A stretch of 64,000 nucleotides of DNA from an uncultured Roseovarius sp. (GTDB lineage: Bacteria > Pseudomonadota > Alphaproteobacteria > Rhodobacterales > Rhodobacteraceae), in assembly GCA_951812895.1 (NCBI GenBank), contig OX638333.1, positions 3,576,001 to 3,640,000 of the forward strand, given 5' to 3'. Positions 1 to 64,000 of the stretch are shown one piece after another. Under the pieces are notes generated by a model. It searched no databases. It was not told the DNA's origin and saw nothing but the letters and a program-made list of their open reading frames with translations. A program made the translations under genes and the position numbers. Position 1 is the first letter of the stretch. The number at the start of each line of letters is the position of its first letter.

Positions 1-164
1 CCCGTGGCACGATTCGCGGCGCTGACGATATCTCGCGTCTGAAATATGTACCGAATATTGCCGGGGCTCTGGTGGGACGGGCCTTGTTTTCCAAAGATGT
101 CGATCTTGGCGAAGCGCTCGGATTGGCGGCGGCAGAGATGGAGCCCATTGCAGGGTTCAAATAG
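1..164 (+). CDS. C-terminal end of a HisA-like (beta/alpha)8 isomerase, cut by the window edge
   Basis: Frame 3 is open from the first base to the TAG at 162-164 and gives the last 53 residues of a protein. The text RGADDISRLKYVPNIAGALV followed by GRALF and a final helix fits the last strands and phosphate-binding end of the HisA/HisF barrel, where a Gly-Gly-Ile/Asp-Asp-Leu segment is followed by a G-x-x-x-G-R-A-L loop. The full enzyme would act in histidine biosynthesis or be a HisA paralogue. Only the C-terminus is visible, so the assignment is by resemblance. It is followed by a hairpin and does not overlap fabF. Confidence 0.5.
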   Translation, partial: RGTIRGADDISRLKYVPNIAGALVGRALFSKDVDLGEALGLAAAEMEPIAGFK

Positions 165-186
165 TTGTAAAAGACGGGTTTAATGA

Positions 187-212
187 AACAGGTGCCATTA
201 CGGGCACCTGTT
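187..212 (+). terminator. Hairpin downstream of the HisA-like gene
   Basis: A perfect 10-bp inverted repeat, AACAGGTGCC and GGCACCTGTT with a 6-base loop, lies 22 bases after the stop codon. The downstream T-run is weak (TTGTCGTT), so it may be a poor intrinsic terminator or an RNA 3'-end stabiliser. Confidence 0.5.
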
Positions 213-282
213 GTCGTTGGGCTTGCCCCCTTGGTGCAAGGCAGGGTATGAGCAGCAAAAGCATTTGAGAAAGGGCAGCAGC

Positions 283-1542
283 ATGCGTCGTGTCGTTGTT
301 ACTGGTCTGGGATTGGTTACACCCTTGGCTGATGGGGTAGAAGAAAGCTGGCGGCGGATTCTTGATGGACAGTCAGGTGCGGGAACGATCACCCGCTTTG
401 ATCCATCTAATGTTGCCACCAAATATGCCTGTCAGGTGCCTGATGGGGATGGTACCGACGGTACATTCAATGCAGACAATTACATGCTGCCGAAAGAGCG
501 TCGTAAAGTGGATGATTTTATCCTTTACGGGGTGGCTGCGGCGGATCAGGCGGTGCGCGATTCTGGATGGCTGCCAGAGGAAGAAGAAGACCGGCTTCGC
601 ACGGGTGTCATGATCGGCTCTGGCATCGGTGGGCTGCAATCCACTGAAGAAACAACACTTATTATCCGGGACCGCGGAGCACGCCGTGTTTCGCCATTCT
701 TTATTCCAGGTGCACTGATCAACCTGATCAGTGGGCAAGTCAGCATTCGATATGGGTTCAAGGGCCCGAACCACGCGGTGGTGACCGCGTGTTCTACTGG
801 GGCGCATGCCATTGGTGATGCGTCGCGTCTGATCCAGCATGGGGATGCTGAAGTGATGGTTGCAGGCGGCGCCGAGGCGGCGATTTGTGAGATTGGGATT
901 GCCGGATTCAATGCCTGCAAAGCCTTATCTACAAAGCGTGCGGACGATCCCAAAGCGGCAAGCCGTCCTTATGACGCAGACCGGGATGGGTTTGTGATGG
1001 GTGAGGGTGCAGGGATGGTGGTGCTTGAAGAGTACGAGCACGCTGTTGCCCGGGGTGCAAAGATTTATGCCGAAGTTCTGGGTTATGGTCTGTCAGGTGA
1101 CGCATACCACATTACTGCCCCCAGCGAAGATGGAGATGGTGGATTCCGGGCGATGACGGCCGCGCTTAAAAATGCAGGCGTAAGCCCTGCGGATGTGGGC
1201 TACATCAATGCGCATGGTACGTCGACGATGGCAGATACCATTGAATTACAAGCGGTTGAGCGTCTTTTGGGAGATGCGGCGAGCGGGGCGACCATGAGTT
1301 CTACAAAGTCGTCGACCGGGCATTTGCTGGGTGCCGCGGGGGCGATTGAAGCGATATTTTCAATCCTTGCCATTCGGGATCAGGTGGCGCCGCCGACAAT
1401 TAACCTTGATAATCCGGCGGTGGAATCGCCGATTGATCTGGCTCCGAATGCGAAACGGGAGAGAGAGATCAAGGTTGCGTTGTCAAACAGCTTTGGATTT
1501 GGCGGCACCAATGCCAGTATTTGTCTGGGGGCGCTGCGGTAA
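283..1542 (+). CDS. fabF: Beta-ketoacyl-ACP synthase II
   Basis: 419-aa condensing enzyme that elongates acyl-ACP with malonyl-ACP in cytoplasmic type II fatty acid synthesis. The Cys-His-His catalytic triad is visible: Cys170 in VTACSTGAHAIG, His311 in INAHGTST and His347 in KSSTGHLLGAAGA, with the FGFGGTNAS glycine-rich end. Length is normal for FabF. The ATG at 283 was chosen because it is preceded by GAGAAAGGG and begins the typical MRRVVVTGLG strand; an in-frame TTG at 211 would add 24 unrelated residues. Its stop overlaps the start of mltG (TAATG), implying co-transcription. An acpP gene, the usual neighbour, is not in front of it here. Confidence 0.95.
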   Translation: MRRVVVTGLGLVTPLADGVEESWRRILDGQSGAGTITRFDPSNVATKYACQVPDGDGTDGTFNADNYMLPKERRKVDDFILYGVAAADQAVRDSGWLPEEEEDRLRTGVMIGSGIGGLQSTEETTLIIRDRGARRVSPFFIPGALINLISGQVSIRYGFKGPNHAVVTACSTGAHAIGDASRLIQHGDAEVMVAGGAEAAICEIGIAGFNACKALSTKRADDPKAASRPYDADRDGFVMGEGAGMVVLEEYEHAVARGAKIYAEVLGYGLSGDAYHITAPSEDGDGGFRAMTAALKNAGVSPADVGYINAHGTSTMADTIELQAVERLLGDAASGATMSSTKSSTGHLLGAAGAIEAIFSILAIRDQVAPPTINLDNPAVESPIDLAPNAKREREIKVALSNSFGFGGTNASICLGALR

Positions 1543-2699
1543 TGTGGCGGCATATTGCCTCTAACGCACTGACTTTTCTGGTTGTTTTGATTTTCCTCAT
1601 CGGGGGTGTGATCCTGTGGGGGCAAAGCAAATACAGCTCTGCCGGACCGTTGGAAGAATCGATTTGTCTGCGCGTGAAAAGCGGCAGCAATATGCGTATC
1701 GTTTCAAGTGAATTGGAAGAACGCGGGGCGCTTTCCAGCGGGGCAATCTTTCGGATTGGCGCGGATTACACCAATAAAAACAGCGCGTTAAAGGCTGGCA
1801 GCTGGCTGATTCCTGAGCGCGCGAGCATGGCTGTCATCACTGACCTGATCACCAAGGGCGGGGCGAGTACCTGTGGTACCGAGGTGATCTATCGAATCGG
1901 TATCACCACGGCGCAGGTGCAGGTGCGTGAACTGGACCCGGTTACGGAGCGGTTTTTTGAGGTGGCCAGTTTTGACGCGCTCGCCGAAGAAGCGCGTCCC
2001 GATACGTATAGTTCTGTTTTAGATCAAGCGGATACGCGGTACAGGATCGATGTTGCAGAAGGTGTGACCAGTTGGCAAATCGTGACTGCGATGAGTAAAA
2101 TGGATGCGCTGACCGGAGAGGTTAACGAAATTCCGCCAGAAGGCAGCCTCGCGCCGTTTAGTTATGAAGTGGTTAAAGGTGAAAGCCGTGCCACCGTTAT
2201 CCAGAAAATGCGGGAAGTTCAGGATGTTAGACTGGCCGCGGCCTGGGAGGGGCGGGCGGAAGGTGTTCCCTTGGAAAACCCGTACGAGGCGTTAATTCTG
2301 GCCTCGATCATCGAGAAGGAAACCGGCCTGCCGGAAGAGCGCAGACAAGTGGCGAGCGTCTTTGCCAACCGGTTGAAGCGCGGTATGCGCATGCAGACTG
2401 ACCCGACGGTAATTTATGGCATTACCAATGGGCAGGGCACGCTTGGCCGGGGCCTGAGGCAGAGTGAGCTCCGCAATGCAACCCCTTATAATACCTATGT
2501 AATTGATGGTTTGCCGCCAACACCTATCGCGAACCCGGGTGAGGAAAGCCTGAAGGCTGCAGTTAATCCCGACACGACCGATTTCGTGTTTTTCGTGGCC
2601 GACGGAACCGGAGGACATGCTTTTGCGGAGACGCTGGAAGAGCATAACCGGAATGTCGCAAAGTGGCGCGAGATTGAAGCCGAGCGCGCCGCTGAGTAA
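1542..2699 (+). CDS. mltG: Endolytic murein transglycosylase MltG
   Basis: 385-aa inner-membrane enzyme of the YceG/MltG family that cleaves nascent glycan strands and limits peptidoglycan chain length. One N-terminal membrane helix (about residues 7-28, rich in L, V and I) is followed by a LysM-like region and the catalytic YceG domain. Glu258 in ASIIEKETG matches the catalytic glutamate of E. coli MltG, followed by the family signature QTDPTVIYG and the NTYVIDGLPPTPIANPG stretch. The start ATG shares a base with the fabF stop codon, so translation is probably coupled. The fabF-mltG pair is common in Rhodobacterales. Confidence 0.93.
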   Translation: MWRHIASNALTFLVVLIFLIGGVILWGQSKYSSAGPLEESICLRVKSGSNMRIVSSELEERGALSSGAIFRIGADYTNKNSALKAGSWLIPERASMAVITDLITKGGASTCGTEVIYRIGITTAQVQVRELDPVTERFFEVASFDALAEEARPDTYSSVLDQADTRYRIDVAEGVTSWQIVTAMSKMDALTGEVNEIPPEGSLAPFSYEVVKGESRATVIQKMREVQDVRLAAAWEGRAEGVPLENPYEALILASIIEKETGLPEERRQVASVFANRLKRGMRMQTDPTVIYGITNGQGTLGRGLRQSELRNATPYNTYVIDGLPPTPIANPGEESLKAAVNPDTTDFVFFVADGTGGHAFAETLEEHNRNVAKWREIEAERAAE

Positions 2700-2820
2700 C
2701 GCCGGGCACGGGATTTGTACAAATTGTTCCAATTGTACGTGTGATTTGTGCAAATTTCGGGGCTCATTCCGGAATCAGTGTGCATGATGCAGACAAATCG
2801 GGGGTTTTGACGTTTAGGAT

Positions 2821-2845
2821 GGTGGGGTGAAACCCCACCCTACGG
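2821..2845. repeat. 25-bp palindromic dispersed element, copy 1
   Basis: A near-perfect palindrome beginning GGTGGGGTGAAACCCC and ending CTACGG, in the gap between mltG and the convergent sulfotransferase-like gene. Four related copies lie at 15779, 18483, 18551 and 21869, all with the same length, a central TGAA and a terminal CGG. It could also act as a terminator hairpin between the convergent genes. Confidence 0.75.
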
Positions 2846-2857
2846 CAAAGCGATTCC

Positions 2858-3682
2858 TTATGCCGTTTTGTCATCCGCGGAGGCATTCCTGGCCCGTGCA
2901 GCCTTGCGGTACTTTTGCAACAATTTGCGCTTTGTCTCGGACAGGGTTTTGTCGTCCATATCTGATCGGTTGAGTTCCAGCAGCCGTTCGGCTGCATTGC
3001 TGGGTTGTACGTTTTGCCGATCCAGAGGGGGAATCCCGTCTGTCGGTACGTCCAGAAGGTCGAGCGCTGCGCCGAGTAGGCCAAGCGGCCACTCTGTGCT
3101 GGCTTCAAGACGTGTTGAAAAGACTTGCGCCCGCCCGCCCAACCGGGACCGGGTTAGTGATACAATCTTGTCGAGCTGTGCCGCGCGTTCCAGTCTGGGC
3201 CGGTAGGTTTCAAAATCTTCGGTCACGCGCGTCGTGCGAACGTTTTGCCAATAGGCACTGCGTTTCCAGTTTTCGGCATCTCGCGTGGTGAACCAGATGG
3301 TGACCGGAATGTCATCGCCGCCCCATTTTTTGACCTTTGCTACCGCCGTATCAATCAAAACTGGTGCGGCATCATAGGCCATAATGTTTTTCCGCCCTGG
3401 GATCTGGCCTGCCAGCGCCTCGGAACTGATCAGCACGGGGCGCAGATCGCTCGGATCAAGTAAATTGAGACCTGCCGAGAACGCATTTGCAAAGGCTGTG
3501 AGCCTGAATTCTTCGGGGGCGATAGAGTATCTTTGTGAAATCCGCGTGGCATCGCGCAGTTCTTCTTTGAGCAAAATTCGTAAATTGGGCGCCAATAGGT
3601 CCCGGTGCACATTCGCCCAGAACTGCAAGCTGGTCGTGCCGGTTTTGTGAAAGCCCGGATGGATCAAAACGCGTGATTTCAT
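2858..3682 (-). CDS. Sulfotransferase-like protein
   Basis: 274-aa protein. The N-terminal VLIHPGFHKTGTTSLQ is a strand/P-loop of the PAPS-dependent sulfotransferase type (KTGTTSLQ resembles the 5'-phosphosulfate-binding loop), found in many Roseobacter proteins that modify glycans or secreted molecules. The rest, with a WFTTRDAENWKRS segment that may form the 3'-phosphate site, is divergent, so the substrate is unknown. The ATG at 3682 was chosen because the P-loop follows within 12 residues; an upstream open extension has no family features. It is monocistronic, convergent to mltG and divergent from the Hint-domain gene. Confidence 0.7.
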   Translation of the reverse strand: MKSRVLIHPGFHKTGTTSLQFWANVHRDLLAPNLRILLKEELRDATRISQRYSIAPEEFRLTAFANAFSAGLNLLDPSDLRPVLISSEALAGQIPGRKNIMAYDAAPVLIDTAVAKVKKWGGDDIPVTIWFTTRDAENWKRSAYWQNVRTTRVTEDFETYRPRLERAAQLDKIVSLTRSRLGGRAQVFSTRLEASTEWPLGLLGAALDLLDVPTDGIPPLDRQNVQPSNAAERLLELNRSDMDDKTLSETKRKLLQKYRKAARARNASADDKTA

Positions 3683-3938
3683 TGGCTGATCATCCCTTGG
3701 AACCGATTTTTGCGCAAGCAAGCAACCCCGTTTCGTTTGTTTCTGTTTCGTAAACAATAGCAAAAAAGCCGCTGATTGTTTCCGACTTTCAGACACTTCA
3801 CAAATTCGCCCTGAAATTCCCACAGGCCCATCCCGAGTGGGGGCCAAGGCCGACGCATTTAAGGCGTCATATGGCTTGATAGCACAAACACAGGTTGTGT
3901 GGTTGAGGCAAATTAAGAGTAGCGAGGCGAGATAAGCA

Positions 3939-5408
3939 GTGCCTACGTATACCATCGTTGCGAATGGGACTTTCCCGCTCGGTCCGAATGAGATCGAAGC
4001 GGGTGGTACGATTCTGGCCAACGATGGTGATATTTTCATCTTCAGCGCCACGGCGGATGACAATGTTCGTTTCGATTCAGCCACCGGTACGGCAGCGGAT
4101 ATTGATATCATCTTTGAGGCGGATGCCGGCGGCAATTACAACGTTGAAATTCGCGCCGACCTGACCGCGATGATCAGTACCGACCCGGGGGTTGATGTCA
4201 GTGCCGTCAACATCAATGCCGGGTCATCCGATGCGATAGCGGTTGATCTGGATGATAATTCGCAAATTGGTAACATCACCGGATCATCGACAGGCGCGGA
4301 TACGCTGATCATCGGTGATGGTGTCACCGTTGATGGTAATATCGATCTGCAGGACGGTAATAACCAGATCACAATCGGCAACAACAACACCTTCAACGGC
4401 ACAATCGATACCGGGACAGGCGCAGATGTGTTTGTGGTCGGGAATTCGAATGATTTTTCGGATTCGATTGATTCCGGGGATGGCGACGATTCACTGTCAT
4501 TTGGCGACAGCAATGCAATTGTCGATCTGTGGACCGGAAACGGGGCTGATACTCTACGGGTTGGTACACCGGATTTAAGCAGCAGCATTGTTCTGGATGG
4601 GGTGGATCATACCGGCGATGATGGCGATCCGGCGAATGACGATACGCTGTTCATCGAGCTAACCGGATCGGACAAGACTGACTTTGAAACCGAGTTGAAC
4701 AACAACGGTTATACGCTGAACGGAAATATCTGGGAGGCGGATGGCGCTACGGATTATCACGTCAATTCAGGTAATTTGGAAGTCAATGATTTTGAATTTA
4801 TCAAGATTGTTTGCTTTGCAGCCGGGACCCGGATTGAAACAGATCGCGGGATGCGGCCGATTGAGTGGCTGCGTCCGGGAAGCATGGTGCGCACGCGCGA
4901 CCACGGGTTTCAGCCTATCCGCTGGATCGGGATGAAGACGGTTCCGGCGCAGGGGCATCTGGCACCCTATATCATCGAGCCCGGTGTTTTGGACAATTCG
5001 CGGCGCGTGATCCTGTCACCGCAGCATCGGGTGATGTTGTCGGGCTGGCAGATGGAGCTGTTGTTTGGTGAACACGAGGTTCTGGCCCCAATCAAGATGC
5101 TGGAGAACGGGCAGACGATCCGGCGCTGTGAAGGGCGTAAAATCCGTTATGTGCATATGCTGTTTGACCGGCACGAGATCGTTTATGCCGATGGTCTGGC
5201 GAGTGAAAGCTTTCACCCCGGCACCGAGGGGATGAGCGGACTGGAACAAGAAGTGCGCGACGAGATATTTGAGATTTTCCCTGAGCTTGGCCGGAACATC
5301 GCAGCCTATGGCCCGGTTGCCCGGCGAAGCCTGCGGGCGCATGAGGCGGCTTTGGCCGGGGATTATCTGGGCCTGGCTAAGGCGCTTGAAACTACCCGCG
5401 CGGCGTAA
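3939..5408 (+). CDS. Hint_2-domain protein with Asp/Gly/Asn-rich beta repeats
   Basis: 489 aa, GTG start behind GAGGCGAG. Residues about 1-290 are very acidic and rich in D, G, N and T, with degenerate RTX-like turns (TGTGADVFVVG, SGDGDDSLSFGD, TGNGADTLRVG) suggesting a calcium-binding beta-roll or a secreted type I substrate. At Cys292 a Hint (hedgehog/intein) module begins: CFAAGTRIETDRG, with a conserved SPQHRVML histidine. Hint_2 modules are abundant in Roseobacter surface or secreted proteins; cleavage has not been shown for most. No Sec signal peptide is visible, consistent with type I export. The secretion genes are not in the window. The exact role is unknown. Confidence 0.8.
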   Translation: MPTYTIVANGTFPLGPNEIEAGGTILANDGDIFIFSATADDNVRFDSATGTAADIDIIFEADAGGNYNVEIRADLTAMISTDPGVDVSAVNINAGSSDAIAVDLDDNSQIGNITGSSTGADTLIIGDGVTVDGNIDLQDGNNQITIGNNNTFNGTIDTGTGADVFVVGNSNDFSDSIDSGDGDDSLSFGDSNAIVDLWTGNGADTLRVGTPDLSSSIVLDGVDHTGDDGDPANDDTLFIELTGSDKTDFETELNNNGYTLNGNIWEADGATDYHVNSGNLEVNDFEFIKIVCFAAGTRIETDRGMRPIEWLRPGSMVRTRDHGFQPIRWIGMKTVPAQGHLAPYIIEPGVLDNSRRVILSPQHRVMLSGWQMELLFGEHEVLAPIKMLENGQTIRRCEGRKIRYVHMLFDRHEIVYADGLASESFHPGTEGMSGLEQEVRDEIFEIFPELGRNIAAYGPVARRSLRAHEAALAGDYLGLAKALETTRAA

Positions 5409-5587
5409 CCTGCGGCGCGTTTTGCGCTTTTCCTTAAGAATTCATGAACAGATCAGACGATCCGTCACCGGCTTGTTAACCGCTGCGCGTGATCCTGTTC
5501 GCAGCTGACGGAAATGGCGCAGAATGTGTCATTTCTCTTATGCGGAGGGGCCAAGAAAAACAGGCAACGCATGAGGCAAGAGCACGA
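5409..5587 (+). promoter_or_regulatory. Leader region in front of the GTA cluster
   Basis: This 179-base gap precedes g1 and in known GTAs would hold the main promoter. It contains a GTTAAC site (about 5475-5480) and an AT-rich TTAAGAATTCATGAA stretch (about 5434-5448), but no clear -35/-10 pair and no full CtrA site (TTAA-N7-TTAA). Promoter function is inferred only from position. Confidence 0.3.
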
Positions 5588-5938
5588 ATGGTTTTAATTA
5601 CCCCCGATCAGGGACCAACAGGACTGACGACATCGATCAACTCTCTGGAACGGCAACTGGCCGATATGAAGGCCGAGCTGGAGGCCATGTATCACCGCAT
5701 CAAAAGCGGTGAATTTGGGGAACTGAAAAACGCAACCAAGGCCACGGCGGAAATCCGGCAATGGCTGAAGATAGCGATAGAAGCGGAGGCGCAACTTGAA
5801 AAACGAAACAAAGCTCACAAAGGCATTGCCCGGGATTACGCGCTCGACCTCAATGAAGCACGGGCTTCGATCGGGTGCAGGCTGGATCGTCTCAGAAGAG
5901 CCGGATGTCCGGGAAGACTTCCTCGCCGGTCTGGGTGA
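5588..5938 (+). CDS. GTA g1, small terminase-like protein
   Basis: 116-aa protein at the first position of the GTA cluster. The N-terminal half (ISLERQLADMKAELEAMY-like heptads, starting near residue 14) is predicted coiled coil or helical. The middle helix-rich part (TKATAEIRQWLKIAIEAEAQ) fits the small terminase subunit that helps the large terminase package host DNA. The last 30 or so residues are Arg-rich and overlap the g2 reading frame by 86 bases. The ATG at 5588 was chosen for conserved length; an ATG at 5540 and a TTG at 5489 are alternative starts. Identification rests on length, helices and position. Confidence 0.72.
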   Translation: MVLITPDQGPTGLTTSINSLERQLADMKAELEAMYHRIKSGEFGELKNATKATAEIRQWLKIAIEAEAQLEKRNKAHKGIARDYALDLNEARASIGCRLDRLRRAGCPGRLPRRSG

Positions 5939-7208
5939 GGGGGAGCTGCTGGCGCTGCCGTATCTGTTTGAGTTCTGGGCGCTGGAGCACCAGCTGCCAC
6001 CCGAGGGCGATTGGCGGGCCTGGGTCGTGATGGGCGGGCGCGGTGCGGGGAAAACCCGCGCCGGGGCCGAATGGGTGCGGGCGCAGGTGGAAGGGGCAAA
6101 GCCGTTGGACAAGGGTCGCTCTGAACGGATTGCACTGGTGGGTGAAACCTATGATCAGGTGCGTGATGTGATGGTTTTTGGTGAGAGCGGCATTCTGGCC
6201 TGTTCGCCCCCCGACAGGCGGCCCGAATGGCAGGCCACGCGCAGGCGGTTGATCTGGCCTAATGGAGCCACGGCGCAGGTGTTTTCGGCACATGATCCCG
6301 AAGGTCTGCGCGGACCGCAGTTTGATGGCGCGTGGGTTGATGAGATGGCCAAGTGGAAAAAGGCACGAGAAACCTGGGACATGCTGCAATTTGCACTTCG
6401 GTTGGGAGAGCATCCACAGGTTTGTGTCACCACGACGCCACGCAATGTGGGGGTTTTGAAAGAGGTTCTGAAACAGGAAACCACGGTCACAACGCATGCG
6501 ACGACTGAGGCCAATGCGGCCTATCTGGCGCAGTCCTTCCTTGACGAAGTAAAGGCACGCTATGCCGGGACACGGATGGGCCGACAGGAGCTGGATGGCG
6601 TGTTGGTGGATGAGGTGGAAGGTGCGCTGTGGACAGAGCGTTTGCTGGGGGCCTGTGGCATGGATGACATTCCAGAGCTTGACCGGGTGGTGGTTGCTGT
6701 GGATCCGCCGGTGACGGGGCGGGAAAGCTCGGATGAGTGTGGGATTGTGGTGGCCGGGGTCCGCATGCAGGGGCCTGTACAGGATTGGAAAGCCTATGTG
6801 CTGGCCGATTGCAGTATGGGGGCGGCGAGCCCTATGGGCTGGGCCAGTGCGGCGATCCGGGCGATGGAACAATTTGGTGCTGAGAGGCTGGTCGCGGAAG
6901 TCAACCAGGGCGGGGACATGGTGGAACAGGTGATCCGGCAGGTGGACCCGATGGTGCCGTTCCGCGCGGTGCATGCCAGCCGGGGCAAATCGGCCCGGGC
7001 CGAGCCGGTGGCGGCACTGTACGAGCAGGGCAGGGTGCGCCATGCACGGGGCCTGAGCGATCTGGAAGATCAGATGTGCGCGATGACTCTACGGGGGTTT
7101 GAGGGCAAAGGCAGCCCGGACCGGGTGGATGCGCTGGTTTGGGCGCTGACCGAGCTGATGATTGTGCCGGCGGCGAAGTGGAGGCGGCCGAGTGTGAGGG
7201 TGGTTTGA
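5853..7208 (+). CDS. GTA g2, large terminase (packaging ATPase/nuclease)
   Basis: 451-aa terminase large subunit that translocates and cuts DNA during headful packaging of GTA particles. Walker A is MGGRGAGKTRAG with Lys67; Walker B is GAWVDEM with Asp163-Glu164; a coupling motif region reads VCVTTTPRN. The RNase H-like nuclease domain starts at VVVAVDPPVT and ends with the conserved DRVDALVWALTEL. The ATG at 5853 lies inside g1; an in-frame TTG at 5796 is possible. The C-terminus is complete even though the next GTA gene (g3) is about 9.8 kb away. Confidence 0.93.
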   Translation: MKHGLRSGAGWIVSEEPDVREDFLAGLGEGELLALPYLFEFWALEHQLPPEGDWRAWVVMGGRGAGKTRAGAEWVRAQVEGAKPLDKGRSERIALVGETYDQVRDVMVFGESGILACSPPDRRPEWQATRRRLIWPNGATAQVFSAHDPEGLRGPQFDGAWVDEMAKWKKARETWDMLQFALRLGEHPQVCVTTTPRNVGVLKEVLKQETTVTTHATTEANAAYLAQSFLDEVKARYAGTRMGRQELDGVLVDEVEGALWTERLLGACGMDDIPELDRVVVAVDPPVTGRESSDECGIVVAGVRMQGPVQDWKAYVLADCSMGAASPMGWASAAIRAMEQFGAERLVAEVNQGGDMVEQVIRQVDPMVPFRAVHASRGKSARAEPVAALYEQGRVRHARGLSDLEDQMCAMTLRGFEGKGSPDRVDALVWALTELMIVPAAKWRRPSVRVV

Positions 7209-7344
7209 AAAGGATGTTTGCGTAGGGTCGGTGCTTGTCTGATGATGATGAGACCTGTGGTGATAGAATTTGGTGTCCGATGTGAGCGAAAGTCTATCAA
7301 TGCTGCACTTTGTATGATTGTCGGCTTGCCTCGGAAGGCAGAGG

Positions 7345-7989
7345 TCAAGCCTTGCGGTAGATCAATGCGAACGCGGTATCATTCGAGTGGTCATGTCCTT
7401 CTTTCGCATACATGCGCACCTCGGCGACCCGCAGGTTTTTGATCAGACCACCTGTTTCCATCCGGCGCAAAACAGGTTGAAATCCGGCCTCCTCGAAAAA
7501 AGTCTTTCTGACGCCGATAACAAAAAGTGCATCCGATCTGGCGATGTCGAGCAAGCTTTCAAGCGGCTCCGGACCAACATGCCCATAGGTGAAAGTCCCT
7601 GCGGACAAAACGGCCCCATAGTCATTTTTGATAATATCCAGAGACTGCGTGATATCCACCTCATATAATGAACGATATATTTCTTTCTTCTTTGAAATGC
7701 TGAGCATCTCGGATGAAATATCAACGCCGTCGATCTGTTGTTGTGGTAGTTTCAGAACGTTCGCAACCAGCCCTGTACCGCATCCTATGTCCGCGATTGG
7801 CGTATCGGTTCCGATAGCAGCATCGCGGTAAGCAGTCGCGATTGCCGCAGGATAGTGCCAACCCAATGTGTCAGCAAAATCAGTGTCATACGTCGTGGCG
7901 AAAGCATCATAATAGTCTGCGTTATCTTCCGGAGTAGAGAGCGTGTACGATTGTTCCAGAAGAGTTTGTCCTGCACTTTTCTCAGTCAT
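7345..7989 (-). CDS. Class I SAM-dependent methyltransferase
   Basis: 214-aa protein with a Rossmann methyltransferase core: motif I PIADIGCGTGLV around residues 61-72, an acidic loop GVDISSEML, and a motif IV-like AVLSAGTFTYGHVG. An N-terminal helix with YYDAFATTYDTDF resembles small-molecule or Williams-Beuren-type methyltransferases; the substrate is not predictable. The ATG at 7989 has AGGAAG at good spacing; a TTG at 8007 would add six residues. It is the first gene of the cargo between g2 and g3, transcribed against g2. Its coding text is richer in A and T than the GTA genes. Confidence 0.8.
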   Translation of the reverse strand: MTEKSAGQTLLEQSYTLSTPEDNADYYDAFATTYDTDFADTLGWHYPAAIATAYRDAAIGTDTPIADIGCGTGLVANVLKLPQQQIDGVDISSEMLSISKKKEIYRSLYEVDITQSLDIIKNDYGAVLSAGTFTYGHVGPEPLESLLDIARSDALFVIGVRKTFFEEAGFQPVLRRMETGGLIKNLRVAEVRMYAKEGHDHSNDTAFALIYRKA

Positions 7990-8051
7990 CTTCAGATCTT
8001 CCTGCAAAGTTGTCTTTGAAAAGCGATTGCATATTCTTAACCATCAACTGA

Positions 8052-8480
8052 TGGCGTATTCCATCATTTTGTCAACCGCTGCTTCGACATTTGGCAATTG
8101 CTCCAGCTCAGCTGCAATTTGATGGGTTTTACAAGTATTCGGAGATTGCCGATGAAAACGAGGGGATCTACTGGTTCACCCTGGACAATGTGGGCGCCCG
8201 TTATTTTGAACCAGCAAATCACCAATTGCAGACCGACCCGGGTTCACCTTTCAGGCGTACCCTCACGGCACAACGGCGTCTTGGGAAAGAGCACATGGTG
8301 CTGCGTGGACTTATTAAGAAGACGATTGATGAAGCTGGTACCAGAACAGAGCTTTTGTCGGATGAGACGGCGTTTTTTGACTGTCTGCGGGATGATTTCA
8401 ATTTAGAAGTGCCAGAAATTGTGAATCTTTGGCCCGCACTACAACAACGCCACGAGGAGCTGTTTGGGACGCAGAAGTAA
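8052..8480 (+). pseudogene. C-terminal remnant of an arylamine N-acetyltransferase
   Basis: The frame opens after a TGA at 8049 with no convincing start (TTG at 8091 is the first candidate). The readable part contains PANHQLQTDPGSPFRRTL followed by TAQRR, which resembles the ANxxxSTHPxSxFR segment of NAT enzymes, then an LRGLIKKTIDEAGTRTELLS and L-x-D-x-F-x-L tail typical of the NAT C-terminal domain. The N-terminal domains carrying the Cys-His-Asp triad are missing, so it should be inactive: about 130 of about 270 residues remain. It could instead be a small orphan protein; the family call is from motif resemblance only. Confidence 0.5.
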
Positions 8481-8604
8481 GATGAGCTTAGCTTCCTCGC
8501 GCTACCGCGATGGCGATCCTGGGGTTCTATAGATCATCTACGATAATTCTAAGGAGGCTGCATCGCAGCTTTTATGGCCAAAGCTGGTGGTGTGTTCTTT
8601 TGAC

Positions 8605-9453
8605 CTAATCTCGATCAGCGGTTTCAAAAGCGGCAAATGCATCCGCGTAGTCGGGATGCCAGCGCGACAGGGCCGGTCGGTTTTCTGACACGTCCCGCGC
8701 TGCCCACTCGACCCGGCGGCAGTCGCGTGTCTCATCGACATCGTTGTCCGGGCACAGAATGTAGAAATCGCCCTGGCTCATGCGCGCGATGAAATAATCC
8801 ACGGTTTGCTCGCTGCTCCAGGCCGCAGCAGGCTTTTGCGGAATAAAAGACGCGATCATTCCGGTGTAGGTGAAGCCAGGAACAAAAAGATGGGCTGAAA
8901 TCGGCGCGCCTGACTCCCGCAGTTCATGGGCCAATTGTTCGGTCAACACCCGGACAGCTGCTTTGGACACGTTGTAGCCGGAGTTTCCGGGCGGTGTCGT
9001 GATACCTTGTTTTGAGCCGGTGTTGACGACGACTGCCGGGCGATCCGCCTCGATCATCCGCGGCAGAAACGCGTGAATGCCTCTGAGCACTCCCATGAAA
9101 TTCACGTCGAGAAGTCGCTGCCAGTTTTCCATCTCCGCCCATGACTTGGTCGGCATTCCGATCCCTGCGTTGTTCATCAAAACAGCCACGGGTCCAGCCG
9201 CAAAGGCCGTGTCGGCAAGTGCCTCTACATCCGCATCGCGCGTGACATCAGTGGCGACGCCGATCACGTCGGCTCTGCCGATCGCGTGCGCCCCGACCTC
9301 CGCAACGGCCTCGTCAAGCTGTGGCCCCGGCAAATCTGCAAGGATCACGCCGAACCCGGCCTGAGCGAACCGGACAGCGGCGACCCGGCCAACCCCGCTT
9401 GCTGCTCCTGTGACAACGGCATTGCCGCCTGCCTTAATCGCGTCTTCATACAT
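8605..9453 (-). CDS. Short-chain dehydrogenase/reductase
   Basis: 282-aa classical SDR. The cofactor motif TGAASGVGR is at residues 16-24, NNAGIGMP follows strand 4, Ser lies in VVNTGSKQGI and the active-site motif is YNVSK. The acidic residue after strand 2 (LADLPG) suggests NAD(H) preference. The extended C-terminus carries a WSSEQTVDYFIARMSQGDFYI segment seen in a subset of bacterial SDRs acting on hydrophobic alcohols or ketones. The substrate is unknown. It stands alone between the NAT remnant and the cyclase gene. Confidence 0.85.
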   Translation of the reverse strand: MYEDAIKAGGNAVVTGAASGVGRVAAVRFAQAGFGVILADLPGPQLDEAVAEVGAHAIGRADVIGVATDVTRDADVEALADTAFAAGPVAVLMNNAGIGMPTKSWAEMENWQRLLDVNFMGVLRGIHAFLPRMIEADRPAVVVNTGSKQGITTPPGNSGYNVSKAAVRVLTEQLAHELRESGAPISAHLFVPGFTYTGMIASFIPQKPAAAWSSEQTVDYFIARMSQGDFYILCPDNDVDETRDCRRVEWAARDVSENRPALSRWHPDYADAFAAFETADRD

Positions 9454-9561
9454 AGAAAACTCCTTTCATTTCCGCCCATCGCGGCGTGGGGGGATCCCTG
9501 ACTTGTTTAGCCTGATTAGGCTTCTACGGCTGGAGAAGGAGGTGCATGTGTGCCGCCGCAC

Positions 9562-10797
9562 TCAATCCAGCGTATAAAGTTCCTGGCGCTCTGTAACGCC
9601 ACGCAGGCGATATTGGCCAAGAGACACGAGATCGGGAATGCTGTCCAGCAACGGGCGTGCAACTTTGGCCGAAATGACGATAGATTGATCCACAGCGCTG
9701 CACATGCCCAGGATCCGCGCAGTCGTATTAACTGCCGGGCCAATCACCGTGAAATCGAGCCGGGTCTTGCCGCCGATGTTGCCGTAAAGAACATCGCCTG
9801 CGTGCAGAGCAAGTGTAAAGCCGGTGGTGGTCAAACCTTCCGTCATGCGCCGTTTGTTCAGCTTGTCGAATGCGTCGCGCAACTCGATGGTGGCCTCAAT
9901 GGCAACACGGCGCGCGTCAGGGATCTGATCCATATCGAAAATGGCCAACATTCCATCGCCCATGAATTTCAACACGTTGCCGCCGTTGCGTTCGACCACA
10001 TCCACGGCCACACCAAAACAGTCGTTGAGCATTTCTATGATTGCGGTGCCGGGCAGCGCTTCCGATAACTTGGTGAAACCGCGCAAATCGAAGTCCCAGA
10101 TCACGGCCGGGATCGTTTGGGTCGATCCGCGCGTTATATCACCTGACAGCACTCTCTTGCTGGCGTCACGACCCAGATACGCGGCTGTTATGTCTTCTGC
10201 CATCAACCGGTTTGCCCCGCATTTGAGTGTCAGACAAATCGGTAGCAGCAACTGGCGTAAGCCATCCAGATGGGCGTCGGTGAAACCGCCCGGTGTGTCC
10301 GTTGTCAGGGATATGATCACGCCTTCTTCGAACCGCACATCGTCGCCGGGCGCAGCGTTGTCAGTGCGAAGAAACAACCTTTTTACCGCGAAATAATCGG
10401 TGGTGCCGCGTTCGCGAAGTTCATCGAATATGGGAAAACTCAACACCGGGTCAGTGTCCGTCAAATTTTGTCTGATCTCCTCGGTATTGTTGGCCAGAAG
10501 GTAGTAAATCGGGCTGCGTACAAATTCTTCGGTCGTATCGGGCCCACGCCCGAAGTCTTGTCGTTCGCTGTCGCCATCGCGGTGCCAGCGAAAGGCCACC
10601 GCGCCAATCTCGGGATGGTGCGCGCGCATGGTGATGTTTACACGCTGTATTGGGATCCCCGCCAGCACCAGTCGATTGCAGCATTCTTCCAGCCAGGTTT
10701 CGACTGGCGTGTTCTCAAGACCCTGCTGAATCAACCAATCGGTGAGAACTTTCAGTGAGGTCGTTGTTTCCCGGTTTTCGAGGGTCGGGGCTGCCAT
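9562..10797 (-). CDS. Class III adenylate/guanylate cyclase with an N-terminal sensor-like region
   Basis: 411-aa soluble protein. Residues about 1-210 form a family-specific N-terminal region (GAF-like in length, function unknown). The C-terminal catalytic domain begins VIWDFDLRGFTKLSE, with the metal Asp before LRGFT and a second Asp in LKFMGDGMLAIF, and continues through GDVLYGNIGG and FTVIGPAVNTTARI, which carries the transition-state-type Asn. It should make cAMP (or cGMP) in the cytoplasm. The start at 10797 is supported by AAGGAGAC seven bases upstream. No transmembrane segment is seen. The input signal is unknown. Confidence 0.88.
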   Translation of the reverse strand: MAAPTLENRETTTSLKVLTDWLIQQGLENTPVETWLEECCNRLVLAGIPIQRVNITMRAHHPEIGAVAFRWHRDGDSERQDFGRGPDTTEEFVRSPIYYLLANNTEEIRQNLTDTDPVLSFPIFDELRERGTTDYFAVKRLFLRTDNAAPGDDVRFEEGVIISLTTDTPGGFTDAHLDGLRQLLLPICLTLKCGANRLMAEDITAAYLGRDASKRVLSGDITRGSTQTIPAVIWDFDLRGFTKLSEALPGTAIIEMLNDCFGVAVDVVERNGGNVLKFMGDGMLAIFDMDQIPDARRVAIEATIELRDAFDKLNKRRMTEGLTTTGFTLALHAGDVLYGNIGGKTRLDFTVIGPAVNTTARILGMCSAVDQSIVISAKVARPLLDSIPDLVSLGQYRLRGVTERQELYTLD

Positions 10798-11160
10798 ATC
10801 GTCTCCTTCGGGCAATCGGTTCAACTGAATTGCTATAGACACCATCTTCGGCGTTTGGTGCTTTGGTCAAGCCTCGCGCGCGCTTTGCGGCGGGTTTCAG
10901 TTGAAGTCACACGGTGGCTTTCTGCCACTGCTAACCATAGTTGGCGTCCATTGAAGGGCAAGTTTGCCGACTTTGCCGTCGCCGAGGCGAAATTCATTGC
11001 CGTGTTGGTCTGGTATTTAAGCGGTCGCTCAATTTTGGTCGAACATTAGAGTGACACAGACCATGCATTGGTCGCCCGTCCGCGGTCGCGCGATGCACTA
11101 TGTTTTTTTACTTTGTTAGGTGCGGGCATAAGCCTCAAAGCCAATTAGTTTCCATACAGC
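10798..11160. other. Gene-poor gap inside the GTA cargo region
   Basis: 363 bases between two minus-strand genes. Short open frames occur but none has a convincing start, ribosome binding site or codon pattern. No tRNA, clear terminator or repeat was recognised. It presumably contains the cyclase promoter. Confidence 0.6.
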
Positions 11161-12030
11161 TCAGGACAGACATTCAATCACTTTGTGAAAGAAAGGATCC
11201 ATATCGCGGAGCCTCGACCATAAGAGAACGATGTCTGCGGTGGCTTGGGGTGTGGAAATCGGAACTGTTCCAAGTGGGTTACCGTCATAGCTTTGATCGT
11301 TGGTCGGGTAAGAGTAACTGATACCGACGCCAAATCCGTGTGCCACGAGCGAACGCATCATTTCGAGCGATGTCACGCGTTGCCGGACCGTTGGTGTCAG
11401 GTGCAGGTCTGCAAACAACTGGCGGATGAACCGCTCAGACTGATTTTCATTGAAAAGGATCATGGGGTCGCTGATCAGCTCTGACAGCTCGACCGAGGAT
11501 CTTTGGGCAAGCGGATGGTTCGCTGGCAGAAAGGCAGCCGGAGCGACCTGACGAATGACGCGTTTGTCAAAGTCTTCTTTGAAGCCGACATCGTAGGAAA
11601 TAGCGATGTCAGAGCGTCCCTGGGACAGGTCGTTGGCCAGGTCGTTAAATCGACCTTCGCGGGCGCGAAATGTCATGGTTGGAAATTCAGATTCGAGCCG
11701 GTCGAGGGCAGGGGCAAGATACCAAGGAGCGATGTCTTCAAAACAGGTCAGGTTAAAGGCCGCTTCTGTATGCGCTTTAAGTTCAAGGCGGGCGGCCTGT
11801 TTAAGGAGTTTACGTGCCTCGGCGATGACCTGATGGCCAAATGGTGTGATCTGGATCGCTGCGCCTTTTTTCCGTATGAAGATTGCCTTTCCAAGGCGTT
11901 GTTCAACCCGGGTGATGGCGACGGATAAAGAGGGCTGTGACACGTTCAGCCGGTCCGCGGCATTGGTCAGGCTGCCGGCGTCGGCAACGGCCTCGATATA
12001 TTCATATTGGCGTAAAGTTATATATAACAT
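11161..12030 (-). CDS. LysR-family transcriptional regulator
   Basis: 289 aa. The N-terminal winged helix-turn-helix is clear (YEYIEAVADAGSLTNAADRL, then NVSQPSLSVAI), followed by the linker helix and a substrate-binding domain (FEDIAPWYLAPALDRLESEF, GRSDIAISYD, LVAHGFGVGISYS). It is divergent from the phytanoyl-CoA dioxygenase-like gene, 83 bases apart, the usual arrangement for a LysR protein and its target. A 7-N11-7 palindrome lies immediately upstream of its start codon, which also suggests autoregulation. The ligand is unknown. Confidence 0.9.
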   Translation of the reverse strand: MLYITLRQYEYIEAVADAGSLTNAADRLNVSQPSLSVAITRVEQRLGKAIFIRKKGAAIQITPFGHQVIAEARKLLKQAARLELKAHTEAAFNLTCFEDIAPWYLAPALDRLESEFPTMTFRAREGRFNDLANDLSQGRSDIAISYDVGFKEDFDKRVIRQVAPAAFLPANHPLAQRSSVELSELISDPMILFNENQSERFIRQLFADLHLTPTVRQRVTSLEMMRSLVAHGFGVGISYSYPTNDQSYDGNPLGTVPISTPQATADIVLLWSRLRDMDPFFHKVIECLS

Positions 12031-12036
12031 GAATCT

Positions 12037-12061
12037 AATAATATTATGGCTAAGTATTATT
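12037..12061. promoter_or_regulatory. Likely LysR operator (7-N11-7 palindrome)
   Basis: AATAATA, 11 bases, TATTATT: a perfect inverted repeat starting with A/T-rich arms in the typical LysR-box geometry, between the divergent lysR-type gene and the dioxygenase gene. It begins seven bases before the regulator's start codon. Confidence 0.55.
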
Positions 12062-12113
12062 GGAAGCTAATTTATATTCGCTCTAGTCTGCGCTCAACGC
12101 AAAGGAGCCCGTC

Positions 12114-12908
12114 ATGCACTCACTTATCACTCAAGAGCAAGTCGACACTTTTCAGCGCGACGGCGTCGTGCTGATCAAAGGGTTGTTCAAAGCCCATGTC
12201 GATACGATCCGTGCCGGGATCGAACGTAATATGAACGAGCCCGGCCCCTACGCGGCCGAAAACCTCAAGGAAGGCGAAGGCGGGCGGTTTTTTGATGATT
12301 ACTGCAATTGGACCCGCATTCCTGAATTCACACAGGTGATCAACGACTCTTCTGCCGGAGAAGTTGCCGCCGACCTGATGAAATCGAAGCGCGTACAGGT
12401 GTTTCATGACCATGTTCTGGTGAAAGAGCCCGGTACGTCAAAGGCGACACCGTGGCATCAGGATGGACCGTATTATTTTGTGGATGGTGTTCAGAATGTA
12501 AGCTTCTGGTCGCCAATGGATCCGGTCAAAGGTGCGAGCCTGCGTTGTGTTGCAGGCAGCCATGCGTGGGAGAAGCCGGTTTTGCCGACCCGCTGGCTTG
12601 CCGAGACGAGTTTTTATCCGGATGAAGACAAATACATTCCGGTCCCTGATCCAGATGCAGAAGGCATGGAGATCCGGGAATGGGAGATGGAGCCCGGTGA
12701 TGCGGTTGCGTTTAACTATGGAACCTTGCATGGCGCACGCGGGAATACGACGGAAACACGTCGCCGCGCATTTTCGCTACGCCTGGTGGGTGATGATGCA
12801 CGTTATGTGGAGCGTCCGGGCCCGACGTCGCCCCCGTTCCCGGGCCATAACATGAAGGCCGGCGAAGTGCTGCGCGAAGATTGGTTCCCGGTCATTTATC
12901 AGAGCTAA
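12114..12908 (+). CDS. Phytanoyl-CoA dioxygenase (PhyH)-family Fe(II)/2-oxoglutarate oxygenase
   Basis: 264-aa non-haem iron oxygenase that would hydroxylate a small molecule with 2-oxoglutarate and O2. The metal triad is visible as HQD in TPWHQDGPYYFVDG and a distal His in NYGTLHGARGN; the 2-oxoglutarate-binding Arg is in RRRAFSLRLVGDD. Length is typical. AAGGAG precedes the start. It is the presumed target of the divergent LysR regulator and is followed by a strong hairpin, so it is probably a single-gene unit. Substrates of bacterial members are diverse (ectoine, phosphonates, acyl-CoA); none is indicated here. Confidence 0.9.
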   Translation: MHSLITQEQVDTFQRDGVVLIKGLFKAHVDTIRAGIERNMNEPGPYAAENLKEGEGGRFFDDYCNWTRIPEFTQVINDSSAGEVAADLMKSKRVQVFHDHVLVKEPGTSKATPWHQDGPYYFVDGVQNVSFWSPMDPVKGASLRCVAGSHAWEKPVLPTRWLAETSFYPDEDKYIPVPDPDAEGMEIREWEMEPGDAVAFNYGTLHGARGNTTETRRRAFSLRLVGDDARYVERPGPTSPPFPGHNMKAGEVLREDWFPVIYQS

Positions 12909-12921
12909 TAATGGTGGCATT

Positions 12922-12950
12922 TTTTCGGCACGTGTCGGGCGTGCCGAAAA
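12922..12950. terminator. Strong hairpin after the dioxygenase gene
   Basis: An 11-bp perfect stem, TTTTCGGCACG and CGTGCCGAAAA, with a 7-base loop starts 14 bases after the stop codon. It has T-rich DNA on one side and A-rich DNA on the other, so it could stop transcription in either direction. Confidence 0.7.
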
Positions 12951-13036
12951 CAAGCGATTTGTTTGGCATTTTCGCAAATGTTGCAGCGGAGGTTTGAATA
13001 TCGCTAACTGAGTGTAGCATCCGGTAGGATGGATAA

Positions 13037-13094
13037 AGTACGAAATCGTACTTGTATTTAGTTCGAAATGGCACTACAAGTGCGATATCGAACT
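13037..13094. promoter_or_regulatory. Three operator-like 16-bp palindromes upstream of the nitroreductase-marR operon
   Basis: AGTACGAAATCGTACT (13037-13052), AGTTCGAAATGGCACT (13060-13075) and AGTGCGATATCGAACT (13079-13094) share the pattern AGTNCGAWATSGNACT. The last one ends 15 bases before the nitroreductase start codon. MarR dimers bind pseudo-palindromes of this size, and a marR gene is the second gene of the operon. Confidence 0.65.
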
Positions 13095-13109
13095 AAATGG
13101 AGCTGCAAA

Positions 13110-14216
13110 ATGTCATTCTCAAGACGCAAATTCATCAGCCTGGTCGGGGGCGGGGTTGTGCTGGCGGCTACGGCCTCTGCTGCTGGTTTTTTGACGACAC
13201 GTCGACCAGATCAGGCGCTCGTCCCATGGTCAACGGCAGGCGCATATGACGAGCCACGTATGCGGGCGCTGTCATATGCTATTCTCGCACCGAACCCGCA
13301 TAATCGGCAGCCGTGGGTTGCGGAGTTGCTGGGTGAAGACAGGCTTGTCATCTACCGTGACAAGACACGAAACTTACCTGAATCTGACCCGTTTGATCGG
13401 CAACTTACCATCGGAATGGGCTGTTTTCTGGAATTGTTGCGCATGGCCGCAGCCGAGGATGGCCATGCGTTGGACACCACTCTCTTTCCTGAGGGAGAGG
13501 GCGGGCCGGTGGCTGAACTCAGATTTGTTGCTGGCGGGGTTGCTGACCCGTTGTTTGCACATGTCTTCGATCGGCATACAAATCGCCGGGCCTATGAGGA
13601 TAGGGCCGTTGATGCAGATGCGCTGGCAAAATTGAAGGGATTTGCAACAATTAAGAATGATCCATCTGATGTACGCGCGCTGCGCGTCCTGACAAGAGAG
13701 GCGATGGCGATCGAAATGACAACGCATCACGTATACGAAGAAAGTGTTGATCTGATGCGTTTCGGAAAATCGGAGATCGAGGCAAATCCGGATGGTATAT
13801 CGCTGGGTGGGCCGTTTTTGGAAAGCCTGATGCTAGCGGGGCTGCTAAATCGCGAAGATCAGTCAGACCAAAACAGCGAAAGTTTCAAATCCGGGTTTGA
13901 CATGATGCAAGACGCGCTGGAAGCGACCCCGGCATATGCAGTGGTGACCAGCAAGGGCAACGCCCGCGTTGATCAGATCGCAGCTGGGCGCGACTGGATC
14001 AGGTTGCATCTGGCGGCGACCGGGCTCGGGTTGGCAATGCAGCCAGTCAGTCAGGCGTTGCAGGAATACCCCGAGATGGGAAAGCTTTATACACAGAATC
14101 ACGAAATGCTGGCGAGCCCCGGTGAGACGGTTCAAATGCTTGGGAGGTTAGGCTATGGTCCGGCCATTAGCCCCAGCCCACGATGGCCATTGGAGACACG
14201 TTTAGCTCATGCCTGA
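13110..14216 (+). CDS. Tat-exported nitroreductase-family flavoprotein
   Basis: 368 aa. The N-terminus MSFSRRKFISLVGGGVVLAA is a twin-arginine (SRRKF) signal with a hydrophobic core, so the protein should be exported folded with its flavin. After it comes a nitroreductase-like fold: YAILAPNPHNRQPW is the FMN-binding SxxxxQPW-type segment, and IRLHLAATGLGLAMQP the C-terminal conserved helix. It may reduce quinones, nitro compounds or similar oxidants in the periplasm. The ATG at 13110 places the RR motif correctly; an upstream TTG would run through the operator array. It overlaps marR by 8 bases. Confidence 0.83.
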   Translation: MSFSRRKFISLVGGGVVLAATASAAGFLTTRRPDQALVPWSTAGAYDEPRMRALSYAILAPNPHNRQPWVAELLGEDRLVIYRDKTRNLPESDPFDRQLTIGMGCFLELLRMAAAEDGHALDTTLFPEGEGGPVAELRFVAGGVADPLFAHVFDRHTNRRAYEDRAVDADALAKLKGFATIKNDPSDVRALRVLTREAMAIEMTTHHVYEESVDLMRFGKSEIEANPDGISLGGPFLESLMLAGLLNREDQSDQNSESFKSGFDMMQDALEATPAYAVVTSKGNARVDQIAAGRDWIRLHLAATGLGLAMQPVSQALQEYPEMGKLYTQNHEMLASPGETVQMLGRLGYGPAISPSPRWPLETRLAHA

Positions 14217-14664
14217 CGACAGCTATGATCCCTATTTCACATTGTTGTACGAAGTGGGGATTATCAACCAGATCAGTACGGCATTTCTGGAGACGCGTCT
14301 TCCGGATGGTCTGTTGGTGTCTCATTTTGGAGTTGTCAGCCATCTGATCCGGGTGCGTGATGGCGCAACCCCGCTGGAACTGGCGCGGGCTTTTCAGGTT
14401 GCGAAGACGACGATGACCCATACGCTGGCCGGGTTAGAGACGCATGGGTTTGTCGAAATGCGGCCTAACCCGGACGATAAAAGGTCCAAACGGGTCTGGC
14501 TAACCTCTGAGGGGCGGCAATTTCGAGACGACGCCTTGGCACGGATGGAGCCGTTGCTGGAGACGCTGTCGGAGCGATTCTCGTCAGAGCGGGTGGTCGA
14601 GATGTTGCCCGATCTGGCAGAGTTTCGCGCTGTGATCGACCGGCTAAGGGACGGGATTTCCTAG
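14209..14664 (+). CDS. MarR-family transcriptional regulator
   Basis: 151 aa with a central winged helix: TPLELARAFQVAKTTMTHTL is the helix-turn-helix and RPNPDDKRSKRVWLT the wing with its DxRxxxVxLT signature, flanked by dimerisation helices. The start lies inside the end of the nitroreductase gene, so the two are translated together. It probably represses the operon through the palindromes at 13037-13094 and is released by a ligand or oxidant. No cysteine redox pair is obvious. Confidence 0.9.
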   Translation: MPDDSYDPYFTLLYEVGIINQISTAFLETRLPDGLLVSHFGVVSHLIRVRDGATPLELARAFQVAKTTMTHTLAGLETHGFVEMRPNPDDKRSKRVWLTSEGRQFRDDALARMEPLLETLSERFSSERVVEMLPDLAEFRAVIDRLRDGIS

Positions 14665-14700
14665 GTTTTATGCAATTTAGTTCCAGGGCGTAAGGAGTGC

Positions 14701-15696
14701 CTAGCTTCCATGCATCCGTTTGCGGCGGTCGCGCATTTTGGCGTCCTGCGCCTCTGTCCCGTCGTGGAATGATCCGAACCAGCGGTCCCATGGCATTTCC
14801 AGAGTGCCGTAATTGCACTCAAAATAGCGGTGATGCATCTGGTGGAAGAAATCCCCCAAGGCCAGTTGACGCTTGTCGCGGATGAAGAGGCTTTCAAATC
14901 CGGAATGGGATGTCGAGGCCTCCAGCGATTTGAGCTGTAGGTGAAAAAGGACGTGAATCGGATGTGACGCGACGATCCAGTGGATCATACACGTGCTGAG
15001 ATAGAGCAGATGTTCCACCGGGTGCATCGACATTCCGGACCATGGGCCGATGTTGATGTTGCGGTGATGTAGCGAATGGGCCAGTCGGTAGAGCGGTGGC
15101 CAGTGCAGCAGCCGGTGGATCCAGTAGAAATGGAAGGACCCCCAGATGGGGATCAGGAAAAAGAGCAGGACAAACCAGATCGGGTGTTCTGCAAAGGTAA
15201 TCATGGTGATGTATCCATTGGCATAGGCCCAGTAACTGGCCCATTCAAACAACGTCCAGACGGTTACGCCGCTTGCGAGAGTCCAGAACATATTGTCGTG
15301 GACCTGATTTCTGAATGAAAAGGCACGGGATTTGGCCGCCAGATCGCGGGGGTCGAACTTTCGCTTATCGGTTTGCTTTTTCAGGGTGAACAGAAACAGA
15401 TGCAGCCCGCCGGCCACAAAGATCATCAGGGCGAGGTTGCGCGCCCAGATCTGGAGCATCCAGTCGGCCTGAAATGTGGTGGCGCGCTCAAGGGCGGGTT
15501 GGGTCAGGGCCCACGTTGCCAGCGACAAGCCGAGAATCAGCAGGCGGGCGGTGGTGGTAGCCCAGGATTCAGTGACCCATTTGAGGATAGCACGGGGGTT
15601 GGGGGGCCATGCGAAAAGCGGAGAGAGGGCGACCGGTTCCTCCGGCACCCACTGCCAGCCTTTTGAGATCATTTTGGATTGGGGGTTGGTCGGCAT
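14701..15696 (-). CDS. Fatty acid hydroxylase / sterol desaturase-family membrane protein
   Basis: 331 aa with several membrane spans (for example ARLLILGLSLATWALTQPAL, LALMIFVAGGLHLFLFTL, IWFVLLFFLIPIWG). Diiron-type histidine boxes are present: HRLLHWPPLYRLAHSLHHRN, HPVEHLLYLS and FHQMHHRYF. The family hydroxylates or desaturates lipids such as sterols, carotenoids or fatty acids with O2. The substrate is unknown. It converges on marR, with 36 bases between the stops, and is followed upstream by a 25-bp palindromic element. Confidence 0.88.
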   Translation of the reverse strand: MPTNPQSKMISKGWQWVPEEPVALSPLFAWPPNPRAILKWVTESWATTTARLLILGLSLATWALTQPALERATTFQADWMLQIWARNLALMIFVAGGLHLFLFTLKKQTDKRKFDPRDLAAKSRAFSFRNQVHDNMFWTLASGVTVWTLFEWASYWAYANGYITMITFAEHPIWFVLLFFLIPIWGSFHFYWIHRLLHWPPLYRLAHSLHHRNINIGPWSGMSMHPVEHLLYLSTCMIHWIVASHPIHVLFHLQLKSLEASTSHSGFESLFIRDKRQLALGDFFHQMHHRYFECNYGTLEMPWDRWFGSFHDGTEAQDAKMRDRRKRMHGS

Positions 15697-15776
15697 GATT
15701 GGAGTCTTTTCGGGTGCGGGATTTGGAGGCCAGCATGACGGGCGGCGAGGGAGATGTCTATGGATGCTTTTGTGAG

Positions 15777-15803
15777 AGGGTGGGTTTGAAACCCACCCTG
15801 CGG
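15777..15803. repeat. 25-bp palindromic dispersed element, copy 2
   Basis: A perfect 11-1-11 palindrome (AGGGTGGGTTT, G, AAACCCACCCT) followed by GCGG, in the gap between the hydroxylase and the nitronate monooxygenase genes. The matching 25-bp unit is 15779-15803. Confidence 0.75.
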
Positions 15804-15825
15804 TCGAGAATTTCTGTGGGGCAAT

Positions 15826-16884
15826 TCAGCGAAACGCTGAGAGGCAGGCAGAGGTTTCGGAGGCCAATGTTTCGACCAGCTCTGCGGCAGGCATGTCGCG
15901 GGTGAGGGCCACGGCCTGCCCGGCCAGAAGGCCCAGATAGTCAGGATCATCATCCTTTTCCAGCGGGCCCGTAAGGCCGTACTGTGCCGGGAAGGGTGCC
16001 GGATGTGTGCCACTTTCGGCAAGTTGTCGGGTGAGGCGGTTGTGGATAGCCCGGGCCGGGCGACCGGAGATGAGGTCGGTTTGTTCAGTGCTGGTGTCCG
16101 ACGTCGTACGCATGGCCGCGCGATAGCCGTCGGTGATATCTGCCTCCGGGCAGCGCAGGAAGGCGGTTCCGATCTGGGCTGCGCTGGCCCCCAGCATGAA
16201 GGCCGCAGCAATGCCGCGCCCGTCGGCAATGCCACCGGCGGCGATCACCGGGACATCCACTGCATCGACGACCTGTGGCAGCAGGGTCAGAAGGCTGGGA
16301 CGCGTGGTGATTTTGTCGCCCAGAAAAAAGCCGTGATGGCCGCCTGCCTCGGTCCCCTGGGCGATGATGGCGTCCATGCCGCGATTTGCGAGGATACGGG
16401 CCTCAGCCACAGTTGTGGCGCTGCAGATCAGGAAGATGCCGGCCTCTTTTAGGGCTGCGATGATGGCGTCAGAAGGTAATCCAAAGTGAAAACTGACCAC
16501 CTCTGGCCGTTGGCAGAGAAGCATGTCGAGATGCTCATCGGTGATGCAGCCCGCGCTGGCCGAGGGTTGCGGCACAGGTCCGAGAGATTTGTTGTCGTAG
16601 AGCGGTTGCAGCGTCGCGCGCATGTCTTCGGCGGTGTTGGTCAGATCACCGGGATCCCCCCAGAGCGGATAATTTACGTTGAGGCTGCCCGCCGTCTGTT
16701 GCCGCATTCCGGCGATCCGGCGGGCGCCGTCCTCTGCCGAGAAACCCCACATGCCGAGGCTGCCCAGAGCGCCCGACCTGCTGACTTCGGCGGCGAGCAG
16801 GGGCGTTGTATGCTCGCCCATCGGGGCCTGAATGATTGGCCATTTCAGAGAGAGACGTTCGGTTAGCGCGTTTTGTGGCCACAT
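15826..16884 (-). CDS. Nitronate monooxygenase (2-nitropropane dioxygenase family)
   Basis: 352-aa TIM-barrel flavoprotein. The N-terminal strand WPIIQAPMGEHTTPLLAAEV binds FMN; VSFHFGLPSD, AIIAQGTEAGGHHGF (family His signature) and VPVIAAGGIADGRGIAAAFM with LGASAAQIGTAFL form the phosphate-binding end. It oxidises alkyl nitronates such as propionate-3-nitronate. The ATG at 16884 begins just before the first conserved strand; a longer open frame upstream lacks family features. It is the last gene of the cargo before the GTA portal gene and is transcribed away from it. Confidence 0.9.
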   Translation of the reverse strand: MWPQNALTERLSLKWPIIQAPMGEHTTPLLAAEVSRSGALGSLGMWGFSAEDGARRIAGMRQQTAGSLNVNYPLWGDPGDLTNTAEDMRATLQPLYDNKSLGPVPQPSASAGCITDEHLDMLLCQRPEVVSFHFGLPSDAIIAALKEAGIFLICSATTVAEARILANRGMDAIIAQGTEAGGHHGFFLGDKITTRPSLLTLLPQVVDAVDVPVIAAGGIADGRGIAAAFMLGASAAQIGTAFLRCPEADITDGYRAAMRTTSDTSTEQTDLISGRPARAIHNRLTRQLAESGTHPAPFPAQYGLTGPLEKDDDPDYLGLLAGQAVALTRDMPAAELVETLASETSACLSAFR

Positions 16885-16941
16885 CTGGAGCCCCTGTTTT
16901 TGTTGCCTGCTGGCGCAGTCTGGGGGGCAGCGTACGGTGAT

Positions 16942-16963
16942 GTAAACCTTTGGTAAACCTTTG
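16942..16963. promoter_or_regulatory. Perfect tandem 11-bp repeat upstream of GTA g3
   Basis: GTAAACCTTTG occurs twice head-to-tail in the 162-base gap between the divergent nitronate monooxygenase and g3. On the minus strand it reads TTTA-N7-TTTA, one base per half from the CtrA site TTAA-N7-TTAA. As the only gap directly in front of g3, it is where a second GTA promoter would have to lie. Function is inferred. Confidence 0.35.
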
Positions 16964-17046
16964 GCGGTCTGATGCTTCTCAACAAAGCGACTGGGCCGAT
17001 CGGCGGTTTCGGGCACTGGGACAGCAGACCAAGGAGTATATCCAAC

Positions 17047-18258
17047 ATGATTCTGGACTTCTTCCGTCAGGGCGGGGCAGCAGCTGAGCAGATGGCTCTC
17101 GAGAAGGCGGCCCCTGAGCAAAAGGCAAGTGCGACCGGTCCGGTGATGGCCTGGCATGGTGCGGGCCGGGTGGCATGGAGCCCAAGAGATACGGTGACAT
17201 TGACGCGGACAGGGTTCAGCGGCAATCCGGTTGGGTTTCGTTGTGTGAAGATGGTGGCCGAAGCTGCGGCATCGCTGCCTTTGGTGCTGCAGGACAGTGC
17301 CATGCGTTATGCCAGTCACCCGCTGCTGGATCTGATTGGTAGCCCCAACCCGGCGCAGGGCCGGGCCGAGTTGTTTGAAGCGCTCTATGGCCAGCTGCTG
17401 TTGACAGGAAATGCTTATGCTGAGGCTGTGGGCGGCGGTGAGGGGCAAGCTCCTATAGAGCTGCATGTGTTGCGGTCGGATCGGATGAGCGTTGTGCCAG
17501 GGGCCGATGGATGGCCGATTGCCTATGAATATGCGGTGGTCGGGCGCAAGCACCGGTTTGATCTGAGTGAAGGCCCGGCGGTCATCTGCCATCTGAAAAG
17601 TTTCCACCCGCAGGATGATCATTATGGGCTGTCGCCAATGCAGGCCGCGGCACAGGCAGTGGATGTGCATAACAGCGCGTCGCGCTGGTCAAAGGCGCTG
17701 TTGGACAATGCGGCCCGGCCAAGCGGTGCGATTGTTTATCGCGGAGCCGAGGGGCAAGGCGCGCTCAGCGGGGATCAATATGACCGGTTGGTCAGTGAAA
17801 TGGAGAGCCATCATCAGGGGGCGCGCAACGCCGGGCGACCGATGTTGCTGGAAGGCGGGCTAGACTGGAAGCCGATGGGGTTCAGCCCGAGTGACATGGA
17901 ATTTCAGAAGACCAAGGAAAGCGCGGCACGCGAGATTGCCCTGGCGTTTGGTGTGCCGCCGATGCTGTTGGGGATACCCGGTGATGCCACTTATGCAAAT
18001 TATCAGGAGGCAAACCGGGCCTTTTACCGGCTGACGGTGTTGCCGCTGGCGTTGCGTGTGGCGGCGGGGATTGCGTCATGGTTGTCGGGGTTCACCGGCG
18101 AGGGGCTGGAGCTGAAGCCCGATCTTGATCAGGTTCCGGCGTTATCTGCAGAGCGGGATGCCCAGTGGAGCCGGGTTGCAGCGGCGGATTTCCTGACCGC
18201 AGGTGAGAAACGCGCGTTGCTGGGCCTGCCCGAGCTCGATGGTGCGGTTGATGGCTGA
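17047..18258 (+). CDS. GTA g3, portal protein (HK97 family)
   Basis: 403-aa portal subunit forming the dodecameric DNA channel at the capsid vertex. Family features are NPVGFRCVKMVAEAAASLPL, HPLLDLIGSPNP, LLLTGNAYAEAV, YGLSPMQAAAQAVD, LEGGLDWKPMGFSPSDMEF, and the late motif FGVPPMLLGIPGD with YANYQEANRAFYRLTV. The ATG at 17047 has AAGGAG at good spacing and gives the usual length; an upstream in-frame start is less likely. It overlaps g3.5 by 8 bases. Its separation from g2 means it cannot simply share the g1-g2 transcript. Confidence 0.95.
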   Translation: MILDFFRQGGAAAEQMALEKAAPEQKASATGPVMAWHGAGRVAWSPRDTVTLTRTGFSGNPVGFRCVKMVAEAAASLPLVLQDSAMRYASHPLLDLIGSPNPAQGRAELFEALYGQLLLTGNAYAEAVGGGEGQAPIELHVLRSDRMSVVPGADGWPIAYEYAVVGRKHRFDLSEGPAVICHLKSFHPQDDHYGLSPMQAAAQAVDVHNSASRWSKALLDNAARPSGAIVYRGAEGQGALSGDQYDRLVSEMESHHQGARNAGRPMLLEGGLDWKPMGFSPSDMEFQKTKESAAREIALAFGVPPMLLGIPGDATYANYQEANRAFYRLTVLPLALRVAAGIASWLSGFTGEGLELKPDLDQVPALSAERDAQWSRVAAADFLTAGEKRALLGLPELDGAVDG

Positions 18259-18493
18259 TGGACGGCAGGACGGGCGGTACGGGTTTGAGGCATTTGATTG
18301 CGCGCCTGCGCTGCGGCTGGAGGCGCATGAACGGGTGGCCCGACTACAGCATGACACGCTGAACGCGCGGTTGGAAAAGATCGAAGAGGCGTTGGAACGG
18401 TTGGAGCGGCGATTGTGGCTGGCAGTCTACGGGGTTGTAGCGGCGGTGCTGGCGCAGGTGTTTTTACCCGTAGTGGCGGCATTGCCGGGGTGA
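18251..18493 (+). CDS. GTA g3.5, small coiled-coil membrane protein
   Basis: 80 aa at the position of RcGTA orfg3.5. The middle is charged and heptad-like (LNARLEKIEEALERLERRLW), followed by one membrane helix (LAVYGVVAAVLAQVFLPVVA). The role is not established. The start codon overlaps the end of g3, and the stop TGA forms the centre of a 25-bp palindromic element. Confidence 0.75.
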   Translation: MADGRQDGRYGFEAFDCAPALRLEAHERVARLQHDTLNARLEKIEEALERLERRLWLAVYGVVAAVLAQVFLPVVAALPG

Positions 18494-18507
18494 ACCCCGG
18501 TTTACGG
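18483..18507. repeat. 25-bp palindromic dispersed element, copy 3
   Basis: Core CCGGGGTGAACCCCGG followed by TTTACGG. The TGA of g3.5 (18491-18493) is the central TGA of the palindrome. Confidence 0.7.
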
Positions 18508-18550
18508 GTTGCGAGAAGTTTGTACCGGCGTGACGGAAACGGACGGGATT

Positions 18551-18575
18551 GGTTGGGTGAAACCCCACCCAACGG
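18551..18575. repeat. 25-bp palindromic dispersed element, copy 4
   Basis: GGTTGGGTGAAACCCCACCC followed by AACGG; only 43 bases after copy 3. Its last bases run into the GGAAAGGA ribosome binding site of g4. Confidence 0.75.
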
Positions 18576-18589
18576 AAAGGATGAAGCGG

Positions 18590-19144
18590 ATGGATATGGA
18601 ATGGAATTTGGAGCGAAAATTTTGCCGCTTTGATAAGGAGCTGTCGGTGAAGGACGGTGTGGAAATCGCGGGCTATGCAAGCTTGTTTGGAAATCCGGAC
18701 CGTGGTGGCGACGTGGTAGAGAAAGGAGCCTATGCACAGTCGCTGAGCCAGTTGAGCGCCGAAGGCCGGCAGGTCAAGATGCTCTGGCAGCATGATCCGA
18801 CCCAGCCCATCGGGGTGTGGGATGAAGTGCGCGAAGATGCGCGTGGCCTTTATGTCAAAGGCCGGTTGCTGGAAGATGTGGCTCGTGCACGAGAGGCGGC
18901 GGCATTGATCGCGGCACAGGCGATTGACGGTCTGAGCATCGGATACCGCACAGTCAAAGCAGTGAAGAATGACAAGGGTCGCAGGCTCTTGAAAGAACTG
19001 GAGCTGTGGGAAGTGTCGTTAGTGACCTTTCCGATGCTGCCCAGTGCGCGGGTGAGGGCAAAGGGCGATACCCTGGGCGACGACACTTTGCGTCAATTGG
19101 CGGCGGCCTTTGAGGGCGTGCGCCGGGAGATGGCGCGGATGTAG
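18590..19144 (+). CDS. GTA g4, prohead protease
   Basis: 184-aa HK97-type (U35) serine protease that trims the capsid protein delta domain during head assembly. GYASLFGNPDRGGDVVEKGA is the family N-terminal motif; catalytic His lies in MLWQHDPTQPIG and Ser in DGLSIGYR, followed by LELWEVSLVTFPMLPSA. The ATG at 18590 was chosen for the AAGGA eight bases upstream; ATGs at 18581 and 18596 are also in frame. The intergenic space to g3.5 is filled by two palindromic elements. Confidence 0.93.
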   Translation: MDMEWNLERKFCRFDKELSVKDGVEIAGYASLFGNPDRGGDVVEKGAYAQSLSQLSAEGRQVKMLWQHDPTQPIGVWDEVREDARGLYVKGRLLEDVARAREAAALIAAQAIDGLSIGYRTVKAVKNDKGRRLLKELELWEVSLVTFPMLPSARVRAKGDTLGDDTLRQLAAAFEGVRREMARM

Positions 19145-19178
19145 ACGCGCCAAAACGTCTTAAGCAACGGGAAAATTG

Positions 19179-20369
19179 ATGAGCAAGACCGAGGAAATGT
19201 CTCGGGCCGGAGGAGATGTGTCTCCGGTGGCCGAGGTAAAGACCGCCGTGGCGGGTTTTATAAGCGACTTCAAGGGCTTTCAGTCCGACATTCAACAAAG
19301 ATTACAGAAACAGGAAGAAAAAATGACGATGATGGAACGCAAATCAGCAGGGTTTCAGCGCCCGGTTCTTTCCGCCAGTGCAGATGCGGAAGCCCCGCAC
19401 CAGAAGGCGTTTGATGCCTATCTGCGGTCCGGCGATGATGACGGGCTGCGCGGTTTGGAGCTGGAAGGCAAGGCGATGAGCACAGCTGTTGCCGGGGACG
19501 GTGGCTATCTGGTGGATCCGCAGACGGCGGAGACAATTAAAAGCACGCTGTCCGCGACCGCGTCGATCCGTGCGATTGCCAATGTGGTGCAGGTTGAAGC
19601 GACCAGTTTTGACGTTTTGATTGACCATAGTGAATTGGGCCATGGCTGGGCTACGGAAACGGGGGCAACGACCGAGACATCAACCTCTGCCATCGACCGC
19701 ATCACAATCCCACTACATGAGCTGTCTGCGCTTCCCAAAGCCAGCCAGCGTTTGTTGGATGATAGTGCCTTTGACATTGAGAACTGGCTTGCAGGACGGA
19801 TTGCCGACAAGTTCGCCCGTGCCGAGGCTGGGGCATTCATCAGCGGTGATGGCGTGGATAAACCGACGGGGTTCCTGACCTATGCCACACAGCCAGCTGG
19901 CTCTGAAGCCTGGGGAGAGCTGGGCCATGTCACGTCCGGTGCGGATGGCGATTTTGACCCGGTCAATCCGGCGGATGCAATTGTGGATCTGGTTTATGCG
20001 CTGGCCGCGGAATACAGGGCAAATGCGACCTTTGTGATGAATTCGAAAACGGCCGGTGCCGTGCGCAAGCTGAAGGATGCCGATGGACGGTTCCTTTGGG
20101 CTGATGGCCTGGCTGCGGCGGAACCTGCGCGGCTGATGGGCTATCCGGTACTGATTGCCGAGGATATGCCGGACATTGCGACATGGGCCCCGGCGATTGC
20201 ATTCGGCGATTTCAGTGCCGGCTACACGGTGGCGGAGCGCCCGGATCTGCGCGTATTGCGTGACCCGTTCAGCGCCAAGCCGCATGTGCTGTTCTATGCA
20301 ACCAAGCGTGTTGGCGGTGATGTCAGCGATTTTGCGGCGATCAAACTGCTGAAATTCGCCGCCTCCTAA
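19179..20369 (+). CDS. GTA g5, major capsid protein (HK97 fold)
   Basis: 396 aa. The first 60 or so residues form a helical delta/scaffold region with a charged coiled coil (SDIQQRLQKQEEKMTMM), expected to be removed by g4. The mature part begins near the KAMSTAVAGDGGYLVDPQTA segment and shows HK97-fold features such as PLHELSALPKASQRLLDD, the GDGVDKPTGFL loop and the terminal SDFAAIKLLKFAAS strand. It builds the GTA head. The ATG at 19179 is used; the TTG three bases earlier is in frame. A hairpin-rich gap follows. Confidence 0.95.
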   Translation: MSKTEEMSRAGGDVSPVAEVKTAVAGFISDFKGFQSDIQQRLQKQEEKMTMMERKSAGFQRPVLSASADAEAPHQKAFDAYLRSGDDDGLRGLELEGKAMSTAVAGDGGYLVDPQTAETIKSTLSATASIRAIANVVQVEATSFDVLIDHSELGHGWATETGATTETSTSAIDRITIPLHELSALPKASQRLLDDSAFDIENWLAGRIADKFARAEAGAFISGDGVDKPTGFLTYATQPAGSEAWGELGHVTSGADGDFDPVNPADAIVDLVYALAAEYRANATFVMNSKTAGAVRKLKDADGRFLWADGLAAAEPARLMGYPVLIAEDMPDIATWAPAIAFGDFSAGYTVAERPDLRVLRDPFSAKPHVLFYATKRVGGDVSDFAAIKLLKFAAS

Positions 20370-20516
20370 GAGGTCGCGAAGGGCAGGGGGCGGAATGCCC
20401 CCGCCCGGCGCGCGCGTGCCATCTATTGCGTCTACCAGCTGCTCCCCTCCGACCGGGCGGCGCAGGCGGCGCGCGCCATCACACCCGGAGGGGTCGGGAA
20501 TTCTTGGAGAGATTCC
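20370..20516 (+). other. GC-rich hairpin gap between capsid and adaptor genes
   Basis: 147 bases. A 10-bp stem with one bulged A (GGGCAGGGGGC against GCCCCCGCCC, 20381-20406) lies 12 bases after the g5 stop and may attenuate transcription or protect the capsid mRNA. A second pairing, CCCTCC with GGAGGG, is possible further on. The g6 frame is open back to the g5 stop codon but has no ATG, GTG or TTG in it. Confidence 0.5.
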
Positions 20517-21116
20517 ATGATGTTAATTGAAGAAACCGCTGTACAGCCTGCCGCGCTTCCATTGGTGGAATTCAAAGCCCACCTGCGGTTGGGCACGGGG
20601 TTTTCCGACGGGGATATACAGGACCCGGTTTTAGAAAGTTTTCTGCGTGCCGCAATGGCGGCAATAGAGGCGCGCACCGGCAAGGTGCTGTTGGAAAGAA
20701 CGTTTTCCTGGACCTTCACCGAGTGGCGCGATCCGGGTGGTCAGGCCCTGCCGGTGGCGCCGGTCACCGGGATCGCCAGTTTTGTTATGCGTAACCGCGC
20801 GGATGAGCAGGAGACAATCGCCGAGGGGCATTACCAGCTGGAACAGGATATGCACCGTCCGGTGCTGCGACCGATTGGCAATGTATTGCCGCAGATTCCC
20901 AGTGGAGGCACAGCAGAAATCAGCTTTGCTGCCGGTTATGGTGCGAGTTGGGACGATTTGCCAGCCGATCTGGGGCAAGCGGTGCTGTTACTGGCGGCGC
21001 ATTACTATGAATACCGCCACGAGACAGCTTTGGGTGAAGGCTGTATGCCGTTTGGGGTCAGCAGTCTGATCGAGCGCTATCGCACCGTGCGTTTGTTCGC
21101 CGGGGGCTCCATGTGA
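20517..21116 (+). CDS. GTA g6, head-tail adaptor (connector) protein
   Basis: 199 aa. It has the phage gp6/DUF-type connector pattern: an N-terminal KAHLRLGTGFSDGDIQDPVL segment, helices with AAMAAIEARTGKVLLERTF, a beta part (LPVAPVTGIASFVM) and a C-terminal LPADLGQAVLLLAAHYYEYR helix. It sits on the portal to join head and tail. Two ATGs stand in tandem at the start with GGAGAG upstream. The stop overlaps the start of g7 (TGATG). Confidence 0.88.
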   Translation: MMLIEETAVQPAALPLVEFKAHLRLGTGFSDGDIQDPVLESFLRAAMAAIEARTGKVLLERTFSWTFTEWRDPGGQALPVAPVTGIASFVMRNRADEQETIAEGHYQLEQDMHRPVLRPIGNVLPQIPSGGTAEISFAAGYGASWDDLPADLGQAVLLLAAHYYEYRHETALGEGCMPFGVSSLIERYRTVRLFAGGSM

Positions 21117-21454
21117 TGGGTGTTGTCAGGTTGAACCGAAAGCTGGTGCTGGAAGAGGCCAGGCGGTTGCCGGATGGGGCCGGGGGCTACGCTGAAAGCT
21201 GGGCCGAGCGCGGAACGCTGTGGGCAGAAGTGACAGCGCGCACCGGTCGGGAGACTGCCGGAGGTGCTGTCAGCCGGTCCTCAACAGGATTACGGATCGT
21301 CGTGCGCGCCGCGCCACAAGGAGCCCCATCGCGCCCGGTTGCTGGTCAGCGGTTTCGGGACGGTACGCGTATCTTCAAGATCGAATCCGTGGCGGAGCGT
21401 GGCAGTGATGCGAAGTTTCTGACCTGTTTTGCTGAAGAGGAGGTAGCGATATGA
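21116..21454 (+). CDS. GTA g7, head-tail adaptor / stopper
   Basis: 112-aa protein of the phage head-tail joining family: LNRKLVLEEARRLPDGAGGY, ESWAERGTLWAEVTARTGRE and a GQRFRDGTRIFKIESV beta segment are typical. It completes the neck. The ATG at 21116 is used (a GTG three bases earlier is in frame). It overlaps g8 by 4 bases (ATGA). Confidence 0.87.
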   Translation: MGVVRLNRKLVLEEARRLPDGAGGYAESWAERGTLWAEVTARTGRETAGGAVSRSSTGLRIVVRAAPQGAPSRPVAGQRFRDGTRIFKIESVAERGSDAKFLTCFAEEEVAI

Positions 21455-21861
21455 GCTATGCGGCCTCAGCAGCGCTTCAGCAGGCAGTTTATCAAAGACT
21501 GACCGGAGATGCCGCGCTGGAAGCCCTCGTCGGAGGGGAGATCTATGACGCGGCCCCGGCAGGCACATTGCCCGAAACCTATGTGACATTGGGGCCGGAG
21601 GACGTGCGAGCGCGATCTGATGGCAGCGGTGAAGGGGCCTGGCACCGGTTTATTGTGTCGGTGGTCACCGAGGGGGCCGGGTTTCAAACGGCCAAGGACG
21701 TGGCCGGCGCCGTCAGCGATGCGTTGGTGGGGGCAGACCTACAGCTCAGCCGCGGGCGGTTGGTGGATTTACAGTTTTTTCGGGCCCGGGCAAGGCGGGA
21801 AAGAGCGGACGCATTGCGCCGGATCGATCTGACCTTTCGGGCGCGCGTTGAGGATATGTGA
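21451..21861 (+). CDS. GTA g8, tail terminator-like protein (DUF3168 family)
   Basis: 136 aa. SAALQQAVYQRLTGDAALEA followed by YVTLGPEDVRARSDG and HRFIVSVVTEGAGFQTAKDV matches the DUF3168/tail completion family that caps the tail tube. ATGA overlap with g7 indicates coupled translation. A 25-bp palindromic element follows its stop. Confidence 0.87.
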   Translation: MSYAASAALQQAVYQRLTGDAALEALVGGEIYDAAPAGTLPETYVTLGPEDVRARSDGSGEGAWHRFIVSVVTEGAGFQTAKDVAGAVSDALVGADLQLSRGRLVDLQFFRARARRERADALRRIDLTFRARVEDM

Positions 21862-21868
21862 ACCGGGG

Positions 21869-21893
21869 GGCCGGGGTGAACTCCGGCCTACGG
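21869..21893. repeat. 25-bp palindromic dispersed element, copy 5
   Basis: GGCCGGGGTGAACTCCGGCC followed by TACGG, eight bases after the g8 stop and ahead of g9. Confidence 0.75.
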
Positions 21894-21930
21894 TGGATGG
21901 CGTCTAACCTATAGAATTTGGAGAAAGAAA

Positions 21931-22344
21931 ATGGCAGTACAGAATGGTAAAGACCTGCTGGTTAAGATTGATCTCGACAGCAGTGGAAACTTTCAGACCG
22001 TTGCCGGTCTGCGGGCAACGCGGGTGAATTTCAACGCGGAAAGCGTTGACGTGACCAGCCTAGAATCCGCTGGCGGCTGGCGCGAGTTGCTGGCCGGTGC
22101 CGGTGTCAAAACTGCTAACATAAGCGGATCGGGGATTTTTCGGGATGAGGCGAGCGATGAGCGCGTACGTCAGATCTTTTTTGACGGCGAGGTGCCCGAT
22201 TTTCAGGTGGTGATCCCGGATTTTGGCACCGTTGAGGGGCCGTTTCAGGTGGGTTCGATTGAATATGCGGGTACGCATGATGGCGAGGCGACCTATGAGA
22301 TCGCGCTGGCCTCTGCCGGGCAGCTAAACTTTACGGCGCTTTGA
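21931..22344 (+). CDS. GTA g9, major tail protein
   Basis: 137-aa tail-tube subunit of the TP901-1/phi13-like type: GKDLLVKIDLDSSGNFQTVA, the ESVDVTSLESAGGWRELLAG segment and the final GEATYEIALASAGQL strand. A strong purine-rich GGAGAAAG ribosome binding site fits the large amount of product needed for the tail tube. Confidence 0.9.
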   Translation: MAVQNGKDLLVKIDLDSSGNFQTVAGLRATRVNFNAESVDVTSLESAGGWRELLAGAGVKTANISGSGIFRDEASDERVRQIFFDGEVPDFQVVIPDFGTVEGPFQVGSIEYAGTHDGEATYEIALASAGQLNFTAL

Positions 22345-22347
22345 GCG

Positions 22348-22671
22348 ATGGCGAACCCGTGGTCAGGCGAGGTCGTGCTGGTTATTGATGGCGAGCGTCA
22401 TGTTCTCAAGCTGACGCTTGGGGCCTTGGCCGAGCTGGAGGCTGGGCTGCAGGCCGGAACGCTGGTGCAGCTGGTTGAGAGGTTTGAAAGTGGTGCGTTT
22501 TCAACCCGGGATGTGCTGTCGCTGATCGTCGCGGGTCTGCGCGGTGGTGGCTGGCGCGGGGGAGCTTCTGATTTGGTGTCTGCCGAGATTCAGGGCGGCC
22601 CGATGGGCGCAGCGAAAGTAGCGGCAGAACTGTTGGCGCGGGCGTTCATGCTGCCAGACGGGGCAGCGTGA
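22348..22671 (+). CDS. GTA g10, tail assembly chaperone-like (GTA_gp10 family)
   Basis: 107 aa. The N-terminal part (NPWSGEVVLVIDGERHVLKL, then TLGALAELEAGL) is the conserved GTA_gp10 family pattern. By position between tail tube and tape measure, g10 and g10.1 correspond to the gpG/gpGT-type tail chaperones. It overlaps g10.1 by 4 bases (GTGA), so coupling by re-initiation rather than a frameshift is likely. Confidence 0.85.
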   Translation: MANPWSGEVVLVIDGERHVLKLTLGALAELEAGLQAGTLVQLVERFESGAFSTRDVLSLIVAGLRGGGWRGGASDLVSAEIQGGPMGAAKVAAELLARAFMLPDGAA

Positions 22672-22874
22672 GCAGGGCTGTGGACTGGGCCGCGCTGATG
22701 CAGGCCGGGTTTCGCGGGCTGGGCCTGCGCCCGGTGGAATTCTGGGCGTTAACCCCGGCGGAGCTGGAGCTGATGCTGGGACGGCCGAGCGCGTCGCTGC
22801 CGCTGGTACGAACACGGCTGGACGAGTTGTTGCGCGATTTTCCCGACAATGAAGGAGGGGCAAAGGATGGATGA
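22668..22874 (+). CDS. GTA g10.1, small tail assembly protein
   Basis: 68 aa with a GTG start overlapping the g10 stop. MQAGFRGLGLRPVEFWALTP followed by AELELMLG is the conserved start of the RcGTA rcc01693-like family (phage tail assembly chaperone). It overlaps the start of g11 by 8 bases. Confidence 0.85.
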   Translation: MSRAVDWAALMQAGFRGLGLRPVEFWALTPAELELMLGRPSASLPLVRTRLDELLRDFPDNEGGAKDG

Positions 22875-23529
22875 TTTTGAGCGGTTGGACGATCTGGGGC
22901 TGCAGGTAGATGCATTGGAAGAAAACCTGGTTGGTGCGGCTGAGATGGCCGCGGTTTTTAACAGCGAACTGGCCCGTGTCCGGGAGAGTATTGCCGGTAC
23001 GGGGCATGATGTGGCGATCCTTGAGAGAGGGATTAGTAACGGGTTGAACAAGGCCATCAGGGGCGCTGTGATCCACGGTGACAGCCTGTCGGACGCCCTG
23101 CGCAATCTCGCGAATTCTATGATCAATTCTGCTTTCAACGCTGCGGTAAGGCCGGTAACGGATCATGTCGGCGGCTTACTGTCGCAAGGGATCGGCAGCC
23201 TGGTGGGTGGATTGCTGCCGTTTGAAAAGGGCGCAAGCTTTGCTCAGGGCCGGGTACAGCCTTTTGCCAGCGGCGGTATTGTCAGTGGTCCCGTGAGCTT
23301 TCCCATGCGTGGGGGCACCGGGTTGATGGGCGAAGCCGGACCGGAGGCGATTATGCCCTTGTCGCGTGGCCCGGATGGCAAGCTGGGTGTGCGCGCACAA
23401 AGTGGCAGTGCACCGGTCAGCGTGGTGATGAACATTCAAACCCCGGATGCGGAAAGCTTTCGCCGTAGCCGCGGACAGATTGCTGCCCAGTTGGGCCGCG
23501 CAATCGGCAGGGGCAATCGCAACCGGTAA
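22867..23529 (+). CDS. GTA g11, tail tape measure protein
   Basis: 220 aa, short for a tape measure but normal for GTAs, whose tails are short. The N-terminal helices (LGLQVDALEENLVGAAEMAA) are amphipathic; a small hydrophobic stretch (HVGGLLSQGIGSLVGGLLPF) precedes the characteristic FASGGIVSGPVSFPM and GLMGEAGPEAIMPLSRG motifs. It sets tail length and passes through the cell envelope. The ATG at 22867 is preceded by AAGGAGGGG. Confidence 0.9.
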   Translation: MDDFERLDDLGLQVDALEENLVGAAEMAAVFNSELARVRESIAGTGHDVAILERGISNGLNKAIRGAVIHGDSLSDALRNLANSMINSAFNAAVRPVTDHVGGLLSQGIGSLVGGLLPFEKGASFAQGRVQPFASGGIVSGPVSFPMRGGTGLMGEAGPEAIMPLSRGPDGKLGVRAQSGSAPVSVVMNIQTPDAESFRRSRGQIAAQLGRAIGRGNRNR

Positions 23530-23547
23530 CATCATAGGAGTGTGAAG

Positions 23548-24180
23548 ATGGGTTTTCACGAGGTGAGATTTCCCGCGAGCCTGAGCTTTGGCTCTGTCGG
23601 CGGGCCAGAGCGGCACACGGATATCGTGACGCTGGCAAGCGGGTTTGAAGAGCGCAATACCCCCTGGCGGCATTCCCGTCGGCGCTATGATGCGGGTGTT
23701 GCGATGCGGTCTTTGGATGACATTGAAACTTTGATTGCGTTCTTCGAAGCGAGACAGGGGCAGATCCATGGATTCCGCTGGAAGGATTGGACAGATTACA
23801 AATCGTCGACAGCACGTGCTGCACCCGCCTATGACGATCAGGTGATTGCCACTGGGGATGATGTCACAGGCAGTTTCCAGCTGGTCAAACGGTATCGGTC
23901 CGGCAGCCATATCTATGACCGGCCAATTGCCAAACCCGTGTCTGGCACCGTTCGGATCGGGATTGAAGGGGAAGAACAGCAGGAGGGGGTTCACTATGAA
24001 GTGGATACTGTGACCGGGATTATCTCGTTCTCGCACCCCCCAAATGAGGGATCGGAAATCACTGCAGGCTTTGAATTTGACGTTCCGGTTAGGTTTGACA
24101 CTGACCGCATTCACACCAGTCTGGTCAGTTTTCAGGCGGGTGATGCGCCCAGCGTTCCGATTGTGGAGCTGCGGGTATGA
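23548..24180 (+). CDS. GTA g12, distal tail protein (DUF2460 / TIGR02217 family)
   Basis: 210 aa. FHEVRFPASLSFGSVGGPER, RRRYDAGVAMRSLDDIETLI and ARQGQIHGFRWKDWTDYKS are the family signature; the end EVDTVTGIISFSHPP is a beta-rich attachment part. It forms the distal tail ring. AGGAG precedes the ATG at 23548 (a GTG six bases earlier is in frame). ATGA overlap with g13. Confidence 0.92.
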   Translation: MGFHEVRFPASLSFGSVGGPERHTDIVTLASGFEERNTPWRHSRRRYDAGVAMRSLDDIETLIAFFEARQGQIHGFRWKDWTDYKSSTARAAPAYDDQVIATGDDVTGSFQLVKRYRSGSHIYDRPIAKPVSGTVRIGIEGEEQQEGVHYEVDTVTGIISFSHPPNEGSEITAGFEFDVPVRFDTDRIHTSLVSFQAGDAPSVPIVELRV

Positions 24181-25067
24181 GCGGGTTTAACGCAGGTCTT
24201 AAGGCGCATCTGGAAATCGGCAGCACCACAACGTGCCGATGCTGGGCGGTCACGCGCCGTGATGGTGTTGCCATGGGGTTCACGGATCATGATTGTACAC
24301 TGGCGTTTGATGACATCAGCTTTCGAGCTGACACCGGTCTAAGCGCACTGGCGTTGCAGCAAAGTACCGGACTGTCAGTTGATAATACCGAAGCAATTGG
24401 CGCCCTTTGTGATGCGGCGATCAGCGAGGCAGATATCGAGGCGGGCCGCTATGACGGGGCCGAAGTGCAGGCCTGGCTGGTCAACTGGCAGAACGTTGAT
24501 CAACGTCAGCTGCAATTTCGCGGCACGATAGGCGAGTTGCGCCGTGCCGGAGGGGCGTTTGAGGCGGAGCTGCGAGGGCTGACCGATGCGCTGAACCAAC
24601 CGCGTGGGCGGGTGTATCAGAAACCGTGCAGTGCCGTGCTGGGCGATGGGACGTGTCGGTTTGATCTGGCGACACCGGGCTATTTTGCAGATGTCGTCGC
24701 CGAAAGTGTGACAGATCGCCGGGTCTTTCGGCAGGCTGGAATGGCTGAGTTTGAATCCGGTTGGTTTCAGCACGGCGTGGTCATAGTGCAAAATGGTCTG
24801 GCAGAGGGCCTCGTCGGGTTGATCAAACGGGATTACTTTGAGGGGGATGCCCGGGTGATAGAGCTGTGGCACCCGATACGCGCGGCAGTAACGACCGGGG
24901 ACACCCTTAGGATCGAAGCGGGGTGCGACAAGCGCGCCGCGACCTGCCGGTTCAAATTCAACAATTTTCTGAACTTTCAGGGTTTTCCGGACATCCCCGG
25001 TGACGATTGGTCGATATCCGACCCGGCACGCGCGGGGTGGCTGGATGGTGGGAGCCGTCGATCATGA
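24177..25067 (+). CDS. GTA g13, tail hub protein (DUF2163 / phage_BR0599 family)
   Basis: 296 aa. TTCRCWAVTRRDGVAMGFTD followed by HD, the cysteines in KPCSAVLGDGTCRFDL and DKRAATCRFKFNNFLNFQGF follow the family pattern. In RcGTA this protein contributes an iron-sulfur-containing tail hub; the cysteines seen here are consistent with that. It overlaps g14 by 4 bases. Confidence 0.92.
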   Translation: MSGFNAGLKAHLEIGSTTTCRCWAVTRRDGVAMGFTDHDCTLAFDDISFRADTGLSALALQQSTGLSVDNTEAIGALCDAAISEADIEAGRYDGAEVQAWLVNWQNVDQRQLQFRGTIGELRRAGGAFEAELRGLTDALNQPRGRVYQKPCSAVLGDGTCRFDLATPGYFADVVAESVTDRRVFRQAGMAEFESGWFQHGVVIVQNGLAEGLVGLIKRDYFEGDARVIELWHPIRAAVTTGDTLRIEAGCDKRAATCRFKFNNFLNFQGFPDIPGDDWSISDPARAGWLDGGSRRS

Positions 25068-25507
25068 GCGATACTGGGGAGAAAGTGGTTCGGGTGGCGC
25101 GTGACTGGATCGGCACGCCGTACCGGCATCAGGCCTCATGTCGAGGCGGCGGAACGGATTGCCTGGGGTTGGTGAGGGGCGTCTGGCGTGACCTGTGTGG
25201 AGATGAGCCGGAACCGGTACCTGCCTATTCGATGGATTGGTCAGAACCGGCGCGGATTGAGACGCTTTGGCAGGCAGCTGACAGGGTGTTTCTGCCAAAA
25301 CCGGTGGCTGAAGAGGCAGCAGGCGATCTCTTGCTGTTCCGAATGCGATCTGGGGCGGTGGCCAAACATTTGGGCATTGCCGGTTGCACAGGTGCCCAGG
25401 CGACATTCATTCACGCATTCTCGGGGCATGCGGTTGTTGAGAGCCCGCTGAGTGCCCCCTGGCGGCGGCGTATCGTCGCCCGGTTCAGATTTCCGCAGGA
25501 GGGTTGA
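25064..25507 (+). CDS. GTA g14, NlpC/P60 peptidase of the tail
   Basis: 147-aa cell-wall peptidase carried at the tail tip. ARDWIGTPYRHQASCRGGGT followed by DCLG contains the catalytic Cys, and KHLGIAGCTG the catalytic His, of the NlpC/P60 fold. It probably opens peptidoglycan of the recipient for DNA entry. The ATG at 25064 overlaps the g13 stop. Confidence 0.93.
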   Translation: MSDTGEKVVRVARDWIGTPYRHQASCRGGGTDCLGLVRGVWRDLCGDEPEPVPAYSMDWSEPARIETLWQAADRVFLPKPVAEEAAGDLLLFRMRSGAVAKHLGIAGCTGAQATFIHAFSGHAVVESPLSAPWRRRIVARFRFPQEG

Positions 25508-25510
25508 GTT

Positions 25511-28500
25511 ATGGCGACAATCGTATTGGCCGCGGCAGGTGCCGCAGTAGGCGGAACTGTCGGAGGGACTGTCCTGGGGCTGTCAATGACAGCGGTGGGT
25601 CGATTTGCCGGGTCACTGATTGGCCGATCTATTGACCAGCGCCTGTTGGGGCAGGGGTCTGATATTGTCGAAATGGGCCGCGTTAACCGGCTGCGGTTAA
25701 GTGGTGCAGGTGAGGGCGATCCGATTGCACAGGTATACGGGCGCATGCGGGTGCCCGGGCAAGTGATATGGGCCACGGAGTTTTTGGAGACTGTTGCCGT
25801 GTCTGGCGGCGGTGGCAAGGGCGCGCCGAGCGGACCGAAAACTGCTAATTACAGCTATTCGGTCAGCATGGCGATAGCACTTTGCGAGGGCGAAATCAGC
25901 CATGTGGGACGGATCTGGGCCGATGGGAGTGAAATTGCGCGTGATCGACTGACGATGCGTGTCTATTCGGGGGCAATGGATCAGGTGCCCGATCCTAAGA
26001 TCGAGGCGGTGGAGGGGGCGGGAACCGCACCGGCTTATCGCGGTACCGCATATGTGGTTATCGAGGATCTCGATCTGTCTGAATTTGGCAATCGCGTTCC
26101 GCAGTTTTCATTCGAAGTGTTTCGGCCTGCGCAAAAGAATTTGCCCGGTTCTGATCTGGACCCGGCCCATGCATTGCGTGGTGTCGCACTGCTACCGGGC
26201 AGCGGGGAGTACGCGCTGGCGACAACACCGGTGCGGATGAATTTTGGGCCGGGATCTACCCCGTTGGCCAATGTGAACTCTCCATCTGCAAAACCGGACT
26301 TTTTAACCGCGCTGGACAATTTAAAAGGCGAGTTGCCCGGAAACCGGTCCGTATCGTTGATTGTAAGCTGGTTTGGCGATGATTTGCGCTGTGGCGAATG
26401 TTCGCTTCGCCCGAAAGTAGAGCAAAATCAATATGACGGTTCAAACATGCCTTGGCAGGTCGCAGGTTTGAACCGGGCGACCGCCGAGCTTGTTTCCAAA
26501 GATTCTGCCGGTCAGTCGAACTATGGCGGCACACCGACCGATCAGTCGGTCGTTGAGGCGATCACGGCGCTGAAAGAGGCCGGTCAGGATGTAATGTATT
26601 ATCCCTTTATCCTGATGGACCAGGCGGAAGATAATGGCTTGCCCGATCCTTATAGCGATGCGCCTGATCAGGCGGTGTTGCCCTGGCGTGGGCGGATCAC
26701 GGTTTCATCAGCTCCGGGCAGGGCAGCCTCGCCTGATATGTCTGCAGTGGCAGAGGTTGAAGTGGCTTCATTCTTTGGTACGGCGACAGCGGCAGATTTT
26801 GAGTTTCCTGAGCAACCGGATCCGTTTTCTGGAGCGTCAGGAGAAAACAATGAAAACAAGCCATTTGACCTGCTAATTGAACACTCCACCGGATCGCATA
26901 GCCCAGTGAATTATACAGGCCCCGATGATTGGGGATACCGCCGCTTTATCCTTCATCAGGCGAAACTATGCGAAGCAGCAGGGGGCGTAGAAAGCTTTTG
27001 CATCGGTTCTGAAATGCGGGGGCTGACAACAATTCGTGGGGCAGGTGGAAGTTTTCCTGCCGTGCAGGCGTTGCGAGATCTGGCTGCAGAAGTGCGGCTT
27101 ATCCTCGGGTCGGATACGCAAATCACCTATGCTGCGGATTGGTCAGAGTATTCGGGGTATCAGCCTCAGGATGGCAGCGGTGATCGCTACTTTCACCTTG
27201 ATCCTTTGTGGGCTGATGACAATATCGATTTCATCGGGATCGATAATTACATGCCTCTTTCCGATTGGCGTGATGGTTCGGATCATGCAGATGCCAAATG
27301 GGGTGCGATCCATGATCTGGGCTATCTTCAGGCGAATATCGAAGGTGGAGAAGGGTACGATTGGTTTTATCATTCGGATGAGGCCCGTGCGGCGCAAATT
27401 CGAACGCCGATCACCGATGACGAACATGAAGAGCCCTGGATTTGGAGGGTTAAGGATGTTCGAAACTGGTGGCTGAACCCACATCATGAACGCATTGGGG
27501 GTGAACGGCAGGCGCAACAAACGGCTTGGGTGCCGCAATCCAAACCTATTCGATTTACAGAATTTGGATGCGCTGCAATCGACAAGGGAACCAACCAGCC
27601 AAACCGGTTTCTTGATCCTAAATCTGACGAATCCGGTTTGCCGCATTTTTCGAATGGAATGCGTGATGAATTGATCCAGTTTCAATATCTGCGCGCGATG
27701 CAGGGGTATTGGAGTGATCCGGCTAACAATCCGACGTCAGACGAATATGGTGCACCGATGCTGGACATGGAGCACGCTTATGCATGGGCGTGGGATGCGC
27801 GGCCATTCCCAAGTTTTCCGGGCAATCAGGCACTATGGAGCGATGGCGCAAACTATGCGCGCGGTCACTGGATCTCTGGTCGTATGTCAGCCTGGCGGCT
27901 TGCCTCTGTGGTTAACGCTGCTTGTGAGAGCGTCGGATTGGTGGAATGCGACACGTCTGATTTGCATGGAATCATACGGGGATATCACATTGATCAGGTG
28001 GCTGACGCCCGGGCGATCCTGCAACCATTGATGCTGCGTCATGGGTTTGACGCGGTGGAACGGGATGGGACGTTGAAGTTCCTATTGCGAGATGGGGTGA
28101 CAGATCACAGTGTTGATCCGGATACTCTGGTCAGGGACGACGAAATCGATGGTGTGATTGAAGAAACCCGGAGCAATGTTAACGAGCTTTCGGGCCGCGT
28201 ACGGCTGCGGTTCATTGAAGAAGGTGCCGATTACGAGGTCATTGCCGAGGAATCGATCTTGCCTGACGCACAAAGCCATGCGGTGTCGACATCGGAAATG
28301 CCGTTGCTCATGACGCGTGCCGAGGGACGCCAAACGGTAGAGCGTTGGCTGTCTGAGGCACGTATCGCAACCGATACCGTGCGTTTGACCTTGCCACCGT
28401 CACAACTGGAGATTGGCGCCGGAGAAGTAATCAAACTGCCAAACGAAAACGGCGGAGGACTGTTTCGGATTGACCGTGTAGACGTGATGGCCAATGCCCA

Positions 28501-29521
28501 AAAAGTTGAGGCAGTTCGAATTGAACCAGAAAGCTACCGACCGGTGGAAATTGAGGCCGATGAGCCTGTGGTCAGGTCATTTTCCGTACCAGCACCGGTA
28601 ACTTCATTTTTCATGGACCTGCCGCTATTAACCGGGGACGAAGTGCCACATGCGCCGCATCTGGCCGTGATTGGTGATCCATGGCCGGGTTCTGCGGCGC
28701 TATATTCGTCGGATGAAGACGCCAATTATCGGTTGAACAAGGTGGTTGTGGCGCGCAACCCGGTGGGGATCACCGAAACCGCCCTGTCACCGGCTTGTAT
28801 TGGGCGGATAGACAGGGGCGCTGGATTGCGGGTTCGGATGCTGAATGGGGCGCTTGAATCCGTTAGTGACGCAGCTTTTCTAAGTGGTGCAAATCTCTGT
28901 GCGATCGGGGATGGAAGCCCCGATGGATGGGAGTTGTTTCAGTTCCGTGATGCAGAGCTTGTTGCTAAGGACAGCTACCTGCTGCAACATCGTTTGCGAG
29001 GTCAGCTGGGCACTGAACAGACCGATGCCTGGCCTGCAGGATCTTACATTGTCAGACTTGATGGCACGCCGCAGCAGATAGAATTATCCGAAAGCCAGCT
29101 TGGTCAGCCACGCAACTATCGCATTGGTCCGGCTTCGCGACCGGTGGACGACTTTGCCTATCGTCATGCGATTATAGCTTTCGATGGCATCGGTCTACGC
29201 CCTCTGAGTCCGGTACACCTGCGTCTGACGGGGGATGCGGGAAGTGAACGCACATTAAGCTGGATTCGAAGAACCCGGGTTGGCGGCGATCGTTGGGAAA
29301 CGCCGGATGTACCGCTGGGCGAGGAAACCGAAACCTACATCGTGCGTGTTATGCAGGGCGGTGAGATTTTGCGAGAAGAGGCGGTTCAGGCGCCGGAATG
29401 GGTGTATTCGGCTGCCGCACAGGCAGCAGATAACATTACGGGTTTATATGAATTGCATGTTGCTCAGGTCTCAGCTCTGTTTGGCGCAGGCGTATTCGCC
29501 CGGTTCAACGTTCCGGCCTAG
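25511..29521 (+). CDS. GTA g15, tail tip / host-contact megatron protein
   Basis: 1336 aa, the largest GTA gene. The N-terminal part starts with a glycine-rich hydrophobic segment and RSIDQRLLGQGSDIVEMGRV typical of phage tip proteins; the middle holds a GTA TIM-barrel-like region (WGYRRFILHQAKLCEAAGGV, TYAADWSEYSG, FIGIDNYMPLSDW) resembling glycoside hydrolases; the C-terminal third contains fibronectin-like and carbohydrate-facing beta domains. It binds the recipient surface. It starts three bases after g14 and ends the cluster, overlapping by 4 bases the end of the convergent DksA-like gene. Confidence 0.93.
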   Translation: MATIVLAAAGAAVGGTVGGTVLGLSMTAVGRFAGSLIGRSIDQRLLGQGSDIVEMGRVNRLRLSGAGEGDPIAQVYGRMRVPGQVIWATEFLETVAVSGGGGKGAPSGPKTANYSYSVSMAIALCEGEISHVGRIWADGSEIARDRLTMRVYSGAMDQVPDPKIEAVEGAGTAPAYRGTAYVVIEDLDLSEFGNRVPQFSFEVFRPAQKNLPGSDLDPAHALRGVALLPGSGEYALATTPVRMNFGPGSTPLANVNSPSAKPDFLTALDNLKGELPGNRSVSLIVSWFGDDLRCGECSLRPKVEQNQYDGSNMPWQVAGLNRATAELVSKDSAGQSNYGGTPTDQSVVEAITALKEAGQDVMYYPFILMDQAEDNGLPDPYSDAPDQAVLPWRGRITVSSAPGRAASPDMSAVAEVEVASFFGTATAADFEFPEQPDPFSGASGENNENKPFDLLIEHSTGSHSPVNYTGPDDWGYRRFILHQAKLCEAAGGVESFCIGSEMRGLTTIRGAGGSFPAVQALRDLAAEVRLILGSDTQITYAADWSEYSGYQPQDGSGDRYFHLDPLWADDNIDFIGIDNYMPLSDWRDGSDHADAKWGAIHDLGYLQANIEGGEGYDWFYHSDEARAAQIRTPITDDEHEEPWIWRVKDVRNWWLNPHHERIGGERQAQQTAWVPQSKPIRFTEFGCAAIDKGTNQPNRFLDPKSDESGLPHFSNGMRDELIQFQYLRAMQGYWSDPANNPTSDEYGAPMLDMEHAYAWAWDARPFPSFPGNQALWSDGANYARGHWISGRMSAWRLASVVNAACESVGLVECDTSDLHGIIRGYHIDQVADARAILQPLMLRHGFDAVERDGTLKFLLRDGVTDHSVDPDTLVRDDEIDGVIEETRSNVNELSGRVRLRFIEEGADYEVIAEESILPDAQSHAVSTSEMPLLMTRAEGRQTVERWLSEARIATDTVRLTLPPSQLEIGAGEVIKLPNENGGGLFRIDRVDVMANAQKVEAVRIEPESYRPVEIEADEPVVRSFSVPAPVTSFFMDLPLLTGDEVPHAPHLAVIGDPWPGSAALYSSDEDANYRLNKVVVARNPVGITETALSPACIGRIDRGAGLRVRMLNGALESVSDAAFLSGANLCAIGDGSPDGWELFQFRDAELVAKDSYLLQHRLRGQLGTEQTDAWPAGSYIVRLDGTPQQIELSESQLGQPRNYRIGPASRPVDDFAYRHAIIAFDGIGLRPLSPVHLRLTGDAGSERTLSWIRRTRVGGDRWETPDVPLGEETETYIVRVMQGGEILREEAVQAPEWVYSAAAQAADNITGLYELHVAQVSALFGAGVFARFNVPA

Positions 29522-29856
29522 CCCCGGGCACATTCGACGCATTTCATAGCTGCCGGATCGAGCGCAAGCCGACCCGATGCAATTTCATCCCCACAGTCAT
29601 CGCAATAGCCAAATTCACCGTCTTCAATACGGGCTAGTGCAGCAGTCAAACGCGCCCGCTCGCCCTGCCTGCGGGCATCTGTGGCCTTGGCCATGGCCTG
29701 ATTTTGCAGGGCATCCATTCGGCTAAGCCGTCCAACTGCCTGCTGATCAAGCTCGACAACCGCTTTGCCTTCCTGACCAAGCGTATCCTCGGCATCAAGC
29801 TGCTGTAATCGCTCAGTGATCAGGTTACGAAACTGCTGAAGGTCGGACTCATTCAT
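29518..29856 (-). CDS. DksA/TraR-type zinc-finger protein
   Basis: 112 aa. Two N-terminal helices (a charged coiled coil) and a C-terminal C4 zinc finger: FGYCDDCGDEI and MKCVECARG. It lacks the full DksA length and may bind RNA polymerase like small TraR/DksA relatives. The ATG at 29856 was chosen for the AGGA spacing; ATGs at 29865 and 29886 are possible. It converges on g15 with a 4-base overlap of stops and diverges from cysE, so an antisense effect on the g15 3' end is possible. Confidence 0.87.
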   Translation of the reverse strand: MNESDLQQFRNLITERLQQLDAEDTLGQEGKAVVELDQQAVGRLSRMDALQNQAMAKATDARRQGERARLTAALARIEDGEFGYCDDCGDEIASGRLALDPAAMKCVECARG

Positions 29857-29941
29857 TTTTGTCATTCCTGCCATCAGCTCTTTGCATTTTACCATCCGTT
29901 CCTATCTGGTATAGTGAGATGACTGTTGAAGGAGCAGGCAA

Positions 29942-30748
29942 ATGGTTGAAACCAACGTAAAACTCGCTGAACTGGATCCTGTTTGGGCCCGCATTAAGGC
30001 CGAAGCGGAAGAGGCGGTCAAGCTTGAGCCACTGTTGGGAGGGTTGGTGCATTCAAGTATTTTGCACCACCAGACGATCGAGTCGGCGCTTGCATACCGG
30101 ATTTCGCTGAAACTGGCATCGAGCGAGATGCCAGAACAGATTTTGCGTGAAATTTGCGATTCAGCACATGCAGCAGACAAAGATATTGGCCTTGATGCGC
30201 GCGCTGATATCGTGGCGGTCAATGACCGAGACCCCGCCTGTGATCGGTTCATCCTGCCAATGCTCTTTTTCAAAGGGTTTCAGGCTGTTCAGGCCTACCG
30301 GGTGGCACAATGGCTATGGCATGATGGTAGCCGCGACATGGCCCGGTTTTTCCAGATGCGCGCTTCTGAAGTATTTGGTGTGGATATTCACCCCGGCGCC
30401 AGAATCGGCAAAGGCATCATGATCGACCATGCACATTCCATCGTAATTGGTGAAACGGCAGTTGTGGGCGACAATGTTTCGATGCTGCATTCCGTGACTT
30501 TGGGCGGTACCGGTAAGGAAGAAGAGGATCGTCATCCAAAAATTGGCGATGGCGTTCTGATCGGTGCCGGGGCCAAAGTGCTTGGGAATATCAAGGTTGG
30601 CCATTGTTCCCGGATCGCGGCCGGTTCTGTGGTGCTGCAAGAGGTGCCGCCGTGCAAGACCGTGGCGGGTGTTCCCGCGCGGATTGTGGGCGAAGCGGGA
30701 TGCGATCAACCCTCGGTGGCCATGGATCAGATGCTGGGTGTGCGCTAA
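29942..30748 (+). CDS. cysE: Serine O-acetyltransferase
   Basis: 268-aa cytoplasmic enzyme making O-acetylserine for cysteine synthesis. An N-terminal helical SATase domain (WARIKAEAEEAVKLEPLLGG, LAYRISLKLAS) is followed by a left-handed beta-helix with hexapeptides: HPGARIGKGIMIDHAHSIVI, then GETAVVGDN, VTLGGTGKEEEDRHPKIGDG, VLIGAGAKVLGNIKVG and the CRIAAGSVVLQEVPP end. The catalytic His is in DHAHSI. AAGGAG precedes the start. The stop codon is the first three bases of a 115-bp inverted repeat containing a terminator. Confidence 0.95.
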   Translation: MVETNVKLAELDPVWARIKAEAEEAVKLEPLLGGLVHSSILHHQTIESALAYRISLKLASSEMPEQILREICDSAHAADKDIGLDARADIVAVNDRDPACDRFILPMLFFKGFQAVQAYRVAQWLWHDGSRDMARFFQMRASEVFGVDIHPGARIGKGIMIDHAHSIVIGETAVVGDNVSMLHSVTLGGTGKEEEDRHPKIGDGVLIGAGAKVLGNIKVGHCSRIAAGSVVLQEVPPCKTVAGVPARIVGEAGCDQPSVAMDQMLGVR

Positions 30749-30860
30749 AGCGGTTTTCGTTAAACCTGAATCAGGTTTGGCGAAACACGTCCCGACAACG
30801 CATTGATGTTGCACCGTTTCCCAACAACCTGATGCCTCAGGTTTTTTGCGAAACGCTTTA
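30746..30860. repeat. About 115-bp nested inverted repeat (REPIN/MITE-like)
   Basis: It begins TAAAGCGGTTTTCG and ends CGAAACGCTTTA. The two arms (roughly 50 bases each) match in inverted orientation with small gaps, and each arm contains its own small palindrome, AAACCTGAATCAGGTTT and AACCTGATGCCTCAGGTT. The element starts on the cysE stop codon. Confidence 0.7.
30826..30847 (+). terminator. Intrinsic terminator of cysE
   Basis: Stem AACCTGA / TCAGGTT with a TGCC loop, followed by six T (the first two pair in the stem). It is formed by the right arm of the inverted repeat. Confidence 0.65.
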
Positions 30861-30957
30861 GGTCAGCAATTTCTGCAATTCAGGATAGCAATTGGTTCTG
30901 CTCTCGGCTCACAAAGGCGGGGTGCAGAACCCTAAGCTGACGGAAGCCCATCGAATC

Positions 30958-31140
30958 TCAATTCGTTACGATCCAACCATTTCCTAACCGGTCACGCTTG
31001 CCATCGGTGAGAAAATCCATGGTGACGGGCGGCGGTGCGACGAAAGTTTGCACTTCCTGCCCGGCTGAGGCGCCTGGGGATATCCAAGTAGCGGCCAGTG
31101 TTGCGACTGTAAGCAGGCTCAGCAGGGAAAATGTTCTCAT
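30958..31140 (-). CDS. Small secreted protein
   Basis: 60 aa. The N-terminus MRTFSLLSLLTVATLAATWI is a Sec signal peptide with a likely cut after ASA in SPGASAGQ, leaving a mature peptide of about 34 residues with no cysteine. GAGGT lies seven bases ahead of the ATG. No family is recognised. It stands alone between the cysE terminator and the pdh terminator. Confidence 0.6.
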   Translation of the reverse strand: MRTFSLLSLLTVATLAATWISPGASAGQEVQTFVAPPPVTMDFLTDGKRDRLGNGWIVTN

Positions 31141-31217
31141 CGTTTGACCTCATACTCTGCTTTGTGAAAAGCGTTGCAATTGACAGGCCAAAGATGGGGC
31201 AAACCACCAATGTAATT

Positions 31218-31246
31218 CAAAAACAGCCCACGCGCGGCGGGCTGTT
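31218..31246 (-). terminator. Intrinsic terminator of the pdh operon
   Basis: On the minus strand an 8-bp stem (AACAGCCC / GGGCTGTT) with a 9-base GC-rich loop is followed by further T residues, 46 bases after the pdhC stop. Confidence 0.7.
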
Positions 31247-31291
31247 ATCCGATAACAAAGATTGTTAAGTATTTGTAATTATGAAGATTTG

Positions 31292-32584
31292 TCAGGCAAG
31301 CATGACCATCGGGTTTTCAAGGTTCTGCTTGATCTGCTCCAGCAGCTGAGCCCCCAATGCACCATCAATCACCCTGTGATCTACGCTCAAAGTGACTGAC
31401 ATCACCGTCGCAACCGCCAGTTCACCATCATCTCCGACGACCGGTTGCTTCTTGCCACCGCCGACAGCCAGAATAGCCCCGTGTGGCGGGTTGATCACCG
31501 CGTCGAAATTATCAATTCCGAACATTCCGAGGTTTGAAATGGCAAAGCTTCCACCCTGATACTCGTGTGGTGCAAGTTTGCGTTCACGTGCGCGGCCGGC
31601 AAGATCTTTCATCTCTGCTGAAAGCGCGGACAGCGATTTAAGCTCTGCATCTTTCAAAACAGGTGTGAACAAGCCACCTTCGATTGCCACGGCAACGGCC
31701 ACGTCGGATGGTTTCAGCTTCAGCATCCGATCACCTGCCCAGACGGCATTTGCATCCGGTACGGCCTGCAGGGCCAGTGCACAGGCCTTGATGATGAAAT
31801 CGTTGACCGACAGCTTCACATTGCGTGCTTCCAATTGCTTGTTCAGCTGGCTGCGGAACTTCAACAGCGCATCAAGCTGGATATCACGCCGCAGGTAGAA
31901 ATGCGGGATTGACTGCTTCGCCTCTGTCAGGCGTGCGGCAATGGTTTTGCGCATGCCGTCCAGGGCCACTTCTTCATACTCACGCCCCTCGTACATCGCG
32001 GCAACCTGCGAAGAAGACGGTCCCGTTGCAGGTGCAGCTGCGGCTGGTGCAGCGGCGGCAACGGCATCAGGCGCCTTCGCGCCAGGTTGTGCTGCTTCAA
32101 CATCGGCTTTGACGATCCGGCCATGGGGGCCAGAGCCCGTGACCTGCTCAAGGTCCAATCCTTTTTGCGCAGCAATCCGGCGCGCAAGGGGTGAGGCAAA
32201 AATGCGTTCTCCACCGGCCTTGGTTGGTGCAGCGGGCGCAGGTGATGCGGCTGCCGCAACAGGAGTGGCTGTTTCTTCGGCGGCCGCAGGGGCCGCAGGC
32301 GCGGGCGCGGCGCTGGTTGACCCGATGTCATCGGCGCTTTCGCCCTCTTCCAGCAGCACGGCGATGACTGTATTGACCTTCACCCCTTCGCTGCCTTCCG
32401 GCACAACGATTTTACCCATCGTGCCTTCATCCACAGCCTCGAATTCCATGGTGGCTTTGTCGGTTTCGATCTCGGCCAGCAAGTCGCCGGAACTGACAGT
32501 ATCGCCCTCTTTGACCAGCCATTTGGCCAATGTGCCTTCTTCCATGGTCGGAGACAGGGCGGGCATGAGAATTTCTGTCGGCAT
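31292..32584 (-). CDS. pdhC: Pyruvate dehydrogenase E2, dihydrolipoyl acetyltransferase
   Basis: 430 aa. Lipoyl domain at residues 1-80 with the lipoyl-lysine in ETDKATMEF, an Ala/Pro-rich flexible linker, the E1/E3-binding domain ([20 protein letters not shown], then [16 protein letters not shown]), a second linker, and the catalytic acetyltransferase domain ending with the active-site [20 protein letters not shown]. It forms the core of the PDH complex, transferring acetyl groups to CoA. It is the last gene of the operon, followed by a terminator. Confidence 0.95.
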
Positions 32585-32585
32585 C

Positions 32586-32846
32586 TTAACGTTCCTCGAT
32601 CAGAGTAATTTGGTCAAAAGGTGCCCGGGGACGCCGTGCCCCACGGGAAAGCTGTGTAATAGCGGCTTCGATCTTGTTTTTGTTTTCGGCCATCCAGACA
32701 TATGCCGTCTGATGAGAAGGGCGCGACCCAAGCGTTAACCGCGAAACCGCAAGCCGTTCCGGCACCAGGGCAGACACATCTGCCCCGTCAACACGATGTA
32801 CGACGCGGTAACATTCAGTAGCTATATCGCGGCCCTTAACCTCCAT
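32586..32846 (-). CDS. DUF5076-like small protein of the pdh operon
   Basis: 86 aa, located between pdhB and pdhC as in many Rhodobacterales. [20 protein letters not shown] is the most distinctive segment; no catalytic motif or membrane helix is visible. The role is unknown; the constant position suggests a link to PDH assembly or regulation. The family name is given from memory of the position and pattern. Confidence 0.6.
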
Positions 32847-32853
32847 CAGCGTC

Positions 32854-34224
32854 TTACCGATAGGTCACCTGACGCACCGCATCCATCACTTCGGCGGTTG
32901 ACGTCAGGGCCATTTTTTCAAGATTGGCGGCATAGGGCATCGGCACATCTTTACCCGTGCAGTTGATGACAGGCGCATCGAGATAGTCAAAGGCCCGCTC
33001 CATCAAAGTGGCAGAGATATGGTTGCCGATTGAGGCAACGGGCCAGCCTTCTTCAACGGTGACGCAGCGATTGGTTTTCATCACAGACGCGATCACAGTG
33101 TCATAGTCCAGCGGGCGCAGGCTACGCAGGTCAATCACTTCGGCGTCGATCCCATCTTCTGTCAGCTTTTCAGCAGCTTCGAGCGCATAGCTCATCCCGA
33201 TTCCAAAGCTCACGATGGTCACATCATTGCCGGAACGGGCGATGCGGGCCTTGCCAAGCGGAATTGTGAAATCGTCAATCTTTGGCACTTCAAAGCTGCG
33301 GCCATACAGGATTTCATTTTCAAGGAAGATCACCGGGTTGGGGTCGCGAATGGCTGTCTTCAGCAGCCCCTTGGCATCGGCGGCTGAATAGGGCTGAACC
33401 ACTTTTAAACCGGGAACCTGCGCGTACCACGCGGCGTAATCCTGAGAATGCTGTGCGCCCACACGCGCGGCGGCACCGTTGGTGCCCCGGAACACGATGG
33501 AACAACCCAGCTGGCCACCGGACATATAATTGGTTTTACCGGCAGAGTTAATGATCTGGTCAATCGCCTGCATGGCAAAGTTCCATGTCATGAACTCCAC
33601 GATGGGCCGCAATCCGCCCCAGGCCGCACCGACACCAATGCCAGCGAAACCATGTTCGGTAATCGGCGTGTCGATCACGCGCTTTGCGCCAAACTCATCC
33701 AACAAACCTTGGGTGATTTTGTAAGCGCCCTGATATTCGGCCACTTCTTCGCCCATCACGAATACGCTTCCATCATTGCGCATCTCTTCGGCCATTGCGG
33801 TATTCAGCGCCTCGCGCACGGTCATGGTCTGCATTTCCGTGCCCTCGGGCCAATCGGGGCTCGTATCGGGCTGTGGGGCGGCTGGCGCTGCTGTTGCGGC
33901 GGCCGCAACAGGGGCAGGGGCTGTTACTTCCGCCACCGGTGCCTGGGCGCTTGCTGCGCTTGCGATGTCATCGGCGCTATCGCCTTCTTCAAGCAGAATA
34001 GCGATGGCGGTGTTCACCTTCACGCCTTCGGTTCCTTCTGCAATAAGGATTTTGCCGATGGTGCCTTCGTCAACAGCCTCAAACTCCATCGTCGCTTTAT
34101 CGGTTTCAATTTCCGCCATGATGTCGCCGGATGCGACGGTATCGCCCTCTTTGACCAGCCATTTGGCCAATGTGCCTTCTTCCATGGTTGGCGACAGGGC
34201 GGGCATCAGAATTTCGGTTGCCAT
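32854..34224 (-). CDS. pdhB: Pyruvate dehydrogenase E1 beta subunit with N-terminal lipoyl domain
   Basis: 456 aa. Residues 1-80 are a complete lipoyl domain (ETDKATMEF), nearly identical to that of pdhC, followed by an Ala/Pro linker and the transketolase-like E1-beta domain ([50 protein letters not shown]-type loop, [20 protein letters not shown]). The fusion is known in alphaproteobacteria. With PdhA it decarboxylates pyruvate and loads acetyl onto lipoyl. It is the second gene of the operon. Confidence 0.95.
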
Positions 34225-34252
34225 TTCGTATTACTCCTGAAATCTCTGCTGC

Positions 34253-35248
34253 TTACGCGTCGGCGTAGATGTCTGTCCAAAGCTCGGACGGATCGGGTTC
34301 GGGGCTTTCCTTGGCAAACTCAGCCGAGGCATTGACGATTTCCTTGATCTCTTTGTCGATCGCTTTGAGATCATCCTCGGTAGCATGTTTGCCGCTTAAA
34401 AGAAGGTCGCGCACATGTTCAATGGCGTCCTTTTCTTCGCGCACTTTCTGCACTTCTTCTCGGGTCCGGTATTTTGCCGGGTCCGACATGGAATGTCCGC
34501 GATAACGGTAGGTTTTGACCTCAAGAATGTAGGGGCCTTTGCCTGCGCGGCAGTGCGCGGTTGCCTTTTCGCTGGCCGCTTTCACCGCCAGAACATCCAT
34601 GCCATCAACGGCCTCGCCGGGGATGCCAAACGCTTCACCCCGAGTGTAGATATCGGGGGTGGATGTGGAACGTTTTTGTGACGTGCCCATCGCATACTGG
34701 TTGTTTTCAATGACGAAAATTACCGGCAAAGACCAAAGTGCTGCCATGTTGAAGGTCTCATACACCTGACCCTGGTTGGCCGCGCCATCACCGAAATAAG
34801 TGAATGTGACGTTGTCATTGCCATTATACTGATCCGCAAATGCGAGGCCTGCACCAAGTGGTACATTCGCCCCCACAATTCCATGCCCGCCATAGAAATG
34901 CTTTTCGCGGCTGAACATATGCATCGAGCCGCCTTTGCCGCGCGAATAACCGCCTGCGCGGCCGGTCAATTCAGCCATCACACCGTTCGCATCCATCCCG
35001 CAGGCCAGCATATGGCCATGATCGCGGTAGGTGGTGATCCGTTTATCGCCTTCCTTGGTAGCGGACTCCAAACCCACCACAACGGCCTCTTGTCCGATGT
35101 AAAGATGGCAAAAACCGCCGATCAGACCCATTCCGTACAACTGACCAGCCTTTTCTTCGAATCGACGGATCAGCAGCATGTCGCGATAGAACTCTTTAAG
35201 TTCATCCGTGGAAATATTTGAATTCTTTGTAGGTTTTCGGGCGGCCAT
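34253..35248 (-). CDS. pdhA: Pyruvate dehydrogenase E1 alpha subunit
   Basis: 331 aa. The thiamine diphosphate-binding motif GDGAANQGQVYETFNMAALW ends in ENNQYAMGTS; earlier are FCHLYIGQEAVVVGLE and TYRDHGHMLACG, and the regulatory loop YRYRGHSMSDPAKYR. It is the first gene of the pdhA-pdhB-DUF5076-pdhC operon. GGAAGGAG is positioned well in front of the ATG. The 150 bases upstream are AT-rich and presumably carry the promoter. Confidence 0.95.
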   Translation of the reverse strand: MAARKPTKNSNISTDELKEFYRDMLLIRRFEEKAGQLYGMGLIGGFCHLYIGQEAVVVGLESATKEGDKRITTYRDHGHMLACGMDANGVMAELTGRAGGYSRGKGGSMHMFSREKHFYGGHGIVGANVPLGAGLAFADQYNGNDNVTFTYFGDGAANQGQVYETFNMAALWSLPVIFVIENNQYAMGTSQKRSTSTPDIYTRGEAFGIPGEAVDGMDVLAVKAASEKATAHCRAGKGPYILEVKTYRYRGHSMSDPAKYRTREEVQKVREEKDAIEHVRDLLLSGKHATEDDLKAIDKEIKEIVNASAEFAKESPEPDPSELWTDIYADA

Positions 35249-35399
35249 GGGCGGCGGGCTCCTTCCCTGAGTAAATAGTTTAGCGTTAAACTAATTTATA
35301 CACGATCAAAATCCATCTGGCGAGTATGAATCTCGGTTAAGTTTAATTTCAACGCATTATCGTGCCTCCGGTGCGCAAAATGGCAGGCAATTTACAAGC

Positions 35400-35579
35400 T
35401 CAAGGTTTCCACTTGTGTATCTTCGGATCAACCGAAAACAGCTCTGGCCAGCCGACAAAATATTCAATCCCAAAAATCAAAAGGCAAACGCCGATAATAG
35501 CAAAGACCAGCTTAACCCGACCTTCGCTTGGAGGGTTGCGCGCCCAACGGGCCATTCGGAAGAGCCAGCGAGGGTTCAT
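35400..35579 (-). CDS. 59-aa single-pass membrane protein coupled to hpt
   Basis: The sequence begins [20 protein letters not shown], then [20 protein letters not shown] and a short tail ending HKWKP. A basic N-terminus precedes one membrane helix, giving an N-in/C-out topology. The start ATG overlaps the hpt stop (ATGA), so translation should be coupled. The residue pattern (R/W-rich cytosolic part, conserved-looking FVGWPELF) suggests a real conserved gene. It is shorter than the usual 60-aa reporting cut-off, so automatic calls can miss it. Function unknown. Confidence 0.82.
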
Positions 35580-36118
35580 TCGCCTGTAAAACGGACCTTG
35601 CCGATATAGGGCAGGTTGCGATTGCGCTGTGCAAAATCGATGCCGTATCCAACGACAAACTCGTCCGGAATTTCAAAACCTATCCAGTCTGCACAGATAT
35701 CAGCCTCGCGACGCGATGGTTTATCCAGCAATGCGATGGTTTTAAGCTTATTCGGTGATCTGCTGTGCAGCAGATTCAGTACATGAGAAAGCGTGTGACC
35801 GGTATCAACGATATCTTCGACAACCAATACATCGCGCCCTTCGATATCGCTACTGAGATCCTTAACGATTCTCACCTCGCGGCTCGATTCAGTGCTGTTG
35901 CCGTATGAGGAGGTTTCGATGAAATCGACCTCGACATTCATATCAAGCTCACGCACCAGATCAGCGATAAAGACGAAAGATCCGCGTAGCAAACCAACCA
36001 CCACAAGTTTACCGCACCCTGCAAACTCGGCGTGGATTTCATCTGCCAACGCTTCTATCCGGGCGGCGATTTCTTTGGCTGAAATCATGCGGTCGATGAC
36101 ATACGGTCGATCTGGCAT
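35576..36118 (-). CDS. hpt: Hypoxanthine phosphoribosyltransferase
   Basis: 180-aa purine salvage enzyme that makes IMP/GMP from hypoxanthine/guanine and PRPP. The PRPP-binding loop is [18 protein letters not shown]; other features are [16 protein letters not shown] and the end [20 protein letters not shown]. The ATG at 36118 has AGAGGA in front; an earlier in-frame start adds eight unrelated residues. It diverges from the RatA-like gene. Confidence 0.93.
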
Positions 36119-36193
36119 GGCATCCTCTTGCAATTCTGCCACCAGTCTACGAAATATCGGCGCACTGTCACGCGAAAACCGGATACATGCGAG

Positions 36194-36640
36194 ATGCCTT
36201 CACATTCCGAAACCCGCCATCTGTCTTTCACAGCCCAGCAGATGTACGATCTGGTGGCGGATGTTGCATCCTATCCTGAGTTTCTGCCATGGACCGCAGC
36301 GGCCCGTGTTCGCAAAATCACACCCGAACCAGATGGTTCACGTGTTATGCAGGCCGACCTCGTGATCAGTTTCAAAGTGTTTCGCGAAAAGTTCGGAAGC
36401 CGCGTTGTGCTATGGGATCAGGACCGCCGAATTCAGACTGAATATCTGGATGGGCCTTTCAAACACATGCGTTCAAATTGGGCCTTTGCCGAGAAAGAGG
36501 AGGGGTGCGAAGTTTCATTTGATGTCGATTTCTCGTTTCGAAACAGGCTTTTACAGTCAGCGGCCGAGCTATTTTTCTATGACGCGATGAAACGAGTAGT
36601 TCGGGCCTTTGAAGAGCGCGCGCATAATCTTTACAAATAG
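36194..36640 (+). CDS. RatA/Coq10-like START-domain protein
   Basis: 148-aa polyketide cyclase/START-type protein. [20 protein letters not shown] followed by W is the family signature and [18 protein letters not shown] is the central strand pair; the C-terminus ends in a long helix ([15 protein letters not shown]). Relatives are the ubiquinone-binding protein Coq10 and E. coli RatA. A ubiquinone-related role is more likely than a toxin in this group. The ATG at 36194 starts just ahead of the domain. Confidence 0.85.
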
Positions 36641-36708
36641 GCTGCCGAAGAAAAGTAGAATGATCTGACCGTTGTCAGATTCTGGTAGCTACGTGAGATG
36701 AAAGTGCC

Positions 36709-38007
36709 ATGACCGGGATCACAACTAAGCTTGCACAGTTTGCAACCCGCGCCGGCCCTTTGCCTGCGCATGCGATGGATGTTCTGCGGCTGTCCTTGCT
36801 GGATTGGGCAGCTGTTGGCCTAGCCGGGCGAGACGAGCCCGTTTCCCAAATCCTAAGAGCGCAGGCATTGGAAGAGGGCGGTGCCGAACAGGCCAACATG
36901 TTTGGACTCAAGCAACAAGTTCCGGCGCGAATGGCGGCTCTTGTCAATGGTGCCACGTCACACGCGCTGGATTACGATGACACGCATTTCGCTCATATTG
37001 GCCACCCTTCGGTCGCGGTCATTCCAGCGGCGCTTGCCGTTGCGCAATTGCGTGATTCAGGCGGGCGCTCTTTTCAAGAGGCCGCATTGGTCGGGGTAGA
37101 GGCATCGATCCGTATCGGGATGTGGCTGGGCCGCAGCCATTATCAAGCCGGTTATCACCAGACTGCCACTGCTGGAGCGTTTGGCGCCTGTCTGGCGGCC
37201 ACTCGCCTGTTAGACTTTCGCGCGGAACAAGTGGAGATGGCTCTCGGGTTGGTATCAACCCGCTCATCGGGCCTGAAATCCCAATTCGGCTCTATGGGCA
37301 AACCGTTGAATGCCGGGATCGCTGCGGCCAATGGGGTAGAGGCCGCACTGCTGGTTGCAAAAGGCTTTGTTAGCGTGCCGTCGGCATTGGAGGATCCGCA
37401 AGGATTTGGATCAACGCATTCAGGAGAGGCGTTGGCAGAGGCTTTTTCCGGATTGGGTGAAGAATGGCTTTTCCCGACAGTACAGCATAAGTTTCATGCT
37501 TGTTGTCACGGGTTGCACTCCGCGTTGGAAGCGATTGAACAGATTAAGAAATATGTAGATCTAAATCAGCTCGAGCGCATCGTGATTCACACTCACCCCC
37601 GCTGGATGACAGTTTGCAATATTAAACATCCCAAAACAGGGTTGGAAGCAAAGTTTAGTTATCGCGCCGCAATAGGTTTGTCTCTTTTGGGGTTTGACAC
37701 GGGAGTGATTGAAACATTTTCCGACCGGCTGGCAGCGGATGTTGAGCTGTTGAAAATGATGCAGAAAATTGACGTGGTATCCGATAAATCCATCCCGGAT
37801 ACTGCAACACGCGTTCGATGTGATCACAAAACCGGCAGTGACATCGTTGAATTTGACCTGAACACGCCACTCTCTTTGAAAGACCGTCAATCTCGTGTTC
37901 ACGCCAAGGCGAAAAGCCTGATCGGAGCGGATCAGTTTTCAGCGCTCTTGCTCGATATTGATAAAGAGGCTTCAGCGAACGAATTTGCAGTATCTCTTGC
38001 GAAATGA
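36709..38007 (+). CDS. MmgE/PrpD family protein
   Basis: 432 aa, related to 2-methylcitrate dehydratase PrpD and cis-aconitate decarboxylase. Conserved parts are ALVNGATSHALDYDDTHFAH, GYHQTATAGAFGACLAATRL, GSMGKPLNAGIAAANGVEAA and KFHACCHGLHSALEAIEQIK. It would dehydrate or isomerise a hydroxy-polycarboxylate; no prpB/prpC partner is adjacent, so the substrate is open. It is monocistronic and ends in a shared bidirectional hairpin with the convergent ammonium transporter gene. Confidence 0.88.
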   Translation: MTGITTKLAQFATRAGPLPAHAMDVLRLSLLDWAAVGLAGRDEPVSQILRAQALEEGGAEQANMFGLKQQVPARMAALVNGATSHALDYDDTHFAHIGHPSVAVIPAALAVAQLRDSGGRSFQEAALVGVEASIRIGMWLGRSHYQAGYHQTATAGAFGACLAATRLLDFRAEQVEMALGLVSTRSSGLKSQFGSMGKPLNAGIAAANGVEAALLVAKGFVSVPSALEDPQGFGSTHSGEALAEAFSGLGEEWLFPTVQHKFHACCHGLHSALEAIEQIKKYVDLNQLERIVIHTHPRWMTVCNIKHPKTGLEAKFSYRAAIGLSLLGFDTGVIETFSDRLAADVELLKMMQKIDVVSDKSIPDTATRVRCDHKTGSDIVEFDLNTPLSLKDRQSRVHAKAKSLIGADQFSALLLDIDKEASANEFAVSLAK

Positions 38008-38047
38008 ATGAGGCCCCACAATATGGGGCCTGCATCCGCATTCATTT
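38002..38047. terminator. Bidirectional terminator hairpin
   Basis: Inner stem AGGCCCCA / TGGGGCCT with a 5-base loop, extended by an outer stem AAATGAATG / CATTCATTT. It overlaps the MmgE/PrpD stop and lies seven bases from the stop of the convergent amt gene. Confidence 0.75.
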
Positions 38048-38053
38048 GCTTTC

Positions 38054-39232
38054 TTAGCTGGTCAGATCATAAGCGCGTTCACCATGCGCCTCGAGATCCA
38101 AGCCGTTGGTTTCTGTTTCAGCGTCGACACGAAGCGGCGTGATCAGTGCAACAAGCTTGACCAACGCATAGGTCACAACAACCGTGAAAACGCCCACAAT
38201 TGCCAATGAACCAAGCTGTGCAGCCCAGCTTCCGGCGCCGAATGCGGCAATCATGATGGTGCCAAATACGCCACCCACTCCATGCACTGCAAATACATCC
38301 AGTGTGTCGTCAATGCTCAGTTTTTCGCGGATCAGAACCACAGCTTCCTGACAAAGGATCCCTGCGACGCCACCGATAATCAGCGCAGCGACCGGCCCGA
38401 CAAAGCCGCTTGCGGGTGTGATCGATGCAAGGCCCGCAATGGTACCAGTTACCATCCCGACCAGTGAGGCCTTGCCGAATTTGATCCGCTCCCACAGTGC
38501 CCAACTGAGCGAGGCCGCTGCTGCCGAGATATGAGTAACGGACAGTGCCATCGCTGCCCCACCGTCTGCCGCCAGTTGTGATCCGCCATTAAACCCGAAC
38601 CAGCCCACCCATAGCATCGCCGCACCAATCATGACAAAACCCGGGTTGTGTGGGGGCGTCGTACGGTTTTTGCGCGGCCCCAATGCGATGGCGATAATCA
38701 ACGCTGCAAGGCCCGCCGTTTCATGCACAACGATACCACCAGCAAAATCCCGCACGCCGGTTTCACCAAATATCCCGCCATCTGCCAGGAACCCGCCGCC
38801 CCATATCCAATGAGCCACAGGCGCGTAACAGACCAGCATCCAAAGCCCTGAAAACAATAGGACAAACCCAAATCCAATACGTTCGACATAGGCGCCCACG
38901 ATCAGTGCGGGTGTGATAATGGCAAAGGTCATTTGAAATGCGAAAAACAATACTTCTGGCAACGTGCCAAACAATGTGTCCGCCGTAATACCATTGAGGA
39001 ACATCTTGCCCAAACCACCCCAATAGGCACCTCCATCTCCAAAGGCGATCGAATAACCGGCGACAAGCCACAACACGCTCATCAGGCACGCAATCGCGTA
39101 GCATTGCATAAACACGCTCAGCACATATCGCGCGCGCACCAGGCCGCCGTAAAACAGGGCAAGGCCCGGTAAGGTCATAAAGAGCACAAGTGCGGTCGCT
39201 ACGATGATCCAGGCTGTGTCGGCTCCGTTCAT
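38054..39232 (-). CDS. amtB: Ammonium transporter (Amt family)
   Basis: 392 aa with about 11 membrane helices. Amt signatures: AWIIVATALVLFMTLPGLAL followed by FYGGLVR, FAFQMTFAIITPALIVGAYV, APVAHWIWGGGFL, and DFAGGIVVHETAGLAALIIA with one of the twin pore histidines (the other in DVFAVHGVGGVFGT). It conducts NH4+/NH3 into the cell. AAGGAT precedes the ATG at 39232. Unlike the common glnK-amtB pair, no PII gene is adjacent. A 7-bp inverted repeat 124 bases upstream may bind a nitrogen regulator. Confidence 0.94.
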   Translation of the reverse strand: MNGADTAWIIVATALVLFMTLPGLALFYGGLVRARYVLSVFMQCYAIACLMSVLWLVAGYSIAFGDGGAYWGGLGKMFLNGITADTLFGTLPEVLFFAFQMTFAIITPALIVGAYVERIGFGFVLLFSGLWMLVCYAPVAHWIWGGGFLADGGIFGETGVRDFAGGIVVHETAGLAALIIAIALGPRKNRTTPPHNPGFVMIGAAMLWVGWFGFNGGSQLAADGGAAMALSVTHISAAAASLSWALWERIKFGKASLVGMVTGTIAGLASITPASGFVGPVAALIIGGVAGILCQEAVVLIREKLSIDDTLDVFAVHGVGGVFGTIMIAAFGAGSWAAQLGSLAIVGVFTVVVTYALVKLVALITPLRVDAETETNGLDLEAHGERAYDLTS

Positions 39233-39355
39233 TTCTCGATCCTTTCGGGTGAACAATTGGCGTTTGCGTTGTTCAAGCGAAGCTGAAGGGAAAAAAGAAG
39301 CGAGGATCGTTGGTGTCGTCGGATTTTCAGATGTGATTGGTTGGGATGCCCGTAA

Positions 39356-39385
39356 TTTGTGCGATCTATTTGCGGGATGCACAAA
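39356..39385. promoter_or_regulatory. Inverted repeat upstream of amtB
   Basis: TTTGTGC, 16 bases, GCACAAA: perfect 7-bp arms located 124-153 bases before the amtB start codon and 13 bases from the stop of cinA. The GC/GCAC half-sites recall NtrC sites (TGCAC...GTGCA), but the spacing differs from the enteric consensus. Function is inferred. Confidence 0.35.
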
Positions 39386-39397
39386 GAATGGGCGGTT

Positions 39398-39865
39398 TCA
39401 AGACAGGGTTTCGTCCAGCATTTCCAATGCGTGATCGCGCGCGCGGGCGCGTACGATAGCTCTGCCAAGTGCTCCAAATTCAATGGTTTCAGCGCGGGTC
39501 ACTCGGCCGCTTTGAGCGATGGCAAAGCAAACCCGCCCCTCTGGCTTGTGCTCTGACCCACCGGGGCCAGCGATGCCCGTTATCGCGACTGCGAGTGTAG
39601 CTTTGGTGCGTTCAATCGCACCATTGGCCATTTCGAGCGCAACCTGTTCGGACACGGCACCATAAGTATCAAGGCTTTTTTCTGGCACTCCAAGAAGGCA
39701 CATCTTCGTTTCATTAGAATAGGTTACGATCCCACCTTCAACTACATCGGAGGAGCCGGGCACCTCTGTCAACGCTGTTGAAACCAATCCACCGGTGCAA
39801 CTTTCAGCGGTGACAATACGCATGTTGCTTTGTCTGGCTTTTTCAAGCAGATCAGCAACATTCAT
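39398..39865 (-). CDS. CinA C-terminal-type nicotinamide-nucleotide amidohydrolase
   Basis: 155-aa stand-alone CinA C-domain (PncC type), which deamidates NMN to NaMN. Signatures: NMRIVTAESCTGGLVSTALT, GGIVTYSNETKMCLLGV, YGAVSEQVALEMANGA and VAITGIAGPGGSEHKPEGRV. The ATG at 39865 overlaps the pgpA stop (ATGA). It is the last gene of the ispDF-pgpA-cinA operon, an order common in Rhodobacterales. Confidence 0.92.
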   Translation of the reverse strand: MNVADLLEKARQSNMRIVTAESCTGGLVSTALTEVPGSSDVVEGGIVTYSNETKMCLLGVPEKSLDTYGAVSEQVALEMANGAIERTKATLAVAITGIAGPGGSEHKPEGRVCFAIAQSGRVTRAETIEFGALGRAIVRARARDHALEMLDETLS

Positions 39866-40359
39866 AGGGCCAGTACTCCGTGCGATACCCATGCCAATGC
39901 CATAACGCCAATTGCCGCAAACACCCCGGCAATAACATCATCCAGCATGACCCCCATGGCATCCCCACGCCGATCCGCCCAACCAACGGGGCCAGGTTTC
40001 GTGATGTCGAACAGCCGGAACAAAAAGAAAGCAGCAATCCAGCCGGGCCAGAGTGCAGTAAGATCTGCGCCCGCATGAGTTGCGCTAATGGATACCGGCA
40101 ACAGCGCAATCCATTGACCAACAACCTCGTCGATCACAATCTCAGACGGGTCGTGATCTTCCTTGCCTTTTGTTTCTTTAGATGCGGCCCACAACCCTTT
40201 GATAAATGCAATTATTATGGCAGCGCACAACAAAATCGGACCGCCAGCCAAATGAATTATCCAGGCCATTGGCAGCGCAGCCAGTGAACCCCAGGTTCCG
40301 GGTGCAGGACGCAAATGCCCGACGAAACAAACAGTGGCGATAATTTGGCTCACCCTCAT
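39862..40359 (-). CDS. pgpA: Phosphatidylglycerophosphatase A
   Basis: 165-aa membrane enzyme making phosphatidylglycerol. Family features: [20 protein letters not shown] near the N-terminus, [18 protein letters not shown] with the acidic metal site, and [20 protein letters not shown] followed by [12 protein letters not shown]. Several hydrophobic segments are present. It overlaps both neighbours by 4 bases. Confidence 0.92.
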
Positions 40360-41492
40360 TTTGGCACCAGCGTTACAGAAGCTTGCGCTGCAATCCCTTC
40401 AACGCGTCCGGTAAAGCCAAGCCGTTCTGTTGTTGTGGCTTTAACGGAAATTCTGCTCGTATCAACGCCGGTAACATCGGAAATCACGGCGCACATGGCA
40501 GAGGCATGCGGCCCGATTTTTGGCTCCTCACAGATCAGGGTGATATCCATATTGTTGATTTTATACACCTTTTCAGAACACAGCCCGGCGGCATGCTGCA
40601 GAAACCGGCGACTGTCTGCGCCTTTCCATTGTGGATCTGATGGGGGAAAGTGGCGGCCAATATCACCTTCTGCCAATGCACCATAGATCGCGTCGGTCAG
40701 GGCGTGCAGGCCTACATCCGCGTCGGAATGGCCGCTCAGTCCGCGATCATGAGGAATTGAAACGCCACACAGTGTCACGGTGCTACCGGGGCCAAAACGG
40801 TGCACATCAAACCCGGTGCCTACACGTATATCCATTTGATTTTCCAGTATTTTTGAAGCTCTGGCAAAATCACCGGCATGGGTGATCTTTAGATTGTCTT
40901 CGTCGCCAGGGACAATCTGAACGTCGATACCAGCAGAGCGGGCAACGGCAACATCATCGGCGGCATCCCCGTTTTGATCGCGATGGGCCGCAAGAATTTT
41001 ATCGAAATCAAAGGCTTGCGGTGTTTGCGCGCGGTAAAGGCCGGTGCGGTTCTGGGTGCCGGTAACCCTGTTGTCAGCACCGGTCCAAAGGGCATCAGTG
41101 ACCGCCAAAGCGGGTGCGACGGCATCAATCAGCGGGTTTTGAATTTTGCGCAAAATATCACAAATGAAAGCAGGTTTTATACAACATCGAGCCGCATCGT
41201 GAATCAGAACAAATTTCACGTCAGAACCTATCAGTGACTCAAGTCCGTTGCGTACAGAATCCGCGCGGGTGGCACCGCCGGTTACAATTGTTAAATCATC
41301 GGATGGGGCGAACCTGTGCAGATCATTTGAATTCAGAACCAGTACGATCCGGGAAATCTGGGCCACCTCGCGAAACGCCGCAACAGTTCGATCAATCACG
41401 CGTTTGCCTGCGAGGACCTGCCATTGTTTTGGCAACTCCCCTCCGGCTCTGGTGCCGCGCCCGGCGGCGACAATGATTGCTGCGTTGGTCAT
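40356..41492 (-). CDS. ispDF: Bifunctional IspD/IspF of the MEP isoprenoid pathway
   Basis: 378 aa. Residues 1-215: IspD cytidylyltransferase ([40 protein letters not shown]). Residues 220-378: IspF cyclodiphosphate synthase ([54 protein letters not shown]). Fusion is typical of alphaproteobacteria. First gene of a three-gene operon with pgpA and cinA. Confidence 0.95.
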
Positions 41493-41651
41493 GGGGTCTG
41501 ATACCGTGCGTGCATGGGCAAGTGCAATGGTGGGATGAAGGGGGCTCTAGAGTTGCCTCGGACCTCCGTGTGCGGTGGTTAGGTTAGGGGAGCGTATTTT
41601 GGGCATGATGTAGTTCTTGGACAGTTTTGAGCGGCCAGTTGTGCGGCTAAA

Positions 41652-41668
41652 TGCCTAAAAAATAGGCA
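41652..41668. promoter_or_regulatory. Small palindrome upstream of dusB
   Basis: TGCCTA, AAAAA, TAGGCA, about 96 bases before the dusB start in the 271-base gap shared with ispDF. There is no T-run, so it looks more like a protein-binding site than a terminator. The rest of the gap holds no recognisable gene. Confidence 0.3.
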
Positions 41669-41763
41669 ATTGCACTTGGAGCGATACCGAGTAACCCCTC
41701 AATTATTGTGCAAAACATTAGTTTCGACTAGGAACACGGTGCTGCACAAGGATTGAGCATTCG

Positions 41764-42756
41764 ATGCAAAAGCTGAACGCACTCGACCTGACACCGCCGG
41801 TTTTCCTGGCCCCACTTGCGGGTATCACCGATCTGCCGTTTCGCAATCTGGTGTCGCGTTTCGGGGCAGGGCTTGTGGTCAGCGAAATGATTGCCAGTCA
41901 GGAAATTGTACAATCGAGGCCGGGCGTGCGGGAAAAAGCAGAGCTAGGATTTGGCATCGCCAATACAGCAGTGCAGCTTGCCGGTCGCGATCCTTACTGG
42001 ATGGCCGAAGCCGCCCGTCAGGTCGAGGATCAGGGCGCACGGATTATTGACATCAATATGGGCTGCCCAGCCAAAAAGGTGACAAGCGCACGCGGTACCG
42101 GGGCAAGCGGATCGGCCCTGATGAAAGAACCAGATCTGGCCTTGCAGTTGATCGAGGCCGTGGTGGGCGCGGTGCAGGTACCTGTGACACTCAAAACGCG
42201 CTTGGGATGGGATGATGATCTGCTGAATGCCCCGGACATGGCACGCCGGGCAGAAAACGCCGGGATTCAGATGGTAACCATTCATGGTCGCACCCGGTGT
42301 CAGTTCTATAAAGGCCATGCGGATTGGGCCGCGATCCGGGCAGTAAAGGATGCGGTGGGCATTCCGGTTATTGCCAATGGTGATATCACCAGTCCTGATA
42401 CGGCGCGAAGTGCGCTGAAATTATCCGGTGCCGATGGCGTTATGATCGGGCGGGGCGCTCAGGGGCGTCCATGGATGCCGGCTCAGATTGCCCATGAACT
42501 GTTTGGCACGCCCGCCCCGGAGGTGCCCAGCGGGGCCGCGTTGATCGACCTTGTGGCAGGGCATTACGAGAACATGCTGGGATTTTATGGTGCCACCTTG
42601 GGAAATCGCGTCGCACGGAAACATCTGGGGTGGTATCTGGACGATGCCGGAACGGGGCCGGATATGCGCCGCAGGGTTTTAACAAGCCGTGATCCTGAAG
42701 AGGTGCTGCGCCTGATTCCTGACGCGCTTGGCCGATCCAGCAAGCTGGCAGCATGA
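41764..42756 (+). CDS. dusB: tRNA-dihydrouridine synthase B (NifR3)
   Basis: 330-aa FMN TIM-barrel enzyme reducing uridines in tRNA D-loops. [20 protein letters not shown] is the N-terminal motif, the catalytic Cys is in [11 protein letters not shown], and the FMN phosphate site is [15 protein letters not shown] followed by [16 protein letters not shown]. First gene of the conserved dusB-ntrB-ntrC unit (nifR3 operon of Rhodobacter). It overlaps ntrB by 4 bases. Confidence 0.95.
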
Positions 42757-43829
42757 CTAAACAGGAAGATATGATCTGGAACTCACTGCCGGTTCCCGCG
42801 CTGGTGCTGGATGGCCAGGACAGGATTGTCCGGCTCAATCCGGCCGCGGAAGGGTTTTTGATGTGCTCTTCGCGTGCTGTTGAGGGGCAGATCGCCTGGG
42901 ATCGTCTGGCGATTGATGCACCGCTTGAAAAAGCGGTGAGTCGTGCCAGGGACAACACGGCCGCCTTGTTTGTAAATGACGTGGATGTCGGAACAGGGGA
43001 TCGCGCACCGATGCAGTGCAACCTGCAGATCGCACCGCTGACAGGGTGTGAAGGACATATGATCCTGACAATTGCCCCGCGAGAACTGTCCGGCAGGATG
43101 ACGCAGGGTAAATCGGTTCGGTCTGCGGCAAAAACAGCCATTGGTATGGCTGAAATGCTGGCCCATGAGATCAAAAACCCCCTGGCAGGGATAACAGGTG
43201 CAGCACAGTTGTTGTCGATGAACCTGTCGCCTGATGATCGGGAGTTGACAGATCTGATCGTGACCGAAAGCCGTCGGATCGTTGGTCTGCTGGATCAGGT
43301 CGAGCAGTTTGGCAACCTGCGTGCCCCCAAATTAAGAGCGATGAACCTGCATGATGTGCTGGACAGGGCCCGTCGTTCCGCCCTTTTGGGTGTGGCGGCC
43401 CAGATGCGCATTGCCGAAGACTATGACCCGTCCCTTCCACTGGCCTTGGGTGACCCCGACCAAATACTACAGGTGCTTCAGAACCTGTTGAAAAACGCCG
43501 GCGAAGCAGCGGGCAAAAGCGGTGGGCAGATCACGTTGCGCAGCTTTTATGAGCATTCGTTGCGTGTACGGGGCGAGGACGGCGCCGAAAGGTCATTGCC
43601 GCTACAGGTCGAGGTGATCGATGACGGGCCGGGATTGCCACCAGAAATTGCCGGAGACGTGTTCGATCCTTTTGTGTCGGGGCGCGAAAACGGCACCGGG
43701 CTGGGATTGGCATTGGCGGCAAAGGTTATTTCTGACCATATCGGCTGGATTTCCGTGAACTCGGTGCCAGGGCGAACGGTGTTTCGGATATCCTTGCCCG
43801 TGGCCCCCAGAGAGATGGAGGAAGACTGA
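42753..43829 (+). CDS. ntrB: Nitrogen regulation sensor histidine kinase NtrB
   Basis: 358-aa soluble kinase. N-terminal PAS domain ([20 protein letters not shown]), dimerisation/phospho-His helix [21 protein letters not shown]-box [12 protein letters not shown]-boxes [10 protein letters not shown] and [12 protein letters not shown]. It phosphorylates or dephosphorylates NtrC according to PII signals. Start and stop overlap dusB and ntrC (ATGA and a shared A in TGATG). Confidence 0.94.
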
Positions 43830-45205
43830 TGGATGGCACTGTTCTGGTCGCGGATGATGATCGTACGATCCGCACGGTTCTGACACAGGCGCTGACCCGG
43901 GCGGGATGCAAGGTGCATGCGACCAGCTCTTTGACGACTCTGATGCGTTGGGTGGCCGAGGGGCGCGGGGATGTTGTGATATCAGACGTGGTCATGCCTG
44001 ATGGTAATGGGCTGGAAATGTTGCCAAAAATTGCACAGGACCGTCCCGGCCTGCCGGTTATCGTGATTTCAGCGCAAAACACGATCATGACCGCGATTCA
44101 GGCAGAAGAGGCAGAGGCCTATGATTATCTGCCAAAACCTTTTGACCTGCCCGATTTGATGAAGCGGACCGCACGGGCGCTGGAAACCCGTGGGCGGCAA
44201 TCACATTCGAGCACTACGTCTGATCGACCTGAGGATTTGCCCCTGATCGGGCGAACGCAACCGATGCAGACGCTCTATCGCCTGTTGGCAAAACTGATGA
44301 ACACCGAGATTCCGGTACTGATCACCGGCGAATCCGGAACGGGAAAGACATTGATCGCGCGTGCAATTCATGACTTTTCTGACCGCCGCAGTCAGCCTGT
44401 TGTGACCGTAAGCGCAACAGACCTTGCTGATAAGGATGGCCCGGCGCGAATTTTGGCACGGGCGCGTGGCGGGACGATAGTACTGGACGAGATTGCCGAT
44501 TTCGATGCTGAGGCTCAGGGCAGGGTGGTTCGTATGATGGACACCTCGGGTGGGCGTAGTTCCGGGGAACAGCCGCCCAGGTTCATCGCGACAAGCCTGG
44601 GTGACATGTCTGAACGCCTGACTGCCGGGCAGGTGCGCAGTGATCTTTACTACCGGCTTAGCGGTGCCGTCGTGGATGTTCCGCCGCTTCGGTCGCGTGT
44701 GGACGATATTCCCCTGCTTGCGGCTCAATTCCTGAAACTTGCGGCACAAGACGGGCAACCTGAGCGCCATCTTTCTGATCGGGCAATTGAGGTGATGCGA
44801 AACTACAGCTGGCCGGGCAACGTGCGCCAGCTTGAAAACACGGTGCAGCGCCTCGGTCTGATGGATCAGATTGAGGTGATTGGCAGGGACGATGTGGCGG
44901 GTATTCTGGACCAGATGCCTGGTGCGGGCCATGTGGCGGCAGCAAGCCCCGGCGAAACCCTGTCAGAATCAGTTGCCCGCCATTTGCAGCGCTACTTTGA
45001 TCTGCATGGCAATATGCTGCCACCGCCCGGTTTGTATGCCCGGATCATACGCGAAGCAGAGCTGCCTTTGATCGAAATTGCCCTGGATGCGACCGGAGGA
45101 AATCAGGCGAAATGCGCCGATCTTCTGGGCATCAACCGCAATACTTTGCGCAAGAAGATCACCGAGCTGGATATTCGCGTGACACGCCGCCGAAAGTTGA
45201 TGTAA
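43829..45205 (+). CDS. ntrC: Nitrogen regulator NtrC (without GAFTGA loop)
   Basis: 458 aa. Receiver domain with VLVADDDRT and the phosphorylated Asp in [16 protein letters not shown]+ domain with Walker [15 protein letters not shown] and Walker [11 protein letters not shown]-terminal Fis-type helix-turn-helix ([20 protein letters not shown]). Between Walker A and B, where sigma-54 activators carry GAFTGA, the text runs [20 protein letters not shown] with no such loop. This agrees with Rhodobacter capsulatus NtrC, known to activate sigma-70 polymerase. Confidence 0.95.
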
Positions 45206-45303
45206 AACTGCAACATCACTGTGGCCAATTAGGGCCAGCGCGTTCATACCGTCTATATATAGCGGTTTGCTCGTTTGGGTGCACGAGTTGATGGGGGCAG
45301 GGC

Positions 45304-47559
45304 GTGGCGACACAGACACGCGGATTATCTTTGGATCGGGTCAGCCAGCTGCGCCGGCAGCGCCGTCTTCGCACGGTGGCAACTTTTGGCCTAGTGGTTT
45401 TAGGTCCCATTCTGGCGCTGGTTACGTTCCTGATTATGGGCCCGCTGGATCAGGGGGCGTCATCCAATGTTCTGCGCATGGCTCTGCTGGCCGATCTGAT
45501 CTACGTGATCATGGTGGCGGCACTTGTCTCACAACGCGTGGCCCAGATGATTACGGCCCGGCGCAAACATTCCGCAGGATCACGCCTCCATCTGCGGCTT
45601 ACCGGCGTTTTCACCATTATGGCGCTATTGCCCACTGTGGCAGTCGCTGTTTTTGCTACATTGTCGGTCAACATGGGATTGGAAGCGTGGTTTTCTGATC
45701 GGGTTGGCCGTGTGGTCGACAATTCGGTTGCCGCTGCACAAGCCTATGAAGATGAACACCGACGCGATCTGGTGACCGATGCGCGCGCTTTGGCGTCAGT
45801 TATCAATGCCACGAAACGCGCCGCTGTTTTTATCGACGATGGCGATATCCGGCAGGTGCTTTCACGTGGTCAGCGCGAGATCCAACGGGGTCTCAGAGAA
45901 GCATTCGTAATTGATGGAACGGGCGAGATCCGATCGCGGGGCGAGCGGTCTTATCTGTTTGATTATGAACCTCCCTCGCCAGAACAAATTCAACAGGCCA
46001 ATGTTGATGAAGTGTTGGTCATTCGCGACTGGGACAACAATGAATTCCGCGCGTTGATACCGCTTCAGGAAATTCCCGACCGCTATCTTTATATCAGCCG
46101 TAACGTGGATGGGGCCATTCTGAACCTGCTGGATGACACTCAGGAAACCGCCCTTTTCTATAAGCAGCGCGAAAGTGAGCGCGGGCGTGTTCTGTTTGAG
46201 TTTGGCCTTTTGTACTTGGGGTTTGCGGTCATTTTGATCCTCGCAGCTGTTTGGTTGGGCATGTGGTTTGCCGAACGGCTTTCCCTGCCTGTCGGGCGAT
46301 TGACCAACGCGGCGCAGCGTGTCGGTGACGGTGATCTTGACGTTCGGGTTCGCGAGGAAGAGGGCGGTGACGAGATTGCAATGCTGTCGACCTATTTCAA
46401 CCAGATGACCCATCAGCTCAAGGGACAGCGTGACCGGCTTTTGGCCAACACCCAACAGATCGAGCGGCGGCGCAGATTGTTTGATTCAGTACTGGGTTCG
46501 GTTTCATCCGGTGTCGTCGGGCTGGATGCGGGGGGGCGTGTGACTTTCGTTAACCGCGCCTCAGAACGGTTGCTTGACTGGCAGGAAGATCAGCAATCTT
46601 TGGCCCTCAGCGTGGCGATACCCGAATTTGGCGCCCTGTTTGAACGACTGAAAGGCGGGCCGGGCGGGTTTGTTCAGGACGAGATCAAAGTCAGCCGCAA
46701 TGGCCATATGGAAAATCTGCTGGTTCGCATGTCCACCCGGAAAAGCGCCGAAGGCAAGCGAGAGGGATATGTTGTAGCGTTTGACGACGTGACCGATCTG
46801 GTCGCGGCACAACGGATGGCGGCCTGGGGCGATGTGGCACGCCGGATTGCGCATGAGATCAAAAACCCGCTGACACCTATTCAGCTGTCGGCCGAACGTA
46901 TTAAGCGAAAATTCTCACGCCAACTGGAAGAGACCGAGGCGGAAAGCCTTGAGCAGCTGACCGATGTGGTAGTGCGCCAAACCAATGATCTGCGTCGTAT
47001 CGTTGACGAATTTTCAAAGTTTGCCCGTATGCCGGAACCTCAGACACAGAATGAAAGCCTGTCAGCAATGCTGCGTGAAGCGGTTGTTCTGCAGGAATCA
47101 GGTCAGCCCGATGTGCAGTTCGAAACAGAATTTTGCGATGATGCATTATGGGCAGATGTTGATGCTACGATGATCAATCAAGCACTGACAAACCTGATTA
47201 AGAACGCCGGGGAAGCCACTGAAACAATGTTGGAAAAAGGCGCACCCCAAGGCTATGAGCCGCGCATCAGGATTAACAGTGAATTCCACGGTGACATGGC
47301 CATTCTGCGGATCAGTGACAACGGCATAGGCCTGCCGGAAGACCGGGCGAGGCTGTTTGAACCCTATGTCACAACGCGCGAAAAAGGCACCGGCCTTGGT
47401 CTGCCGATTGTGCGTAAAATTATCGAAGAACACGGCGGCACGCTGTCGCTGGAAGATGCCCCACCATTTGCGTCGGACGTGCATTGCGGGGCGATGGCGG
47501 TGATCCGTCTGCCATTGGTGGAAACGGACGTACAAAGCGAAGAAAAACAGGCGGTATGA
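45304..47559 (+). CDS. ntrY: Transmembrane sensor kinase NtrY
   Basis: 751 aa, GTG start. Membrane helices near residues 22-45, 52-72 and 95-118, a periplasmic domain, another helix (LLYLGFAVILILAAVWLGMW), a HAMP domain (LSLPVGRLTNAAQRVGDGDL), a PAS domain, then kinase with [40 protein letters not shown] and GTGLGLPIVRKI. Partner of NtrX. 98 bases separate it from ntrC; eight bases follow to ntrX. Confidence 0.94.
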   Translation: MATQTRGLSLDRVSQLRRQRRLRTVATFGLVVLGPILALVTFLIMGPLDQGASSNVLRMALLADLIYVIMVAALVSQRVAQMITARRKHSAGSRLHLRLTGVFTIMALLPTVAVAVFATLSVNMGLEAWFSDRVGRVVDNSVAAAQAYEDEHRRDLVTDARALASVINATKRAAVFIDDGDIRQVLSRGQREIQRGLREAFVIDGTGEIRSRGERSYLFDYEPPSPEQIQQANVDEVLVIRDWDNNEFRALIPLQEIPDRYLYISRNVDGAILNLLDDTQETALFYKQRESERGRVLFEFGLLYLGFAVILILAAVWLGMWFAERLSLPVGRLTNAAQRVGDGDLDVRVREEEGGDEIAMLSTYFNQMTHQLKGQRDRLLANTQQIERRRRLFDSVLGSVSSGVVGLDAGGRVTFVNRASERLLDWQEDQQSLALSVAIPEFGALFERLKGGPGGFVQDEIKVSRNGHMENLLVRMSTRKSAEGKREGYVVAFDDVTDLVAAQRMAAWGDVARRIAHEIKNPLTPIQLSAERIKRKFSRQLEETEAESLEQLTDVVVRQTNDLRRIVDEFSKFARMPEPQTQNESLSAMLREAVVLQESGQPDVQFETEFCDDALWADVDATMINQALTNLIKNAGEATETMLEKGAPQGYEPRIRINSEFHGDMAILRISDNGIGLPEDRARLFEPYVTTREKGTGLGLPIVRKIIEEHGGTLSLEDAPPFASDVHCGAMAVIRLPLVETDVQSEEKQAV

Positions 47560-47566
47560 GGGTCTG

Positions 47567-48979
47567 ATGAGCGATATTCTGATTGTTGATGATGAGCGGG
47601 ACATACGGGAACTGATTTCCGATATCCTGAAAGACGAAGGTTATTCCACGCGGTTAGCCGGAAATTCGGATGACTGCATGGCCGAGATTGCCTCTGAGGC
47701 TCCGGCGCTGCTGATCCTCGATATCTGGCTGAAAGACAGCAATATGGACGGGATCGACATCCTCAAAACCGTCAAACGGGACTATCCCGATGTGCCGGTG
47801 GTCATCATTTCCGGACACGGGAACATCGAAATTGCCGTGGCTGCGATCAAGCAGGGCGCGTATGACTTTATCGAAAAGCCCTTTAATATTGACCAGCTAA
47901 TGGTGGTCATCCGCCGCGGTATGGAAACCAGCCAATTGCGCCGTGAAAATCAGGCGCTGCGCAAACGCGAGGCTGAACCCGCCGAAATGCTGGGCGAGGG
48001 GCCGGTGTTCCGCGCATTGATCGGACAGCTGGACAAGGTGACAAAATCAAACGGTCGGGTCATGCTGTCTGGTCCGGCGGGATGTGGCAAAGAACTGGCC
48101 GCACGTTATATCCATGCCAATTCCACCCGAGCCGACGGGCCATTTGTGTGCGTCGGCTGTGCATCCATCGAATCCGACAGGATGGAAGAGGTCCTGTTTG
48201 GCCGCGAAAGCGAAGAGCGCGGGCTGGAACCCGGCCTTCTGGAAGAGGCCAATGGCGGTGTGATCTATTTTGATGAAGTCGCTGATATGCCGGTGGGCAC
48301 ACAGTCCAAAATCCTGCGGGTTCTGGTTGACCAGACCTTTTTGCGGGTCGGCGGATCAGACAAGGTTCAGGTCGATCTGCGGGTGATATCCTCAACCAGC
48401 CGTGATCTTGAAGCAGAGATTGAGGCGGAGCGCTTCCGCCGTGAACTGTTCCACAGGCTCAACGTTGTCCCGATTGAGGTGCCCAGCCTTGAAGAACGGC
48501 GCGAGGATATTCCGGCGCTGGCCGCCCATTTCATAGATGTGTTGAATCGCGAACAGGGCTTGCCCCTGCGGGATCTGAGCGCCGAGGCCAGCGCATTGTT
48601 GCAAACGATGAGTTGGCCGGGGAACGTGCGTCAGCTACGCAACGTGATCGAACGGGTGCTTATTCTGGGTGACGGAACGGACGAAATTCAGGCGCGTGAA
48701 CTGCCCGGAGAGGCCGAAGCACCAGAAGAAGAAGGCCGTGTGGTTTTGTCGGGCACCATCGCCACCATGCCCCTGCGCGAGGCGCGTGAAGCGTTTGAGC
48801 GGGAATATTTGCTGACCCAGATCAACCGGTTTGGCGGCAACATCAGCCGCACCGCCGAATTTGTTGGGATGGAGCGCAGCGCCCTTCACCGCAAACTCAA
48901 ATCACTGGGTGTTGTCACCGGCAACAAGGCGGCGAAAAACGAAGCAGACAAAGAAAAAGAGGACCAACCCGCAGGCTGA
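47567..48979 (+). CDS. ntrX: Response regulator NtrX (without GAFTGA loop)
   Basis: 470 aa. Receiver domain (ILIVDDERDIRELISDIL; phospho-Asp in LLILDIWLKDSNMDG), AAA+ domain with Walker A SGPAGCGKELAARYIH and Walker B VIYFDEVADM, and a Fis-type helix-turn-helix (GNISRTAEFVGMERSALHRK). The GAFTGA position reads GRESEERGLEPGLLEEANGG, so sigma-54 activation is unlikely. NtrYX controls nitrogen, envelope and redox functions in alphaproteobacteria. Its stop abuts that of the convergent LysR gene with no gap; the usual next gene, trkA, is about 6 kb away. Confidence 0.94.
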   Translation: MSDILIVDDERDIRELISDILKDEGYSTRLAGNSDDCMAEIASEAPALLILDIWLKDSNMDGIDILKTVKRDYPDVPVVIISGHGNIEIAVAAIKQGAYDFIEKPFNIDQLMVVIRRGMETSQLRRENQALRKREAEPAEMLGEGPVFRALIGQLDKVTKSNGRVMLSGPAGCGKELAARYIHANSTRADGPFVCVGCASIESDRMEEVLFGRESEERGLEPGLLEEANGGVIYFDEVADMPVGTQSKILRVLVDQTFLRVGGSDKVQVDLRVISSTSRDLEAEIEAERFRRELFHRLNVVPIEVPSLEERREDIPALAAHFIDVLNREQGLPLRDLSAEASALLQTMSWPGNVRQLRNVIERVLILGDGTDEIQARELPGEAEAPEEEGRVVLSGTIATMPLREAREAFEREYLLTQINRFGGNISRTAEFVGMERSALHRKLKSLGVVTGNKAAKNEADKEKEDQPAG

Positions 48980-49864
48980 TCAGTTTTCGAATTTTGACCA
49001 GTCCTGCGCCGCAATCAGTTCTTCTAACTGTTCTGCCAGGTGGCGAAAGGGTGATTTTTCGCGAATAAACAGCGAGACCTTTCTGCGGTCCTCAAGGCCC
49101 TGAATTTTGCGGAAAACCAGGTCATCCGGGGCCAGTAGAGCCACCGTTTCAGGCAGAACCGTCACCCATTTGCCAAGGCGCACCATCGAAATCAGCGACA
49201 GAGTGTTATGCGCCATCAGCCGCGCCGCCCCGGTTGCGGCAGTGAATTCCGGGGTCTCGATCAGACCGCACAGATCGTTCAGCACCAGCCCGGCATCGAC
49301 AACATCATCAATTGTCGGATCATCGCTCTGACGTCCCAAAGGATGCTCCGGTGCACAGATCAGGCCAAACCGATCTGCAAATAGCGGCCTGTTGCGTACT
49401 CCATTCAGGGTGTGATCGCCTGAGGCCACACCCAGATCAGCGTGCCCCTGAAACAACGCTGCGATCACATTTTGCGTATCGGTGTCGCGCATTTCGATCC
49501 GCAATCCGGGGTGCTGGTCGGTCAGCGTTCGTAATGTTGCCGGAAAGACCAGCCCCACCATTGAGGGAACAGAGACAATACGGATAACTCCCTGTGGTGC
49601 TTTGGCAGAGGCCTCAATCGTACGAACGGTTTCGTCAAACTGCCGCAATTGTTTTTGAGACAACTCAAATACCTGCTGACCCAGGGCAGTAAGGCGATTT
49701 TTGCGATCACTTTCAAACAGCCGTTCACCCAGATGTTCTTCAAGTTGTTTCAAAGTCATTGAGAGCGCAGACTGCGTGCGTCCAATTCTATTTGCTGCTT
49801 CCGCTAGGTTCCCGGTCTGTGCAACAATGCTGAAACACCGCAGCATTTCTATCTTGAGGGCCAT
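48980..49864 (-). CDS. LysR-family regulator of the aldehyde dehydrogenase operon
   Basis: 294 aa. Winged helix-turn-helix at the N-terminus (MLRCFSIVAQTGNLAEAANR, IGRTQSALSMTLKQLEEHLG) and a LysR effector domain (GVIRIVSVPSMVGLVFPATL, QGHADLGVASGDH, VRLGKWVTVLPETVALL). It diverges from the four-gene operon starting at 49961, 96 bases away, with a palindrome between them. The inducer is presumably the substrate or a product of that operon. Confidence 0.9.
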   Translation of the reverse strand: MALKIEMLRCFSIVAQTGNLAEAANRIGRTQSALSMTLKQLEEHLGERLFESDRKNRLTALGQQVFELSQKQLRQFDETVRTIEASAKAPQGVIRIVSVPSMVGLVFPATLRTLTDQHPGLRIEMRDTDTQNVIAALFQGHADLGVASGDHTLNGVRNRPLFADRFGLICAPEHPLGRQSDDPTIDDVVDAGLVLNDLCGLIETPEFTAATGAARLMAHNTLSLISMVRLGKWVTVLPETVALLAPDDLVFRKIQGLEDRRKVSLFIREKSPFRHLAEQLEELIAAQDWSKFEN

Positions 49865-49879
49865 GCTTCAACTATCCTG

Positions 49880-49898
49880 AAATTATGTTCAATAATTT
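49880..49898. promoter_or_regulatory. Palindrome in the LysR / aldehyde dehydrogenase gap
   Basis: AAATTAT, GTTCA, ATAATTT: perfect 7-bp arms around five bases, 16 bases upstream of the LysR start codon. A plausible LysR contact site; the classical T-N11-A can be read inside it. Confidence 0.45.
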
Positions 49899-49960
49899 GA
49901 ATTTGACTGATGTTAACTCAAAAGTCCATGTTGCACTAAAATCTAGCCTTGGAAGAGAAC

Positions 49961-51412
49961 ATGTCTGACACAAAACTGAACCTGATTGCCGGCGAATGGC
50001 TGGCTGGCGAAGCCGAGATCGAAAACCGTAACCCTTCTGATCTGAGCGAGCTGGTGGGTATGTTCGCACAAGCCAGCGCAGACCAGCTTGACGCAACGCT
50101 TGTCCGTGCGCGTGAGGCCCAGGCTGAATGGGCCGCATACGGGTTAGAGCGCAAGCAAGCTGTTTTGAACGCCATAGGCAACGAATTGATGAGCCGCGCA
50201 GACGAACTGGGAACATTGCTGAGCCGCGAAGAGGGCAAGCCGCAGGCCGAAGGTAAGGGCGAAGTTTACCGCGCTGGCCAGTTCTTTACATACTATGCCG
50301 CCGAATGCCTGCGCCAGCTTGGCGAGAATGCGGACAGTGTTCGTGACGGTATCGAAATTGACGTGCGGCGCGAGCCGGTGGGCGTTGTCGCAGTTATCAG
50401 CCCATGGAACTTCCCAACGGCGACGGCATCTTGGAAAATTGCACCGGCCCTTTGCTATGGCAACGCCGTGGTGTGGAAGCCTGCCAACGTTACTCCGGCA
50501 TCCGCTGTTGCACTGGCAGAAATCATTGATCGTCAGGACATCCCCAAAGGTCTCTTTAGCCTTGTAATGGGCTCGGGCCGCTCAATCGGTCAGCGCCTGG
50601 TTGAAAGTCCGATGGTTAACGCGATTTCCTTCACGGGTTCGGTACCGGTCGGCAAAGGCATTGCGTCGGCTGCGATCCAGAATCTGACCAAAGTTCAGAT
50701 GGAAATGGGTTCTAAAAACGCGTTTGTGGTGATGGACGATGCTGATCTTGATCTGGCCGTCACATTGTCACTGGGCGGGGCCTTTGGTGGTTCGGGTCAG
50801 AAATGCACCGCATCTTCGCGCCTGATTGTTCATCAGAACATCCATGACGCCTTTGTCGAAAAACTGGTTGCGGGCGCACAGGCGATGAAGGTTGGCCATT
50901 GTCTGGAGCCGGGTATCCAGATGGGTCCGGTTGTAAGCGAGCAGCAGCTTAACGAAAACCTGGCCTACAGTGATCTGGGCCGGTCTGAAGGGGCCGAACT
51001 TGCCTGTGGTGGCGTTCGTCTGGATATGCCACATGACGGCTACTACATGTCGCCCGGCGTGTTCCTGAACACCAACAACGATATGCGCATCAACCGCGAA
51101 GAAATGTTCGCACCGCTGACCTCTGTAATCAAAGTGGGTAACTATGACGAAGCACTGGCCACGGTCAACGATACCAATTTCGGTCTGACCTCTGGTATCG
51201 CGACGCAGTCGCTGGCGCGTGCCACACATTTCCGGCGTAATGCCCGGACTGGCGTCGTCACGATCAACCTGCCAACCGCCGGCACTGATTACCACGTGCC
51301 GTTTGGTGGCCGCGGTGACAGCTCTTATGGTCCACGCGAACAGGGTAAGGCCGCGGCAGAGTTCTACACAACCGTGAAAACCGCCTATATCAGCGCAGGA
51401 ACACCAGTCTGA
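49961..51412 (+). CDS. Aldehyde dehydrogenase, 2-oxoglutarate-semialdehyde dehydrogenase-like
   Basis: 483-aa NAD(P)-dependent ALDH. PWNFPTATASWKIAPALCYG, SFTGSVPVGKGIASAA and EMGSKNAFVVMDDADLDLAV carry the cofactor and Glu sites; the catalytic Cys is in GGSGQKCTASSRLIV. The end PFGGRGDSSYGPREQGKAAA followed by EFYTTVKTAY is the pattern of 2-oxoglutarate-semialdehyde dehydrogenases (sugar-acid and hydroxyproline pathways). The substrate here is inferred only from this. First gene of a coupled four-gene operon; its stop shares a base with the next start. The ATG at 49961 has GGAAGAG upstream. Confidence 0.88.
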   Translation: MSDTKLNLIAGEWLAGEAEIENRNPSDLSELVGMFAQASADQLDATLVRAREAQAEWAAYGLERKQAVLNAIGNELMSRADELGTLLSREEGKPQAEGKGEVYRAGQFFTYYAAECLRQLGENADSVRDGIEIDVRREPVGVVAVISPWNFPTATASWKIAPALCYGNAVVWKPANVTPASAVALAEIIDRQDIPKGLFSLVMGSGRSIGQRLVESPMVNAISFTGSVPVGKGIASAAIQNLTKVQMEMGSKNAFVVMDDADLDLAVTLSLGGAFGGSGQKCTASSRLIVHQNIHDAFVEKLVAGAQAMKVGHCLEPGIQMGPVVSEQQLNENLAYSDLGRSEGAELACGGVRLDMPHDGYYMSPGVFLNTNNDMRINREEMFAPLTSVIKVGNYDEALATVNDTNFGLTSGIATQSLARATHFRRNARTGVVTINLPTAGTDYHVPFGGRGDSSYGPREQGKAAAEFYTTVKTAYISAGTPV

Positions 51413-52404
51413 TGCCTCCTAAGAATCTCAGAATAGACTGTCTGCAATATGCCAACTGGTCGGAAAAGATTTTCCGCCAGTTGCGCGAAGGGAATGTGGA
51501 TGCAATTCAGGTCACCATTTCCTATCACGAGATGTTTCGTGAAACGGTACTGAATTTTGAACAATGGAACCGCTGGTTTGAACAATATCCCGATCTGATC
51601 ATGAAAGGGCAGTGGGCCAGCGACATCGACCGGGCCCGTGAAACCGGGCGTACTGCGGTATTCTTTGGCTTCCAGAATCCGGCCCCGATTGAAGATGATA
51701 TCGGTTTGGTCGAGATTGTTCACACACTGGGCGCCCGCTTTATGCAGCTGACCTATAACAACCAGTCATTGCTGGCGACCGGGTGTTACGAGGCCGAGGA
51801 TATGGGCATCACACGTATGGGCAAACAGGTCATCAAAGAGATGAACCGTGTGGGCCTTGTGGTGGATATGAGCCATTCTGCCGACCGCTCAACAATCGAA
51901 GCGGCAGATGTTTCGGAACGCCCGATCGCCATCACCCATGCCAATCCGCATGAATGGTCGCCGGCTTTGCGTAACAAGCGCGAAGAGGTCATCCGTGCTG
52001 TAACCCAGAATGGCGGAATGATGGGCTTTTCGATTTATCCTCATCACCTGAAAAACAAGACAGATTGCACATTGCAATGCTTTTGCGAAATGATCGCGCG
52101 CACTGCAGAAAAATATGGCGTTTCCCATCTTGGAATTGGCACTGACCTTTGTCAGGATCAACCTGACAGCATCGTTGAATGGATGCGTGTCGGCCGCTGG
52201 AGCAAAGAGATTGACTATGGCGAAGGATCTGCCAGCAATCCCGGGTTTCCACCTATGCCGGATTGGTTTCGTGACAACCGCGATTTCGGTAATATCGAGG
52301 CCGGTTTACGCGAAGTCGGCATGAGCGCGGAAGAGGTAGAGGCGATAATGGGTGGCAACTGGTACCGGTTCTACGCTGAAAACTTTGGACCACAGGGGGG
52401 CTAA
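51412..52404 (+). CDS. Peptidase M19 (membrane dipeptidase)-like protein with altered metal site
   Basis: 330-aa TIM-barrel protein of the renal dipeptidase family: FMQLTYNNQSLLATGCYEAE, GLVVDMSHSADRSTIEAADV, PIAITHANPHEWSPALRNKR, GMMGFSIYPHHL and LGIGTDLCQD. The N-terminal HxD zinc motif of the family is replaced by IDCLQY, and the bridging-Glu position (usually G-x-E-G) appears to read GFQNPAP. It may therefore use one metal or none, or act on a different substrate. Relatives occur next to dimethylglycine catabolic genes in Pseudomonas. Coupled at both ends (TGATG, TAATG). Confidence 0.8.
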   Translation: MPPKNLRIDCLQYANWSEKIFRQLREGNVDAIQVTISYHEMFRETVLNFEQWNRWFEQYPDLIMKGQWASDIDRARETGRTAVFFGFQNPAPIEDDIGLVEIVHTLGARFMQLTYNNQSLLATGCYEAEDMGITRMGKQVIKEMNRVGLVVDMSHSADRSTIEAADVSERPIAITHANPHEWSPALRNKREEVIRAVTQNGGMMGFSIYPHHLKNKTDCTLQCFCEMIARTAEKYGVSHLGIGTDLCQDQPDSIVEWMRVGRWSKEIDYGEGSASNPGFPPMPDWFRDNRDFGNIEAGLREVGMSAEEVEAIMGGNWYRFYAENFGPQGG

Positions 52405-54086
52405 TGACGAAGCAGGAGCAGATCTCACGCCGCGATCCAGCGCGGGTTATGCGGTTAAAGCGACTGGGGTCGCTCCATCAATGTCGTCTTAGCTTTATGC
52501 GAACGTTGTCCCGACGTATGGCGGGTGAAGGATGGAAATTCTCGCGCCCTGTATTTGATATAGACGAAAAGGGCGTGGGCCACGCTGTATACTCCGCCCA
52601 TGGCCCTGAACGGACTTATTCGCTGGTTGCCTTTGCCCATGATCTGCCTGCGGAACTGCGCTCTGATCGTGTGATCGCAGAGGCATGGGATTGTACCTTT
52701 TCTCTGTATGATGGGGTGCCGGATACTGCAGACATCGACCGTTTACGCCAGAACGTACCCCTGCAGGAGGCGGGCCGCATCAGCAAAACCGAACTGTCCT
52801 TGTCTCGCGCCAACCGCTCTGTGCGGCTTTGGGCGCATGTTGTGGATGCTTTGACGGCTGGTGAACAGCCCGATCCGGAACAGATTGATCAGGTCGGCTA
52901 TCTGATGCGCACCACGGCTGTCTATGGTTCTGGCAAATTTGGCGCGGCGGATCGGCAGATGATCGAAGATCGAGAAGAGCTGCTGGCCCCGTTTCAGGCA
53001 GAAATGCTGTCCGTCTACCTGACCCGCACCTTTGTCCGCGATCTGGTTCAGCACATGGCGAATGCCAAAGGCGGCGCCCAGACTGCAACGCTGGACGCCG
53101 CTATTGCCCGCCGCCTTGGCATTGGCAATTCCACCGGGCTTGGCATGGCGCCCTTTATCCTCAACCATCCGATCCTGTTCAGCAACTGGATCATGGCCCG
53201 GGAAGAGGCAATCGCGCGGGTGCGCAGCGTTGCAAAAGCCAGTGACGAAGAGGTTGCCCGCTTTCGCGAACTCTTTGCCCGCAGTGAGCTTTTGGTCGAA
53301 AGGTGGCGCTCGGCCCACCCAACTCAGATTGAAAAACTGGCAGATCTGCGCCGCGATCTCGAAGCGCTGAGAGCCCACCTGGAAACCGCAGATTTGCAGG
53401 AAAATAATCCTTGGAACCGGTTGATTGAGTGGAGCGAGGATGCCCTGTCTGAAGAAGGGCAGGAATTTATTGCCTCGCTGATTCTGGAGCCTTATCCCGC
53501 CCTCGTGGACGGCCTGACGCAATGCATGGCGGACAAGAACAAAGACGCATTTCGCATCGACGGCGCTATGCCGGTTGAAGAGGCGCGCAACCTGATCTCG
53601 CAATGCTTTGGCTGGGCCAAGGGGTTAAGCTGGGGCGAGCATGAAAATTGCGCGCGTGCCTGGTATGTATCCGAGGAAAAGCTCGAACCACGCATGGGTG
53701 AACGGTTCGAAGAACCGATTGCCGATTATGAACAACCGCTTGCCCCCGCGCGTGATGCCGCCGCCGCTCTGGAAGCGCTTGACGGGTGGGACGGCACGGT
53801 ACCCGTTGCCAGCTTTCTGCTGAAACACCCGGAGCATCGCCACACGGTTCGTCGCGCCCAGATGAGCCGCGTGGCTCCTTATGGTGAAATTCAGGACAAC
53901 ACCATAAGCTCTGAGATTATGCCGATCGACATGCTGCGTGCCAAACTGTCCTTTTTCGGCGCAACCCACTTTGACCCGCGGTCAGACCGTTGGGTCCGCA
54001 TTTGCATGTATGCCGGCGCGCCTTACCCGGAAGAGCTGAGTTCGGAGTCTGCGGAATTGTGGGTTTATCCGGAGTTGCCTGAATGA
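52404..54086 (+). CDS. 560-aa protein of unknown function in the ALDH operon
   Basis: No catalytic motif is recognised. The N-terminus is basic (RRDPARVMRLKRLGSLHQCR, RRMAGEGW), then come an alpha/beta part (VYSAHGPERTYSLVAFAHDL), a segment VGYLMRTTAVYGSGKFGAAD, helices rich in charged residues, and near the end TISSEIMPIDMLRAKLSFFG followed by WVRICMYAGAPYP. There is no signal peptide or membrane helix, so it should be cytosolic. The start overlaps the M19-like stop (TAATG) and the end overlaps the next gene (ATGA), so it belongs to the same pathway. Possibly an enzyme of a poorly described family. Confidence 0.85.
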   Translation: MTKQEQISRRDPARVMRLKRLGSLHQCRLSFMRTLSRRMAGEGWKFSRPVFDIDEKGVGHAVYSAHGPERTYSLVAFAHDLPAELRSDRVIAEAWDCTFSLYDGVPDTADIDRLRQNVPLQEAGRISKTELSLSRANRSVRLWAHVVDALTAGEQPDPEQIDQVGYLMRTTAVYGSGKFGAADRQMIEDREELLAPFQAEMLSVYLTRTFVRDLVQHMANAKGGAQTATLDAAIARRLGIGNSTGLGMAPFILNHPILFSNWIMAREEAIARVRSVAKASDEEVARFRELFARSELLVERWRSAHPTQIEKLADLRRDLEALRAHLETADLQENNPWNRLIEWSEDALSEEGQEFIASLILEPYPALVDGLTQCMADKNKDAFRIDGAMPVEEARNLISQCFGWAKGLSWGEHENCARAWYVSEEKLEPRMGERFEEPIADYEQPLAPARDAAAALEALDGWDGTVPVASFLLKHPEHRHTVRRAQMSRVAPYGEIQDNTISSEIMPIDMLRAKLSFFGATHFDPRSDRWVRICMYAGAPYPEELSSESAELWVYPELPE

Positions 54087-54715
54087 GTTATTCTCTGAAC
54101 GAAGTCGAAGGGACCTCGAAAAAGGCAACCCGCGGCGCCGGTTACAGCTGGGGATTGGCGGAAGAAGCGGCCAAAGCCACGCGGTTCTTGTGCAGAAACA
54201 GCTGCGATGGGGTTGCTGCGTTGGCGACTGTGCTGCGTGAAACGGATGGCAAAAATTTGACAGATTTAACTCCGCAATCCACGGACGACGATTGGCGTGG
54301 TGCACCCGTGCTTTGCCCGTTAATCGCCGGGGCTTCGGTTGCCGATCATGCCTTTCTCCTTCCGACCAAGCCTTTGATATTGAACGATGTTATTTGCCCA
54401 GAGCTGTTACTGCCTTTCGTGGCCTTGGCTGCATCCCAGTTAGAGCAAAACGTTGCGTTGACCTGTGGCGAAATCCATTGCGTAACCGATGGCAAGTCCC
54501 TGTCTTTGAATGGTGACTTGCCTGATCGCGCTTCAATGGTTTCGATCCAACTTGAAAGCGCCCCTTGTTCGAATACCAATCCAACGGCAGACCGCGCCCA
54601 CCCCGCGCCGGAAACCTGGGCAGCGCTCCTTACACTCGCGCATCGTACATACGCTCCGGCGACAGCTGAATCGCGTGAAAAGGGTGCCGGGGCAGGGCTC
54701 ACCGATAACGACTAA
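54083..54715 (+). CDS. DUF3726-like protein, partner of the 560-aa gene
   Basis: 210 aa. SLNEVEGTSKKATRGAGYSW followed by GLAEEAAKATRFL matches the start I associate with DUF3726 proteins of marine alphaproteobacteria. The remainder is hydrophobic-patterned without a clear active site; one LPFVALAASQLEQNVALTCG segment resembles a beta-helix-beta unit. Coupled to the previous gene by ATGA overlap. Fourth and last gene of the operon, followed by a hairpin. Function unknown. Confidence 0.75.
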   Translation: MSYSLNEVEGTSKKATRGAGYSWGLAEEAAKATRFLCRNSCDGVAALATVLRETDGKNLTDLTPQSTDDDWRGAPVLCPLIAGASVADHAFLLPTKPLILNDVICPELLLPFVALAASQLEQNVALTCGEIHCVTDGKSLSLNGDLPDRASMVSIQLESAPCSNTNPTADRAHPAPETWAALLTLAHRTYAPATAESREKGAGAGLTDND

Positions 54716-54729
54716 TCGAACTTTGAATT

Positions 54730-54764
54730 CTGCGCGGGGGGCTACGCCCCTCGATTCCGCGCAG
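54730..54764 (+). terminator. Hairpin after the ALDH operon
   Basis: Outer stem CTGCGCGG / CCGCGCAG and inner stem GGGGC / GCCCC, 14 bases after the DUF3726-like stop. There is no T-run, so read-through towards trkA is possible. Confidence 0.5.
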
Positions 54765-54929
54765 GGTGCTTTGCTCGACGGGCCGCAACCGACCCCGGCC
54801 ACCGCTGTCACCGCCCTCATTTTCTTTGAGTGAGCTAATTCAGCGTTTCGCCCGCGTCAGACAAAGGAATTGACCACTCCTTACCCATCTGTCATTCAAC
54901 AGGTCCGTAAACGGGATGAGGCAAGCACC

Positions 54930-56306
54930 ATGAAGGTCATCATCTGCGGCGCCGGTCAGGTCGGTTGGCAGATCGCGCGGCACCTGTCGGGCGAAAAGAA
55001 CGATGTAACGGTCGTGGATAACAATCCCGATCTGGTTCGCCGTGCAACTGATACGCTTGATGTACAGGGTCTTGCCGGTTTTGCCAGCTACCCTGACATT
55101 CTCGAACGCGCAGGCGCGCGTGATGCGGACATGATCATCGCAGCCACCCATTCGGACGAGGTCAATATGGTGACCTGCCAGGTGGCGCATTCGGTCTTTG
55201 CCATTTCGCGCAAGATCGCCCGACTGCGCAGCCAATCCTATCTCGATGCGATTTATTCTGATCTTTATCGCCGGGACCACATGCCGATTGACGTGGTGAT
55301 CAGCCCCGAACGCGAAGTGGCCGATGCGGCACTGCAACGTCTGGCCGCACCGGCCGCGTTTGACACAGAGACATTCCTTGGCGGTAAGGCTCAGTTGCTC
55401 GGCCTGCGCCTTGACGAAGAATGCCCGGTCCTCAACACGCCCTTGCGGCAGCTTAATGATCTGTTCTCCACCCTGCGGGTGGTTGTTCTGGCGGTGCGGC
55501 GCGAAGGGCGTATTTTTGCACCCGATGCGGGCGACCAGCTTTTTGCCGGGGACGAGGCTTATGTCTTTGCCCCACTCGAAGATATTCCCCGCACACTTGA
55601 GGTGTTTGGCAAATCAGACAAGAAACAGGAACGGCTGGTCATTGTCGGAGGTGGCAATATCGGGCTCGCCGTGGCCCAGTCCCTCGAAGCAAGCGGCGGG
55701 CGCAGTCGCGCCAAGGTGATTGAGCGGGAACGCAAATGTGCCGAGCGTGCCGCTGACGAGCTTGAGCGTACAATTGTCCTGAACGGCGACGGGTTGGATT
55801 CGTCTTTGCTGAGTGAAGCCGGCATTGCACGTGCTGACGCAATCCTCGCGGTCACCGATGACGACAAAACCAACATGCTTTCTGCCGTCCGCGCCAAAGC
55901 CGAAGGCTGTTCTTACGCCATCGCCTTGATCAACGACCCAACGCTGCTGCCGTTGATGGAACCGCTAGGCATCGACGCCTACATCAATCCGCGCGCCACC
56001 ACGGTCAGTTCAATCCTGCGGCACATCCGGCATGGCAAGGTGCGTGCTGTTTATTCAATCGGCGATGCAGAGGCCGAAGTGATTGAGGCCGAAGTTCTCA
56101 GCACCTCCAACATTGCCGGAACGGCGATCCGGGATATTGATTTCCCCGAAGGCGTGCTTGTCGGTGGCGTGCTCAAAGGCAAAGAAATCGTCAAACCCAC
56201 CGGTGGCTTGCGGATCGAGGCGGGCGATGTGATCGTGCTCTTTTCCCTTGCGGCAGACGTGGCAGAGGTAGAGCAGCTGCTGCAGGTCTCGATCGACTTT
56301 TTCTGA
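54930..56306 (+). CDS. trkA: Trk potassium uptake regulator TrkA
   Basis: 458-aa peripheral NAD-binding subunit of the Trk K+ channel. Two repeats of TrkA-N/TrkA-C: first Rossmann motif MKVIICGAGQVGWQIARHL with VVDNNPD; second ERLVIVGGGNIGLAVAQSLE, with DDDKTNMLSAVRAKAEG. The ATG at 54930 starts directly with the Rossmann strand; an in-frame upstream start adds 20 residues of no family character. Ten bases to trkH, so the two are co-transcribed. Confidence 0.94.
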   Translation: MKVIICGAGQVGWQIARHLSGEKNDVTVVDNNPDLVRRATDTLDVQGLAGFASYPDILERAGARDADMIIAATHSDEVNMVTCQVAHSVFAISRKIARLRSQSYLDAIYSDLYRRDHMPIDVVISPEREVADAALQRLAAPAAFDTETFLGGKAQLLGLRLDEECPVLNTPLRQLNDLFSTLRVVVLAVRREGRIFAPDAGDQLFAGDEAYVFAPLEDIPRTLEVFGKSDKKQERLVIVGGGNIGLAVAQSLEASGGRSRAKVIERERKCAERAADELERTIVLNGDGLDSSLLSEAGIARADAILAVTDDDKTNMLSAVRAKAEGCSYAIALINDPTLLPLMEPLGIDAYINPRATTVSSILRHIRHGKVRAVYSIGDAEAEVIEAEVLSTSNIAGTAIRDIDFPEGVLVGGVLKGKEIVKPTGGLRIEAGDVIVLFSLAADVAEVEQLLQVSIDFF

Positions 56307-56316
56307 GGGGTCCAGC

Positions 56317-57834
56317 GTGCGTATCCTGAGCTTTCCCCTGATTTTAGTCCTGACCGGGGTGTCAGCCCTGTCTATGTTCATCCCGGCCATTTACGCGCTG
56401 GTACAGGACGACCATTCCGTGGCCCGTGCCTTTTTCTATTCCGGCGTGTTGGGGCTGGCGCTGGTGCTGGTGGTCGCTTTGGCGATGAGCGGTCGAAAAA
56501 GAAGCGACAATACCGACCGTGAAAATCTTTGGTCGCTCTGTTTGGCCTATATTGCCCTGCCACTGTTCATGGCGGTGCCGTTTCATGACGGGCTGGAAAA
56601 CACCAGTTTTCTCAATGCCTACTTTGAAATGGTATCCTGTCTGACCACCACAGGCGCCACCCTGTTTGATGTTCCCGGTCGTCTGGTCGACACGCTGCAC
56701 CTTTGGCGCGGGATGGTGGGTTGGATGGGGGGTCTCCTGATCTGGATCGCGGCCTCTGCAGTGCTTGCCCCATTGCACCTTGGAGGGTTCGAAGTGACCG
56801 CCACCGCAGAGCCGGGTCAAAGCGCCGGTGCGCGCTATGACAGGTTCCAGCGGGCCAGCTCTGCCCGACGCATCCGGTTGATCACCACACAGCTTGCCCC
56901 AATCTATATCAGCTTAACCGGTGCGGTCTGGCTGTTGCTGGTGATCGCGGGCGACGCGCCACTTGTCGCCGTAGTGCATGCAATGTCAACTTTGGCCACC
57001 AGTGGTATTTCCCCGATTGCAGGCGTGCCAGAGGCCCAGTCGGGGCTGGTGGGTGAGGGCATCATCTTTTTGTTCTTGCTGTTCGCCCTGTCGCGTCTGA
57101 CTTTTTCATCTGACACGATCACAACGGTCCGTCCGGGGCTGCATAACGACCCTGAATTCCGCCTCGGCATGTTGTTGGTCATCGGCGTCCCGGTGGTGCT
57201 GTTCATCCGCCATTGGCTGGGTGCGATCGAGGTCAACGCCTTTGAAAACCTGGGCGCCGCGCTGGCCGCTCTCTGGGGCGGCATGTTCACGGTTCTGTCG
57301 TTCCTGTCGACCACAGGGTTCGAAAGCGCCGCCTGGTCCGAGGCGCGCGGCTGGTCGGGGCTTGGCACGCCGGGCCTGATACTGCTGGGTCTGTCGCTGA
57401 TCGGTGGCGGGGTGGCCACTACGGCAGGGGGGGTCAAACTGCTCCGGGTCTATGCACTATATCTGAACGGACGGAGGGAAATGGAGCGATTGGTGCACCC
57501 GTCCTCTGTTGGCCATTCCAGAGGCGGCAGCCGCCGCATTCGCCGACAGGGCGCCTTTATCGCATGGATTTTCTTCATGCTGTTCGCCCTCTCGCTGGCG
57601 CTTGTGGCTGTATGCCTCGCCGCCTTGGGGCAGGATTTTGAATCCGCGATTGTGCTAGGCATTTCAGCGCTCTCTACCACCGGGCCACTTGTCACCGCGG
57701 CGGTTGAAACGCCGCTGAACCTGCTGGAAATGGAAGCGGGCGCCAAGCTTGTCCTGTGTGCGGCTATGGTATTGGGGCGCCTTGAAACCCTTGCAATCAT
57801 TGCACTTCTCAATCCCGGCCTGTGGCGTGATTGA
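56317..57834 (+). CDS. trkH: Trk potassium uptake channel TrkH
   Basis: 505-aa membrane channel with about 10 helices and four P-loop repeats; filter-like glycines occur in SCLTTTGATLFD, LATSGISPIAG, FLSTTGFESAAW and ALSTTGPLVTAA. GTG start behind GAGGGG. It pairs with TrkA for potassium import. Confidence 0.94.
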   Translation: MRILSFPLILVLTGVSALSMFIPAIYALVQDDHSVARAFFYSGVLGLALVLVVALAMSGRKRSDNTDRENLWSLCLAYIALPLFMAVPFHDGLENTSFLNAYFEMVSCLTTTGATLFDVPGRLVDTLHLWRGMVGWMGGLLIWIAASAVLAPLHLGGFEVTATAEPGQSAGARYDRFQRASSARRIRLITTQLAPIYISLTGAVWLLLVIAGDAPLVAVVHAMSTLATSGISPIAGVPEAQSGLVGEGIIFLFLLFALSRLTFSSDTITTVRPGLHNDPEFRLGMLLVIGVPVVLFIRHWLGAIEVNAFENLGAALAALWGGMFTVLSFLSTTGFESAAWSEARGWSGLGTPGLILLGLSLIGGGVATTAGGVKLLRVYALYLNGRREMERLVHPSSVGHSRGGSRRIRRQGAFIAWIFFMLFALSLALVAVCLAALGQDFESAIVLGISALSTTGPLVTAAVETPLNLLEMEAGAKLVLCAAMVLGRLETLAIIALLNPGLWRD

Positions 57835-57904
57835 TACGTTTTACGGCGTGCAACCTGCAACGAATTGATTTTAGGGCTGGAAACTCGGAATTTCACACTC
57901 CATA

Positions 57905-57920
57905 CTCCCCGGATGGGGAG
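57905..57920 (+). terminator. Small hairpin between trkH and hfq
   Basis: CTCCCC, GGAT, GGGGAG about 70 bases after the trkH stop and 49 before hfq. Short, with no T-run; it could be a weak terminator or part of the hfq leader. Confidence 0.3.
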
Positions 57921-57968
57921 ATCTCCTGCGGCATTCAGCGTGGGCAAGAACAAAGGCATTGATTGACT

Positions 57969-58208
57969 ATGGCGACGGACAGACAAAATTTACAGGACGC
58001 GTTCCTGAACCAGGTACGCAAGACCAAGATTCCGGTTACTGCATTTCTGATCAACGGGGTAAAACTTCAGGGCGTGATTACTTGGTTCGACAATTTTTGT
58101 ATCCTGCTGCGCCGGGACGGTCAGTCACAACTGGTGTATAAACACGCGGTGTCTACGATTATGCCCTCGCAGCCGGTCAACCTTTATGATGGTGACGACG
58201 CTTCTTGA
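57969..58208 (+). CDS. hfq: RNA chaperone Hfq
   Basis: 79 aa, typical of alphaproteobacterial Hfq, which lack the long C-terminal tail. Sm1 motif: [20 protein letters not shown]; Sm2: [10 protein letters not shown]. It forms a hexameric ring that pairs sRNAs with mRNAs. The ATG at 57969 is preferred to the TTG six bases upstream. Its stop overlaps the TTG start of hflX (TTGA). Confidence 0.96.
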
Positions 58209-59482
58209 CCGAAACGGCTAAGGCGGCCACCCGTGCATGGGTGCTGCATCCTGACATTCCTGGCGGGGGCGTCCCCCGTAAACCTGCTCTGGCTCTGGAA
58301 GAGGCGGTAGCGCTTGCCCATGCATTGCCGGGGCTTGAGGTGCTGGGCGGGGATGTGATCCGTCTGTCCCGGCCTCATCCTGGTACGCTGTTCGGCAAAG
58401 GCAAAATCAAAGAAATCCGCGGGTTTGTTGAAGCAGAAGAACTGGACCTTCTCCTGATCGACGGCCCGGTCAGCCCGGTGCAGCAGCGCAATCTTGAAAA
58501 AGCGCTTGGGTTAAAGCTGCTGGATCGGACCGGCCTGATCCTTGAGATTTTCAGCGACCGCGCTGCCACCCGCGAAGGTGTGCTTCAGGTGGAAATGGCG
58601 GCGCTCAGCTATCAACGCACCCGTCTGGTGCGCGCCTGGACCCACCTGGAACGCCAGCGTGGCGGGCTTGGGTTTGTCGGCGGTCCGGGTGAAACCCAGA
58701 TCGAGGCGGACCGCCGCGCCATTGATGATCAACTGACCCGGCTGCGCAGACAGCTGCAAAAGGTGGTCAAAACCCGGGGTCTGCACCGCGCGGCACGGGC
58801 CAAGGTTCCTTTTCCCATTGTGGCACTTGCAGGGTACACAAACGCCGGGAAATCCACACTTTTCAACCGCCTGACCGGCGCAGACGTGATGGTAAAGGAT
58901 ATGCTCTTTGCCACGCTTGACCCGACCATGCGCCGGATCGAGCTTCCGGGGCAGGGGCCCGAGATTATCCTGTCCGATACCGTGGGCTTTATCAGCGATT
59001 TGCCGACAGAACTGGTCGCGGCCTTTCGCGCCACATTGGAAGAGGTGACCGCGGCCGATCTGATCGTGCATGTGCGCGACATCTCGCATCCCGAATCCGA
59101 AGAACAGGCCGCCGATGTGCGCGCCATTCTGGACAGTCTTGGCGTGGATCAGGACACCCCGCAGATGGAGATCTGGAACAAGATCGACCTTCTGGACGAA
59201 GACGCCCGGGTTGAGTCTGAAAACCGCGCTGCCCGATCTGACAATGTGCTTCTTTTGTCTGCTGTGACCGGCGAAGGGATCGAAGGTTTTTGTACAGAGG
59301 TCGGCCTTAAACTGACCGGAAAAACTTTTGAAAGCACCATTGAACTTGGTTTCAAGGAAGGGCGCAAACGCGCATGGCTCTTTGAAAAGGGGCTGGTGAC
59401 GGACGAGGCTCAGACAGACGGCGGTTATGCTCTGACTGTCTACTGGACAGAAAAGCAGAGGGCGCAGTTTGAAAAGCTTTAG
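58205..59482 (+). CDS. hflX: Ribosome-associated GTPase HflX
   Basis: 425 aa. N-terminal HflX domain with [20 protein letters not shown] and [21 protein letters not shown]1 motif [21 protein letters not shown]3 [12 protein letters not shown]4 IWNKIDLL; linker with [12 protein letters not shown]. It splits or rescues stalled ribosomes. Probable TTG start coupled to hfq. A weak palindrome around 59503-59523 follows. Confidence 0.95.
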
Positions 59483-59589
59483 CGGCTGCGGGATTGTTTA
59501 TTGATCAAGACAGATGTCTGATCTGAGCCCTAAGCGTGTAATGCTGCGATTTGTTCGAATTGGAGCAATGCAACGGTGAGCAGGCATTA

Positions 59590-61857
59590 CTAAAAAGGTG
59601 AATGGTCCGAACCTGCAAGCTCAACTTCGACCAGGCATGAATGTGCAATGGGGCCTTGACCCAGCTTGGATGTGCCTTTGTCGAGGCAGAGTACGTTGGG
59701 GTTACCTTGTCGGCACAAGTCAGTACTATCCCTCACATCTAACCATGCGCCGGTACTGATCTGGATAACACCTGGGCGGATGTTTTCAGATAGAACCGCT
59801 GCACAGAGGCAAGCACCACGGTTATTGAATACTCTGATGATATCGTGCTGTCTGATCCCTCGCGCGGTGGCATCTGCGGGATGTAACAGGGTGGGTTCAT
59901 GTCCCGCGATGCGATCTGTCTGAGACAGCGGTCCGTGATCAAGCTGGCTGTGCAGTTTGTTTTTGGGCTGGTTGGAGATCAGATGCAGCTGGCTTTCCTT
60001 GGCGCTTCCCAGCCATTCTGCTGGGTCCATCCAGCTTGGGTGGCCGGGACAATCGCTATGGCCAAAACCAGCAATCCGTTCCGAGAAAATCTCAATCTTG
60101 CCACTTGGCGTGCGAAGCCGGTACGCCTCCGGGTCAGCTCTGAAATCTTCAAGCATGACATGCGACGTTTCCGGCACAGGCAGCTTGTACCAGCCTTTGG
60201 CGCGCAATTCGTCAAACGGCGGCAGGTCAACCTTGACCCGCGCGGCAGATTGGCGCGAGGCATCGTAAAGCCACCTGATCCACTCGCCAACATCGCGCCT
60301 TTCAGTATATTTTTCTTCGATACCCAGATGTTGGGCGATGCCCCGGAAAATGTCGTAGTCATCTCGCGCCTGACCTGCGGGCGGTACCGCCTGATCCATC
60401 ATCACCAAATAGGGATCGCGTGGCGAGAGTGTAATGTCGTTGCGTTCCAGCGGTGTGGTGCAAGGCAGGACGATATCAGCGTGTTGCGCCAGGGCATTCC
60501 AGCACCAGTCGCTGACAATCACTGTCTCGGGCCTGGCCCAGGCACGGCGCAGGCGGTTCAGGTCCTGATGGTGATGGAACGGATTGCCACCTGCCCACCA
60601 GACCAACCGCGTGTCGGGATAGGTGTGAGTTTTTCCATTGTAGTCGAATGATCCGCCCGGATTTTCCAGTAAATCGGTGATGCGGGCCACGGGAATGAAG
60701 GTTTTGACCCTGTTGCGCCCCTGCGGCAGCGCCTGAAACCGGGGCGACGCGCGTTCCAGCCCAACGGTGTTTGTCGCACCATAGCCAAACCCGATACCTC
60801 CCCCAGACAGGCCGATCTGTCCCAGCATCGCGGCCAGAACAGTGCCCAGCCAGAACGGTTGTTCGCCGTGATCTTGCCGGGTCAGGGACCACGCCACCGA
60901 AATCATGGTACGCCCCTTCGCCATGCGGCGCGCCAGGGTGCGGATCGTATCAGCAGGCAAGTCGCAGATGTCAGCGGCCCAATCTGCGGTTTTGGCGAAA
61001 CCATCACTCTCGCCAGCCAGGTAGGCGGCGAATTGGTCAAAGCCAACCGTATAACGGTCGAGAAAGGCGCGGTCTGCCAAATCTTCGCTCAACAGCACAT
61101 ACGCCAGACCGATCATGAGTGCTGCATCTGTTGACGGTCGCGGCGCCAGCCAATCCGCCTCAAGCGCCTCTGGTACATCCGACTTAAGCGGCGATATGTT
61201 GATGAAGTCAACGCCCGCGGCTTTTGCCTCCAGCAATGCGGGACCGGTACGGTGCGCGCCCACGCCGCCCTGTCCGATAACAGCATTTTTCAACGGCAAC
61301 CCGCCAAAGGCCACCATCAGATCGCAGTCACTGATGATCGACTGCCAGCTGGACGCGCCATAGATAAACTCAGCCCCACCCAGAACATGCGGCAGGATCA
61401 CTTCGCCAGCAGCAAGACTGTAGGTGTTCACCGATTTGGTAAAGCCACCCAGCAGGTTCAGAAACCGCTTCAGGTGGCCTTGCGCATGATGGAACCGCCC
61501 TGCGCTGGCCCAGCCATAGGACCCCGCAAATATGCTTTCGTTGCCATGGGTGTCGATCACGCGGCGCAGTTCTTTGGCGACCAGCCGCTCGGCTTCGTCC
61601 CAGCTGACCTCGACAAAATCCTCCTTGCCGCGCAGATGGCCGCCCGTGCCCGGCCCACCCTCCAGCCAGCTTTTGCGCACCATCGGGGCGGTGATCCGGT
61701 CCGGCCCGTTCAGCACACCGACATAGCCCTGCCCGATGGGCGAAGGATCAGGGTCTTCCTCAAACGGATGCAGGGCCACAACCTCGCCATCCCGTGCCTC
61801 GACCCGGTAGGTGCCCCAGTGAAAACTGGTCAGCGGAAGGTCACGTCTGTCCGTCAC
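59590..61857 (-). CDS. Cytoplasmic molybdopterin oxidoreductase, BisC/DMSO-reductase family
   Basis: 755 aa. It begins LTSFHWGTYRVEARDGEVVA, without a twin-arginine signal, and lacks the N-terminal iron-sulfur cysteines, like biotin-sulfoxide reductase BisC. SYGWASAGRFHHAQGHLKRF contains the Ser expected to ligate Mo. Further family parts are WSLTRQDHGEQPFWLGTVLA, NPFHHHQDLNRLRRAW and HSQLDHG near the C-terminus. It may reduce S- or N-oxides, or oxidise a substrate, in the cytoplasm. The start overlaps the acyl-CoA ligase stop (ATGA). Confidence 0.88.
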   Translation of the reverse strand: MTDRRDLPLTSFHWGTYRVEARDGEVVALHPFEEDPDPSPIGQGYVGVLNGPDRITAPMVRKSWLEGGPGTGGHLRGKEDFVEVSWDEAERLVAKELRRVIDTHGNESIFAGSYGWASAGRFHHAQGHLKRFLNLLGGFTKSVNTYSLAAGEVILPHVLGGAEFIYGASSWQSIISDCDLMVAFGGLPLKNAVIGQGGVGAHRTGPALLEAKAAGVDFINISPLKSDVPEALEADWLAPRPSTDAALMIGLAYVLLSEDLADRAFLDRYTVGFDQFAAYLAGESDGFAKTADWAADICDLPADTIRTLARRMAKGRTMISVAWSLTRQDHGEQPFWLGTVLAAMLGQIGLSGGGIGFGYGATNTVGLERASPRFQALPQGRNRVKTFIPVARITDLLENPGGSFDYNGKTHTYPDTRLVWWAGGNPFHHHQDLNRLRRAWARPETVIVSDWCWNALAQHADIVLPCTTPLERNDITLSPRDPYLVMMDQAVPPAGQARDDYDIFRGIAQHLGIEEKYTERRDVGEWIRWLYDASRQSAARVKVDLPPFDELRAKGWYKLPVPETSHVMLEDFRADPEAYRLRTPSGKIEIFSERIAGFGHSDCPGHPSWMDPAEWLGSAKESQLHLISNQPKNKLHSQLDHGPLSQTDRIAGHEPTLLHPADATARGIRQHDIIRVFNNRGACLCAAVLSENIRPGVIQISTGAWLDVRDSTDLCRQGNPNVLCLDKGTSKLGQGPIAHSCLVEVELAGSDHSPF

Positions 61858-63956
61858 TCAGAAATCCTTATGTATGCATCGACGGCGGTCACACCGCCCG
61901 TCGCATCCAGCAGTATCGGGTTCACATCAAGTTCGACAAGTCTTTCGCGATTGTCCTCGGCGAACCGGGCGATGTTGACGATGGCCTGGGTCAAGACGGC
62001 AATCTCGTCATCGTGCAGGCGCAGTTTGCGGGTCAGTCTGAGCCCGCGTAGCGCGTCGTCGATTTGCACAGCGCTTGCCGGCAGCAGCAGCGTGGTGAAA
62101 TCCCTTAGCTCTTCGACATCGGTCCCGCCGCGCCCAATCACCAGTGCATGACCGATCCCCGGTTTGTAACTAATCCCGGCGATGAATTCAGCCCGGGGTG
62201 CTTTCACCATGTGTTCGATCAGGAAATGACCGGTGTCGAGGCTGGCGTCATACCGGCTGACAGTGGCCTGCATGGCGAAAATGGCCTGCTCTACGCCCGC
62301 TGTGTCGTTGATGTTCAGATGCACTGCACCCGCGTGGTTCTTATGCGCCAGATCGGCATTCAGCAGTTTAACCGCCAGCGGATACTCAAGACGGTCTGCC
62401 GCGGCAATGACCTCCTCGGCCGTTCCTGTCGCGTGCGCCGGAACCGGGATGCCATACTTTGCGATTATGGCTTTGCCCATCGCCTCGTTCAGCGTGATCA
62501 CGGGCGTGGCTGAACTGGTCGGAGCAGGCAACAAACGGTTTTCAGGATCGGCCAGAACCTGCGCGCGCAAAGCGGGAAAGCGCGCCGCGGCGCTAAACGA
62601 AGCAAGCGTGTCGTCCAGTCCTTGCAATGTGACCACCCCTGCGTCGGCCAGCCGGCACCGCAGATCAGCAGGCAGACCATCGGGAAAGACACTGGCAATC
62701 ACCACGGGGCATTCCATGCTGTCGTTCAGCTGGATCAGCCCTTCAAGCGTTGGCCACCAGACCTCGGCCACGTCCGGTTCGCGTGGCCAGTCAACGAAGT
62801 AGACCAGCAGATCACAGCGATCATCCATCAAGAGCCCCATGCCATTGTGCGAGGTGTCCGGTGTCGACATCGCGGCCCAGGGCAGGTTCCAGTCGAGCGG
62901 GTTCATCAGAGAAACCAGTTCCGGGACGGTCTGACGCAAGGCGTTGCGTTGCGCCTGAGTGGGTGCAGGGAACTCCAAGCCGACATCGCGGCCTTTCTCG
63001 CCGATCATCGCTGCGTAACCACCGGAGTTGGCAGCAGCAACGATGCGGTTGCCTTTGGGGGGCTTGGGGCTGCCCAGCAGTTTAAGCGCCTCAATCAGCG
63101 CCTTGGGAGAGCCTGCTTCGACAATTGCCAACCGACGGAAAAGGGCTGACCAGATTTCGTTGTCCACGGCCAGAGTGCCGGAATGGCTTTGCGCCAGTTC
63201 AGCACTTTCCTGCGTGCCACCGGCCTTCAGCGCGACAAGCGGCACGCCTTGCTTCACCGCGCGCAGGGCGGCGGTGCTGAAGGCGACGATATTCACGATC
63301 CCTTCTAGGTAAAGCCCAATTGCGCGCACGCGGGGGTCATCCAGCATGGCTTCAATGTAATCGGCAACATTCAGCACGGCCTGATTGCCCATCGAAATGG
63401 CATAGCCCAGCGGCAGGGCCTGTTCGACATTGGTGACCGAATAGGCGACATAGCCCGACTGGCTGATCAGGGCGGCACCATCACCTGTGACAGGTGAAAA
63501 CACGTTGTCACCGCCCCAGACGGCGCTGCCATCAAACATGTTCATCACACCTAGACAGTTCGGGCCAACAAGCGCCAGATCACCGGCGGCAGCGACCAGA
63601 CGAGCTTGCAAAGCGGCCCCGTCAGCACCTGTTTCGGCGAACTCTCCGGTGATGGAGACGGCCCCGCCTGCGCCCATGGCGTGAAGCTCGGCCACCACAT
63701 CAACAGTGCGTTCTCGCGATACGGCAATCAGGGTGGCATCCGGTGCCTTGGGCAGCTCCGCAAGGCTAGAAACACATGGCACACCTGCCAGCGCCTCATA
63801 CTTCGGATGCACCGGCCAGATTTGCCCGGTAAAGCCGGATTTGCGGGTGGCGTTGATGCAATCCTCAACCGCGCGCCCACCGACAAAGGCGATATGCCGC
63901 GGGTTGAGAAGTCGTTTCAGATTGGCCCGGCGTCGGGTTTCTGCACAGTATTTCAT
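61854..63956 (-). CDS. NDP-forming acyl-CoA ligase (acetate-CoA ligase family, fused subunits)
   Basis: 700 aa. CoA-binding domain (PRHIAFVGGRAVEDCINATR), succinyl-CoA-ligase-like flavodoxin domain (GPNCLGVMNMFDG; GAALISQSGYVAYSVTNVEQ), the phosphohistidine region QSHSGTLAVDN, and a C-terminal ATP-grasp domain (EAMGKAIIAKYGIPVPAHAT; LAVKLLNADLAHKNHAGAVH; ERLVELDVNPILL). Such proteins activate an acid to its CoA thioester with ADP release. The HKxD-type signature of the grasp loop reads HKNH here. It overlaps both neighbours by 4 bases, so it belongs to an operon extending beyond the window. Confidence 0.9.
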   Translation of the reverse strand: MKYCAETRRRANLKRLLNPRHIAFVGGRAVEDCINATRKSGFTGQIWPVHPKYEALAGVPCVSSLAELPKAPDATLIAVSRERTVDVVAELHAMGAGGAVSITGEFAETGADGAALQARLVAAAGDLALVGPNCLGVMNMFDGSAVWGGDNVFSPVTGDGAALISQSGYVAYSVTNVEQALPLGYAISMGNQAVLNVADYIEAMLDDPRVRAIGLYLEGIVNIVAFSTAALRAVKQGVPLVALKAGGTQESAELAQSHSGTLAVDNEIWSALFRRLAIVEAGSPKALIEALKLLGSPKPPKGNRIVAAANSGGYAAMIGEKGRDVGLEFPAPTQAQRNALRQTVPELVSLMNPLDWNLPWAAMSTPDTSHNGMGLLMDDRCDLLVYFVDWPREPDVAEVWWPTLEGLIQLNDSMECPVVIASVFPDGLPADLRCRLADAGVVTLQGLDDTLASFSAAARFPALRAQVLADPENRLLPAPTSSATPVITLNEAMGKAIIAKYGIPVPAHATGTAEEVIAAADRLEYPLAVKLLNADLAHKNHAGAVHLNINDTAGVEQAIFAMQATVSRYDASLDTGHFLIEHMVKAPRAEFIAGISYKPGIGHALVIGRGGTDVEELRDFTTLLLPASAVQIDDALRGLRLTRKLRLHDDEIAVLTQAIVNIARFAEDNRERLVELDVNPILLDATGGVTAVDAYIRISE

Positions 63957-64000
63957 CCTGTGAACTCCATCACCCCAGTGCCACGGGGAATGGTCTTGTC
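63953..64000 (-). CDS. C-terminal end of an upstream gene, cut by the window edge
   Basis: A frame open from the window edge ends in TGA at 63955-63953, overlapping the ligase start (ATGA), and encodes DKTIPRGTGVMEFTG. Its class cannot be told from 15 residues. The overlap supports it as the preceding gene of the same operon. Confidence 0.5.
   Translation of the reverse strand, partial: DKTIPRGTGVMEFTG

Follow-up and report, generated by a model that had tools for sequence, protein, structure and literature searches.

A LysR-linked four-gene operon of a Roseovarius genome as a probable reduced variant of a marine homarine-catabolism operon

We suggest that a four-gene operon with a divergent LysR gene, found in the genome of an uncultured Roseovarius sp., directs the catabolism of homarine (N-methylpicolinate), or of a very near relative, to N-methylglutamate or 2-oxoglutarate, and that it works like the reported homABCDER operon minus one gene; we put the probability of this reading at about 0.72. 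Homarine is a methylated pyridine compound from marine plankton, and this reading links two unannotated protein families to what is probably the breakdown of a nitrogen compound abundant in the sea.

Results

The window, that is, the whole stretch of 64,000 nucleotides that was analysed, contains the following features:

ends at 48979: NtrX, upstream flank of the operon region
48980-49864, minus strand: LysR-family regulator, divergent from the operon (Pfam HTH_1, 2.8e-18; LysR_substrate, 4.4e-28)
49865-49960: LysR/ALDH intergenic control region, 96 bp (alignment of 52 intergenic regions)
49961-51412, plus strand: aldehyde dehydrogenase, ALDH (Pfam Aldedh, 6e-150)
51412-52404, plus strand: M19-like protein of the 2I5G subfamily (Pfam Peptidase_M19, 7e-69)
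52404-54086, plus strand: P560, 560 amino acids (no family match in Pfam or NCBIfam)
54083-54715, plus strand: DUF3726 protein, 210 residues (Pfam DUF3726, 8e-21)
starts at about 54930: TrkA, downstream flank of the operon region

The open reading frames confirm the preliminary description of a LysR gene and four coupled genes between ntrX and trkA, with all three overlapping junctions as claimed (TGATG at 51410-51414, TAATG at 52402-52406 and ATGA at 54083-54086), and the Pfam matches bear out the families named there: LysR, ALDH, M19-like and DUF3726. For the ALDH gene we chose an ATG start, a TTG at 49949 being likewise open.

The gene set is conserved in Rhodobacterales and beyond. Eighty named loci, the best of 84 with relatives of P560 in the GTDB genome set, were compared, together with 30 loci derived from the 32 matching genomes among 60 relatives searched; P560 was present in the window's own genome and in 31 of 35 genomes of the same genus, and in none of 24 outside it. 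The four families do co-occur elsewhere: of the 80 named loci, some of which are cut by contig ends, 60 have ALDH, M19, P560 and DUF3726 in this order, and 58 of the 60 also carry a LysR gene. The 30 loci from relatives do not reach far enough to include ALDH; M19, P560 and DUF3726 are all present in 95 of the 110 loci. With its order so conserved, the coupling of the operon is not due to chance. Matches to P560 also come from four genomes of 1.2-1.4 Mb, of which three are single contigs, and from one of 2,753,527 bp, sizes that we take to be those of SAR11 and SAR116/Puniceispirillum.

The position of the operon is another matter. In 19 of 23 same-genus relatives trkA lies within 1.5 kb downstream of ntrX, and operon genes were found within that 1.5 kb in none of the 23. 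At the P560 loci searched, many with flanks of 1.5 kb, the window's own copies were the sole instances of trkA, trkH, hfq or a close ntrX. Placement beside ntrX was thus seen in this genome only, so the argument that the operon sits fittingly next to nitrogen regulators fails, and that it lies between ntrX and trkA looks like an accident of this genome. The distance between ntrX and trkA, measured between alignment edges, spans about 140-1430 bp across the same 19 genomes, as if this gap often takes in DNA.

A divergent LysR-ALDH pair separated by 20-300 bp was found at 62 loci, of which the 52 with gaps of 90-103 bp were aligned and the ten with gaps of other lengths were excluded. In the window, this gap contains a TTCA-N7-TGAA dyad at 49867-49881 and a conserved TTTGACTGAT at 49902-49911, and the columns of TTCA, CTGAA and TTTGACTGAT are at least 80% conserved in the alignment. 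Dyad and TTTGACTGAT are the probable operator and promoter.

Among 60 operon orthologues of the ALDH, 54 show 81-91% identity. The protein had been described as being of the 2-oxoglutarate-semialdehyde type, which holds as a resemblance and not as membership: the two best NCBIfam models, NF052305 and NF042993, score 477 and 472 bits, under their cut-offs of 750 and 770. It is in this sense alone that it resembles 2-oxoglutarate-semialdehyde and 2,5-dioxovalerate dehydrogenases.

The altered metal site noticed earlier in the M19-like protein is real, and is common to its closest solved relative, 2I5G (E=1e-52). The canonical metal ligands of M19 proteins, as in renal dipeptidase, are an HxD motif and a glutamate. 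Here the match to the Pfam profile starts at its position 32, and no HxD occurs in the N-terminus; in an alignment with the dipeptidase GliJ the glutamate is replaced by Gln88 and one histidine by Tyr115, whereas His155, His176 and Asp245 are retained. While 2I5G has lost the same canonical ligands, it lacks in alignment the His211, His212, Cys219 and Cys225 of the operon protein, residues conserved in 98% or more of 96 orthologues. We take 2I5G to be PA5396, which presumably lies near the glycine-betaine catabolism genes of Pseudomonas aeruginosa, and we propose that the M19-like protein is a hydrolase for an amide or imine. The only other M19 match of the window's genome (L190:1486-2487, at about 3773900) likewise lacks HxD and glutamate by eye.

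P560 had been called an orphan. This is true of its annotation, since nothing in Pfam exceeded its cut-off and NCBIfam gave no match, and untrue as a statement of rarity, since 53 of 385 genomes of the class, and 29 of 398 in a sample of the phylum, have a match to a P560 profile. A sequence search of the PDB detected no solved relative; a single-chain structure model (pLDDT 85.7, pTM 0.89) had no clear match among PDB folds. There are 138 invariant columns among 62 sequences, with no recognised cofactor or oxygenase motif.

DUF3726 is a Pfam family of unknown function that was absent from all 14 control genomes. A DUF3726-like gene scoring above 12 bits lies directly 3' of P560 in 155 of the 159 loci with room for one, a count that includes duplicates, L142 and L160 being the same place, and that leaves aside three more loci cut by ends; this newly noted pairing extends to clusters whose substrates appear to be different. 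In three of the other four loci (L114, L115 and L166) a similar divergent gene can be seen by eye, and in L168 none. The predicted structure of DUF3726 has the fold of the Ldh_2 family, which takes in ureidoglycolate and piperideine-2-carboxylate dehydrogenases, but it lacks that family's coenzyme domain and catalytic histidine. At 210 residues it is about 120 shorter than Ldh_2 proteins (~336), and the SHG stretch found in operon-linked Ldh_2 proteins is missing. DUF3726 is therefore predicted to be an Ldh_2-type fold minus the coenzyme-binding domain.

Neighbouring genes were counted in 100 loci (L031-L110 and L149-L168) by tblastn at 60 bits or more anywhere in the locus, where family matches may be unrelated members, many loci are close kin and ends cut some. 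M19 was matched in 97 loci and Ldh_2 in 63; L151 and L152 have neither ALDH nor Ldh_2 nearby, and L153 and L154 no Ldh_2. Transporters of the BCCT type were matched in 35 loci and ProX in 13, with either in 48. BCCT genes exist in 13 of 21 genomes searched, with one to four matches each (one gene sometimes being counted twice), and with so few per genome chance would place one at about 1% of loci by a rough hand estimate. Within the genus, BCCT adjoins P560 in five of the 11 P560-carrying genomes searched for it, the match lying directly before P560 (G001, G006, G007, G010 and G012). Genes of the sox type stand beside a minority of operons only: SoxA was matched in seven of the 100 loci, that of L152 being 31% identical and far from the operon, and plasmid records add further cases.

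The fullest clusters in annotated records are those of Roseateles XES5, Aminobacter pAA01, Ruegeria TM1040, Phaeobacter gallaeciensis and P. inhibens DSM 17395. XES5, whose record carries the flag UNVERIFIED_ORG, brings together sox genes, an AraC-type regulator, LysR, ALDH, M19, P560, DUF3726, Ldh, a glycine-betaine ABC transporter, purU and folD; pAA01 has the same five enzymes along with the transporter, and the other three have sox genes, an HTH regulator, LysR, the operon and BCCT. To oxidise N-methylamino acids such as sarcosine or N-methylglutamate, a cell needs enzymes of the sox type together with PurU and FolD. These neighbours point to the uptake of a quaternary N-methyl compound, its conversion to an N-methylamino acid, and demethylation onto folate. 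The proposal of one pathway for a small nitrogenous compound thus gains support from co-occurrence, from the betaine-type transporters and from the genes for N-methylamino-acid oxidation in relatives.

In TM1040, an AraC-type gene with a DJ-1 domain adjoins the sox genes. The window's genome encodes a sox alpha subunit that shares 68% identity with that of TM1040 over 416 amino acids, and near the sox genes to which it belongs lies a 30% identical relative of the TM1040 regulator. One paper (PMC13390433) places an AraC-type gene, tmaR, beside mgdABCD and gives Mgd a part in homarine catabolism. Genes of the sox type adjoin the operon in several relatives, and it is their AraC-type neighbour that suggests they encode Mgd.

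Compared with these clusters, the operon of the window is a reduced copy of the common marine one. Neither transporter nor sox genes adjoin it, and no close Ldh_2 gene was found in the genome, the best match having 42% identity. A BCCT gene 76% identical to an operon-linked one lies about 20 kb downstream; the genome also has three sarcosine-oxidase alpha-like genes over the cut-off and a gene matching TIGR03105, the model that we take to be gmaS. Having four genes and LysR with no close Ldh_2, it is best regarded as a variant that works like the homarine operon and not as a full member.

The P560-DUF3726 pair also occurs in other company. In Sinorhizobium meliloti and Aminobacter pAA02, divergent pairs lie together with M19 and ABC genes of the polyamine type; at L115 and on a Mesorhizobium plasmid, others accompany peptide-type ABC genes and ALDH. 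On the S. meliloti megaplasmid (L230:10220-14387) the genes are IclR, P560-like, DUF3726-like, M19, a polyamine-type ABC transporter, an aminotransferase and a semialdehyde dehydrogenase. The window's genome has a second pair (P560 41% identical) from 3398057 onward (L113:8031-10069), with a peptide-type ABC transporter, a CocE/NonD-like hydrolase and a LysR gene as neighbours; neither ALDH nor M19 was found at that locus. With peptide- or polyamine-type transporters also beside it, the pair alone does not mean homarine. A P560 tree made by a quick method, with long branches and many open forks, sets the betaine-type operons apart from these other pairs.

Discussion

From the observed gene order, conservation, families, neighbours and predicted folds we infer a substrate, an order of steps, a chemistry and a mode of regulation. 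Going from homarine, with six chain carbons, to N-methylglutamate, with five, requires the loss of one carbon. Import of the pyridinium betaine would fall to a transporter of the BCCT or ProXWV type, and the divergent LysR protein would probably sense this substrate and activate the operon. P560 with DUF3726 would dearomatise the ring and open it between C5 and C6, giving an N-formyl-N-methyl dehydroglutamate semialdehyde; cleavage at this bond would provide an amide for the M19-like protein, a glutamate-type semialdehyde for ALDH and an imine for Ldh_2. ALDH would then convert the aldehyde to the glutamate skeleton and the M19-like hydrolase would take off the formyl group. In most relatives an imine reductase of the Ldh_2 family could yield N-methylglutamate, to be converted to glutamate and methylene-folate by a sarcosine-oxidase-type N-methylglutamate dehydrogenase. 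Genomes that lack Ldh_2, the window's included, predict a methylamine-releasing branch, in which the imine would hydrolyse to 2-oxoglutarate and methylamine, and the latter might be taken up by GmaS and Mgd.

With the other steps assigned, ring opening falls to P560 and DUF3726 by elimination; we regard the two as partners, with P560 as our guess for the core enzyme. The prediction is of a catalyst with no known mechanism, in which DUF3726 is a cut-down dehydrogenase and P560 has no detectable solved relative. More tentatively, and at somewhat less than even odds, the two may form an obligate two-subunit enzyme class, new and part-built from an Ldh_2 protein shorn of its coenzyme domain, that cleaves N-heterocycles or rings akin to them. 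Evolution would then have drawn this enzyme, in many cases along with M19-like hydrolases, into several different catabolic routes: that of marine homarine, and those of the Sinorhizobium megaplasmids and the peptide-transporter clusters.

The same type of pathway could serve another quaternary N-methyl or osmolyte substrate, such as trigonelline, proline or hydroxyproline betaine, carnitine or an ectoine. Many betaines are substrates of BCCT and ProXWV transporters, pathways of the proline-betaine type also employ ALDH and Ldh_2 families, and ectoine-utilisation-like genes, an EutA-like and M24 peptidase pair, lie near the operon in four of 110 loci (L035, L040, L061 and L074), the EutA-like protein scoring under its family cut-off. 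However, the conserved core shows no recurring demethylase or proline dehydrogenase, two of ten annotated regions contained an aromatic-ring-hydroxylating dioxygenase, and sox, purU and folD as neighbours fit an N-methylamino acid product, so we consider another substrate unlikely. That the peptides of a scavenging route are the substrate, the M19 protein being a true dipeptidase, is highly improbable: the Pfam match and the peptide-type ABC genes beside some distant P560 pairs would suit it, but the canonical HxD and glutamate are absent, and the transporters at near neighbours are of the betaine type.

It is also possible, if quite improbable, that the operon is a paralogue in which the same enzymes act on a different substrate. 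The window's copy locally lacks Ldh_2, transporter and sox genes, its genome has the second pair, and of the two operons of this type in P. inhibens DSM 17395 one is accompanied by BCCT and sox genes and the other is bare of them. Yet the window's P560 falls in a tree group of 31 rows, 23 with Ldh_2 (SH-aLRT 87, an open fork), whereas that of the bare P. inhibens operon groups with L085 at 99, and a BCCT gene of the operon-linked type is still in the window's genome. Both P. inhibens operons (L229 and L238) are on one plasmid, each at most about 10 kb from dmdD, a DMSP-degradation gene.

We therefore return to homarine and to the known systems. The term "uncharacterised" in the preliminary description is probably outdated, as PMC13390433 cites a 2026 paper on a homarine catabolism pathway (doi 10.1038/s41564-026-02313-7), which has apparently been published. 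On the present reading, the published homarine genes would be of these same families. The operon homABCDER of Rhodobacterales, SAR11 and SAR116, with N-methylglutamate as product, has reportedly been described by Ferrer-Gonzalez et al. in Nature Microbiology in 2026. Its name would match the LysR and five enzyme genes, Ldh_2 among them, seen in relatives; its marine alphaproteobacterial distribution is alike as well, and so, probably, is its link to enzymes of the sarcosine-oxidase or N-methylglutamate-dehydrogenase type, while the window's copy has four structural genes and LysR against five and a regulator. The trigonelline pathway (tgn genes) said to exist in Acinetobacter offers a second likeness, in that an N-methylpyridinium ring would be opened to an N-formyl aldehyde and then passed to an ALDH and a hydrolase; it differs in that the operon core has, in place of a flavin oxygenase pair, P560 and DUF3726.
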